Positions 1-64,000 of a stretch of 64,000 nt of DNA are shown here, one piece after another. A program made the position numbers and the translations under genes. Origin of the DNA: Lepidurus packardi (lineage: Eukaryota; Arthropoda; Branchiopoda; Notostraca; Triopsidae); NCBI GenBank assembly GCA_023053545.1, contig JAKZAN010000002.1:9916790-9980789 (forward strand), read 5' to 3'. Position 1 is the first letter of the stretch. Each line of letters starts with the position of its first letter. Below the pieces are notes generated by a model. It was not told where the DNA came from, searched no databases, and saw only the letters and a list, made by a program, of their open reading frames with translations.

Positions 1-268
1 CCGGACATCCCCAGCTAGGATTTTATTACAGACGAGCTAAGTAGGTACGAGCCATTCGACAATAAGCTACCCCCATGCTCTTGTTTCCCCCGCTCCCATT
101 TCTGTCTCTCCATTTCGTAAGTAAAAGCCAAGCAAATATGCGAGAGTCAATTTAGAACGTTTAAAGCCGAAACCGCTGACGTTAATATAAGCGCTGTCAA
201 AGACCTAACGAGTTTCCCTGCAACTGCCCAATGCCTTTGACTGGGAAGTTTTTATGAAAAAGAAGGCT

Positions 269-669
269 TTAAGGCTCCCATACACCTTAGCTTTTTGATG
301 CGAAACATCCACAGATGTCACTAATGTTTTTTATAGTTTTGTGAAAGTCTTGAGTAAGAGAACATATAGCTAATTGGCGGTAATATTTCTACGCTTGTTT
401 TGATTCCGAAAAGTACAACGTCACCTCAGTTTGCTGTAGCAGCACAAAGTCCCAAATCAAGTCGCCGAACATTCGAAAACGGCTTGTCAAATTTGAAAGC
501 AATCTAAAAAAAAACTTTTAGCTTTTTAACAGCTAGTGCACAACCAAAAGACATTTTTAGGCATGTTTGCAAGCTTCATTTCATGAAATGTGCTGGTTCT
601 AACGAAAAGTTGTTATAAAATTCCCCATGCTAACCGCCCATATCAAGCTAAGGTATACGGGAGCCTTAA
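269..669. mobile_element. MITE with TTAA ends, copy A (family 2)
   Basis: The left end reads TTAAGGCTCCCATACACCTT and the right end is its near-perfect inverted complement, ending GGGAGCCTTAA. The element is about 400 bp with no coding capacity. TTAA at both ends is the target duplication typical of piggyBac-type elements. Its reverse complement aligns over most of its length with the element at 60929-61242 inside Dscam1, so this is a dispersed family and not a chance hairpin. The autonomous parent is not in the window. Confidence 0.75.
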
Positions 670-815
670 TTTTTGTTCTTTCTTATATTTTCTCGGTTGA
701 CTTGTTACAGTAGGAGTAAAATGGAAGTTGATCAGTTTTAAATGCGTTGCATCTATTCTTATATCTAACGCTAGCATTGTAATTCCCCCTTTTTCCTTAA
801 AGGCGGGATTGTCGT

Positions 816-845
<30 letters not shown>
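816..845 (+). repeat. poly-G run (30 bases)
   Basis: An uninterrupted run of about 30 G. Similar runs lie at 7625-7641 (G), 29391-29404 (C) and 49220-49258 (G). Run length is likely to be imprecise in any assembly. Confidence 0.9.
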
Positions 846-846
<1 letters not shown>

Positions 847-3800
847 GAAAAGGCCATCACTGGAAGCAGGCTTTTCCTTGCATGTTTAATTGGGTAGACT
901 TTTGTCGGAAGGAAAGAAATATAAGAAAGACAGACTATTAGGTTGTTTCGTTTTTTTTTCTTTTGTTATTTTTGCTTCTGCCTAGTCTGGGGGTCTTTGT
1001 ACAAAATCCTTTTAAAGCTACTTACGAAAAAATACTTTGCTCCCCTTTCCCTTTGTTTATTCCTGTTTGTTTGACATTAAACATGCATTTGTTGCTGTGG
1101 GGCCAGGGCATTACTGACACGACTAAAATGTGCCGTATTGACTCGGTTGTCGCTCCGCTGATTCCGACAAGTTTCAATTTAAGAGAATTTTTCCGCTTTA
1201 GCAGCTAAGAGCAAGTTCTGCTTGCTTTGCCTGTTCGATAAATGGATGGGACACGCTCGATTAGAGCTACAACTCACGATGGCGAACTTACATGGCTGTT
1301 AATGAAAAATTAAACTGTCAACTCCACATGGCGAGCGATGGCTTTTGTTCGTTGTCCCTTTAAGAAGCCCGCCCCTTTTTCTATTTTTTTTTTCAGAAGT
1401 AATAGTTTCTTCCGGTCTTTCTGCAATTAGATTGGACAGTTCGAGACTTGTAGAGGACATGTGAGTTGGGTAGTGTCTCTTGCTCGGGTTTAAAAAGCAT
1501 TGGAAAGGGTAATGAAAGTGCTTCTTGCAATTCTTTTGTGTATTTTTTCGTCTGGTGGAGCATTTGCGCCTTAACGAGCCAGGTTTATCATACAACGCGT
1601 TCCTTAGGTCTTGTGCTGTACACTAACATCCCAAACCGTCCGGGATAAACGAGCGGAAGAAATTATGGTTCATCTCGGCACACGAGAACCGTGTAACACT
1701 TTAATGAAAGAAAAATTGCCATTCGACGCTCGTTTGCTGTGCGGGACCCGACCAGGGACAAGGAGCTGTATGTCCTGTAATGTCTTTTCGGGAGGGGAGG
1801 CAAGAGTAATAACCTGCGGACTTAGCAAAGTCCTGTGTCGTTTAGCCGGGAGCAAAAGCGAACCGCGAACTGCGTGGGGTTGTGGCAGAAACTTGGTGAC
1901 GCACAAAAACATACGTTTTCGGGAAAGCTTCTATCCACATTGCTTCGCTAGTTATTCCCCACAAACCAATTCTTTTTTCTCCACTGTTTCGCATGGTAGC
2001 GATGAGTGTTTTGAAGGATCGCTATGTGGCCAGCTGCTGCTGGTCAGTAATGTTTTGACCTTTTCCGCGTCTCTTTCCCCTTCTCACACGAGTCGCGACC
2101 GAGTTTAACAGACGCCTTCTGGGACCTTCTGACGTCAGCAGCGGACCCTGGTGGAACCAAAGTGGCTGAGACAGTTACTTCAACTCCCATACACATTCTT
2201 CAATTAAGGATTTTCTCGACTCGTAGAGCATCATCATTCTCAAGCCCATAGCAGTGCACTTACGCCCCCTGCGCTTCTTTTGCTGGCCATGCCACCCCGA
2301 GAAGGAGTGTGTTTATTGCAGGAGTTGATGGTGTAGGGTTGTTAGGGGTTTTGTAAGCCAAGCTTTAACTTGATCTGTGAAAATGACTTTAGCCCGTCCA
2401 TTGCCGGAAATATTTTTTTTTTATCTAAGGCGAAGAGAAAGGATTGTTCGGATGTTGTACACGAAACAAAAAGCTAGTAACTCCGTGACAAAAACCAGTG
2501 GTGTATTTTTATTTATTTTTTTGGGAGGGAGATATAGAAAGAGGGAGTCCAAAGGAAGCTTTACTTGAGCGAAGCCGAGGGAAAGGAAAGCTGAGACCGA
2601 GATTGGGTAAGAGTCGAGAAGCTGCAGCGGAATTGCTAGGCACGGGCCAAAGCTGCAGCCATGGCCCCATATCTACCCCCCTGGCTCAGATGCACTCGGA
2701 AGAAGACTTTTTTAGCGGAACGGTTAAAGGAGAGCCTTGGCCACGTGATATGCGAGTCAAGATTGTGGGCGAGGGATTGGGAGAGAGAAAAACAAAACAA
2801 AAAAGCCAGTCCGGAGTCTATGTAACACAATGCTTTTGAATGCCATGGCAGGAGGAAGATTGCTATTGCGCTGAGGCTGTGCTGTGAGAAGCGAAGGCTA
2901 GGCAATGATGGCATCTCGGGGCTGGCTTCCAACAATTGGAGAAACAACCTGATCCTCTAGATACATTCTCAAGCATCCTCCTGTCGATTGTAATCTGATA
3001 TGGGGGAAGATCTTAGCTTTCATGGCTAAATGTTGCACTCGACTCTGCTGCAAGTAAAGCGTGTCATGGCTAAAGCTTATAATGACACGACCCTGCAAGG
3101 TTTTCATCAACAAGGGGTTGCTGCGTAGTTAACTGCTTCGTAGATGGAAACTGAATGTAAATTGCGCGTGGCTAGAGTCTTAAGATCCCCCTAATCAATG
3201 TCAGGGGACTCTAACCCTGTCTCAAACAGCCCTTGTGTACAGAGGATGTTCTCGTGTTGGAAGTTTTTGCGGTTTTCCTGACAGCAAACGGATATATGTG
3301 CGACTCAATTGGGTTTTCTCTTTTATTATTGTTGCGCAGAAGTCTATTAGACGAAAGATTCGTGGCAGTAAGGGTGGACTGCAGAGATAAAACTGGCGTA
3401 ATCCGGAATTACTGTGGCAGCATTTTTCGTTTTATTTGTTGTGTAAGGGAACCAGGTGCCAGTTGGCGTAGTTTTCAAGTCTGAAGCGCGAAATTGACAT
3501 TCGTGCTGCTTGAAAAACAAGTGTCATTAGCAGTAATTCTGGGGCTACTAATAATGATTTTCCGCGTCACGGCTCCGTCTTGTAGTAATCAACCCTCACT
3601 TCTGTCTCGATGGCCATCAAGGAAAAGAAAATATATAGATATTACCCGACCTAATTCCCCTCGTAGCTCGAATCATCCGCTGGCCGGGTTTTGACGATCC
3701 GATTGCGCGTTTCCTAACGAGTTTCTCGTCTACTTAATAGATATGTTTGCCAACGATATTCCCAGAAATGAATCGATGCTTATGGGTGCAAACCTTTATT

Positions 3801-4006
3801 GTTCGCGGGATTGGCTTGGCAATATAAAGGAACTCTCAACTTGATATTGTTTTTAAAGATCGTATCATCTGGACAATAAGCCTAAACGTTATCTGTCTCT
3901 GCCCTTAGGGTGATCTTATTTATTTAATTTTATTTGCGTCTTTTCTTCTAGGTGATGTGTGACGGCATCCGTAGGAGTGGACTATGGGTGCTGTAGCGGG
4001 AGGAGG

Positions 4007-4361
4007 ATGGCCTGGGTCCGGCGGCGTGCCACCGACGGAGCCCCGAGACGAGGTCGGCGGTCCATCTCGACTTCCGTGCCCTCTAACCGCGCCCGCCAAC
4101 GTAACCTCGACCTTGATCCCGCCCCGCCCGCAAGTCGCGGCCCCGGGACAGGTCACCCCCATCCTACCGATCTGGCGCCCCAGGGTTATCATTCCTGCTC
4201 GTGCACAAACCTCCTCGCCCAGCAGCAGCAGCCTTGCACCACCACTGCGAAGTCCTCCCAGTCATTTTACGGTAAAACAAGGTCAAGACAGCAGTGCAAC
4301 GGCTGGGGACGATGTCTTGGGTTCTCTCTCTTGTGTTTCTTCCATGTGTTGGTGCTTGCAG
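4007..4361 (+). CDS. tutl: turtle candidate first coding exon (signal peptide)
   Basis: The exon starts after the acceptor at 3950, and an in-frame stop at 3953 means translation must begin inside it. The first ATG of the right frame is at 4007, in good context (GGAGGATGG). The frame runs through a basic, Gln/Ser/Thr-rich stretch of about 97 residues and ends in a hydrophobic segment (CLGFSLLCFFHVLVLAG) suited to signal cleavage or anchoring. The donor at 4362 is phase 1 and joins cleanly to the Ig1 exon at 9974. The extension before the hydrophobic core is unusually long for a signal peptide, and a shorter start elsewhere is possible. Confidence 0.55.
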
Positions 4362-7300
4362 GTAATTACGATTTTTTCCCATTTTTTCTCTTTTTCTTTG
4401 TACCCTCGACTGCCGGATTATTTCCATGTCGGAGTAAATTCTGTTGCTGTCAACACTGTTTGCGAATGTGTTCTTCCTTTTCCTTTAACCATGACAGGAG
4501 CTCCCTATAGATTTTGAGCGAACGTCAGCTGTAGGCGTGGTTCTTTACAGAATGAAATAAAAAAGGGGAAAGAAATATACGTATAAAAAAAACTGTTATA
4601 TACGTATAAGTAAAACTGTTAAAGCTGAGGAGGATAGGAGGACACGGAATTGCTCGCTGGGACGTCGGACGTTCTCATTTTAGAGTGAGGGCAAAAGAAG
4701 AAAAGTTGCACAAGTATATAGCGATGGCAATTGGATTGAGGCGCACAAGGTTTATAGGAGCGCCCGAGCGCCATTTCTTCCTCTGATATGAAGTTGTAGC
4801 CCAGTTATCGCATGGCTGACCAGCACCCTCATGACAAGTTTACGATGACCATTTTCCCGACCTTCGTCGCTCCGTTCGCCCTCGGTCTTCATCCTCACTC
4901 CGTAGATACAGCTAAACCCGCGGAAAGTGACCCTACCCATTCTTAGGGAAACGTTCGGCTTGCGCCAGGGAACACGACAAGAGACACCCACCAGGTCTTT
5001 ATATGCTGTCGTGAGGGGCGAGGATGCTCGGGGAAATGAGGCTGCAACCTCTCGAGAGAGCTATTCCCGGGTCAGGTGGTCACGTCGCAGAAAACCATTT
5101 CGCCGTAGTTCCCCACGTCCTGTACTGTATCCTCTCCCTGGCAAACGTGAGCCAAATGCTGCTGTCTTACATGCAATGCAAGCGGAACCTGACAAGGACC
5201 ACACAACCTTCTTTTTTTGTCGCCCGCCTTTTGAGGGATTTTTCCTACTGGTGAAAAACTTTCTCACAGTCCCGCCTTGTTTCTACGCCATTGACTTTTA
5301 GGATGATTGAGAACCATTGAAAGCAGCCAAGCAAAGTTTTCGAATCGCCCGCCAGCTTTTATGCTTTCCAAAAGTTTTTTGTTTCCGGCTGTTTCTCCTT
5401 GCCATAGCCATTGCCATCCCCGAAAGCTTTCCAGAAATAACCAAACCCATAAAAAGATTGGTAGGACGGATCTCCCGAGCATGGGGGGTGGGCGTGTGCG
5501 GGAAATGGAGAGATGACGTGTGCTTCTGTGTCTGTGCTGTGTGGTATGTGGAGGTTTTGATTCGGAGCAGAGATGCCAGTATTATTTTCTTTGCCTGGCC
5601 TCTCTCCTCAATCCTAAGTTTTCCATAATGCAACGAAAAACGTTTCTCTGGGTGCTCCGTAACGGTTCATCTGCTTCCGCTGCTCAGATAATGGGCGGGA
5701 CGCCAGAAATTCCCAAAATCTTGATCTTCGGATTGATAAAAATGATAGCGACAAGTATCGACGCTATTACTTGAACGTCTTGATGTCTTTCCAGAATCTT
5801 TACCTAAAAAAAAAATCTCCTGTTTTCCACGTCAATTTTGACGTAACGCTTTAGGGGAGAAAGATGAAGGCAGAAGTATACAGACGAGGCTGACTGCATA
5901 TAAGGGCACGGTGTACTGCGAGTAGTTGATATTTTTTGCCAGAAGGTGGCACTGATATCAGACCCCTATATCGTAAGAATTATGCAACTTGAAACAAAAA
6001 TGCAAAAGAAATTTAATGATATGATTAAAAAAATATTTAAAAAAATATCTTAATAAAAATATCTAAAAACACTGCTTCAAAAGATTGAGATATATGATTT
6101 ATTAAACTTATTCAAGTTATGAAAATTTTAAGTAAATCACATATCTAAATCTTTTGACGCGGTGTTTTAAAATATCTTTTAAAGAATCATTTTTCTGTTA
6201 TATCGTGAAATTAATTTCAAATTTTTGTTTCAAACTTTGTTTCCAGTTGCATAATTCTCATGATTCAGCGGCATGACATCCGTGCCACCTTTTGACAAGA
6301 ATGATCATTTACTTGCAGCTTGTCTTGCAGTACACCGTGGCCTTAGCACTGCTACTGATTAATGAATAAGGGTGAGCCCGCTATGTACCCACAAATAGCT
6401 AAATAAACTACGAGAGTAGTTTGTTGACGTTTAAGAAGCTTTTTGAAGCGAGTTTCCGGCTAAATGTCATAGTTCCCTATGACCTTATGATTAAAGTTTC
6501 GCATGGTTAGGATAGCATCTCGGCTTGACCCCGAGCTTAACTTGGGAGAGTTCGTAGAGTTTGTAGCCCCACATGGCTGGTACCACATTAGAGACGAGTT
6601 TTCCTCCTTGGGGAGCTCATCGAGATTCATAGAGGGAATCCAAAGAACAGTAAACTAGATTGCTTTGGCTTGACCTCATTCTCGTTTTCCTCTATCTCTG
6701 TGTGTGTGTCCTTTGGTGGAATCATGCCAAGCACGAATTAAAGATAAGACGCAAAAATTTCAGAAGGGTAAACTGTATGAAAAGTACGGCACGGCGCATT
6801 GTGCTCACTGACAGAAACTAGTACACCTTTCACGCTACTGTTGCTGCTGCCGTTAGCGTCGACCGAGCAAATAAGAGTTACAGCCACCTCAATAACTTGG
6901 GCAGGCTTTTGCTGGTCTTGCTGATAGTTCTTACATAGTAAGTTTAGGGCAAAAGCTATCTTTTCTGGCAGAGAAGACTGGGAATACCTTGTAAAGGGAA
7001 GGTGCATAAACTTCAAATGTCTTTATTACTCATTTATACAAAAGCGCAGTGGCCATAGAAGTAATAAACTTGTTATCCTTTGGCTTTTGGCAAGTGACTA
7101 CGGGGGAACTTATTTACGGTAGAAATATTGCTGAAAAGCTTAAGCAACTTTTGAATAGCTGGAGGGGAGGCGGGTACCTCCCCATAAAACATTACTGCAG
7201 CAGTAGCGAAAGGCCAGTGAAGGGGTCAGCAATACGGCGATAGTCTTTGCGTGAATAAAGTTGACAGGATATTTTATTACGCCAGTAAAAGCACTGTAAC

Positions 7301-10300
7301 TCTGGCTCTATCTTGAAATAGATCTACTCGAAAACGTAAAAAAGGAAAAAGAAAAACTTCAGCACTTCTCCGTCTCTCTCTCGCCGGTGGGTATATAATC
7401 AGATACCATCCCATGCCGCCCTTGCTTTCTCTCTGTCTTTCTTACGGCTTCTAAATACAGTCACAGTCAAACTTAAGAAGTATACAACCAACCCAAAAAG
7501 CTTTTCTTTTCATTTTCTTTTAATACAAAGTTGGAAAGAGAAAAAGGGCAAAAGTAGGTGTGTGTCGACTTGTAAAAGACGCCCGCGACGTCGCCGACGC
7601 CCAATATTTCTGCGGTCGCATACCGGGGGGGGGGGGGGGGGACCAGTGTATGTATTCACTTTAGTGTTCCTTTCTCAAACGATTTGTTTTACTTCTCACA
7701 GCAAGCCATCATTCCTTAGTACACAAACCGTATATGTATTAAAGAAAGGGGGCATATTAGCCATTCCCCTTAAAAAACTTACTGAATACTTTCTATAGGA
7801 CTGGTATATATACATTATGTGCATTAGGAAAGGCAGAAAAGAGTATCTAGAGGGGGAGAGTGTATACTGAACGGTAAACCATTATGGTATTATGCTAGTC
7901 TTTTTTACTTAAATAAGAAACATAAAATAGTTTGGCTACCGAAGTAAGTGTTCTACTTCTTATGAAAGAACACTCTCGAAAAGAGAGGGGAGGGGTTTGT
8001 GGGTGAAGAGATGAAGAGAAGAAGCGATCTTATGAACAGAAAATATATTATTACACTGCGGGCGCACAAGTTTATGACCGGAACTGATAGCATGGCGATG
8101 AAAACGCGCGAGCTATGCCTTTGGGTACGTGCCATCTATACCAAAGAAAATTTGAAAAACACATTTTTTCCTCTCATGACAGGCAAAACTTAATCGTCCT
8201 TTTCCGCCCGCTTTTTTATTGTTACATTTATTGACTAGTATCGTCGTCAGGCGTCGTCGTCCGTGGGCGCCACAATAGTCCATCCTTTGGGGTTGCTGCT
8301 GCAGTAGCGTGAGTCCGTGGCAGCAATGGCAGCAATACCCACGACACGCCTCTTTTGTCGGTAAAAAATAAATAAAAAATCCCACACCGTTTTCCTAAAG
8401 TACTCTTACTGAAAAAGCGGGGGTTTGAATAGTCGTATAATTACAAATAAACTGGAGGTACTGGAGGCGGGTTTTTATGATCTCCTCCTCAGTCCTTTTC
8501 CCCCTTTTGGCGGCTTTTTGAATTTACTAGGGTTGTCAATAACTAGAAAGTACTGCTTTAGCAAAGAAAAGGTATCGTACCGTGTTGATTGTTGTCTTGC
8601 AAGCCAAAAAGCGGAGGAGTCTTTCGTGACGTCTCTTCCTTGTGAACGGCACCATAAAGAAATGTAATCTTCACCGGAACGCTGCCTCCCGATCCGATTA
8701 TCGTCAGAAACTCTCCCCATCTAAAGATTCACAGTGGCGGAAAATGTAAAACCTCCTAAAGAAGACCAGGACCGAGAAAAGTATCGTTGCAGAGCTTAAT
8801 GAACGAATTCTTTCGCTGCGGTATAGTTTCTCGACAGAGAGTCAGAGAGGGAGAGAGTGCGGAGTAGCGGTCGGGATGCGGGATTTCTGTCTTTCCGTGC
8901 TGGTACCGTCGCATCGCAACGGCAGTTCACACTCTAGCTAAATCTCGAGATAATATCTCTTTCGGAAGAGGAAATTGCTCGTGCCATAGAAAGGAAGATA
9001 GAAGAAAGAACGGGTTGTTGTCTACATTTAAAAACTGCTACACAATGGGCCCATTTTGAGGCATGAAAATTTTAGGTAATCGCCCTCTTGCGACCTCGTC
9101 TCCTTTATTTTTTATACAGTATAAAGAAAAAGGTATAGGACACTAGCGAAAGCTTTTATAGTGTGCTGATGAGACAAAAGTTAATGTGCTCCATGACGTC
9201 AATAGATGTGTATAGATAGCGTCCTACTCGAGGGTCGTTTTAAGGCTGGTCCAAGAAAACGAGAAGGAAAATTAAGCTCAAAAACAGGATTAGGTTGGCA
9301 TTGATTGGTTGACTACTGGACGCCTTTTTTTTCTCTACTAGCACCCGCTACTTGTATTTGCATTTCCTTCTGTGGGCGCGGGGTTCGGGAAATGTTGTAC
9401 TGAAAGAAGAACAGCGGAAACTAGGACATGACGGAATTGACAATTGGAAAATGGAATTTACGGAAACGATGTGAGCACTATTTGGGGGGTATTAGAAGAT
9501 CCGCCTGATCGCATCCTCACCCCCACTCCTCCTGGTTTTGACACTTGTGTACGTAGTACCTACGTTAGAATTTTTTTGGGGGGAAGAACCCAAAGCGAGG
9601 GTCGCTAATCTTCCTCTGACACGAAAGATTCATGATCTGATGTCAAACCAGGTTGACAATCACCTTTCCGTGATGAAAGTGCTGTCACGCCAGTGTTTTC
9701 TGTGGCCTGGCGAACTGCAACTGGTACGATGGGAAAATGAAATTTATGGTTACTCTCCACCCCCGCACAACTTTTTTTCACTTGTGCCGCATGAAATGAT
9801 ACGTACGCACCTATGTACTTTCCTCTTCGAGTTTGATTAGCTGACCGCGATACGTGTAGGCTTTAAATACACTGACAGAAAGAGTTATTTATCGTTGTCG
9901 TTGGGGGGCGCATATTGATTTTTTTCTTTTGGTTTATGTATATATTTATTTCATTTTTTTACTTTGCTTATAGGCATGACGATTCCTCCAGACGCGGAAC
10001 ACTTGACCGCCATGCTTGGGGAATCTGCGATCTTCAATTGTCACGTGGAATTTCCTGAGGGCAGTCATAACCATCCAATACCTTATGTGGTCCAGTGGCA
10101 TAAGAAAGTAAGTTGTCCTTCTACGATAACCATTTCTTTTGTAAGCTCATGTATATGTCTCTGCGTGCGAGTGTGTGTTGGAGGTAAGGAAACGCAGAAG
10201 AGAGAATGGAGAGGAGGGAGGATGTGTGGGCCCAGGAGATTTAGCAGCAGCAAGCCAAAGTGGCAAGTCACGAATTACATGTATGGAGTCGATTGCGTTA

Positions 10301-13300
10301 TAATCCTACCGGAAGATACCGGTAGTGTGGTTCCAGGGAAGGCGTTTCCTCTTGGGAAGATTTTTACACGCTCACAGCATTAATGCATCTCTTCTGTGTC
10401 TGTCTCTTAGCTTTTTCCTTTTTTATTTTTTTATTGTATTTTTCTCCTCTCTCTATGTCGACCCAAGTTTTCATATTCTCTTGAGCTCCAGCTTGGTCTC
10501 CTGCTGTTGCTGCGGAAGCTACGGCCGGCCGTGGGTACGGGGTACAGAACAACCCCACCCCCGAACTCCCTTGTACCCTCCCTTCTGCAGCTCTCTCTCT
10601 CTCTCTCTCTACCCTCTTCTTCTCTTATTGATCTGTGTCGAGCGAGAGAAGAGTCCACGTTGGCGCCGTTTTACAATAGCCTCTATGCATCGCCAGTTGG
10701 TTCAACTGTCAATCGATACACTTACGAGAATCACCCTAGCAAGTCTTCCTCCCGCCCCGCTACCCTTCTTTCTTTCGCTTTTACTTTTTAGGCAGAGAAC
10801 AGGCTTCAGGAAATTGCATAGCAAAGAAGAAATTTGGAAGCCATCTGAAGAATCTGTGACGCTTGGAGTCCTACGTCTCCGTGGGCGACAACCAAACCAA
10901 ACAGTCATCTTGGAATATCAGAGGAAAAAAGTCGTCTGGAAATAGAGAAGGAGAGAGAGAGAGGGAGGACAGAGAGAAAAATCGGGTAATGATCTGGCGG
11001 AAGGAGAAAAGAGTCATGGAAAAGAAAAGCAAGTAGATTGGCAATATTTATAGCCTTCGTCTCCAGCTCCCTGTTCTGAAGCGTTGGGGTCCTAGAGATG
11101 GATTTCCTCACGGAAGCTATACGGGACGGGGGGGAGGGGGAGAAAGTCTTTATACCTGGACGATGCTGTATGCGTCCGTCAAAGATCACCGGATCGAACA
11201 TCTCTTCCACACACTCAAGCTTAGCAATGTTGTTTTCAAAGCCGGGCATACTTCCTTCAACCTTTTTCCGCTTGGGGGCGTGAGAGAAATCAACAAAGAA
11301 AAAGAAAATATTCCGCGAAATCCCGAACTCTTTTCTCTTTTCAGGGGCAGAAAAGAACTATGATTTGATTTCATGTGTTACCTGTAAAGTTGTGGGAGGA
11401 GGAGGGAAGACAGCCACACATGATAAGTAACGTTGAAGCCCGAAAAGAGTACGAGTTCACCGGAGGGAATTCCTGCCATGTTAGAGAAGCAAGACTTTTG
11501 AAGGAAATCCAGTACCAAAAGGTCGCTCTCGCTCTTACTTTGGGAAGCATCGCATACTTGGTAAAGTTAGTGCAAGTCGACCAACTTGAAATAGAATTGA
11601 GAGTACTTGAGATCCACTCTTAAGATGGTGGATCTCCAGGTTTTCGACGTTTGCAACGGAATGAAGCCAAGTGAGAGGTACTCTTGTAACTTTTGCATAA
11701 GTGCATTGCGTGACTTGTCAGTGTAACTTCTCCGAAGCTTCAAAGCTTTTAAACTATTACAGTTTAAAAACGCAGACCAAGAGCCTCAACAAATTGACGG
11801 AAAGTTTGGGTAACATAATTTCAGTGAAGCAACATTCCCAGGGAAACTGGAGTCATTCAGACTTGGAAGATTTCGAGCTCAGTGGGTGAACAAATGAGCT
11901 GTAATTGCGTTCTTTTAGTAAATTGGCCCTAGGTTTAATTGCACTGCAGTGTTAGAACGAGAAACAACCGAGTATGAAAAATCTTACATCGTGTCTGTTA
12001 CCGTAGTCGAATTAAAGAGGAAATCGTCTGATTCAAAACATAGTAACCTTCTAAGGGGCGCGGAAGAGGGGGTATTCGTAGTGCGTGGGCGGTGCTTACG
12101 GGAAGAGCTCGTTATGAAGTTAAGGACTCATTCGGGAGCTAAATGAGAAGAGCTGTGTTCCGCTCAAGTCTTCGTTTAGCGGACCTAAAAACAACCGTAT
12201 TTCTTCCTTCCCTTTACCTTGTGCCGTTCTAATTTTCTTCCGTTTCAAAATGAAATCATATCGCCTATAAGTCTGTTCTTCACTTTTAGTATTGCTCAAG
12301 CGCTTCCTTTGCTTGTAATAACGCTCCTAATTACTCCCTTGTCTAAGATTTTCTTTTTATTTTATTTAAAAAAGACTCGCTTTTATTTTTAGAAGATATT
12401 TAGTCACTTTGTACTCCAACAGTTTATTTGCCTATTTTTGGTATTCTGAGTTGGCTCGACTTCTATAATTGAAGGCAGTTTAGATAACGATGGAGAGAGC
12501 GGGTTAAAAATGGAATGATTTTGTTTCGCCTTTTACGGGCAAATATATTTACGTGTCAGCCTTTCTTTAAGCGTCGATTTAAACCGTAAACCGCGAATGT
12601 GTTATCAGCAGCATGTATATCACCTGGTCCCTTTCGTGGCTATAAATCGTCTACGCCTGAGGCATAATAACGATGGTTATCCAAATAGGCTTTGCATGGC
12701 AGGGAAACAGTTCAACAATAGCAAACTGCCTCGACTTGTTCTGCCCCGATCAATGGAAATAACGGTGATTTATTGTGCTTTTTTGTGTCCCTTTTTCTCT
12801 CTTGTAGGATGTGGAGATTCCTATTTATGTTTGGTACGATAACTATCCAACGCACAGCGGCGAAGGTTACGAAGGCAGAGTTGCTAAAGTACCAGTCGGT
12901 ACTTCGTATGGCTTAGCGGCGCTTAATTTAACCGATATTCAGTCTTCGGATCAAGGCTGGTATGAATGTAAAGTCGTCTTCCTGAACCGAACACCCCCCA
13001 AGAAGAATGGGACTTGGTTCTATCTCGACGTCCATGGTAAGATATGCGTAACAGTTTCTTTACCAAATTTCTAAGGAAAATTTTAAACATTTTTTTAAAA
13101 CTAACAGTTAAGTTAATAATGTTTGTTTCTTAAAAATTATTGCTTAGCGCCTCCGCGGTTTACCTTCACACCTCAGGACGTCGTGTACGTCAGCTTGGGC
13201 GATTCGGTGATTCTGACGTGCCAAGCGGAAGGCACGCCTACTCCTGAAATCCTCTGGTATCGTTATAACGATCCTATCCAGCCGTCCTCGAGCTTGGCCA

Positions 13301-16300
13301 TTTCTAATGAAGGCACGGAGTTGCGGCTGGCCAGTATCCGACAAGAAGATATTGGCGACTACGTTTGTATTGCCCGGAATGGCGAGGGTCGAGTGCACCA
13401 TACCACCAAAGTGGTTGTAGCAGGCAAGTTTGATTGAACAGAACTCGGGTTGTGTATGAGATCAATAGCTTTGACAAGGAAAAAATGGAATGGGGCAGAC
13501 TGTGGAATATGAATTTAGTTTAATAGTTTTGCGTGGGGGAATGTTGACAGGTGGAGCGGTCATTGTAGTTCCGCCGCATAACACAACTCGCTTAGAAGGG
13601 GAGCGGGTGGAAATGGCTTGTGAAGCGAGAGCACATCCTGCCAATGTCTCGGTACAATGGTTGCGGGAAAGCGTCCCTGTCAAGTCTTTATCTTGGTTGG
13701 AAAGTCGCGTGAACGTACGGAAAGATGGCGCTCTGGTTATTAACCCGGTCAGTGCAGAAGATCGGGGGACGTACACATGCGAGGTCAGCAATGGCATTGG
13801 AGAGCCGCAGAAAGCTTCAGCCTTCCTAGAAGTTGAATGTAAGCATTGAGTACTTATATAGCACGTATATAAAAATATATACATATTTTAATACAAGTGT
13901 TTTTAAGATAAACATATATATATAAAATATCTCAGAAAGTATATTTAAAATATCTCAGAAAGTATACAAATGTATGTTTAGTAATTTAAAGCTGTAATGT
14001 AATATCAAGGGAGTGTGGGTTTTGTAAGGAGAGAGGCCTTATGTTTATGCCCGTTAGTGTAATCCTGTTTTTATAATTCTAGTTCCTGCTCGCGTTTCCT
14101 TCACACCCACGGTGCAATATTTGCCGTTCCGATTATCGGGTGTTGTCAGATGTCATGTGGAAGCCAACCCGCCCTTTCAATTTATTACGTGGACCAAAGA
14201 TAAACGGATTTTTGACCCATTCGAGACACAAGGAGTCGTCGTTTTAACCAACGGCTCTTTACTCTTCCAGAAAGTAAATATGACATGTTTTATGGTCTCC
14301 TTTTATTGTTTCCTGGCGGAGGAAAGGGTTGGGGAAAGGGAGGGATTGCCTTTCTGCTTCCTGTATCTTTTTATTGCCATTTTCTTTCATTTACCCAAGC
14401 TTCTGCTTGCGACTTACTGTTGTTTGATCGAGGACCGTGGGGGAAGTTAATAAGAAACTGTCTGGGAAGCTGCAAGTCCGAACAACAGAACTCCGTTTTC
14501 TAATCAGGTCTCCCAATTTCGTAGGTCAGCCAAGATCACCAGGGCAGATATACGTGCACGCCATATAACGTCCATGGAACGGCAGGCTCGTCGGGAATTA
14601 TGGAAGTTTTGGTTAGAGAACCACCCGTCTTCCAGACTCGACCTCAAGCTGTATATCAACGAAAATTGGATGACGAAATTCGCATGGAGTGTGAAGCTCA
14701 AGGCGCCCCGCCCCCAACCTTAACATGGAGGAGGGTACATGACCTTGATTACACTTCTTCATAACTTCTAACTTCATTCTTTGAATCCTTCATAATATTA
14801 AAAAATTAGATTAAGATCGCAAGAATTTAAAAATTTTAAAAACTATGTTTCTTTTTTCATAAGCCAATTTGGGGATAATAAATTTGCTAAAAACCTGAGA
14901 TTTATTTATATTGCATCTATTTAAATGTATGTTTATTTGTATTTATATATGTGTAATTAAATTATATTTATTTATTTCAAGTATTAAAAGTACGGTTGCG
15001 GGTTTTTCCGCTTAACATTAAACTGCTGGTGTAGCATTATTTCAAGCGTCCTCATTACTGATTTTTAGCTGGATGGGAGACCGTTACCCCGGGACAGAAC
15101 CCGAGTGGAAAATGGACATTTACTGCTGACGAACCTAAAACGAGGGGATTTTGGGGCCTATGAGTGTGTGGCCAGTAACGAAGTCGCTACATTGATAGCG
15201 GCCACGCAGTTGATGATCGAAGGCACCACGCCCCATGCCCCTTACAACGTGACGGTGGAAAGTGGCGAGTTCCATGTGGATCTCGAATGGCAACCGGGTT
15301 ACGCCGGTGGAACGGACTACGTTCAGAAATACGTGATTTGGTAAGTTGAAAAGCACACCCCATAGTTCGGTCGAAAGAGAGCAAGCACTTTTTGAGATTG
15401 ACAAGTTCTAAGTCAATGCTGATGAGGTCTTAATCAAAAGGTACCGCCAAGAGGGAGCTTCCAAATGGATTCCGTTTGAAGTGGAACCGGCAAGTTCCAC
15501 TCGAGCCACGGTGCTCAACTTGCAACCTGGAACTCCGTACGAGTTTCAAGTCATCGGACGCAATCACTTGGGAGAAGGCATGGCTAGTCCAGTGGTGCAA
15601 GTAGCAACTAAAGGTAAAGTTCCTCCGATTAACCTTTTACTTTAAGCCTTTTCCTTATGCCAATCACAAGAAAAAATTCACCACTCGGCGGCCAGGTATA
15701 ATTTATGTAGCAAGTTTTGGCGTAGGCCGCCAGCAAAAAATAAATAAAGCTTTCCAAGTAGCTTAGTTATCTCTTGGAAACCTCCGCTAGTTTTGGCACG
15801 TATATATACTCCATCACACCAACCTTTAACAACTAACAGTATCAACTAACACTGTGCCTTGGTACCGATTTTTTTTTCTTTATTTTTTTCTTTTCTGGGT
15901 TGAACGTATTTTTCCTGCCTTCCTTCCCGCTGCTGCTGGTTCTGGGCTGTAATTTATTACAAAAACACAACTACTACATCAGGGCAAATTCCTCCTACTC
16001 CTAACCCCCCTGGTCCAAGCCGTCTATCTTCTATGGCTCCACCCCCTCAGTCTGAAGATGAAGAAAGTAAGGGCCATTTTTTTCCCAGCTCTCTTTCTTC
16101 TCTTGCTTAGTCCCGACCAAGTTTTTACGTCCAATTCTCTTCATGTTCCCCTGTCCGTCAAGTGCATGTTCAAATTATGATCTTTATGGCACACAGCTTC
16201 TGTTGGCATGATAATCCAATTAACAAAGCTTTTGGCGCAAAGGCGGAGCCTTTTTCTATGAATTTGCGTGGTTCCAAATCCATTTTTTTTGTGTTTACGT

Positions 16301-19300
16301 TACTTTTTATTTCATTTGGGTTTGTAGAACTTCGGAATTATAGCATTGTTGTGTTCCCTACGGATGCAAACGGTTCCACTTATATTCCCACCGTCTTCAA
16401 ACCGAAAGGTCAGCATTGTTTGTATTTTTAGTTTTATCATTTTTGTCATTTTCGTTCACAAAATTGTCTCATGTATGTTTATCCTTGTTCGCTCCATAAA
16501 GCACAGTTTTGCTTGACATACTTTGACTTGACATCTAAGCCTGTTGGAAGCTTACAGAAGGGAGAAAACTCCTACTTCCCCATCATTTCTTTACTAATGA
16601 CAATGTCTTAATGTGACAGGGTTGGCTCCGTTTCCGCCTCGCAATCTCACTCTCGTAGAGCAGGGTGATGGATATCTCCTTACTTGGATGCAACCCAGAG
16701 AAGATGGTGTTGCCGTGGCGTATTACACGGTAGATTATTGCGCAGACGACCAGTGGAAAAGATTAAGCAAGTCCGAGCTCAAACCTTCAGATTCCTCTTT
16801 TTTGGGTAATTGTTTCGATCTTTTTTCTTTTCCTTTTTGTTGGCGTTTCAAGTTTGGCAAGCGTGCCGGCCATTTAAGTCACTTGTACCACTCCCTGATT
16901 AACACTTTGTAGTGTAAAATGTTTGGGAAGTAATAAGATCTTTTTTTTTGGGTTTCCTTGCCATCGTCTTCTATTCACAGTGAAAAACCTGCTTCATGGA
17001 CGCACCTATTACTTCCGCGTGAATGCTCACACGCTAACGAACCAGGCTTCAAGCGAGAAATTCAAGTTTGTCGTGCCCCAGCGAGTCAAAGATAAAGCTA
17101 TCACAGCAGGAATAGTGGGTGGTATCCTCTTCTTCATTGTCGCCATTATCTTGTCTGTCTGTGCTGTCAAAATCTGTAACAAGCGTCGGCGACGGAAACA
17201 GGAGAAAGGTAAAGCGAAACCCCCAGACGCAAAAATATTTGGACATTAACAGTTAATTAATGTTCGTCTTCATTACAGCGTACAACATGGTGGCTTGTCG
17301 AGTAACAGACGCCCGTAACGGGAGCCAAAGTGGGCCGAAGCAAGTGCCTTTGAAAAAGTAAGTAACCTATTAGTATTACCTTAGTAACGGCAAAGTGATG
17401 TCTGCGTCAGTCATTGTTATCTCAAGATGGTAAAAAAGGGCAGCAACCTGCATTTGGGTACGATAATCTTCCGGTGCCACTCCTTGATCTGTCAAGAGCC
17501 TTGAGTACCGACCATGTCACAATATTGATAACGATCAACACTTGGCTAACACTTGAACTTTCTTAGGCGGGTAGTAGACGTAGAGGGATCATGTCTTGTT
17601 TAACATCCCGTATCTGTAAGAATAGCAGCTTCATTATGGCATGTGTGGACATGGGTCTTAAAAACAACAGTCGCTTCAATAGGACATAAACCTTTAACTT
17701 CCGTTCAAATTAACCCAGAGCTGCAACGAGCGCGCTCGAAGTTTCGTGAGCGACGAGCGAGTTCGCTCGTTTATGTTATGGCGAGCGTGAGCGAATAGGA
17801 GTGAGCGAATCGCTCTTTTTGCAGCGCGATCCAGCTGACATACTTTAAGCTAAAGTTTAAAATTTTATAAGTTTAATACAATTTCACACTCCTTGTTTTA
17901 TAATTTTTTACATTCCATGGAGATTTTTAGTTTTTGGGGGGCTATGTGTTGGACAGCTAACATAATAAAGAATCAAAGTTTGAAGAAAGTTCCGTTTTAT
18001 TGTTTAAGGTTTTAGTTCTTTCAATAGATAGAGTTTCATAATGAGCGCGAGCCGCTCTTTTTTAAAAAAAAATTCGAGCGAATGAGCGAATCGCTCGCGA
18101 AAATATGCGACGAGCGAAAGGGAGAGCGCGCTCGAAAAAAAACGAGCGATCTACAGCTCTGAACTAACCTTGTCATCTATGGGAATCTCAGTCTTCTAAT
18201 CTCACTTTTTATCTTCTTTCCCATTGCTTTCCTTCATGTGCGGAATGGGAATGACAACAGAAGAAAAGGTGAGAGGGTTGCTATCATTGTTTGTTTTTTT
18301 GGTTTGCCACGTTTTCGTCTTCCCTTAGGAGCATCACGCTTTTTTCATCTAATATCCATTAAAGATGTACTGGAAAAGGAGAAGAATTAATAGACAATTT
18401 TGCAATTTCGTAGAGGACGGCCACGCCGATTGCCCTCTTTAACAGCGACCTATGTGAAAGCATTTCGGCGCCCTTTTCAGCAATGGAAACGGCGACGAAT
18501 CCCTCATAGAATACAGGGAATTGGTGGTAGTGGCGATGTCATAGACGGAGGATGGGGTTCCAGCCGGAGTGCAGACGATAAGCAACAGGACCCGGATTGG
18601 CAAGAGTACGGTGGCGCATTGTTGCGCCGCAGACGCGTTCGGCCAGCCAGGTATTCGGTTGAAGCCCAATTCTCTCAACCTGCTGGCTGGATCTCGCGAA
18701 CGCCGGACGGTAAATTTGTATTGGATGCCTCAACGTCGTCACCCGCTTCGCCTTGGAGTACGAGTAGTCCTTCCCGCCCCCTCTTAGAAACTCATTTCCC
18801 AGTCAGTGCATTTTCGTTCCCTTACACGACCGCGGACACGCGATCCTACGAACCTTTACCCGCGGCAATAGTGGAGAGCGGCGTGTACCGTATCGGAGGA
18901 AGTCGGGCGAGTGTGTACCATCGACCGCAACCTATTCTCCGCCGGGAAGTGAGTCCACTTCCGCCGCCGCCACTTGGCGACACCCGCGTTCCGCAGGCAG
19001 TTTGGTCCCCGGAATTCGGGCGTCACCTGATTCCGGAGGTAGCTACTATTTACACGCCAGCTAGTCGAAAGGAAATGCGAGCCAGCTCACCCGGACCTGG
19101 ATTGGGTTTCCTGTCACCGACGACCTTCAGTGACGTCAGTTCCGTCCGGCAACCCAGCTCTGTGGAGCGCTCATTCCCCACCACACTCATTTCCTCCCGA
19201 CTCTCATCACAGTTTGACGGTGCGACGCCACAAGGATCAGTCAGTTTTGGCCATGTTTTCCCGTACGCTCTGCCATTGTCGCCGAGTACCTTCAACACTC

Positions 19301-20492
19301 GCTATATCAGAGAATTACCTGCGCTCCGCCCGATCCAAGAACACTTACAAATGCAGCAACGGTTCGTGCCCCGGTTCCAAACTCAGGTGGAAGTCCACAC
19401 GCCCCGATCTGCGTTACCCCTTCGACCGGTGGTTTCAGCCAGTCCAGATTTAGGATTACTAGTAACCGAATCTGGGCGACACGTCCATCATATTCCTGCC
19501 CCGCCCTACATACCTCCACCGAATCCACTCCGGTCGCCCATGTACAGGCCTCTTGTTGTTTCCACCGGCACCCGACCGCTAGCTACCAGTTCACCGCCTC
19601 GATCTCGAACCTCTTGGAGTCGAAGAAGGTCTCCTTCCACCTTGCAAGAGTCGCGGCTGTTGTCCAAGGCGGCTGAACCGTGGATCTTACATCGACCGTC
19701 AGACATTACAAGTAGAACACGTACAAGCCTAGCTAGCGCGTCCAGTGGACGTGGGAGCAGTTCCCGGAATCCCGACTGACGGTGACGACGCAAGCACCCC
19801 ACAAATCTGAAATGTCTATAACCAAACATTCGCCGCAAAGTTTATCCAGCTCAAGTGGGTTTGAGAGCAAGAATACCTCGCAGCAAAACCAGAGCTCACA
19901 ATCGGGATCAGGCTCCGGTCAGTCCCAGCTGATACCCGCCGACAGTAGTTCGTCGTGGAGTACACCCCCCGCCAGGGTCAAAACAGATGGCATTTACGTC
20001 AATTGGCCGCCTAGATCCCCAGCTCAACGCGAACTCTCTCCAACTTCGCACAGACCTCCTCCGTGGCCGAGTTCGTCGCTTGACACCAACAGCCCCTCTG
20101 TAACTGTGGAAGAGACCGTAATCGTGGAGCCTAGCTCGGACGAACTAGCGGATCCGTTGCCATGGTCTTCACCCCGCCTACTTACCATACAAACTTCGGC
20201 CAGTCTTCCACCGGTGATGAGTGTGCTGGATGCGTCTGTGGATAATCACTACGAGTTTGATTCTGCTCAAAGCCCAGGTGGCGGGTCGTCTGACGTGTCA
20301 GAAATGATTTTATTACCTTCTCCTTCACGGATGTTACATGCCCCTGATCCGTCAGGACCAGGACCTCCTCCCAAAGTGCGCAAATTGGCCAAATATGAGA
20401 ATGTGGAAGCGCGCGTGCAAGCTATGAAAGAAGAGTTTCAGGAATATCGCAAGAAACGAGCCAAAAGTGGTGAACTTGAAAGCGTGTGTTAA
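4007..20492 (+). CDS. tutl: turtle, Ig/FNIII transmembrane cell-adhesion protein
   Basis: Orthologue of Drosophila turtle, a neuronal Ig-superfamily surface protein acting in dendrite branching, axon patterning and behaviour. Exons: 4007-4361, 9974-10107, 12808-13036, 13148-13423, 13551-13838, 14083-14273, 14525-14734, 15069-15340, 15441-15613, 15983-16066, 16328-16408, 16620-16805, 16981-17208, 17279-17357, 18414-19720, 19795-20492. Every junction keeps phase, giving about 1596 residues. Order: N-terminal extension and signal peptide, five Ig domains, FNIII-1, two small cassettes, FNIII-2, one membrane span, long tail. Diagnostic stretches include DQGWYECKVVFLNR in Ig1 and VQYLPFR in Ig4. 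Family similarity is recalled, not searched. The first exon and the 19.7-kb junction are the weak points. Confidence 0.9.
4362..9973 (+). other. turtle intron 1 (5.6 kb)
   Basis: Large first intron between the signal-peptide exon and the Ig1 exon. It contains the foldback element at 5901-6345 and a G run at 7625-7641. No further exon with matching phase and family similarity was found. A TATAA-like sequence near 7392 has no coding sequence attached. Confidence 0.6.
5901..6345. mobile_element. full-length palindromic MITE, copy 1 (family 1)
   Basis: Terminal inverted repeats taagggcacggtgtactgc (left) and gcagtacaccgtggcctta (right) match at 18 of 19 positions. The two arms stay inverted-complementary almost to the centre near 6120, including gtggcac and the stretch around cataattct. 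The flanking TA is compatible with a Tc1/mariner-type target. It lies inside turtle intron 1. Diverged relatives lie at 24384-24793 and 36439-36834. No coding capacity. Confidence 0.8.
9974..15340 (+). CDS. tutl: turtle Ig1-Ig5 exon block
   Basis: Seven exons encode five Ig domains. Ig1 is split between 9974-10107 (first Cys in FNCHVEF, then QWHKK) and 12808-13036 (YVWYDNYP, second Cys in GWYECKV). Ig2 is 13148-13423 (LTCQAEG, DYVCIARN). Ig3 is 13551-13838 (MACEARA, TYTCEVSNG). Ig4 is split between 14083-14273 and 14525-14734 (VRCHVEA, RYTCTPYN). Ig5 runs from 14525-14734 (MECEAQG) into 15069-15340 (AYECVASNE), which then opens FNIII-1. Each domain keeps its disulphide cysteines and the D-x-G-x-Y-x-C core. 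The intron after Ig2 uses a GC donor at 13424. Confidence 0.92.
10108..12807 (+). other. turtle intron 2 (2.7 kb)
   Basis: Splits the Ig1 domain. It contains a CT-rich microsatellite near 10590-10608 and several open frames on both strands that look compositional and not coding. No extra exon seen. Confidence 0.6.
15069..17208 (+). CDS. tutl: turtle FNIII domains, cassette exons and membrane span
   Basis: FNIII-1 covers 15069-15340 and 15441-15613 (LEWQPGYAGG, then YEFQVIGRN). Two small exons follow, 15983-16066 (84 nt, Pro/Ser-rich and acidic, ends SEDEE) and 16328-16408 (81 nt, contains FPTDANGSTY). Both are phase 1-1, so either can be skipped without a frame change. FNIII-2 is 16620-16805 plus the start of 16981-17208. 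That last exon encodes a hydrophobic span (GIVGGILFFIVAIILSVCAV) and a stop-transfer cluster KRRRRK. Protein topology is therefore type I. Confidence 0.9.
17279..20492 (+). CDS. tutl: turtle intracellular tail
   Basis: Exons 17279-17357, 18414-19720 and probably 19795-20492 encode an intracellular region of about 700 residues. It is rich in Ser, Pro and Arg with no recognisable enzyme domain, so it is probably a disordered scaffold tail. Near the end a charged, helix-like stretch (KYENVEARVQAMKEEFQEY) resembles the conserved end of fly turtle. The protein ends Ser-Val-Cys, which could be a weak PDZ-type ligand (inference). The frame changes between 19716 and 19776. A 74-nt GT-AG intron (19721-19794) would restore it, but it lacks a pyrimidine tract. 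Confidence 0.75.
17716..18161. mobile_element. hAT-type MITE inside turtle intron
   Basis: The ends are CAGAGCTG and its inverted complement CAGCTCTG. They are flanked by AATTAACC (17708-17715) and AACTAACC (18162-18169), an 8-bp duplication with one mismatch, as hAT elements make. Both subterminal regions are dense in GAGCGA and TCGCTC motifs, which form many alternative hairpins. The element is 446 bp without coding capacity and sits in the 1.06-kb intron before the turtle tail exon. Confidence 0.85.
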
Positions 20493-21783
20493 AAGTTTGG
20501 AAAAGAATAACAGTCATTCAAACTGTGTTGTGAGAGTTGTACTGTAAACACGTGGGGGAAAGAAACAAAACAGAGACGCTAATTTCGGTGCCACGTGTCA
20601 TGGAGAGCAAAAGACTTTTCACACAATTTTGAGATAGCAATATTTGACGGATCTCTTTCGGCAAGAGTCCAGTATTACTACGCTAATAACCCACTATTTC
20701 CGCCCTCCCACCTCTCTTCCCCTCGTCCCCTCCCCCCTTTCAAATATATTGAATATTCGCTGTCCACGAAAGGGACATAAGTTATGGCTTTTTTTTCTTA
20801 ACCAAGCATTCTCTTTTACCAGGTCTCAAGAAGTCTTTAGAACGAATTTCTCCCCTCTCACCCTGTTCCCCATCCCCCAACGGTGTTCACAATTTTTAAC
20901 GTTTTACCTGATCCAACCTCGAGTCAATTGTTTGACACGAACGAGTGTAAATGTACTAAACTGATGATAGTTTTCCCGCTCAAAGATGTGCGTGGCAGGA
21001 AAAATTCAAATCATTGCAATCCACTTAGAGAAACAACACAAATGATTTCAAAAGACGCGTAGTGGAGAAGAATTTACACTTAACGGTTGTTTTCCGCGAC
21101 TTTTTCCTAAAGAAGACCCTAATTCCTGGTACTATTTCATCTCCTCCCAATTGTGTCGTTTGACATGAAGGAACCTCACCGCAAGTTTTCCAACATTCCA
21201 CTTTCATTCCTGCCATAAAGGAAACAGCATTCTTGCAAAAAAAAAAAAAAAAAAAACGGAAAGAAGCGTCAGCCAAGTGTTAATCGATATGGTGGATTTT
21301 GTATATAATCTTGGCACGTGTTTTAGGGAAAAGCAGTCGAGCAGTGCGTTAGAGCCCATATGCTTCAATGTGTGTCTGTCGTGTTGGTTGCTACGGGTTT
21401 GATTTTCGATTTCCGGACAAAATGTTCATGGGTTTCTTATTTCTCGGTGATCATGCATTTCAAATCTACATATTATTATTATTATTTTTCTAGTTTGATT
21501 CCTTCCATGGGACATTTTTCCACATTTTTTTTGCTGTTAAAGATTTTCTTTCCTGTTATCTATTGGTGCTAAAAAAAGAAGCGAATGTAAAAGAGTACGC
21601 AACCTTTCTTTAATTTCAAGATGCTGTCACTGCCAAACTTGCGTTTTGATTTATGTTGCTTCCGGGACTTTTGCGAAGACAAATACTCAAAAAAGATGTG
21701 TACGAGGATTGATATACATGAGATTAAAAAGTAAGCTATCGCTTTGGAATTTTAGAAGTCTATTTACAGGCTAACATACTACA
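20493..21783. other. turtle 3' untranslated region and spacer
   Basis: Begins after the turtle stop codon and ends at the stop of the convergent small membrane-protein gene. It has an A run near 21237-21256. I see no clear AATAAA for turtle close to its stop. An ATTAAA at 21723-21728 is a possible distal signal. Confidence 0.5.
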
Positions 21784-22082
21784 TTATGCACTCGATCCAC
21801 TTTCCGGATTGGGTTTTTCTACTTCTCCTCGCTCAAAGTATTTAATACCCTGGAAAAAAATGAGATTTCATTACATAAAAAATCCTGGGATTATATAATA
21901 ATATCAATACCCACCTCTAGAACAGAAGCAGGAAGAGTTTCCTTCATTTTCTTGGGGACAAAAGCTTCATTGTTTTGCAATGCAAGCCAACCCACGTGCA
22001 AACCAATAATTATGGGCACCATTACTATGACTACTGCATTCTTTTTGAAGTATTTTGACCAACGAGACCTCCAGTCTTCCAT
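21784..22082 (-). CDS. small single-span membrane protein, two exons
   Basis: Exon 1 is 22082-21915, from ATG in good context (GGACAATGG). Exon 2 is 21849-21784, joined at phase 0 across a 65-nt GT-AG intron with a strong pyrimidine tract. The 77-residue product has a charged start (KYFKK), one hydrophobic helix (VVIVMVPIIIGLHVGWLAL) and a hydrophilic tail (YFERGEVEKPNPES). Size and charge resemble small inner mitochondrial or ER membrane proteins, but I cannot name the family. A splice donor at about 22230 (GGAAAGGTAAGT on -) suggests a 5' non-coding exon upstream. Convergent with turtle. Confidence 0.6.
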
Positions 22083-22239
22083 TGTCCTAGTCTTATAATC
22101 TTGGTCACCAGCACAGCAAACGAAAGAGCTCCTAAGTCCAGCAGAAAATATAATAATTCTTGTTACTCCTAAAAAATAATAATCACTTTATAATTATTAA
22201 AGCTTAAGACGTTAAGTTTAAGTTAAGAACTTACCTTTC

Positions 22240-25200
22240 CACTTCCTTTCATTGACAAAACGTAACCGTGAGTGTGGAAAGCCAGGAGATGGAAATAGGG
22301 CGGGAGCAGAGGTAAACGTGGGTATGCTTCTACTTTAGACTTTCCGCAGGTTTCGAAGGACCTGCTGTCACCTTACGGCAAGAAACACAGGTTTGATTCA
22401 TAACAGAAAAAAGATGTCTCAACTATTTGCGCCAAACGTCAGCTAAAGTTCCAAATGAAATTGTTACTTTTTAATACGTGCATCTCCATGTATACTTGAC
22501 TAGTACAAGATACACCCGAGACGTATACGGTAATCTTAAAACTCAGTGCAGTTTATTTGTAATGGTTGACATCCGAACTTGTTATCCTATATCCATGGTA
22601 TGTCGTGTATGGTGCAACTGCAGAAATATTTGGGAAGATTATCTCGGAACCACTTTACCTGGTTAAGTGGTTCCAAGATCACGCTGATCTTCCAATGCAA
22701 GAAGGTAAGGTTTCTTTTATTGGTTTTGTATTGGTCTCACTTGTCATTCTGAGCGCCAACCCAATTTGTGTTATGAAAATCTGTCATATATGTTGCAGAT
22801 TAGGGCATAGTAAGAAAGCAATAATATCAACCGGGATTGGTAGTTTGCTCCCAAATTGCTTCATAATCTCGCAACAGAACCAGTATCAAGCAGAGAGAGT
22901 GAAGATGTTTCGCAACCCAAGGGTGGAAAAGTGCATTGTTAGGGATTTTACGGCTTACATCTGGGTTTGATTCCCTAGTTTACGATCCGTAATGTAACAT
23001 ATGACCTTTTTATGCGTGGATCTGATACTAGTGTACTGTTGGATCCGCTATTGTTGTATTTATGGGAGCATTGAAGCTGAAAGCTCGGGCTTGATCAATG
23101 ACAAGTGGTAAAATGGGAAACCATGGTCGTAGGAAGCTTCAAGTCTGCTTTTTCGCCTCCCAAGATTCGAATTTTATACATCATGTATACTAACAGACAG
23201 AATAAGCCTGAAGGGAAGAAAAACGCCTTGTGTTACTCCCGGTACCCGGAGCCTTTCCCTTATCGCTTTCTAGACTCATTTATGTCGCCCATCTCACACA
23301 AGTCTTTACAATTAAAACTGATGACAAAAGGGACCACTCTTCCCCGCCGTTGATAACCTTTGGGCACTTTATCGATTCATACTCCACAGGGCACCAACTT
23401 GGACAATTAGTCTCTGTTGAAATTCTACCTCCGAAAGCCTGTATCAACTAGTGTATCTTCGGAAGAGGTATATCCCGCAAACTAGCTGAATACTCAGCTA
23501 TGCATTGAACTTGTTGCTGAAGGAATGGATGGTGTTAAGCACGCGAAAGGAGAATCCTAGCTATTTATAAAAAAGGAGAAAAAAAGTGCCTGGATATAGA
23601 GAGAATGTCTTTGCTTTTGCGGTAACTGGAATGAAAGGGGGATGGTTTGTTTAAAGCCAGGGGTATCAAATGGGATCTATGCCATTCACATTCCAACGAA
23701 GCATAACACGTGTAGGCGTTCAGGGTTACCTTATTTCTTGCCTAGCAAACATGTAAGGCAACCTTGCATCCTTGTTTGTTATAGAAGAAGCGTCTTCTTT
23801 GTCAAAATGTTGCTATTGGCGTTTTTACCGCTCCCGCGCCGACCGCCTTCTTTATTTTCTTTCTTATGAGTATTCCCCTTTCTTCTGTAGGTGGGTCCGT
23901 GCTTTACTCGCGAGAGACTAATAGTGCATTTTATGATTTGGCAACTCGCCTTGCCCTTGCTCCTGCTTTGGCTTTGAGAAGATCAATGATGGATTGAGAG
24001 AATTGGCGGAGCGAGAATGACCGACTTGGAAGTGACACCACGTCATAAATTCCAAGTAGAACACAGAAAAACAGACCTGCAATATGACCTTCCTTTCACA
24101 TCGCTATTCGTGAACAAGAAGCTAGCGGAAGGACAAGACTTAAATCAATAGGTACAATTCCGAGATCGCAAAAATAATTAGGTAGAAACCCGAGCTATGT
24201 GTAATCTTGTTAATCTTCTTTCCAATTATGACGTGTTGTTGTTGTTATTTGATATAATCTATCAAATTCTTGCAGTGTTGGAAGCGTTTCACCTAAGTTT
24301 AATTAGATTTTTTTTAAAAGGAGCTATGTGTTTATAAAGAGCAGTATATTTATTATTAAAACTAGTGCGACTAAAACTATTCTTAAGGCCATGGTGTAGT
24401 GGAACCCCTTATGGCGCTACAGCATGTGAAATTTTGATTCGAAAGTTATAACTCCCTGTGCATTATAATGAAAGTGTATTGTGACAGTAGTGTAGGGGAT
24501 TTGGAAGTCTTTTAAATTAAGTGCATCTTTCTTAATATCTTTTTGCGTAATTTTTTTTACAAGTCTTCCAAGTTATGAAAATTTTAAACAAATTATATAT
24601 CAAAATGGTACACAACTAGCTGAGTAGCTCTTATTATTAAGATATTTAGGAAAAATAGTTTTTCAATTGTCTCTTTATCTTTCTTTTAATTTCTTGTTAG
24701 AAGCTTATGAAATTACATTGAGAAAGGGTATGGCATCAGTGCCCTCTTCTGACAAAAAAATTATGAATTACTTGAAGTACACCGAGACTTTTAGACTTGT
24801 AGCAAATAAGTTTTTACTGGCCTGCATCATTCCGGGTCTGAACACAGTACCATTCGTGGCTTCTTTTAAAACTACTGAGACTAAGCATAACTAGCTTAGC
24901 AAAACAAAAGCGAAATTCATGAAGACAAATGCTTTTTGTATCCTATAATCCTAATCAGCACGTGTGAATTCTTAGCGTGCTTCGTTCACCAACGTTCGTG
25001 TTTGTCAGTCCGTCGGTTGACTATATTTTGGAATTTGGGAGAATGTACCTACGTATATTTGTCTTTTTTTTTTAATTCAGATGGTCTTGTCGATATAGTT
25101 AATGACACTGCGGCTGGCGTTCCTTGATCTTCCGCGTAGAAGTAATTTTTCCACTCAGAGGGGCTGCAGTTGAATTGGTGACAGAAGTTTTACTTTAAAA

Positions 25201-28200
25201 CTCGTGTCCAGGAATGCGAAGTGGGTTGCAGTGGTTATAAGTCCAAATAGCATTCCTTGAAACTATAGTAACAATCTGGGAGTCATAGAAATCTGGGATT
25301 CATAGAAAACTCTTGGAGTTTTTTTCCAAGTTTTTCTCTACATGTTTCTTTTTGTTACGCTTTTTAATGTCTAGTCTGGAAAACCCTCTGGATGCATGCT
25401 TCGCAGTCTTATTTGCATATCTACGATCCTAAACAACTCCGAGTAACATTTCTCTACCTAAATTGCCATAAAACTGATAATTTTTTTTAAAAATCTTTAT
25501 GCTTTTTCTCTTTTTTTGTGTATGTGCAAAGTGTATACTGCCTTAGCAAAGCAAATGTTCCAGTCTCTGAAACTTTTTTTTTCTTTACTCCTGTTGTCTT
25601 CATTTCGAACAAGAACTGGTTTACATAGTAGTAATTTGCATTACGTTTAAGAGTTTGCTGCAGCAATTTGCACAGCTACACAGAACATGAGCATATAAGA
25701 CGTTAAATGGCTAGTTTCCAACCTGACGTTAAGTAAGACAAAAAACGAAAATGCGCGAGAGAATGAAAGCAATTTATTCAGCAACGTTTGATTGCATCCG
25801 CGGCATTTTGGGCGCAGCATTCATTGTTGCTCTCTAACCTGAATGCAAAGCGTCTCCTTTGCTTGTACTTCCTTTTATTACTTGTAATGCTCTGTCTAGT
25901 TAGTGATCCGTGAACGCAGAAAAAAGGAACTGCTTTTTCTTGCTCATTGCTCGCTGGGCTTTCAAAATCAAATACCATACAAACGCCTCCCTTTTTATTA
26001 ACTTAGGGGTGGGATGAGACCAAATTTGTTACGATCGTCTGTGTTTTCCCCTTGAGACGTGTAGATCTTGAACTGTTTCTAGTAGCTGAGCTTGCCAAGC
26101 AGGCATTTATTGGTCGTCATCGGATGAGTCATGAAGCGTAACTGGCCTATTTAAAACCTATTGACATAACAAACTGCGCTTCGTATTCCCCTAGGACTGA
26201 ACGTTCTCAACTTTGGAATCTGTTTATACTAAAAAAAAAAAAAAGATTCATTTTTCCCCCCTCGCGCTCTCTAAGGACCTACGTAATATAGGCTTACATA
26301 AGGTAGGTCCTTTATTTGGCAGTAGGCTAGGGGATTCCACGGAAGACTGGTACATTTTGCACGTTTTTATTGGTGCTTGGGGAGAGATTTTGGGCACAAA
26401 ATAGGAGACTCTAATTCTATATAGATGCCAGAAAAGAACGCTCAGAAATTCGAAACAAAAGAGTCACGCGTAGATTAAGGAACGAGCACCGTTTTTTCGA
26501 TTTTTTATTGTATTTTTTTTCTCTTGTGTGCTCTGATACCATGGGACTGCAGTGGCCATTTAATATACATTAAGATCCAAGGGATATTCAGGTGACAGGA
26601 GTCTGTCGTGGGAAAATCTGCACCTGTTTTATATTGGTCTTTTTAGACAAGGCCACAACACGAGTAAGAAAAGCTGCCGCTTGTGTATGAGAGAAAAAAG
26701 GTCGAAATATGAAGGCTTATGTGGGAGTGTAGCAGAAGGTTTCATTTCTAGGTTCTAACATATGGCAATATCCAGTAAGGCTATAACTGTGGGTGAGCTG
26801 GTATTACTTGCGGTATTTTTGTTCTCTCTTGCCAAAGTTACTGATAAGCTCCTGCAAAGGGAAGCAATAAGATTATAGGACACGAAGGCAAAAGCTTGCT
26901 GGAAGAAAGGGTCAATATTGGTTCAGAGTTTGAAGAGAGTTTAGACAATACAATGTTAGTAGAGCGGCGATGGTACTGGCACCGTAGCAATACAGCATGA
27001 CACACCAGCTTTTGGGTTGAGTGCCCGGGTTTGAACGGTTGAAGAGTGTTTTCTATGGGTCGGCGCACACTTCCGAAACTGCACCAGGAACTGTTATATA
27101 TCCAATCTCCCCGATCGATTTATTAAGAAAACAATGTCAAACTATGTGGACTCCTCGTATGGGTTATGCATTACATAGCTGAGAATTTTGGTAGAAAGTT
27201 TGAAACTAGATATGAAAAAGTCCGTTTGATATGAGAAGAAAAGTGTCCGTGCTTTATAGTTATATCTGGAACGTTTCCTTTCGAAATCTGTAGAAAGTAG
27301 AAAGGATTTCAAATGTTTGAAAGCGGTGTTCGTTTTGAGTCTTCGAGATTGAAATCTTGCTATCGTGCTGGCTCACAATTGAACGATTTACTTCTGCATT
27401 GTTACTTCAGGAAGTAACCAAATCACAAGTATGTCTGCAATGGTCCAAAGTTGAAGGTAAACGTGGGAGCGATTGTGCAAGGCCTTGGAGCTTGTTCAGT
27501 AGGAAAAGAATCCCATGGGATTAAGATACCGAAGAAGTGAGCTTTTGGGTCTTGTCTGTCAATATTTACTCCTTTTTTGTGGCCGTAAAGGAAAACAAAC
27601 TTGAGGAAGCTGCGACTTTCCCTTCGATCAGAACCATGGCGAAGTATGTAGAAAGAATCCAAAAGGCACAGAGCTTTTTTGGGAGTTCTAACATACTTCA
27701 GCGATGAAATACAAGTTTTTGGCTCGGTGTAATGTATACACATGAAGCAATTCCCGCACGGGACTATATGGAAGTTTAGGAGTACCTAAAGGTTATGTAT
27801 ACGCCAGCACTATTTGCGGAACAAGGAAAATACAGGAGAGTTGCTGCAGCCTAGGTACAGACCACGTTTTCGTAAGAAAGTATGACATGGTGTAAGCCCT
27901 GGATTTGGGTATTTGCGAAAACAGGATTTTCCAAAACTTGTGACGATATTTGGTTCATTTCTTTCATCCCTTGAGGCATGGTTCTGCCATCCGAATGTTT
28001 GTCTTTCTTTGACAGTCTTGTTATGGGAGGTTGTAACTGTATACTGTTTAACTTACGTCTGCCCACGTTGTAATTTACCATTGGAAACATAGAGGAAGCT
28101 TGAGAGGTATTCAACAGTCTAATACTAAAATTCCATCACGCTATTTCTTCCCAACACAATGCAGTTTCGAAAGTTTTGAAGACTTAATACATTTCTTGGT

Positions 28201-29861
28201 GTAATATCAGACTGTTTATGGACTTCAAAGGAAAAGCTAAGAGCGTTAGCACTGAAACCTAGCTATGCTGCCATGGGTTCTTGTATTTGACTCTGTCCCG
28301 CCTAAGGCTATGCCGCAGCAATCAAATAAATGAGTCAACCTTTCAGGCCTTTACTGAGTTAATAATTTGGCTTTGTCTTAGACTTTACTTTATAAACTTC
28401 TCTTTCACAATTCTACCATTCCCGACAGGGATTCAATTACCCTATACTGTAACTTGGTGTTTGTCCAGAGCTTAGGGCAAAGGGAAAGTAATTGATCGTA
28501 CAGTATTTCTTATACATTACTATACCAAGATAAAGTGTATGTGTCCGGTACGCGCGTCCTTTTCCTTATTTATTAACCTTTTTCGTAGTTATTAAAGGAC
28601 GGAGTTTATATTGCCCTTTGCTCTGCAAGTTGACGGTTGACAACTTGAAATTTATGCTGAAGAAATACGCGCATCATATAGTTAGGAGAGTTTGCTGGCT
28701 TTGATTCTTTGACATAGTTTAGTGTTTCAGAAACTTTGGCCAATTTTAGTTCTCCATGAGTGCGTTGCAACCCAAGCTGTGTAATATAAGTAGTGTTTTT
28801 ATTGAATTGACTCCAGTGCAAACTAGAGATGTGTTGACAAGGGGGATTTCAATCCCAAGTTGTTGTGCTGGCTCCGCAAAGCTTCCAATTCATTACGATT
28901 AAACCCACGTACTGGGTTCCGTCAATAACATTTATTGGATTCTATCGCAATTCTAAGCCTGAAAAAAATAAAAGAAATGGAAAACCACTTGCACTATTCA
29001 GTACACAGGATTATAACGTTGAGCTGCACCGTTCCCATCGTAACTGGTTGACGGCGTGGGTTGTCGTTGCGAAGTGCTATATTTTGTTAATAACAGGACA
29101 AGAAAAGTACTAAAGTACTTTATTAAAGAACAACTCGATCAGTTCCGTGGCGCTAGAATAATAAAATATGCCCGAGTTTTTATTAAGCTTTGTGTATATT
29201 TCGTATATCATAAGGAGCATGCATCAAGCACCGTGACAAGTAGCATGTATTCATAATTTCTGCTGTGTAATCGTCTCGAGATGCGACTTTTTACTGGGAT
29301 GTATGTAATTTTTTTCATCCCACAGTTATGCAAGTAATTCTCCAGGAATTAATTGTCTCTGATATATTGTACGCAAGGCTACTACTAGATCCCCCCCCCC
29401 CCCCTCTCCCCAAAAAAATCTTCCCTCCCTTATCAGAAACTTTGGTTTGGAAAATTTTAAATGTATCACCATCCAAATTGCTAAGATTTGAAGTTGCAGC
29501 CGAAGTTTTGAAAAGACGGAAATGTAACAAAGAAAGGGTTAATTTAATCTGTACAGAGCCAGAGCGTATCACAATAAGTCAAGTATGGTAATTAACGAGT
29601 TAAAGGAGCATTATCTTTTACCCCTTTTTGCTTGTTGCGTTTTTTTTCGACCTCTTGTGGGCAATATGGTAAACATTGATAGTACTTTATTTCTTTCGTC
29701 ATTGAGGATTTTTTTTTTATTTTCTTGGCTTAAAATGTTTGCTCAGAGCAACGAAAAATCCGATCACGAGAACAATGTTTCGTTTTCCCATGGCAGAGGT
29801 TTCCTGATCTCTGCCTCCATTTCATCAATTTTTTTTTATTCTTTTTTAGTTGGGTGGGCTT
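22240..29861. other. gene-poor spacer
   Basis: About 7.6 kb without a gene I can support. It contains the diverged family-1 MITE at 24384-24793 and a 14-base C run at 29391-29404. Open frames are short and have neither splice-compatible partners nor domain-like features. The last few hundred bases next to moody (29.5-29.86 kb) are T-rich on + and contain several AATAAA signals on -, so they are probably the moody 3' UTR. Confidence 0.5.
24384..24793. mobile_element. diverged MITE, copy 2 (family 1)
   Basis: The left end taaggccatggtgtagtgg and the degenerate right end cttgaagtacaccgagac correspond to the termini of the element at 5901-6345. The interior shares ttctgacaaaaaa and gcatcagtgcc with the copy at 36439-36834. 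It is more decayed than copy 1 and has no coding capacity. Confidence 0.65.
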
Positions 29862-32800
29862 TTAAGCTTTCTGTGACATGCTGCGACTGATGCCGGGTCG
29901 GTTATTACCTAACACTGCCGCCTCGCTGGTATGGTTCGCCATCTTGCACGTGAGTAGGTTTTTGTAAGCTTGGCGGTATTCGGAGCTCATCGCTACATAA
30001 ATGATCGGGTTGATGGAAGTAGTTAGGTAAATGAGCACGTAGCTCAGAATGTTCAAAATCCGCAGATCCGTTTCTTTGCTCATGAGTTTGACGATAGTGA
30101 TGGGCATGTAACAGACCACGAAAGAGATGAATATGACGAGAATCATCTGCAAGAGTTTACGATCTTTGGGTGTCATTCGTCCTGCATGAAGAGCTCGCTT
30201 GGCGCGAGTGGAGCGCCGCGTTAATACGTTGGTAACATGAGCCAACGCCAGGTTCATGGGTTGCGAAGTATTGCTGATGCCACATTCCGGGCCGCGGCGG
30301 GAGTAATTATGGGAGTCCATCGAGTGAGTCGACACGGGCGAAGATAACTCAGTAGGAGTGGGACTGACAGATCGCGACGGCGGTGTTTGACGTCCTGATG
30401 ATGCCGTTAAAAGTTGGGCTTTCCCGATATTGCTGCTGCCACTACCATTGCTACCGTTTCCCCCGCCGAAATCGAACGAAAGACTCCGATGGGATCGGGT
30501 GCCTCCCGATGCCGAAGAAATCGAAGCTGTCTCAATACGAATATCCGGAATGGATAAGCGACTGGCGTCCCATGCACCCGGCTGGGAACTGAATTGCTGT
30601 AGCAATTCGCCTGTGGCCGGATCCCTATCGTCGTCTAGCACACTGCCATGATCCACTTCAATGCGAACGGAAGATTTTTTCGTCCCTTTCCATCTACAGA
30701 CAACAAAATCAAAGCAACGCCCTCCAATAAAATGGGAAAGATAGGGAGATAAAGAGTAGGAAAAAGAAAGGAAGAGGAGGGTAAGGAGAAATCTGAAGCA
30801 AAAAATTATTCATGGGGCAGTAAAACTGAGCTTGTTCTCCCGTGTCGGTCTGCCCATTTCTTTGGCGCATTCGTGGAGCACTTGAAGAAATTGAGGAAAA
30901 ATCTTTAGCCTGCAGTAAAGATCATCACCCTTCTTCCTCCTCTCCACAAGCAACTTTGCGAGCGAGATTTCAAGGAAATAAAAAATGGAGGGAAAAGGGT
31001 CCATTTATCAAGCGCTTCTCCCCCCAACTGAAAGCAAACATGGGAGCTTGAAATAACTAGCACGTCGAACAAGATGGATTGCCCGAGCTCTCTTTTTGGC
31101 AAGGAGTTACTGCCTTAGAATGCTGTGTGGCTTTCTTTGGTGAGAAGCTTTTTGAAGTTTTAATGATGGGGTAAGCAGGGAGGTAGACAGAAAGAGGAAG
31201 AGGGAAAAGTTTATATGGACGAGAATTACCTTAAAATAGTGGCGGATTTGGCAGGAGTTTGAAGAATGGTAATGGAGGGCTTTTTGTTATGCAAAATGTG
31301 CTCGGTGGAGGGCCGTCGTTGATGGCAGGGCGTTACGGGAGGCTGACTTTCATCTGACGTATCCGTGGATCCACTCGCCTGCTGTGACTCACAGCAAGTC
31401 AGGTTGAAAGAAGAAGCTTCCTTGGTGCCCGGAGTGGGTGGACATAAACGCGTTGTCCCGGACTTGGCGCGTTGATGACTCTCGCCATTACCACTTCCTT
31501 CTGCGCCACCGCTACCGTCTGGCAGCGCCCCGGTAGGGCCCGCGGCACCACCGGGTCCCTTGCCTCGGGAGGCAGCCGCGGCTTTCCGAACGATGAAGAA
31601 GATCCGCGCGTAGCACACCACGATGGCCACGCAAGGCAGCATGAAGGCCACAACAAAGAGGAATTCTTTGGGCGATTTGTGGCTCATCGCGTCTGGAAGA
31701 ATGGAGCAGCTCCCGATACCGTAATCCAAGCCAAACTTGCCCCATTTGCCCAGTAAAGTCGGAATGAGCGAACCAAAGCAGCCGACCCATGTCAGAGCAA
31801 TCATGATCCATAAATGACGGCGTTTATAAAGCCTATCGACAGAAACGAATGAAGAAAGGGGGGTGAATAGGCACGTTTTAGCTTTTATGTGGCGTGTTTA
31901 TCCTTAAGAGCCTTCAACAACAGACAACGGAAGGAATAGCGCGTTTAACGCAGAAAGAGATGCATCAAAATCCCAACGTAAAAGACTTAAAAGGGAAAGG
32001 AGCTAAAAAGAGCACGCGCTTACTTGGGATACCAGCGTGGATGGCCGATCATGACATATCGATTCAAAGTAATGGCCAGGATGGTGAAGATGGAAACGGC
32101 CAGCAATCCATAGCGTAAAAGAGGAAAGAGCTGGCATAATACATCGCCATGAACCCAGTCGCGGTGGTAGAAAAGCGAAGTGGCCAATGGGAGATTGAAA
32201 CAGCAGAACATCAAATCCGAAACACTCAAGTTGATGATGAAAATGGCGGTGGCGCTCCGAACCTGAAAACAGACACAAATTACCCCATTGATAATGTATT
32301 CGAAAAAGGAAAACAAACAAAAAAGAATGGCTGTACACCTGCTACCGCTCTTTTTCCACTGCAAACTCGATGATATGGACAAAGAGAAACGTAAATAAAA
32401 CGAAAGAAAGGAAAAAAAAATACCAGCAAGCATGATGTTGCTGGAGAAAAACTATAGAGAAACCTGACGTAAGAACATCCTTCACTGCGTTTACTATCGA
32501 CGCGGTGGAGGCTGCAGTGCGGAAAGTGGGAACAAATCATAGTCGGAAGCACGAGAGCTCCCAGTAGATATTTCTGGCTTCGTGGAAGTACCAAGCTGAG
32601 CAGCAAAGTTTTCCCTTCACTTGGACCTTGAAAGGTTTCTTCCATTATAAACGCTTGATGCACATGAGCGCGCAGTATAGTGTGTGTGGCTGTGGTTCGT
32701 TTATTCCGGGGCTTTATACAGTAATTTTTCGGACAATCCTGCGAAAGGGGACGTCGACAACGGCGTGCTCAGGTGAATTATGTGTTCGTAAAAGCACTCA

Positions 32801-35800
32801 TCATGGCGATGAGTGCTTTTGTGAACACAGAGATTCAGTTGGAGTCACCGCGTTCTTCAAGACTGTTATTATAGTTTCGGACGTAGTAATTCCGGAACTG
32901 TTTACGGGATACACCGCGGAGCTAGTTTCGCGAGCCAGTAGTCGTTTGGAGGAAGGCCGCACGAGATATTCCGAATAAATGACAACGAAAGGAGAGAGAC
33001 ATTGCAACCGCAAAACCGTGGTGGAAATTTGGTGACCATTCTACTGTTACATTGGAAACATTACACGGAAAAAGCTGTCCGAAAGATTTCCAAGGACAAA
33101 GTTGGGAAAAGACGGGTCGGTAAGCCAGCTTTGTTTTGCTCGTGCCAGCTTCTTGGCACAGTTAAGCTTAAACCAACAGTAGTTTGCTCCCTCGCGCCTG
33201 TTAAAAACTCGAACAAGACTCTTTTCTTTGCCAAGTGTCGGGCCAAGTTTGGCCTCATTCATCATTCTAAGAGTCCTAAAGATCAAGCACCGCGGCCTTC
33301 TTTCTTATTGCAAGTCCTGGGGCGAGCGCGTGGCTAACTTAATTAATTATTCGCCGCTGGAAAAACACCCTTTCGATTAGTTCTCCTCGGCTCTTGGATG
33401 GATGAAAAGACTAGCGACAAAAAATTGCAGCACAATATCAAGTTGGGTCCAAGTATTCCGCTATAAAACTCGAAGCGTTCACACACGTTCGGGCGTTCAA
33501 CCATAAGCTTATGCATCTAGTCCGAATTTGCAGGGATTGGATGTGACAGCACTGATTGCAAACTTTTTTTGGGCACGACCCAACAAGCATAGTTAATCCC
33601 TTACCCGCCTGCCCCGCCACCCGTAAGCTGGGCAACGAAATACGTTCGAACGTTCGCGGTACCGACTAATGCCACATAATCTTCTGAAGGAAACGCACGG
33701 AATTGTTTCCGGTACTCGAAGAAGAGGAATCAGAACAAAAAAGAAAGAAAGGGAGGAATTCATTAAATACTTGTATGTCGCCATGGGCTGGTCTAGAAGC
33801 TTTGAGGTTAATATTTGTTGGGCGTCAAAATATGTAATGAATGACTTCTCGCCTCTTGCCTGCAGGGGTAAAAGATCGTGCTGCGTTGCCGAAAACTTTA
33901 ATGGAACGACACCGCCTAGGACCTATCAAAGTTTAAGACGCAAAATGGCGAGGCAAAGTTCAAGGCAAAGTTTGGGCCGCAGCCTTTGAGTAACGCAGCA
34001 GTCAGCTTCAAAGGAAACAGTTAAGCGCAACCGGTTGGTAAACAAATTAGTTATGGATTGATCTGCTACGTGTTTGTCGAATGAAAACAAAAAAGTTATG
34101 AATCGGTAAGGGAACAAGTTTCTGGAAACTCTTAACTCGTAAACTTGTAAACACACGAGCTAGGAATTCGTGCACCACCTTGGACTGTGGGAGAGGAATG
34201 GCTGTTAAATTATGTACTACATTTACATATTTATAACTAGGTGTCCCCGGTAAATTAAGTCGCGTTTGGCAGCCCCTCGACATAGGAGAACAGTGGACGA
34301 GTAATTTCTGCGTACCGGGGATACACAGCGCGTTTTCTGGGAAAAGAAACGTGAAGTCGGGGACTGTCCTCGTCTTTTCAAGCTACGTGTCCTGGCTGGC
34401 GACCAATTTTCTCAACACCAAGAACGTCTTCGACTGATCGTCTTATTTATGGGTTCAAGAAGCTCATCCAAACTAGAAATCAGCTCAGTCTACGCTCGCG
34501 GACAAGGTGAAGGTACTTCCACACACATCCAAACAAACACACACACAACATGAGGATCTCCCAAATAATGTTTGCGCTTCATCCGTGTCATAGCTTGTAT
34601 ACTGTTGCCCTTTGAACTTTCGGATTTGGCTTATTTCATTTTATGGATCAAGACGGGGCTGTTATCTTTCTTGGAGGAAGGTCAAACGTTTCCCGGCTCG
34701 AGTAGTTGGAGCACGAGTGCTTTAGCTTGGCAGTCGCAATATAACCCGGAAACCTGACTAAGTGTTTTCGGGAGTTTAAAGAAAGAGAGAGAGCGAAGAA
34801 GAAATGAAAACATAGGAACTGAATTAAGTGTTTTTCAAGGTCGGTTTCACTTCTCGGAATTTCTTTTCAAACCCGAAATATTACGACTGTAGAGCAGGAA
34901 GATATATGACCAACAACAGTCTGCCTGGGCTTGTACTATATTAGGAAAGAGGGGAGTCTATAACGATTGCATGTATTTAGCTCGCAAGTCATTTTCGGGT
35001 GGACCATAAAATACATGTTAAAACCGAAGGAAATTTCTTTTATGGCATTGGTGTATTTCCATTGCTGCAGTTGCGGTTTACGGGGTTTGTAGTTTGTGCC
35101 ATGAAAGTGCAAATGGTGCAATGGTTAGGGGGGAATGCTGTATTACTGCAATGGCTGGAAGGTTTTTGTAAGGAAAACCTATAGCGTGCCGCAGAAATGT
35201 TTTTTTGTGTATCTTCCGAAACGTTTCTCTAAGGAAGGATATATTGGGCAGTGGGGAGAACGGAAGACGCCCTTTGTCTGTTGTGTACTTCCGGCAGAGC
35301 ACCTGCAAGGTTTAGTCTTGGGGGTTTATTCCTGCAAGCGCATATCATCACGCCGTAGAAGTCGTGCGGCGAAAGAAATATTGTGAGAAGGATGTTGGTG
35401 ATGACTTGCTGACATGCACTTGGTAGGTGTTGTTCTGGCAAAGGCGCAAAAAACTCTATCGGATGTTTCCGATGCTGCAGCTGCGGGTTTGGCAGAGGAA
35501 GGTTTGGGATCGCCTGAAAGCCGTTTCCGTAGCGCTACACCCCCGAAGAATTGGATTACAATTGAGGCAGTGGAGCAGAAATAGGGAAAAGTTACTGCGA
35601 GCTGCAGTGTACACTAACCCGTCCGCCAGATATTCTGGAATTTATTACAAAGTCAACGGGTTCTACTGCCCCACCAACTGAGCCAGAAAGATACGACAGA
35701 ATTATTCACTATCATAGACGCGTTTACTTAATACCCAAGCCACATGCCGCCGGGAAATCCCAGCTCACCGAGCTCAGCTCCTTTCCTAATAGATCTGTGT

Positions 35801-38800
35801 TCTCTCTCGCCTTTGCAAAAGCTGCATTCTATGTAAACGCGATTTGTGCGGCTTGCTCTTCCGTAAAAAAAAGGAAACATCATGGCATCAGATTGATTTA
35901 ATTTTAAATTTCATTCGCAGCTTGCAAGCACCAAGTGAGATATTTTAGAAAGACAGAGAGCACGTTTAAGAATCTCTCATTTACGGGGTATGGGTTTAGT
36001 TCAGAGCGTATGATTATAGAATGGCGGCAGCTGTACGACACGCTCGTGTCGTTCCTTGTAACGGAAAAAACGTAAACACGCTTTTGGCGCTTTCAAATTT
36101 AAGGTATATTAATTAAATGAGGGGAACCAAAATGGAGAGGAGAAAGTACAACTTAAAGGGTAGTTCTGTGCTTTACTTAAAGGATTGTTCAGAAGAAAGT
36201 TGTCTACTATTGAAACGTCGGTCCAAGCTCGTGTTTGCTTCTATATTTTTATCTTTACGTATCTTCCAGTCAGCCCTTTTGGCGTTCCCTATAACGATAT
36301 GCGGTTTTGGCACTGGCTACCGGTCTTTTCCACAACGGCTAGTCGTTTTCTGGTTTCTAGCATCGGAATTAATCTAAGAAAAGGTCTTTGGGCTCTTTTC
36401 CCTGCTCTTTCCCTTGTGTCTCGCGTTTAAGATCCACTGTATAAGCTAGTGGAACCCTTATAAAGCATGGCACATTTAAATTCGAAAATTCTTATTCTCT
36501 GTGCAATATAATGAAATTGCATTGTGAAAGTATGGCATGGGATGTATAAATCCACTTTACCTGCTGATTTTCGTGTTTAATATCGGTTTCGCTAATTCTT
36601 TGCATAATGTTCAAGTTCTGAAAATTTTGAATATATCATTGATCAAAACCTTAAGCAGCAGGTAAAGTAGATTTTTTTACTAAGATATTATTAGAATTTT
36701 TTTTTTAATTATGTCTTTATGTTTCTTTTAATCTCTTGTTGAAAATTTATGAAATTATAATGAGAAATGGAATGACATCAGTGCCATCTTTTGACAAAAA
36801 ATTATCCACTACTTGCAGTACACCATGGCTTAAGCTTTTCTGTATTACTGTCGGTGCAGTTTCAAGAATGTAACTCCATTCCCCAAGCATAACAGTCCTT
36901 TTTGTATTATTATTTCATACTACAAAACGTGTTGAGAGCGACAAGAAGCTATATTGTTTATCTCGTCATTGTTTATGCCGGAGATTTATAAGCTTGCATG
37001 TTAAACAAAAGAAGTATAAACGTGTTCCAAGTTTCGCTTAAAAAGAATAAAGCGGTGAAAAGGAATTATTTTCTTTTTGGTTAAGCAAAGCTGGGAGCTT
37101 CGGAGTTAATGGAGCGATGGAAAGCTGTAGTAACCCACCATGCTGCCGTAAGCTTCTATTACATTTCTTGGTATATATGCGTCTCCTCAATTCTGGACTG
37201 GGGGAAACAATTCCTTAAATTTCCTTGAGTGCAATTAACAATGGAGGTTGCGTAAAAAGGATAATCTTTTGGACTTTTGGAAGGAATGTAAAAGAGAGCC
37301 AGAGAGAAAGGGGAGGACTGTTAATTGAATTCAAGTTGCTTGACAAAGTGCACAAACTGGAAAAACTGATAGTAGAACTTAATTAGCTCTATCATAGGAG
37401 GGGTTTTGGGAGTTAAGCTTGGCATACGACATAGTTTCTTCTTTTTTTTGCGTTCAATACTGCTGTCTAGAGCTGTCTTAGCCAAGTAGAATGGGTTTTT
37501 GTATGTAGAGGGACCCAAAGGGTGACGGGGCTACGATTTATCTGGGCAGAATGTCTCAAGTTTTGTCATTTGACAAGCGTCGTCGCTGACGCCGCTTGGC
37601 CCAGGCCAGAAAGTCAAAGAACAGCAGCAAAGCGATAACGGCCCAAAGGACAGACAGGATTTGGTGGTCTGCTGTACCACAAAGGCGACGCCTGTAGATG
37701 GATGAATGCAAAACAAGAGGGGATCTCATGGCGGACACTTTGTTGTACTCCTCTTTCTTTCCCTATATCTACCACGTGGACGTTTCTGTGCTTCTGACAG
37801 CCTCAATCATTCCTGCGGCCGACTCTAGTAGATCTCCCTGGCGTCTAGCCTTGTTTATTACATTCCATTGGAGTTGGGTAACGCTTGTTCTTCTGCTCCA
37901 TAAGTCCCGCGAAGTGTACAAAGTCATGTGTAGTAGGTCACCTCATGACAAGCTATGCGGGTAAACGTATGCAGATTCTTACAGGGGAGATAATTGTGTT
38001 TTATACTGATGACTTCGTTGCCCGTTCTCCCGCTGAAAGTTAGCAAAAAGTAGATTTCCAGCTGTAGAGATAGCATCGCGGTAATAGGCAATTTAGTGGC
38101 TGAAAGTGGGATCATAATCTAGTGTCGGTCTATAATCATCGTTATTGCTAGAAGTTGTATGAATGCTAGATAGACCCCAGCCTGTGAACAGTGCTATTGT
38201 CGGGAGTGCGAGTACAGTATTGGATCGCTGTTTTGCGGCTTTTGTGGTCTTCTTTGGGATAACGTGTAATCGTTCGCGGCAAAAGCACCAACTCGTTTAT
38301 ATAGCATGCATACGCAAGTTAAATTGCTTAGGATATAAAGTTTGGGCAGGAAAATGGTTAGCAATGAAAGCTACCGAGTTTTCTGGTTGCAGGATAATTG
38401 GCGTGAGCGTTGATGAGACTGGAACATGCAACCACGCACGACAATCAAGATTAAGAGCTTGAAAAGGTTTGAGGTTTAAGGTGGGTGGTTTCTGGTTTGA
38501 CTTGGGCTTAACGACATCACGTGGTAAGAGCCCGTCTGCCCTGACATAAGAGAGTGTGGCGGTGAATGGGTTGTCATTAAGATAGGTATCTTATCAGAGC
38601 GTCGTCATGCCAAGACGCCAGGAACGCCCTACAACTCCATTGACTTTGAATAACAACCCCGCTTAAAAAAAAAAAAAAGAATGAACCCTTACCGCTGGAG
38701 AACTCATGCAGGAACTGCGTTGCGTGTGCGTTCATTTGAGTTAAATTCGGGGTCGAGAGCAGCCTATTTTTGAGTTTCCCCATAGTATAATAGTTTGCCG

Positions 38801-39718
38801 TGCCCCACTGAAAACGGATTTTTAGTCAACTACGGTTCTTAGCGCGCTGAGCAGGCTAAGTTAGCATATATTAACAACAGTTTTCTATTCTTTTTCTTGG
38901 AAAAAAATGCTGGTATTCCTTTCAATTTTCCGGAGGATCGATTTACAGTTCAGCCTGGTTTCCCCTTTGCGTCTTTGATATTTTACGGAGACTGATATGG
39001 GAATGCGGTATAGCAAATTTCGCCCTGGTGGGATGAACTTGCCCCACTTGAGCAACAGAACCCAAAGAAAAAAATGATCCTTTTGCCTCGCTTTCTTCGT
39101 TCCATATAGACCAAGTGACCCTCTGGAAAGAAATAAGATAAATTGATAAAAAGGAGATGGAGAAAAAATGACCCAAAGAAAGATCGTTTCTTCTATTGCC
39201 TTTTTTGTAGAGTGGCAAATATCTCGATAGAATCTAGCAAAAGGGAGCCATTGTGCCTAGAAGAAGGTAATCTGTGCACAACTCGGTTAAGAGTTTAGTT
39301 TCCTTTTTTTCTACAACTGACTAATAGAAGAAAACGATCTAAAAAGAAAGAGATTGTTGAACGCGAGCCATGAATTCACACTTCAGGGTCTCAACCTCCC
39401 AGTTGGAGGGGGGAGGACTTTTTTGGGGGGTGTTGTTATTCGTCTCTCAGTTTTAATTGGGAAACAAAATCCCAGTTTGTCTGTTACTGCTGACGGAATT
39501 ATGATGCCCTGAAACCTTACCTTGCCATAACGAACTAACGCGATGATTGTAATTAGGTTGCCTGGAATGCCCACCAAGATAAAAATGACACAGGCGGCGA
39601 CAGCGAAATTGAGGAGCGAGTCAGGATAGTTGTGGAACAAGAGATGGTGATGATGTGGAACAGTTGCGAATGAATCATTGGCCAGCGTGTAGTTATTGAT
39701 GCTACTCCATTCCTCCAT
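29862..39718 (-). CDS. moody: moody, rhodopsin-family GPCR
   Basis: Orthologue of Drosophila moody, a glial receptor that maintains the blood-brain barrier. Exons on -: 39718-39521, 32262-32024, 31832-31230, 30693-29862; phases 0, 2 and 2 agree, giving 623 residues. The ATG at 39718 starts an N-terminus with glycosylation sites (NNYT, NDS). TM1 carries GNL; TM2 is in IFIINLSVSDLMFCCF; TM3 ends in TLNRYVMI, so NRY replaces the usual DRY. The third intracellular loop is very long (about 250 residues, Gly/Ser-rich). TM6 contains FVVCYMPITIVK and TM7 has NPIIY. AATAAA on - lies just past the stop (29840-29835). The first intron is 7.3 kb. Confidence 0.92.
32263..39520 (-). other. moody intron 1 (7.3 kb)
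   Basis: Separates the N-terminus/TM1 exon from the TM2-TM3 exon. It contains the third family-1 MITE copy (36439-36834). I found no nested gene: the open frames on both strands are short and unsupported. Confidence 0.6.
36439..36834. mobile_element. diverged MITE, copy 3 (family 1)
   Basis: The left part shares agtggaaccctta and the right part shares tgacatcagtgccatctttt and cttgcagtacaccatggctt with the elements at 24384 and 5901. It lies inside moody intron 1. Confidence 0.65.
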
Positions 39719-42700
39719 GACTGTTTTTGGACGCACATCGACAGGAAACCCAGTTGGGAAGTTTCGCCAGAGACTGACCCTGATTAGCCTTGTCTGAGCT
39801 TCGTTGCTGCTTAACCCTCCCCCTCCCCAAGTCCAATCAGTTGTGGGTTGCCGTTCACAACATTACGCGGTCTACGTGCATCGATGGAGGTGGCGGAAGT
39901 TGCGGTTGGTTATCTTCGTAAGTTGGGGTAAAAAAAAAAATCTGTGATAATTAAACAAGCACTATGGCCTTTAATTCAGTTTGATTTAGGAGACACAGAC
40001 AGCTGGGGACTAGGACCAGTACTCGTTTACATTTTCGGGCTCCAAATGCGCAATTGGCAAGGATCTTTTTCGGCTGGCCATGAAACGGGAGACACATTTT
40101 GCACTGCCTGTGGCGAAGCCAAAATGAAGATTAATACTAGCATAGTGCAGACGTTGTACACCCTTCCCTATTGATCTAGTTATGTTATAGGATCCAAGGA
40201 AAGGTAAATCAGCTTTTAAGTCATCCGAAACGTTCACATTTATGACTCTTTTGCGAACACAGACGGCTTCACGCTGCTATTAAATTTGGATGTTTGAGGG
40301 GAGACGGCTCATGCCAAAAGCCCAAGATTTTTCAGGATAAAATAACTTCAGTGTTGACCGTATATTTCACGTTCTTTTTAGGGGGTTCAGCTTTTCAATT
40401 AAGTTACATTTAGCACGGCTTCAGTTTCAGCCACGGATTTTGTGAGCCTTTGCTCCTCGCCGGATGGTTCACGATGCTTTTTTACCCTTCTTTATAGTGT
40501 CGCTCCTAAAATTAGATTTTCTCAGGACAGGTGTTTGCACAATGTGTCCCGCACTTGGCGACTACCGCATTCCCCCCCACCACACACACAAACACGCCTT
40601 TAGGGGAAAGAGAAATTGATCCTCCAAGCCTTAATTTTTTCCTTTTGAAGAGTGAGAAGCGTATTTTGTTCTACTTTACTTTAGCTAGTTTGTAAGGTGC
40701 ATCAAGTACAGGGTCCCAATTTCAATTTTAGGAAAGATTCCCGGGCCACGTGACACGATGGATTTATTTCCTGTTTAGCGTGAGTGTCCTTTCTGTGCGA
40801 CAAAAAGATAGTCTTATGATTTCAAGAGTACAGTAGTAGCGTATTGTGTCCCGAACTGAGGATCGGTAATACTCGGGACTGGGGAAAAGGTGGCACAAAC
40901 ACACAGCTAGCCCTCAGCAGAGAAGGTGGTACACTGTCCAACCGTATGTTGGTGCAACTTGGTTAAGAAGCGACGCCGCATCGGCTCTGCTCGCGTACTT
41001 CGACGTCCAGGGAAGATGCGCAGGCAAGCGCAGGAACGCGCTTGTCGCCCACAAAGGAGATCTCAAGCTCCATTACGCAGAGAATGCTTTAAACAAAAAA
41101 ATGAAAAAACTTTGCTTATCGGTTACGTTTTTATGCTCAGCTCCCGAGTTCCGGTTCTCCTTTTGCTTGTCTACATCTTCCACAACTCGATTTTATTGTT
41201 ACCAAACTTGGTAAGTCAAACAAGTGTTCTTTTATTTACATGTAAACTCGCTGCTCTCACAGCGTGGAGTTTATAGACTGAAAATATGAAAGCTAAGCTT
41301 TTTGTAGGTCAGTAATACCACTCCCGAAAACTTGATCAGGAACAGCGTTTAGAACAAGGTTTTTCAAGTAGGGCGCGAAGCGATCTCGGTTTTGGGAATT
41401 CTGACCACGTTAAGACGTATATGATGCTTTCCTTTTTTTTTATTTGCTACGTGACAGTTACCATATGCGCAAAATTACAGCATTACACGCTTCTCGCGAC
41501 TTTTGCTGCACAATATGTTATGCGTGGCACGCGGCCAGGAAGCTTGTGAAGTCAGCAATATCATAGAAGTGTTAGTTTAGCAGTTATACGAACAACCGTA
41601 GCTAAGGAAAAAACTAAAGAAAGGGAGTCAAACGGAAATTAGCCTTTGCTAAGACGCACACTAAAAGCACTGAAAGCTAAAATAAGAGTTTCCTGTAGAC
41701 GCCAGAACCTACATCCTTAGCTATCTCAACTATTCCATGGCGTGCAGGTGTCACAAAAATTTCTTCTCAGTCTTGAGCCCCAAAACCAAACCATAGCTCT
41801 AATCTTCAAGACACTTTAGGGTGAAGTTAGATTGAACCTGCTGAGCTAGTTTAAATTCGTCGCGTTTTTAGTCACTCAAAAGAAAAAGAATAAGGAAAAT
41901 GCTGTGCATCGAATCGCTGGTGTCTTTGCGTTTGCCGCCTTTAGTAGCTCCGCATCTCTCGCCGACGTGTGAAGCTGTCATCCTTAGACTTAGAAACACT
42001 TTGGCAACTCGGAGCTGCTATGAGTCTTAGGAGCTCTGGGGCTCGAGACGCAAATTACTACAGACATTGCTGCAGCAGACCCACCAATCTCTCGGAAGGA
42101 AGTCTGGAATACCCAAATAAAAAAAATCCGTCTGCTTAAAAAGTTAAGAATGTTATATGAAGCAAGTTTCGCTTGTTGTGAATTAATCAGCTAAGATGTA
42201 ATTCAGAGAAATGTAACACGGTTGGATTCTCCTTACATTTGATAAGTGCGTCATTAAACGTGTTATTGTAGTTTTGATTAGCCTTGAGTATGTATTTCGT
42301 AGTGGGTTTGCCATGGAATCTATGCAAACTGGGGAAGTTATGGACACCAAAGGAAGAGGATGTGTGGAAGAGAACTTGGGCGAGGGCAAGGAAGTGCTTA
42401 ACTCAACTACGTCTTTTTTTGGTCGACCAAGCTTCCCGCTTCCTTTTCATAAGAGAAACTTCTCATATTGGTCCACTCTCCGAGTTGGAGCACATCACAC
42501 TTGGCGTTTGACGCTACGTCTTGCTGCCTTAAAGCTGGGTAGGCTGTCTGCCCCAGAGAAAAGTTCATTAATTACAGTGGGTCCAAAGTTGCCATAAGCA
42601 AGGGAACGTCGTTTGCATTGGGAATGTCTGTCTAGATGAGAGAGGTAAGCCATGGATTTTTTTCCCTTAAGTTTTACGATTCATTTCGCGAAACTTGGAA

Positions 42701-44973
42701 TCAAACGGTTCTAAAGTTGGCCCAAAACTCCAGCCTGTTTTTGGTAATGTATTTGATCCAATAACCCTCTCGGTCTGTTTCTGTTTTGCCTGTGACTTTT
42801 ACTGCAGCGACTCCATCGAAACTGTCTCTTCCCTCAAACTCACGCTCTTGCGTTTTTGTCGTTTTCTTCTCTGTTAGCTAAGCTTGCGTTGAGGAATTTA
42901 ATGACTTTTACAGCCATGTGACTGTGACTGCAAGGAAGATAAATAAGCCTGGCACTGGCTTTTTGAATGCTTTAAACATTTCACCCCCAAAAGCTTTGTT
43001 AAAAACGTCCGGTCTAGCAATATATATCCGTTTAGGGAACTCACTGACGCGAGTGCGGTTAATGGGGTCTTGATGGAAAGTGAAGAAATCCTGTCAACTT
43101 CCTTCCTCCTTAGGACCTAAGCCTCAGGAAAAAAAAAAGACGAGTTGTAATTACTGCCTAAAAGGGGATCAGTTTCTCGCATAAATTGTCTTTTTGTTCG
43201 TCGTAATTGTGACCCTTCCCTCACTTTGGATTGTGTATTCTGGGTGCCCAAGACGTGCCCAGGCAAGACCGTGGCACGCGAACGAAAATCATCAAATGAG
43301 AAAGGGCTCAAAGACTAATTTGCTTAGGGGAAAAAATATTGGGCATGAGTCTTCATATTTTTTTGTCTTTTTTTTGTCTTGAGCCTTGATTACATTTTCC
43401 AAAAATTGTTTCCCCCCGGAATACTCCCTAGAACCTTACCAAAGATGAGCAATGAGCACATCCCAAGATCAAAGTAAATTGCTCTTTTCCTTTTGGTTTT
43501 GCTTGGGATTTACTACTACCAATATTTGGAGAAGGGCTATAGCTTAACTCGTGATGATAAACTTGGGAACAACGTTGCGAGCTACGTTTGCTTTTAATAA
43601 GCAAACCAAACTCGCTGGGGTGTTTATTTTGCTGGTCTGGATCCTCGGTAACTTTCCTACTTGACTGCCTGTTTGGCAGCGGAATGCTGGCCGATCAGAC
43701 AGATCAGCATCAGTGGGATCAGAAAAGGACGACGAATCCCTAACCCTGTACTTGCACCCAAACGAGCAAAAAGTCTTCCAAGTATCGAGACATTAGCTGG
43801 ACAGCTTTCTTAGTTTCTTTAGATTTTGTTTTTTGTACGTGTTTCCCTTCACTTCTTCCTGTGTTTCCGCCTCGGATCTTAATGGAACCAAATCGATATG
43901 CTTTGTTTGTCCTTGTCGGAGATGTCAAGCACACAGGGCTGCCCGAAAAAACCTGCTACAAAAGAAATGACCTGCTACTTGTGCACATCTTCATGTCCAC
44001 ATAATGCACAGCCCTTCCTAAAGCTTTAGGGATTGACCCTCGTAGTTGAATGAAGACGCGAGACACAGACACACACATACAACCCCCCATACATTACAAA
44101 CATTCTATGAAGACTCGGAAACCAACTAGCTTTCTTCCATATCCATTCTCGCAGCTGGGGAAGATCCCAAGCTCCCTAATTACTTTGTATACTCTCCTAA
44201 TCAGGCTAGGATTCCTAGCCGGGGTCTAGTTACTGTGAATTTATGGTGGAGATCAAAGTATCGTTGAGGGCTTGAAGTTGAAGCTGCTAGAAAAAATGAC
44301 GAGAGCAGTTGACAGAGCAAAGTTCGGTTCGAACCGCCTTCTGAGTGGTTGACACGAAGGCCAAGCGCTAATTGTGTACACATCCAGCCTAGCAACTTTG
44401 CTCTCTTTTAGGGATGAAAAGAGACAAGTCACTGAAGTAAAGAACGTACGCAACAGATAAGATGCGAGGGTTATAGTATATAGAGAAGACTTGAAACAAG
44501 AGTAGGCAAAAAAAGGTGTCACGGCGTCGTGAAGTGCCTCTCTGCCACTCCCAGTTTATATGTGTGCAACAGTCGTATGAGTGTGTGTATGTCTGTGTTA
44601 CGAAAATGAGGGGAACAAATTTGTGCGGATGTCTTCTCCTGGCGTGGGAAACACGTAAGCTGTAGCTTATATTCGAATCACCCGGGTGTTAGAAAGGAAA
44701 ACAGCAGTCGTTTAGGGAAATTTCCGCAAAACCGAAGATTGCATTAGTTCGCACGTGTTGGCATTTCAGGTGCTCAAATGGGTTTAGTTGTGTTTAGCAA
44801 TACCTTCAGTGAAAAGTGGGAATTTGGGAAAATAACACACTTGAATTAGATATTGGCTTTGTAGCTAGGGTAACTGAAAGCCCAGTTGAGTTTAGGTTTA
44901 ATCACTGCATTCAATTTATTTTTTGTTATATCAGTAAAGCATTAAGAAGCCTTGGTAACGGGACCGAAGAGCC
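39719..44973. other. divergent moody-Tre1 intergenic region
   Basis: About 5.3 kb between the start codons of two divergent GPCR genes. It should contain both promoters and 5' leaders. I see no convincing TATA box next to either ATG and no further gene. An Arg-rich open frame at 40926-41276 was considered and rejected. Confidence 0.5.
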
Positions 44974-47177
44974 ATGGCAACCGAGTTGAATTTGAGCACC
45001 GCATTTGGACTCGTCACCGAGTTCGCTTTGACGAACGAGACTGCAAAGAGTACTGAAGAAGACGATCCTTTTCTCAAGTACGTTGTAAAAAGTGACGCCT
45101 GTTATAATAAATTAATACTTTTTTCCTTCGCATGACAGGTGTTCGTATGGGCTTAGGATTTTGGCGGCCGTTATCACCATTTTTATCATCATTATCGGAA
45201 TATGCGGAAACGTGCTAACTATTGCGGCCTTGATCGTTAGTCCTCGTGTTCGCAATGTAGCGGCCACATTCATAATAAGGCAACGCTCTGCAATCCGACT
45301 TAGGATCGAGTTAGACCCTAATCCGTTTATTGTAGTTTATGTGTAGCGGATTTGTTGTTTTGCGTTACGGTGATGCCTTTCAGCGTTGATCGCTTTATTC
45401 ACGGCAAAGATCGATGGGCCAGAGGTACCGCTTTGTGCACTCTACTGCCTCTTGTCCAGTATGCCAACGTGGGTGTGTCGCTACTCTCCATTGCTGCGAT
45501 CACCTTAAATAGGTAAAGAGTCCTTATCCGAACTGTAAGGCTTAAATCAACTACTCATTAATGAATATGATCTCAGGTATACTATGATTGCTCACACCCG
45601 TGTATACAAACGGGTGTATACCAAGCAGTGGGTGGCTTTGATGCTGACTTTCACGTGGGTTTTCAGTTATGGATTGCTAATACCAACGTTAGCGGAACGA
45701 TGGGGTAAACTTAATTTCCCGTAACTTTTATTACAATCCAGTTGCTTGTCGTCATGCCAAATTTTTCAGATTATTTATGGCTTCCTAACTTTTTGCATTG
45801 CCCTTGATACCTAAAGGGTTTTTGCCTGTCGTTAGCTAAAACTCGTTTCAGTAGCCTTCCCTTTTCTTTTTTTTTTCTTATTCCGGTGGCGGAACATCTT
45901 TCATGTTTGGCGTGGAGTGGAGGCTCAGAATCGGCGTGGGCGATATAGGATTTAGAAAGCTTAGTAGCCGAGGGTCATCCACAAGAGCTATCCATCATTC
46001 TCACCTTAATATCTGTTTTGAAGTTCCTTTCGGTTCTCTTTCCTGAGCTACCCGGATTTATTATACGATCACTTTTGCTTTTGCTAGCCGTAGTCATAAC
46101 TCCATCAGGGAAGAAAAATTACGGTTCCTGTGCTAAGATTGGGCTGTTCTGAGAAATATTCTTGTGGGACTGTATGATCCATTGTATATAAAATTAGCAA
46201 TCTTCGGGGAAATAATTACCCTCTAGTGACCGGATAGGATGGCACTCAGCACAATATCATTCATGACAGGGGAAGGTCGCGTGACAGGCATCAGATCAAA
46301 ATGAGTTAGCTCTTACAAAAAGAAGACAACGTTATATACGGCTTATTAGATGGAATATTTTGTTTTATTATTTTGCTTAAAATATATCTTTAAGTTATGT
46401 AATGAATGGTTAATCAATATTGTCTCTTTTTGACATCGTTCCAGGCAAATTTGGCTACGACGAAGGTCTCCATTCATGCTCAATCATTCCAGATGACAAA
46501 AAAAAATCTTCCAAAACGGCGTTGTTTGTGATGGGATTCCTGATACCGTGTTTGACCATTATTGTTTGCTATGCCCGCATTTTCTGGGTGGTTCGCAGGT
46601 ATAAGGGATCATTCCTTCCAAGTTATTCATCTAATTTTTTTCCAGTTCTGAAAGACGACTTCACGTTCATGCAGACCGTGGTATATCGTCTAAAAAGCAA
46701 GGAAGTGAATGGAGAGTCACCAAGATGGTATTAGCCATATTTCTGTCCTTCGTTGTTTGTTACTTACCCATTACGATTATCAAAACGGCGGATAAACATG
46801 TGAAAATTCCCGGTAAAGAATTTTCAATATTATACACTGCTGAAAAAGTAACCCAAGGATTGCGTTATAGATGCCCACGTGTTTAGTTATGTCATGATAT
46901 ATTTCTCTGCTTGCATTAATCCCATAATATACTTCTTCATGAATCGACAATACCGCAGAGCGTACAAGAACGTGTTGTGTTGCCAGTTGCCAGAACAGCA
47001 GTCGAGCACTAGCGTTACAGGTATTAGAATGTTCCATGTAAAAGAAAAATGTGTTTCAAAAAACTCCTTATGTGCTTAGAAAAGTCGATCCCCCATGGAC
47101 GAACTATGGTTTCCCACATGTCATTGAACGCGGTTAACATTCACAAGGTAGAAGAGCCTACGACGCACGAGAAATAG
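44974..47177 (+). CDS. Tre1: Tre1, rhodopsin-family GPCR
   Basis: Orthologue of Drosophila Trapped in endoderm 1, which guides germ-cell transepithelial migration and orients neuroblast polarity. Exons: 44974-45077, 45139-45279, 45336-45512, 45577-45704, 46445-46598, 46646-46812, 46871-47020, 47080-47177; all phases agree, giving 372 residues. Landmarks: GNVLTIAAL (TM1), FIISLCVADLLFC (TM2), ITLNRYTMI (TM3, NRY for DRY), KFGYDEGLHSCSI (loop 2), EWRVTKMVLAIFLSFVVCY (TM6), CINPIIYFFMN (TM7). The tail has GRTMVSHMS, like the fly tail as I recall it, which favours the last splice over read-through to the stop at 47077. The intron after exon 2 has a GC donor. Loop 3 is short compared with moody. 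Confidence 0.88.
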
Positions 47178-47537
47178 TGAAATCAGTATTACTAGAGGCC
47201 CCTAGTGCCTTACATTAGTGTGCCTTCAATGTTCCATACTAGCTTCGTACTTTTAAACGATTTAAACTGTTTAATCGCGTTTGTAAATTGGCGGCAAGTT
47301 GAAAAGTAACAAGACTTAAAGGAATGCGTGATGAATACATCAATCTTTTATCGTTATGTTATTTAGTTTGTTCACCGAGCGTAAAGGCCATCTAGTGCAT
47401 AGATTGCGTGTTAGTACCTCCTCAATCTGCAGTTACGCGGTTCTCATCTGCTACAGCATTTGTGGTAGAAGAAACTTAATGTATCAACACAGCAGTTGAT
47501 TAAACTAAAAGATGTCAAGTTTTAACGAAATTTTTTT

Positions 47538-47552
47538 TTTATTTTCAATAAA
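47538..47552. promoter_or_regulatory. back-to-back poly(A) signals of Tre1 and the Gly-rich gene
   Basis: AATAAA on + at 47547-47552 lies about 370 bases after the Tre1 stop. AATAAA on - (47543-47538) lies about 106 bases after the stop of the Gly-rich gene. The two hexamers are 3 bases apart, so the 3' ends of the two convergent transcripts should overlap by a few dozen bases. Confidence 0.6.
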
Positions 47553-47648
47553 CTGATTGCATGTGGATGATGGGGGAAATAGTACAAAGAACGAGCGCGG
47601 AATGTGGATTGTTGTCGTAGTCGTCATGAGTACTCTGTCGGAATGTGT

Positions 47649-48232
47649 TTACCATTGGCGGTTCCAGACATTTCTTTGGCCTTGATTAGGGATACCCCAA
47701 TTACGTCCACCCCAGCCCAGGGCGCGTTCTCCTTGAGCAGGCAAAGCAACATCCCGACCCCATCGGTGACCGCGGTGGCCAGATTTCCCGACGTTTCCAC
47801 GACCACCCCAACTGTTAACTGTCAAACGATTATCTTCCAGGGCTTGATCATGCTCTGCAACAAGATCAACAAAGTCGATGCCACGCACTCCGCGTGTACC
47901 ACCCCAAGACCCATGGTTTTCACCCCAGGATCCTCCAATGCTTCCACTTGAATGTCCCCGGTTGCGAATTTCCTCTGCAAACTGGTCAGCTAGAAGGTCC
48001 TGGGTTTCTACAACTAGAAGATCATCAGCGACATCGCGACGTCCCCGACCCCAAACACCACCACGGTGGCTTGCACCAATGTGTGAGCCGCCATGTCCAC
48101 GAATATGATGTTTTGCGGGACTCAGGTCGCCGGCTAGCGCTACTGTGGCAACTACCAGTAAAATCTGGAAAGTCAAAGTACAAATTAATATTGAATATTT
48201 GCAAGTTATTTGCAACATACAAAGAACTTCAT
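47649..48232 (-). CDS. secreted Gly/His/Trp-rich protein
   Basis: Exon 1 carries only 12 coding bases (48232-48221, MKFF). Exon 2 is 48164-47649, joined at phase 0 across a 56-nt intron, giving 175 residues. The splice produces a clean signal peptide (MKFFILLVVATVALAG), which supports it over the unspliced reading. The mature part alternates basic Gly/His/Trp-rich segments (RGHGGSHIGASHRGG, GGSWGENHGSWGG, GWGGRNWG) with acidic helix-like ones (DVADDLLVVETQDLLADQF, DFVDLVAEHDQALED), separated by Arg-containing sites. No cysteines in the mature part. Candidates are an antimicrobial-peptide-like precursor or a cuticle or mucus protein. No family assignment is certain. Confidence 0.75.
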
Positions 48233-48302
48233 GTTTAATTGTTCAAATAAAGCTTTGCAAGCTGCTCTGAGAGAGTGGTGCTATAGATTGTGGCAACTTA
48301 TG

Positions 48303-48310
48303 CTTTTATA
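48303..48310 (-). promoter_or_regulatory. TATA box of the Gly-rich gene
   Basis: TATAAAAG on -, about 70 bases upstream of the start codon at 48232. This leaves room for a leader of roughly 45 bases, a normal arrangement for a strongly expressed secreted-protein gene. Confidence 0.55.
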
Positions 48311-49190
48311 GTACGATGAGTGGCCATCAAAACGCACTACAAAAACAAGTACTTCGACTTGTTTTTCTAAAAAGAAGGGTGAAAAAACTGCTTGTAGATT
48401 GTCAAACATGTCCTACGCGTGGCATTGGGCTTTCCTGGTCTAAATATTATTTCTAGGAAACTGGCTTGTGCATTGAATGTGCGTTTTAGCATCAGCAGAC
48501 CTCGATTTCGCTACCGGTTTAGTTTTTTCCACACAGTAAAGGACTTGAAAAACGAATGAAGGAATTCGTCGACGTCCTTTACGCATTAAAATGAAAGCGA
48601 CTCCATTTTAAACTTCCCTTTCCTCCTAAACTAGAGTGGAGTTATTCAACTTTGTTCAAAGCTAGGGCAGATCTTCTGTTTTAGCTGTTGATAATTGAAA
48701 CTATCTTGACAATATAATTTTATTACGTGACCCAATTGCTGCCACCCAAACTATTTCTTTCAAGAGCCAGGTGTATAAGCCTCGACAACAGAGGGCACCT
48801 TCCTAATCACAGGGCCAACCGTCCTCCAATACTTCCGCGCCGTCGCCATTTCCACTACTACGTTGTTCTTCGGGACTTGGACAATCAGCTAATGTTCCGG
48901 CAATTAGTTCTAATAAAGTTTATAAATTAAAAGATAATTGGGGTATAGTGTATAAGGGGCAATTAATTAACTAACATGAATTATTGGTCATCACCTGCTC
49001 GGTTGGGTACTGAAAAAAGAAAATAAAACGTTTAAACAAAGGAAAAGGCACAGCAAGGAAAAAAACTGAAATAGTATATCCTTACCGGTGAAACATGCGA
49101 AGAGAACGTTGAAAGTCAAGATGCTTTATACCGTTAAGACCTTTGTTTAAGGTCGTTTCAAAGAAAACAACCTTTTTCAACGACTGGACC
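48311..49190. other. spacer between two divergent secreted-protein genes
   Basis: Divergent promoter region for the Gly-rich gene (-) and the cysteine-rich gene (+). No supported coding sequence. It ends at the MITE at 49191-49349. Confidence 0.5.
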
Positions 49191-49215
49191 CAGGGCCGCA
49201 CCCAGGATTTTGGTT

Positions 49216-49259
<44 letters not shown>

Positions 49260-49349
49260 GATATGTGGATATCGCTACGGAGAAAAGAATTTCGGTGGGG
49301 GAGGGTAAAACACGCCTAACAACCCCCCTCCCCCTTGGGTACGGGGCTG
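49191..49349. mobile_element. hAT-type MITE with 39-base G run
   Basis: The ends CAGGGCCGCACCCAGG and CCTTGGGTACGGGGCTG are imperfect inverted complements. They are flanked by ACTGGACC (49183-49190) and ACTGAACC (49350-49357), an 8-bp duplication with one mismatch. The element is 159 bp and carries a G run at 49220-49258. It ends 97 bases before the start codon of the cysteine-rich gene. Confidence 0.75.
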
Positions 49350-49385
49350 ACTGAACCTCTTTTCTCAGAACTGCGAGTGTTCGAG

Positions 49386-49407
49386 TTCAACAAGCTTGCT
49401 TGTTGAA
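49386..49407. promoter_or_regulatory. perfect 10-bp inverted repeat before the OBP-like gene
   Basis: TTCAACAAGC and GCTTGTTGAA are separated by TT. It lies 39 bases upstream of the ATG and immediately before a TATAAA at 49415-49420. It could be a transcription-factor site or a chance palindrome. Confidence 0.35.
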
Positions 49408-49445
49408 GCTTGCTTATAAAGCACTTGATACATCGTACATCAACG

Positions 49446-50660
49446 ATGAAGCACTGTCTCATTATTGCTGCTCTTTTTGCTACGGCCTTGGTAAAGTTAA
49501 ATTAAACTTCTTAAAATATTTCCAGTGATAACGTAGTATATTCTCTTAGGCCCGAGCGTCGGATCAAGATGTAAGACAAGGTAATTTGTGATTTCCTCTT
49601 AATTAGGGTTCATGGCGACGTTATTTTTTAATTTTTTTTTTCTTTAGAAAAGGCCCCGGAAACACCTGCTACTGCTGTAATATTTGGGGCAAAATTTATC
49701 TAGTTTATTGACAATCCGTTTTTGTTTTGTTTTTTAGTTCCCTTGCCTCTCTAGCGACCACAAACTTGCCGGTAAAATTTGTCGTGCAAAAGGTAACTTA
49801 TTTTTCTTCCTCGTTCAGTTAATTGAACATTAATAATGTTCATTTCTTTCTTGACTTTATAGCGAAGGAAGAAGGAAGTCTCCAAATCGAGGTAAAAGCT
49901 TGAAGAATTTGTATATTTTAACTATATTTAGGCTTCGTTTCTTTGTACTTGACAGACTCCTCACACGGCTGGTAGTACCTTCGTAAGTCTATTAATGTAA
50001 CTAAACGGTATTTATATTAACTATAATGATAATTTTGGTTGGACAGTGTTACGTAAAATGCATCCTAGAACAGTTGAAAGCGGTAAGAATGTCTGAATCT
50101 TAATTTATTTCAAAATACTACATTTGTGATTATGCGCTTCGCAAATTCCACAGATCGATTCTTCAAACAAAGTTGACACAGCTTCTTTGATCGCTGTAAT
50201 TTCCGCAGCGGATTTGACGGATACCCAAAAAGCTAATGCTATTAAAATTTTAAAGACTTGCCTTCTTGATACGAAACTATCTGCTATGAACATTAGTAAA
50301 CACTTTTACATTTATATTTGCTATTTCTCTAATAAATCAATTTTATATTGGTGTACTCGTTAAGTGGGAGGCTGTAAGCAACCTGCCGATGGACCACCGT
50401 TGGATGCTCCGCAAGTTGGATCCGACCCTAGGGCTAAAGAGAACGCCGAAATGAACGAGAAAGCACTACCACTGTTGCATCCACTCAAAAACAGCCAGGA
50501 ATGCTCAGCCTATGGAAAAGACTTAGGTTGCTTAGGAAGAGCCCTGTCTATGAACGTAATAATCAGATTACTTACCTTCCATTATTGAATTAGATTTTAA
50601 TGTTCAATGTTCTTCTGAAATTAGAACTGTGGTCCTAAGTGTCTTGCTGTGAACCCTTGA
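49446..50660 (+). CDS. secreted cysteine-rich helical protein, odorant-binding-protein-like
   Basis: Ten short exons: 49446-49490, 49550-49580, 49648-49676, 49738-49792, 49863-49891, 49956-49982, 50047-50082, 50154-50295, 50365-50555, 50625-50660. All nine junctions keep phase, giving 206 residues. It starts with a signal peptide (MKHCLIIAALFATALARA). Ten mature cysteines are spaced C-X11-C-X22-C-X3-C-X42-C-X14-C-X42-C-X8-C-X9-C-X3-C. The C-X22-C-X3-C-X42-C part (with CYVKCILEQL) and the later C-X8-C match the C1-C2-C3-C4 and C5-C6 spacings of insect odorant-binding proteins, with an insertion as in Plus-C forms. A ligand carrier is the inference. Another secreted helical Cys-rich family is possible. 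ATTAAA at 50754-50759 may be the poly(A) signal. Confidence 0.65.
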
Positions 50661-51044
50661 AGGCATCGCATCAGCTTAGGAGAAGAAACATTTCTCAACA
50701 GCATTGTGTGGGTTTTTATGATTTCGTTTTAGTACCCATAATTCTTAGTGGCGATTAAACTACCATACGTATATCCGTTTTGGGTAAATAGTAGTTGAGT
50801 TGCTTTCGATTCTTGTATTACTAATAACTACGCACAACTACTATATCCACAAGTTCCAATAATAGAAAATTTAGTGTTTATTTCGATGTGGAGGGCTCTA
50901 TCTACTGTGATGTTTTGCATGAAATGTTTAGTTTTAAACTGGCTGTTGAACATGAAACGTGTCTTCATATTTTGAATCATTCGCGGCCCTACCACAACAT
51001 TCACTCTGATGCTGGAAAAAATTAAATATTTGTTTTCGGAGTAA

Positions 51045-51146
51045 TCTGCATTGAACTACTTTGGAAGAAATAGTTGAAACTACTAAAATATTAGTTATAC
51101 TAACTAGTAGTTCAACTACTAGTTAACTAGTGCCCATCACTTTTTC
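51045..51146. repeat. fragment with AGTAGTTGAAC/GTTCAACTACT motifs
   Basis: Clustered, mostly inverted copies of AGTTGAACTAC-like words end at gtgcccatcac (complement GTGATGGGCAC). This resembles one end of a hAT-type element as I recall such termini. I could not identify the other end. Confidence 0.4.
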
Positions 51147-52366
51147 AGTTTTCCATTACAGCTTGTCGGTCTCGTCTTGCCTGTGTTATGTTGGCTAGTT
51201 TTTATAGGCCTGTTGCTGCACGGTAAGGCTTCCAAAGTATTTAGCTCCATTGATTTGAAAAGCGCGCGCTTCTGAAATGGCCATGAGGGGCGTTCTGCCC
51301 AGCTAGAGGGTTGCGCGATCGCCCCTCGCCCTCAGTCGCGCTCGCGCTGCCGAATCTAGGTGGGTTTGTAGAAAGACGATTATCTTTTAGCGTAGTTTTT
51401 TTTTTTTTTTAACAAAATTTGGATAACTTACTCTGTTTTAAGTTACGCACAACATTCCTGTTCACCCGTTAGTATTCATTTAGCTTCGTTTGTGCAGCTT
51501 TGGAGTGTTTTGAGTGCGGTGTTTAATTTCAGACGTTTGAATGTGTTTGAACGTTTTATTACGTTTTGTGAAATTTAGACTGGGCTAGTCAAGACAAGAT
51601 CCCGGTGCCTTTGCTCTTTCGTCATTTTTTGTCCGCTCCAGTTCGCGTTTATTATTATTTTTATTTTTTACGAGAGAGATCCTTAATTCTTCGCCTGTTT
51701 TGCAAATGAAGCTGAGTGTAAACATGGAGTGCCACATGGGACAGTTATGTATGGGATTGAAGAAAGGATTGTTTAAAATGTATTGAATAGTTTAATAGAA
51801 TAGTAATAATAAAAGGAATTAATTAGGTCAGTCCTCCTTGCATTGTGGTTCCATCCTCCTTATGACGTAACTATTAATTCAGCATGTTTGAATCTCTGTA
51901 TGGTTAGATAGTGAGCAGAGATCTCTTCAATTCAATATCCCATTTATTCATGAGAGGGCTAGATACGCGTCGTTCTTCTGTCGAATTGTTCGTGTGAACG
52001 GCCAAGATTGTACTACGATGGAGATTAAAGTTCCTGGATTATGCATTTTAAACGCTGGAAGAACTACTACCAAATCCGTAACTGAACGAATCTCTTGGTA
52101 ATATATCATCTGCCCTGTGTTTGTATGAATTCTGACCTAATATATTTACCTTATGTGTTATTTAACGTTCGTGGTTTTCGGATTTGGGCAAAGGGTTCGT
52201 AAATCGGTTCCTTGGTGAACGCAGTTCTACGCTAGCTGCAAACCCCTTGAATTTGGGTACACAGAAAGGGATAAGAAAATTAGACGAACCGGAATAAGAT
52301 TCTTTGCTGCTTTTCATACACCGATGTTTCTTCTGGCTCTGAATCTAGTGGTTATATGCATTTCAA

Positions 52367-52425
52367 TTATTAATTCAATTATTAATTCAATTATTATTCA
52401 AATATTATTTCAATTATTAACCCTT
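52367..52425 (+). repeat. short tandem array of ttcaattatta units
   Basis: Several imperfect head-to-tail copies of a unit of about 11-12 bases (attaattcaatt). No other function apparent. Confidence 0.6.
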
Positions 52426-53156
52426 CCATCTGCGGCTGTTCTACTTTAAGGCAAGATTGACACATTGGAAGGATCGTCTGTGTGTATTATTGTATAATAT
52501 TTGAGAATTGAGTAGAATTGAAACGTTTGTTTTCCCGACTTCTTCTAGGCGTTAACCATGTCGTACGCAATTAAACCATTTTGCTTTAAGCTTATCCGTC
52601 CCAAACATAGTGCTATTCTAGTGCTGTTTCTTGTAAGAATTGAATTCTAAAATTATACAAATGAGATTTTTTCTTTCCAAACGGAATTCCTTATTTGCTT
52701 GTTTGTTGTACACAAAATTTTCCCCGTAAAATCTAGTTTCCAAAAGTGTTTCTGTTGTACGATTTGTAGTATTTGAAATAAAAGCTAAAATCTGGAAAAT
52801 TTGTGCAAGATTTTTCAAAAATCCGCTAAAATGGGCGTGACCAATATAAAAAAAAATAATCCTATTGGTGGATTGAGCCAAAAAGGGGGCGTGGCTCCTT
52901 TTCGAGCTGGGAAAGCGTTTTCAGGGCTTTTTTCCATAAGGGATAATGCTGTATCAAGGGGGTCCCCTTCAAAAATCGTGAAAAATTGAGAGCCTCGCCC
53001 CTTTCCCTCTTCCCAACTCCCCTGCTCGGTTTCCTATCCCTGATATTCGAGCTCGTGATGCCGAAACTTCACAATTTCGAATATAGGTATAGGAAGCTTA
53101 AGAACCGCACAGAGAAAGGAAGCCATTTAATATTTCGCTTTTTTAACGAAATAAAT

Positions 53157-53225
53157 TGCCTGGACTGGGTTTCGAACCCACGACCTTCCGGTCACAATGC
53201 ATGTGCCTTATCCACTCAGCCATAC
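53157..53225 (-). repeat. tRNA-derived sequence with Pol III A and B boxes
   Basis: On -, TGGCTGAGTGG (53222-53212) is a perfect A box and GGTTCGAAACC (53178-53168) is a near-perfect B box, at tRNA-like spacing. The D arm and T loop are recognisable. The acceptor stem and the anticodon stem do not pair, so it is not an intact tRNA. It is probably a tRNA pseudogene or the head of a SINE. Confidence 0.6.
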
Positions 53226-53444
53226 GCTTATATTTATGTAGCGTTGAATCTTGTATAAATAAAATGTGAACTGAGCCAGTGTACGGTGTACACTCTGGTG
53301 GAAAAGTATACTCTTTGGGTAGTGAAACATATTTTGTTCGATTTATAAAAATAGGACTTGTATTATTGACTGGACTTACATTGTATGACTTATATCACGT
53401 ATATTCCCTAGAATTCTATATAATCATATTGTGTTTCTTTGTAT

Positions 53445-53604
53445 TACAGTGAAAGCCGAACACGAAACCGAAGGGACCGGAATATTTTTTCTTGTTAAAA
53501 GGATTTCGTGCTAACAGATAGAGACGGAGTTACATGTAGCGTTTGTCCGGACGGGAATTCCATTTTCTGTTAACAGGTTTTTTGTGTTAAGCGGTTTCAC
53601 TGTA
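53445..53604. mobile_element. pogo/Tc1-mariner-like MITE
   Basis: The ends TACAGTGAAAGCCG and CGGTTTCACTGTA are inverted complements flanked by TA. The CAGTGAAACC-type terminus is common in pogo-like elements. It is about 160 bp, with internal degenerate inverted words (cttgttaaaagg, ctgttaacagg). No coding capacity. Confidence 0.7.
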
Positions 53605-55768
53605 TTTCAAAACGTACCAAACAAATTCTTTTTTAAGTCTTGTTTAGGAGTCAAGATCATTTAAAAGAATTACAAGACGATGGGTTTGGTTTATACTATT
53701 TTTATTAAAAGCTCTCACATACAATAAACCTTTTCAAATGACAACCTATATGGTCCCCATGGACCACATACTTAAGTGCCAATAAGGTCAAATTAGTTAC
53801 GTCCTGAAGCCAAAATAAATAATCTGTGGTTATTTCATTGGTTTTAATTTGAGTTTGTATTCGCTTCTGTGGAGACTTTTTCGCTAATCATTTTTCCATA
53901 AAAGGATAAGAAAAGAAGTCGTTTCCACTCCTATTTCCTAAGACTTACAATGAGTTCGCAAAATTTTTAACTGTAATCAGATGCCACTCAGTCGTATCGC
54001 GCGATTGCAGCTTCAGTATGGGTGCTTCTCACTGGTTTAAATAATAGTATCTATAACATATTATGAGTTCCACTAGACCAATTTCCATATTAATGTAAAT
54101 AATTAAATGGTTTGATTAAACACAAAGCGTAGAAGCCACAGAAATAAACACTATCAAGGGGACAAGCACTGTATTTATTAAAAGCGCCGAAGAAAATCTA
54201 AAAACGAGACGTAAATACATGGTCATGAGTTTAAGCAGTCATAAGGATTTTGGCAAAGCAACGCCAACTGACAAATAAAAGCTGGGAAATTTGAAATACT
54301 TGGTTAGAGCGCTGTCTCATAATGCTTGTTCTACAATTTGCCTGTCCATCTTTTGCTATGACTAGCGAAAACGTGAAAGGTATTTTTTTTTTACAAAAAC
54401 ATCGCATATCATAGTATACTAGTAATTAACTACCTAGACGACAGGTCTTTAAACGGTTTCCAGCATGACGACAGGCAAAAGAATGGGATAATACCACACC
54501 AAGAAGGTGAGAACATCCAATAGTAACAATGGGGTATAAGCACCTTTTCTCGCCAATACTCAACACATCTTTATACATTTGTTTACAACCCTTTCTTCGA
54601 TACTTTCCTAATTGAATTTTAGTCCGCTCCTTCGCAAATCCTGACGTCACGTTTGTTAGCATACACATAAGTGAACTGGGTAAAAAGGACCAAGAAACAC
54701 ACGTATGATTGATAACGGGGAAGTAACACGCTTATGGAGATTCTAGCTCACAGATCTATAGCAAATTGCAAAATCTGACATAGGTAGATTTCTAATACAA
54801 TAAAGGGATCGATTATGAAAAAGAACTTGGGGATCAAATCTAGCAAGTTATTGAGCTTTCAAAACCGCTTCTTTTGCAATACAATTTTTGCCGAAGAATT
54901 ATGAGCCAAACTTTCGTCAATTTTGGGAGTGTACATTCCATAAAGTTTCAAAAATTGTCGAACAATATCGTTGGCAAAGAAAAGAAGAAAAATAAACCAA
55001 GTTCGTAATATGTTCCTTGGCGCAAATTACTGAATTACGTCTACGCATACACTACGCGAAAGTCATCACAAATCCAACAAATTGTCAAGCGTTGAAGCAA
55101 GGACTAATACAAGCTAAATTAAACACAATTCCTTCCTTATTCAAAAAGAAGAAAGGAAAGAACATCTACCTTAGAACATCTATCCTTTACGCCAAAACTG
55201 CTAATCAGCGTACTCACAGTTGCTTGGGTATGAAACGTTGAACCACATCAATAAAATAACGAAGAAAATGGCCTAATGCCGTTTCTTTGTTCAATCTTGT
55301 CTTGATCCTTCAGTCTTGCGTTGTTGTTGTTGTTCTTCTTCTAGACGTTGACTGTGTCGTACGCAATTAAACCATTTGGGATGTGTTGCCCTCCCTCATT
55401 CCTAAGATACATATCAAATTAGGCTACAGAAGACTCCCTATCAGATCCATTACCCAAGTCGAAACGACACTTAGACCATGCACTATTATTCCAAGACGAT
55501 TGTTAGCCATCAAGCATAAAACCCACAAGACGAAGCAAAAGCAGAAGCCAATTCCAACAAATCCATGCAACGGAGGTGAGTACATTCTTTCCAAGAACAC
55601 CAACAGAGTAAAGTAAGAGACCTATCACCACTTACGGATTCCTTTCAGATCGAAGTAACAGCCACCAAGGGGTTAGATTGGAAGACGAGAAACAGAAAAC
55701 GACGAGAATTATTACAAAGTCTACACTACAGATCTTTTCATGTGAAAAGCAAGAATTAAAGTCTTTTT
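53605..55768. other. spacer and probable Dscam1 3' UTR
   Basis: No supported gene. The right-hand part should hold the Dscam1 3' UTR on -, with AATAAA on - near 54172. It contains a second copy (55344-55379) of the dispersed repeat seen at 52548. Open frames on + at 55017-55616 were examined and rejected. Confidence 0.45.
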
Positions 55769-55822
55769 TTAAGGTCTACTGTGTCAAGTTAGTCAAAACT
55801 TCAACCAGCATGACTATCAAGA
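55769..55822 (-). other. Dscam1: candidate Dscam1 terminal coding exon (two alternatives)
   Basis: The donor at 55895 is phase 2 (GAA AA). An acceptor giving an exon from 55822 would add NLDSHAG and stop at 55803-55801 after a 73-nt intron. A second acceptor with a good branch-point-like CTAAC (exon from 55778) would add NRP and stop at 55771-55769. Neither resembles the fly terminus. A more distant last exon is possible. Confidence 0.3.
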
Positions 55823-55895
55823 CTACATGTGTTGTCTCGCATTTGTGAATCGTTACTTATTTTTGGTGCTAATAAATCCAACTCTCGACACTTAC

Positions 55896-58800
55896 TTTTC
55901 CAAAAGCTTCCTCATGTCCTCCATGTTATGATGGCGAGGAGACACTGCGTCAACAAGGAAAAGCAGGGCGTTGAATAAAGTTGAGAAATAAAATGTACAA
56001 CTCAAGAAAGCAACTGGCATTTAAAAGTACACATTTCCTGCATTAGGTTTACCTTTACCTGTCGGTCAGGGAAGATCACCATAAAACCCACTATCCCTCA
56101 TGCACAGTATAGCGACCACGGCCCCCTCTTTAGAAATGGAACATGAAACATTAAGAAAAAAAACTTACCTCCGTAAGTACGGTCGACAAGATATTCGCGG
56201 TCGCATTCAACTTCGGAGCATTCCGTCACGTTTGATTCGTTGTTGGAAGAACCGGAGGTATTAGCAGAGGAGTTAAGGAGTCCGGCCGTGCTCACATCGG
56301 AGGCGTTCAACGAAGTGTTCATCGAAGGGTTCATCGAAGTGATGGTACGTTGAGGTGGCATGGGTGGCTCTTGATAAGGTGGCAAAGGCATGCGGGCATT
56401 CACTGCAACAATCATCCCATAAATCCATAAATGAACACACATCATGCAACCATTCACTCAAACGCGACAAAAACATCAAATGTCGTGCTGAGCTTGCTGG
56501 ATTACAAAATACTTAAGTCTAGGATGTATAAAAGTGACAAGGAGTCAACCCCGGCCATGCTGCAACAATCAGCCTTGGCTGACGTTAAAATTTTTAATAA
56601 TAATAAAGAAAAACTGATGTAAAAAATACGAAAAATATCATCAAAAAATAGACTGAAAAGCAAAAAAAAAAAAAAAAAACTTACCCATCGAGCGCCTGGC
56701 CATTTGAGTTCCATATTCGGGTTGCATGGGAGGCGGCAACTGAGGTGGAGGCGGCAGAGGTGGCGAATGGCACTGAGAATAGTTGTTGGCGCCATACTGA
56801 GTAGCATAATTTTCGCTTCCTTGGTCGCAATTAGCCGGATCGTCATACTCGGGCGAGAAAGTAGAACTGGGTCCTCCTGCGCTTGGTACCCTCATATAAC
56901 GTCCTCCTGGTCGTGGCTAGAAGAATGAATACATCAAGTTTAAAATAACTATGCAATTGAGTCGTGAGAAGAAACACTGAAATAAAGGATCTAAGATGTA
57001 TCTTCAACCGGGGTGACCCGGACACCAAGTTTTACGTAATTTTGCACATAACACGGAACAAATGACAACATATAGTTTGAAGTTAGCTGTTTTAACCTAG
57101 TAGAAAATGGTATTAATAGATGACATATACATGAAGCTATTGGTACCTCTGCATCGAATCATGGCGCTGCTGTTCCCTCAAAAGTGCTTCTCAGACAAAT
57201 CCCTGAACCTAACCTAACCATTAGTTTCGCATACATCGATCGTCGTGCTTATGGTAAACCATGGTTACAAGGTTACAGCAACGAAGGGCAACCCAGATGC
57301 AAGAATTTCTCTACGCCGAGGCTAGGGATGCCGTGGAGACAGGATAAGGGTAGTACCGAGTCTGTAAGCCGGAGCGACCGTCTTTGGCAAACTAAGTCCC
57401 TTAACAAACCTAAGCCGGTGGAGGTGCCAATAGTAACACTCAAAAGAACATGACGCTGTACTTTGTAAGGGAATTGGTTCCTCCACATCGTCTCGTGGCG
57501 CTGCTGTTCCCCTCCAAAGTGCAACGAAAAATGCTTCTCAGAAAATCCCTGAACCTAACGTAACCTAACCAAACCTAGCCTAACTTAACCTAATGTAGCC
57601 AATAGTAACAGTAAAAAAAAAACACGAAATTGCAATTTGGAGGGGAACACCAGTGCCATGAACCGACTTGGAGGTACGGAGTTACCGATAGTAACTCTGA
57701 CGGCGGATGCACTTTTGAATTTAGTTGGCTACCGTAATTTTAGTCTCAAAAAAAGAACCAAAGTTTCTGTTTAAGTTGTCCACAATTTACATGTAGATAT
57801 TAGAGTGCCTTTAAAAAATTCTTCGGTAATGACTTGAAAATTTGAAGGTTTTTACATCGGGCATAGTAATGTTTGCCGAAACAATAATAAACTATTATTG
57901 ACTTACAAACAATGCCCGAGTTACCCCGGACGGTATTTTCCTAGAAAGTGACGTTCACTAATTATTGTAGGTTTCAATTTAGAAAACCATTGAATCTTTT
58001 TTACAACTAACAGAAAAATATGTTTGGTATTCCAGAAAAATTTTGGGAATTATGGGTAAGAACTTTCTTGATTTATCACAGAAAAAGGTAAACAAAATAT
58101 CTTGTGTCGCCGGTAACAAGGAAACAAATTAAAGTGTAAGAACGAGAACCGAAATAAACGTTAAAAGCTTTGTAATTACCATGGACTGAGATCCGTTGCG
58201 TTGATGAATCATGTTATCAGGAGGGATCGGGTTAGCGTTTCCATTATGGCCATTAGGATGTGGGAAAGTTTGGAATTGCTGCGCCTTGTTGGGATCCATT
58301 TCTTCGCGGAATCCCAACAGATGGAAAGTAGCGTAAGGGCAGATCTCATCCTCCATGCCTGGAGAATCATAGAAGTCTGATCAATGATAACATCCATTCA
58401 CAGAGCGGAAAATTTGTCAAAGCCAGCAACAACAAAGAATAAAATTCGGGGTAAAACACTGGCAACGGAAAGGCAGCGCGGGCCTCGCAATGGAACCCAA
58501 CACGAAAACATGCTTGAAAGAAGTCGGATTTTACCTTGCCAATTCCCAAGCGCCGTTGCTTTTCTCATAACAAATTGCCTATATTTTTCTCTCTTTTTTC
58601 TCTTTAATTTTCTTTTTGTAGTTGCGACAACAAGGATGTGGACTGACCTTGGTTATAAATGCTGCTAGCAGTATCGGTTCCATCTTCAGGGTTTGGTGGC
58701 ATACGTCTGCCCGATGGTGGGTGCAAAGTGAGGTCTTCGTACAAATGCCTATTACGGGGATCCCATGTGTTGTGGCTCTGGCGCATAGATTGACCTAAGC

Positions 58801-59183
58801 AATACAAACCCGAGGAAAGCAACCACGGGGTTCAAGCGTAAATATGGGTCTAACATAATAGCGGCAAATATTCCTTTTGGGTACAACCAGACGACATTTA
58901 CGAGAGTTGTCAAAAAGGCAAGCGTATAATAATGAAAATCATTGGAAAACTGATGGGTGGATAAAGCGATAAGCTGAGAATTTCGGAAATTTGTCAGGGA
59001 ATCAGCGGGTGTATAGATAAGAAAACTTACCTCGCTTAATGCGATCACACGTATTGTACTGAGAACCAGGCAAGGGGGGCAATTTGCGGTTAGGGGGGGG
59101 AATGTAGCCCAATTCATCCCGCAAGTTGTTCCGTTTGTCCATAGTGGATCCAGCAGCGGAAGTTTGGTTGTACACAATCTCAC
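55896..59183 (-). CDS. Dscam1: Dscam1 cytoplasmic tail exons
   Basis: Exons 59183-59031 (ELGYIPPPNRKLPPLPG, YNTCDRIKRG), 58794-58648 (HNTWDPRNRHLYED), 58358-58180 (EDEICPYATFHLLGFREEM), 56916-56685 (PEYDDPANCDQGSENYATQ, then a Pro-rich PPLPPPPQLPPPM), 56402-56169 (SEVECDREYLVDRTYGG) and 55944-55896 (MEDMRKLLE). The tyrosine motifs and PxxP stretches are those through which the family recruits Dock/Nck-type adaptors (family knowledge). The exon at 56916 is a 232-nt phase 0-1 exon, so skipping it would shift frame. Confidence 0.93.
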
Positions 59184-62100
59184 CTAGACTCAGAATATAC
59201 ATATAAATTACCAAATCCCACAGAAACAGAATTTGTAAAACGTCTGAAATCAAATAGAAAATTTACAAAACAAGAACTCTACCTTTGCTTCGACTGTCTC
59301 GTCCCTTGAGAACGCAAATGACTACAATGGCAGCAATGATAACTAGCAGAGCTGCAGCCACAGGAACAACCAAGTTGAGGTTCATCAAAAGAGCCAGTAA
59401 AGGATTGTCCCTGTCAGACATCTCTCGAGAAGGCGCAATAGTACCTACGGTTATATTTCCTGTCTTAAAACCGATTGAATTCAGTCGAGAAATTATATTT
59501 TACCTCCAGTAAGAGTCAGGGTGGCGAATTCATACTCAGCTACAGTAGAACCAGCGTTGTTGTGGGCTGTCACCCGAACATTGTACCAAGTGGCAGGGTT
59601 CAAGTCCAAAACTACAAAGTTACCACCTGGTTTGACACTATTAGAAACCAAAGTCCAATCGGAGTGAATCCTAGAAAAGAAAAAACGGGATTAGAACCTA
59701 TAATGTATAACCGGTGCAGTCCATTTGTGTAGACGGGAGATTTTACGTACTTGCTCTTATACTCAACAACGAAGTACAGCATAGGGCATCCGCCATCGGA
59801 CCAAGAGCTGAGATGCAATGTTACGCTATTAGCGGAAGCTTCAATGAATCTGTTGGCTTCAGGAACAGCAGGTTGAGAGCCCTTGGTACGCGTGTTGATA
59901 ACATCAGAACCTTCGCCAGTGCCAATACTAGGGGAAAAGACAGGTCAAGTACCTATTTCACAAAAGTTACTAATTCTAAGAATTTTTTTCTACCTATTGT
60001 GAGCCGTGACGTAAAGTTGATAGCGAGTACCACACCAAAGGTTCTCAACGGTATAATCAAAGACGGTGTTACCGATTTGGATTGTTTCCCAATCGCCAAA
60101 TTCCGGTTTGTAATTGACAGTGTATCCGTGGACGGGCGTTCCGTCGTCTTTTTTGGGTTTCAATTTCAGAGTGATGGAGTTGGTAGTCGTGGAGGTCAGA
60201 GACAACTGAGGAGGATGGGGAGGTGCGTGGACCAGGAGTTGATGCGTTACGGTATCTTGGCCATACATGTTCTCCACCAAGCAGGTGTATTCGCCAGCAT
60301 CATCTCTCGTTACTTCACGAATCATGAGAGAGCCATCAGGTAATAGACGAACGCGGTCGGTGGCTGTAAAAGTAGCTCCTTTCACTTTCCATTGGATTTC
60401 AGGCATGGGAGCGCCTACAGCTTGGCAAGGTAACTTGACATCTTCTTTATAGGTGACAGTAAAAGCATCATCGAACGACGCAATCTTGCCGGGTACTGCC
60501 ATAAAAAAGATGTTAATGAAGAAACCATACATTGTACTAGTATAGTTCACCTCGATTTGCTAACGCAATGGTAACGGTTTTGGAAGCTTCTCCTTCGCCA
60601 ATAGCAGTGGAAGCAGTAACCCAGAAGTTGTATCGCTGATTCTTTTTCAATCCGGCAGCTTCATAGCTCATTTGGTACGGAGAAACTTTCTGGCTTTTAG
60701 CATCCTCCTTAGAAAAGAACACCACGTAAACAACTTGACGCTTTAGCCAAACGAGTTCACTTACGCCCGACGATTCCTGGGTGTAAACATTGTACTGAAT
60801 AACCACGCCGTTAGGGGATTCCGGCATCTTCCAGCTCACCAAAATGGAGTCAGGAGACATGAGTAGTGCTTTGACAGCAGAAGGAGGTCCAGGAACTATA
60901 AACGAAAATGAAACACTAATGAAATGACTTAAGACTCCCGTATACCTTAGCTCGGTATAGGCCGTTAGCAAAAAAAAATAATTAATTTTTGATTGCTTTC
61001 AAATCTGACCAGCCGTTTTCGAGAATATTGTTTCGAAAGTTAGACGACATGATTTGGGACATTGTGCTGCTACAGCAAATTGCGACGACAAATTGCACTT
61101 TTCAGAAGCGAAATAAGCGTAGAAAATGTGCCGGCATTTAGCTACCTATCTATTTCTTTTTTACTTCTTATGCAAAGCTTTGGCAAAACAATAACAAATT
61201 GTGGCTGTTTCGCACGAATAAGCTAAGGTATTCGGAGCCTGAACAAATGGTGCTAGTAATTCTTAACGAATCCACAATGAACACGATTCTCCGATACAAG
61301 AAAAAGATATTATCTTTACCATCTTGTTCGGTGTGGCAATTGATTGCAACGGATTTGACACCATCACCGCCGCTGGTAAAGGCAAGAGTTTGCAAGCTAT
61401 AGTTGGTATATTTCATTAAGCCATGGAGGATAGTTTCACTTGCCACGGTCTGCTTAGTATCCTTGCTGTTCTCATCTAGAGACAAATGAAAGACGTCATT
61501 TAGATCCCCCAAAAAGCACAACATCCGGGAATATCTTACCGAACCACATGTTAGATGGCCCATAGACAACTTTGTAGCCCTTGATTACGCCATTAGCCGA
61601 AGAGAGCGGAGGAGATACCCAAGACACACGAATTGTTTGAGAAGTCAAAGTAGTGCATGTAACATCTTGCGGGGGTTGTTCAGGTTGTCCTTCACCAGTA
61701 TGTTGCATAATTTCTTCCGACATGGGTCCAGCTCCGACACGGTTGAAGGCTTGTACGACAACAGAGTAGCCAGTGTACATTCTAAGTTGAGAGTACATGT
61801 TAACACATATTGTTCCAGACGCTGAACAGCAAAGCATAGATTACTTGAGTTGACCAATTTGAAGTTGATGTTCCTTGCCCACTTCGCGGCTAAATTCGAC
61901 GGTCTCGAAGAGGTAGGGCTTGTCGGAAGCCGTTAGTTTGTAACCGACATAATATCCAAGTATTTCTCCGTTCCATTGCTCTTTGGTAGGTGGCTTCCAG
62001 AATACGCGCAAGGTATGAGGATCACCCGCTTCAACTTTGACCGAACGAGGAGGGCCACTAGGCGCTTCTTCAGCCGTGATAATCGTGACGGTTTCGGATG

Positions 62101-63340
62101 GTTCAGATGCACCAACTTCGTTCTCGGCGACCAAACGGAAGTGGTAGGTCGTCGAGGGTCTTAAATTGTAAACTCCAGCTACGGTTTGCTGCCCAGGTAC
62201 CAGAACTCTTTCGATGTCAGTTTGCCATTCACCTGTTTTTCAATCCAAAAAAAATAGTGCGTGGATTAGCCTCGTACTTAAGTACGAGAATCTCTGAAAT
62301 AAGAATAAAAGTTACCTCGGTTGACCTTGTACTCAATCAAGTAGCGAGTTAGAGGGGAATTTCCGTCATAGGGCGCAGACCACGACAGTTGCACGGAGCG
62401 CCCAGATTTATCCAGTACTTTAACTCCATAAGGAACCTCAGGTGGTTCTTTTTCGAGTGAAAGAAATTCAAAATTGACCCACTTTGGTCTGAAAAAGAAT
62501 GTACAATATTACCTTGTACGATGAGGTTGATGCTAGTATCGTCACTACCAAATGCGTTGGTGGCGACGCAAGTGAAAAGGGCGGAGTCACTACGTTCCAA
62601 TTTCTTGATGCTCAAATCGGACATGACACCAGTCGGGATGGTTTCTTCGCGAATTGTATACCTGCAATGAAACACAGATGTTTAAAATCGAAGCCACACA
62701 CTAGAAATGACGAAAGACGTCCTTCTTACCTGGTATCAGCTTTGGAATCCAAGCGTTTGTTGTTCATATTCCACAAAATTCCAATAGGTTTCTCGCCTTT
62801 GGCTTCGCATTGTAAGACGGCAGGTTCTCCACGACGAGCTGTTTGGTTCTTAAACTTGATTTCGAATTGAGGAGGAGCTAGACAGCAGAGCCAAGACGGC
62901 GAAGTTTAACAACATTTTCTAAAATGGCTTTCAAGTTGTTATTTACCTTGAACGCTGACAAAGATGACAGCAGACAGTCCAGCGCCGATACCGTTCGTTG
63001 CTTCGCACAAATAATATCCCTCGCTGGCCTTTTGGATGTTGTTAATAAAAAGAGTTCCGTCTTCAATGCGGGTATTGGCGTTGTTCGTTCGAATATCGCG
63101 GTAGTCATTAGGCATGTTACCTACATCCATAAGTTTTCCAAGTTATGCTAAATCAAATTCTTTCCCAGAAAAAGTAATAAACAAGAAAGCCCTCAAGCTC
63201 AACTCGATCAAACTTACCCACAAAAGAACGCTTCCAAGACACGCTAGGTTTGGGGAAGCCATCAGATTTGCATTCAATCTTTGCATCACCGCCTTGTGCA
63301 AAAGCTTTGTTGGTGGGCTCAATAATCCAACGCGGAGGTA
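55896..63340 (-). CDS. Dscam1: Dscam1 (hypervariable Dscam), constant 3' half, partial
   Basis: Orthologue of Drosophila Dscam1, the Ig/FNIII receptor whose alternative exons give neurite self-avoidance and immune diversity. Twenty exons on -: 63340-63218, 63120-62947, 62877-62730, 62661-62513, 62447-62316, 62232-61845, 61781-61540, 61475-61320, 60895-60765, 60707-60551, 60495-59994, 59927-59751, 59670-59504, 59444-59283, 59183-59031, 58794-58648, 58358-58180, 56916-56685, 56402-56169, 55944-55896. All phases agree. They encode Ig8, Ig9, FN1-4, Ig10, FN5-6, membrane span and tail. The first exon begins with 2 bases completing a codon (PPRWIIEP), exactly where the variable Ig7 exons splice in. 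The 5' half lies right of the window. The terminal exon is unresolved. Confidence 0.95.
57140..57600. repeat. tandem duplication with CCTAA telomere-like arrays in Dscam1 intron
   Basis: A segment containing tggcgctgctgttcc, tgcttctcaga and tccctgaacctaac occurs twice, near 57160-57220 and 57495-57560. It is followed by short CCTAA-like arrays (57208-57221 and 57548-57595). Both copies also share ccaatagtaac downstream. All of it lies in the 1.26-kb intron between tail exons 58180 and 56916. Confidence 0.7.
59283..59459 (-). CDS. Dscam1: Dscam1 transmembrane exon with two acceptors
   Basis: The exon (59444-59283) encodes GTIAPSREM, then the membrane span (LVVPVAAALLVIIAAIVVIC) and a basic stop-transfer (KGRDSRSK). 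A second in-phase acceptor 15 bases upstream (exon start 59459) would add five residues (GNITV), creating a glycosylation site N-I-T just outside the membrane. I see only one transmembrane exon here, whereas Drosophila has two alternatives. Confidence 0.9.
59504..60495 (-). CDS. Dscam1: Dscam1 Ig10, FN5 and FN6 exons
   Basis: Exon 60495-59994 holds all of Ig10 (VKLPCQAVGAPMPEIQW; GEYTCLVENMYGQD) and most of FN5 (HGYTVNYKPEFGDWETI). Exon 59927-59751 ends FN5 and begins FN6 (SDGGCPMLYFVVEYKSK). Exon 59670-59504 completes FN6 (NPATWYNVRVTAHNNAGS). Domain order and lengths agree with the membrane-proximal part of Dscam1. Confidence 0.94.
60551..62447 (-). CDS. Dscam1: Dscam1 FN1-FN4 exons
   Basis: Exons 62447-62316 and 62232-61845 cover FN1 and most of FN2 (VQLSWSAPYDGNSPLTRY; EILGYYVGYKL). 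Exon 61781-61540 ends FN2 and starts FN3 (TIRVSWVSPPLSSANGVIKG). Exon 61475-61320 ends FN3 (KYTNYSLQTLAFTSGGDG). Exons 60895-60765 and 60707-60551 are FN4 (ILVSWKMPESPNGV; YNFWVTASTAIGEG). The 57-nt intron 60764-60708 is a multiple of three without a stop, so retention would add 19 residues. The intron 61319-60896 contains a family-2 MITE. Confidence 0.93.
60929..61242. mobile_element. MITE with TTAA end, copy B (family 2), in Dscam1 intron
   Basis: The left end TTAAGACTCCCGTATACCTT and the right end aagctaaggtattcggagcct are inverted complements. The interior shares gattgctttcaaat, gccgttttcga and gtgctgctacagcaaa with the reverse complement of the element at 269-669. The right-hand TTAA has decayed. 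Located in the Dscam1 intron 61319-60896. Confidence 0.75.
62513..63340 (-). CDS. Dscam1: Dscam1 Ig8 and Ig9 exons
   Basis: Ig8 is split between 63340-63218 (IECKSDGFPKPSVSW) and 63120-62947 (EGYYLCEATNGIGAG). Ig9 is split between 62877-62730 (RRGEPAVLQCEAKGEKPIG) and 62661-62513 (SALFTCVATNAFGSDD). The Ig cysteines and the YxC cores are intact. This stretch is among the best conserved parts of the family and identifies the gene as Dscam1-type and not another Dscam-like paralogue. Confidence 0.95.
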
Positions 63341-63499
63341 CTGCATACATCCAAAAAATTCATTAGTTTTTGCTTCAGAAGGGTTTGTCAAAAGTATAGA
63401 CTACAGTTAAACCACAGCCGCCATTTAAGGAAACTTTTTTTTCAACAATGAAAAGGACTCAACGAAAGTGGTTCCTACAAAATTCTGTCTAAAACTTAC

Positions 63500-63529
63500 G
63501 GGGTGGCTGTGACTTAACTAGTCTTTCAA
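63500..63529 (-). other. candidate 30-nt microexon upstream of Dscam1 Ig8
   Basis: On -, TATAG precedes and CCCC|GTAAGT follows 30 bases that stay open in the phase needed to join the Ig8 exon (phase 1-1, reading ERLVKSQPP). The donor is strong and the acceptor weak. Drosophila has no such exon that I know of, so this may be chance. Confidence 0.25.
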
Positions 63530-64000
63530 CTATACACAAAACGCATGCAAATGAGTAAAAGGCATGCTGGGAATGGGGAAAGAGAAACAAAACAAAGACA
63601 AACGCAAGAAAACACATACAAAGACGCAGCAATGAAAAAAGCCGTGCAACCAAACAACACAAAAATCCTTTCCATGCAACCAAAATGAACAAACAAGGTA
63701 AAAAATTATTATTGGGAAGTTCCCCGCAAGGAAAGATATTCACGAGCAATAGCAACCTAGTTGAAAATGACTCGAAACTTATTGAAACGTGAAAGAAAAG
63801 AAGGGAAGGAAGAGGAGGGGGTTATTTAAAGGAAAAACATCGGTAACAAGGAGAGACGCTCGGCAACCCTCAGTCGTTCAAACTCATTTGGCAAATGAAA
63901 TAACTTTTTCCGTAAGGAATTTCTTTAAAAGGGAGTCTTGCTCTTGCCCCTCAGAAAAATGTAAAATGAACGCCAAGAAAAGCTGTTCAAGCAAGGAAGC
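63530..64000. other. region upstream of the Dscam1 constant exons
   Basis: Purine-rich on +, with no Ig7-like variable exon recognisable on -. It is expected to be the intron between the last alternative Ig7 exon and the constant Ig8 exon. Any splice-choice control element would plausibly lie here or further right. Confidence 0.4.

Follow-up and report, generated by a model that had tools for sequence, protein, structure and literature searches.

A gene family resembling insect odorant-binding proteins in a probable branchiopod genome

The window, i.e. the whole stretch of 64,000 nucleotides that was analysed, contains at 49446..50660 a gene of ten exons whose spliced product is an open protein of 206 residues; all nine introns have GT-AG borders and are in phase, just as the first-pass annotation of this DNA had proposed for ten exons joined in perfect phase. 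That the gene is real is confirmed by its relatives elsewhere in the genome, described below. The gene, its promoter and the duplicated block enclosing them are laid out as follows, with C1 to C6 denoting the presumed counterparts of the six cysteines of insect odorant-binding proteins (OBPs).

49044..51046, plus strand: duplicated block, about 93% identical to C6:3186434-3188267 (blastn)
49415..49421, plus strand: TATA-box-like TATAAAG, predicted from sequence, 25 bases 5' of the start codon
49446..49490, plus strand: exon 1, with the start codon and a hydrophobic stretch resembling a signal peptide; the C6 copy has an identical exon
49550..49580, plus strand: exon 2
49648..49676, plus strand: exon 3
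49738..49792, plus strand: exon 4, carrying the FPCL motif, C38 (an extra cysteine) and putative OBP cysteine C1 (C50)
49863..49891, plus strand: exon 5, variable C1-C2 loop
49956..49982, plus strand: exon 6, end of the C1-C2 loop
50047..50082, plus strand: exon 7, putative OBP cysteines C2 and C3 (C73-X3-C77), CYVKCILEQLKA; aligns to C2 and C3 of insect OBPs
50154..50295, plus strand: exon 8, helix-like core as far as putative OBP cysteine C4 (C120)
50365..50555, plus strand: exon 9, extra C135, low-complexity insert, putative OBP cysteines C5 and C6 (C178-X8-C187)
50625..50660, plus strand: exon 10, extra C197 and C201 (NCGPKC), stop

A neighbour of this gene, on the minus strand of the window at 47649-48242, is an open frame for a secretory-looking Gly/His-rich protein.

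A second copy of the gene, sharing 92% DNA identity and 88% protein identity with that of the window, is found on another contig (C6:3186669-3187879). It keeps all ten exons and all nine GT-AG introns, and exons 1-9 are free of indels; a single 1-bp deletion in exon 10 alters only the last residues and so gives the protein a different C-terminus. The duplicated block, which blastn aligned in the pieces 49044-49207, 49355-49382 and 49406-51046, comprises the entire gene, the promoter and about 390 bases downstream. The stretch 49208-49354, unaligned in C6, includes a run of 39 G at 49220-49258. Comparison of the two copies yields a dN of 0.055, a dS of 0.109 and an intron divergence of 0.062; the window gene is thus a recent duplicate under weak constraint (dN/dS 0.50). 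With its TATA box lost and its last exon carrying a deletion, the C6 copy may be drifting.

Protein searches of the genome (108.6 Mb), in which the best candidates were scored, bring the family to at least six genes: the window protein gave 12 listed matches, which resolve into the two copies just described and four divergent paralogues. The latter, 45, 40, 37 and 30% identical to the window protein, lie at 12.30 Mb of C4 (two genes in tandem) and at 12.317 Mb and 9.815 Mb of C1, and were spliced by eye with GT-AG borders. C1b (210 residues), C4b (213) and C1a (201) each have ten exons and C4a (363) has eight, two introns being absent; in all four, exon 3 is matched by a micro-exon of either 8 or 11 bases, always 2 mod 3. 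A TATAAA motif occurs at most 130 bases from the ATG in four of the six members, the exceptions being the C6 copy, which has TACAAAG instead, and C4b (TTAAAAAG). When the genome was searched again with C4b, no additional gene appeared among the best candidates; the one new weak match (C2:4993756) belongs to an EGF-repeat gene and was rejected as a family member. So was a weak match at C127:31283, which lies in a kinase-like frame of a contig that looks foreign; this frame (C127:29783-32971) appears to continue past TAA/TAG codons, a ciliate-like trait, and probably derives from a ciliate contaminant.

What do these six proteins have in common? By sequence, all begin with a hydrophobic, signal-peptide-like stretch followed by small residues, and all share the cysteine frame C-X11-C-X(20-35)-C-X3-C-X42-C, then a variable stretch, then C-X8-C-X9-C, in which the X11, X3, X42, X8 and X9 spacings are invariant. 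In the window protein, whose cysteines occupy residues 4, 38, 50, 73, 77, 120, 135, 178, 187, 197 and 201, this frame includes the two spacings on which the first-pass annotation had based its comparison with OBPs, namely C-X22-C-X3-C-X42-C (50-73-77-120) and C-X8-C (178-187). The extra cysteines C38 and C197, which flank the OBP six, are kept in every protein. A cysteine near C135 and the terminal X3-C (C201) are each present in five of the six; C4a has no counterpart of either and retains the other frame cysteines, and C1a and the C6 copy have one further cysteine each. Comparably loose OBP-like spacing arose in 55 of 20,000 random placements of 10 cysteines, and since the copy and the four paralogues keep both the exon plan and the spacings, pattern and gene go beyond chance. 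Plus-C OBPs have more than six cysteines, with some of the extras before C1 and after C6, and the first-pass annotation had likened the window protein to them. The extra cysteines are indeed there; the label itself holds as an analogy only, and the likeness may be of independent origin.

The most variable part of the family lies between C4 and C5. Classical OBPs have 8-14 residues there and the window protein has 57; the family as a whole ranges from about 40 to 196, the latter in C4a, and we assume that the long gap is an insertion. G, P, Q and N abound in this loop in several copies; in C4a, which is encoded on the minus strand, it holds an N/K/G/S-rich repeat insert of about 200 residues. 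Could the loop be the working part of the protein? It is possible, if doubtful, that an OBP-derived secreted protein was recruited to a structural or adhesive job (egg coat, cement, cuticle) and functions through the loop in a ligand-free manner. A loop that varies so widely in length while the cysteine frame stays fixed, and that is built of repeats where it is long (GRPQG in C1b, KNQNGK-like in C4a), would suit such a role; against it, the loop of the window copy is short and not clearly repetitive, and the conserved residues of the family sit in the OBP-like core.

The resemblance to insect OBPs was assessed in several ways. Among 24,736 Pfam families, PF01395 (PBP_GOBP) is the best for all six proteins. 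A profile search with PF01395, which the first-pass annotation had proposed as a check, scores the window protein at 24.1 bits, above the curated cut-off of 22 bits; the C6 copy also passes (23.2 bits), and the four other proteins reach 14.9, 20.1, 18.6 and 20.3 bits. Of the 113 profile positions, the match spans 42-91 in the window protein and 27-100 in C1a, and upon removal of the insert all six proteins still match PF01395, with a best score of 25.5 bits. Ten controls, nine of them versions of the window protein shuffled around fixed cysteines and one its reversed sequence, were without a match to any Pfam family. A search of NCBIfam returned no meaningful match. When PF01395 was run exon by exon against the genome, neither the genome nor the control gave a match; this search is uninformative, because the domain is split across very short exons.

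Comparisons with solved structures point in the same direction, albeit faintly. Single family proteins retrieved no OBP among their matches. The full six-protein profile drew 8 listed matches from the structure library, 7 of them insect OBPs with a best E of 0.24, and a profile of the six core sequences drew 15, of which 11 are insect OBP/PBP chains (best E 0.019), none of them significant alone and near-duplicates included (two aphid chains, three ASP1 chains); a viral phosphoprotein (E 0.031) is among the non-OBP matches of the core profile. Such weak E-values are normal for the OBP family, as a query with a fragment of a true aphid OBP recovers relatives other than itself at E 0.008-0.8. 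C5 and C6 do not align in register in the best structure match, and do so only in low-scoring second segments. A direct profile-profile comparison was made against six insect OBPs, all matching PF01395 at 43-82 bits. It gave E 0.00012 (for one comparison) and a probability of 55.5% over 59 columns around C2-C4, and its score of 32.0 compares with 11.9 +/- 2.6 (maximum 24.7) in 100 column shuffles with cysteines fixed and with 11.0 +/- 2.0 (maximum 17.0) in 100 full column shuffles. The likeness therefore exceeds cysteine spacing, as the observed score beats every cysteine-fixed shuffle. It resides mainly in C2-C4; C5-X8-C6 is supported by the pattern and by the low-scoring second segments just mentioned.

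These scores also bear on convergence, i.e. on whether an unrelated secreted, helical, cysteine-rich family has C-X3-C and C-X8-C in common with OBPs by chance. The similarity is remote, the Pfam match is partial and under the cut-off in four of the six proteins, and random placement of cysteines does occasionally produce OBP-like spacing, at the frequency given above. On the other side, the similarity persists once cysteine spacing is controlled for, and six paralogues all single out the same family, so that convergence seems rather unlikely. The relationship suggested by the first-pass annotation is thus supported, with PF01395 ranking first for all six proteins and the shuffles remaining without a match, as a remote similarity confined mostly to C2-C4. 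We infer, with a probability of roughly 0.78 and judging from sequence, that the gene family of the window is descended from a common ancestor with insect OBPs (PBP/GOBP superfamily) and thus consists of remote but true homologues.

Homology to insect OBPs would be of little note if the DNA came from an insect. A di-domain globin and a fusion of superoxide dismutase with vitellogenin are considered typical of branchiopods at large. A globin family search of the genome gave 13 matches, ten of which form five same-strand pairs with 303-344 bases between the domains; three of these pairs stand in tandem on C3, and one paired-globin gene, when spliced, codes for two globin domains behind a secretory-looking start. 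On C4 and on C1 a superoxide-dismutase domain precedes a vitellogenin of the same strand, by 1.3 kb and 2.6 kb respectively, the reading frames at the C4 locus following the order dismutase, linker, vitellogenin in what is putatively a single gene; a search of the region upstream of another vitellogenin, at C1:3535694, revealed no dismutase-like domain. In Daphnia, the di-domain globin, and in Daphnia magna the dismutase-vitellogenin fusion, are described in passages of PMC7457136 and PMC1783640. Resting on five paired-globin loci and two dismutase-vitellogenin loci, the view of the first-pass annotation that the host is probably a crustacean, perhaps a branchiopod, holds up.

C6 carries, at about 695-705 kb, a nearly complete copy of a mitochondrial genome, inserted into nuclear DNA, with a stop in COX1 and the Pancrustacea gene order, an arrangement found in most branchiopod mitogenomes analysed, according to a portion of PMC8942981, and common to insects. 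Many further COX1-like inserts occur on C1, C2, C4, C5, C21 and C38. An assignment to Triops cancriformis was unsupported, the primers published for that species (PMC5429740) having 4-8 mismatches each at their best sites in the mitochondrial insert, which may differ from the true mitochondrion. On three unplaced contigs (C52, C214 and C43), uninterrupted standard-code COX1 frames look bacterial, and these are probable symbiont or contaminant contigs.

Could the genome nevertheless be that of a hexapod, or the contigs concerned be insect contaminants, so that the genes would be ordinary OBPs? The gene order of the mitochondrial insert fits insects and branchiopods alike, and some contigs of the assembly are foreign. 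However, C1 carries two OBP-like genes together with a paired-globin locus and a dismutase-vitellogenin locus, and C4 two OBP-like genes together with a dismutase-vitellogenin locus, and this sharing of contigs with branchiopod markers argues against contamination. A search of the genome for the insect odorant receptor family found no match; its control was silent too, so it counts only weakly against a hexapod. A hexapod source is therefore unlikely on the sequence evidence, and ordinary OBPs of an insect genome or contaminant are a highly improbable explanation.

Why would OBPs in a branchiopod matter? Available sections of PMC4145409, PMC8222343 and PMC13372173 present OBPs as a hexapod novelty whose progenitor in other arthropods is not known, in agreement with the first-pass annotation, which had stated that they were held to be restricted to hexapods; PMC13372173 (July 2026), as far as its accessible text goes, calls them hexapod-specific. 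Crustacea including Daphnia pulex and Triops cancriformis were searched for OBPs and none were found (PMC4145409, in the part consulted), members of the family have so far not been found in Crustacea (PMC8222343, in excerpt), and 18 copepod transcriptomes contained no OBPs according to passages of PMC9692914, which did not confirm an earlier, contrary automatic annotation of putative OBPs in one copepod transcriptome. Among the openly accessible papers listed, none has a title that reports a crustacean OBP; automatic PF01395 labels for branchiopods may exist in protein databases. The present genes are thus probably the first well-documented relatives of insect-type OBPs from a crustacean. How could such relatives have escaped notice? 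Perhaps the answer lies in their structure, since a domain cut over several very short exons could easily be missed, and the exon-by-exon search with PF01395 indeed gave nothing.

If the family is homologous to insect OBPs, C50, C73, C77, C120, C178 and C187 would correspond to C1-C6 and would pair as C1-C3, C2-C5 and C4-C6, holding together a helical bundle that encloses a hydrophobic pocket. A further disulfide probably joins C135 to C201, proposed because C4a lacks exactly these two cysteines and keeps the rest, which would then leave C38 to pair with C197; these two extra bonds would anchor the CG-KC tail to the FPC stretch at the N-terminus and to the C4-C5 loop, with the C4-C5 stretch of 40-196 residues forming a disordered loop of variable length. 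Most likely, the protein would be soluble and extracellular and would carry small hydrophobic molecules. As the genome search gave no insect-type odorant receptor, a role in smell is just one option, and lipid or pheromone transport in haemolymph, gland or egg is as likely. We are inclined to think that the six-cysteine OBP predates the split of branchiopods and hexapods, that it survives here in a family with ten cysteines and a disordered loop, and that it was lost or became unrecognisable in Daphnia and the other crustaceans searched. If so, the progenitor gap would be filled by a branchiopod family bearing the cysteine signature of insect OBPs, the fold would date to before the hexapod split, and an aquatic, receptor-poor setting would become available for studying the original function of OBPs.

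How does the family compare with known carriers? Chemosensory proteins (CSPs) have a cysteine pattern that differs from that of the window family, and the CSP (OS-D) family of Pfam was matched by none of the six proteins; they are likewise small secreted carriers and are present in crustaceans (PMC4145409, in part). Secreted, helical, six-cysteine carriers are also known outside insects in the OBP-like proteins of ticks, mites, spiders and millipedes, such as VdesOBP1 of Varroa, which according to excerpts of PMC8222343 are likewise PF01395-like and about 10-15% identical to insect OBPs, and the window family might thus be a crustacean member of this group rather than of the insect type. Its C2-X3-C3 and C5-X8-C6 are insect-like, whereas text passages of the same source give the chelicerate and myriapod proteins other cysteine positions and the pairing C1-C6, C2-C3 and C4-C5, and no mite-labelled protein stood among the listed structure matches; membership of that group is therefore improbable. 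With insect OBPs, the preferred relatives, the family shares a secretory-like start, C2-X3-C3, C5-X8-C6, a C3-C4 spacing of 42, the similarity over C2-C4 and the existence of divergent paralogues. It differs from them in its length (about 200 residues vs 120-140), in its four extra cysteines, in the insert of 40-196 residues between the C4 and C5 regions, in its PF01395 scores (15-25 bits vs 43-82 for six insect OBPs) and, whereas insect OBPs have hexapod hosts, in what appears to be a non-hexapod host.
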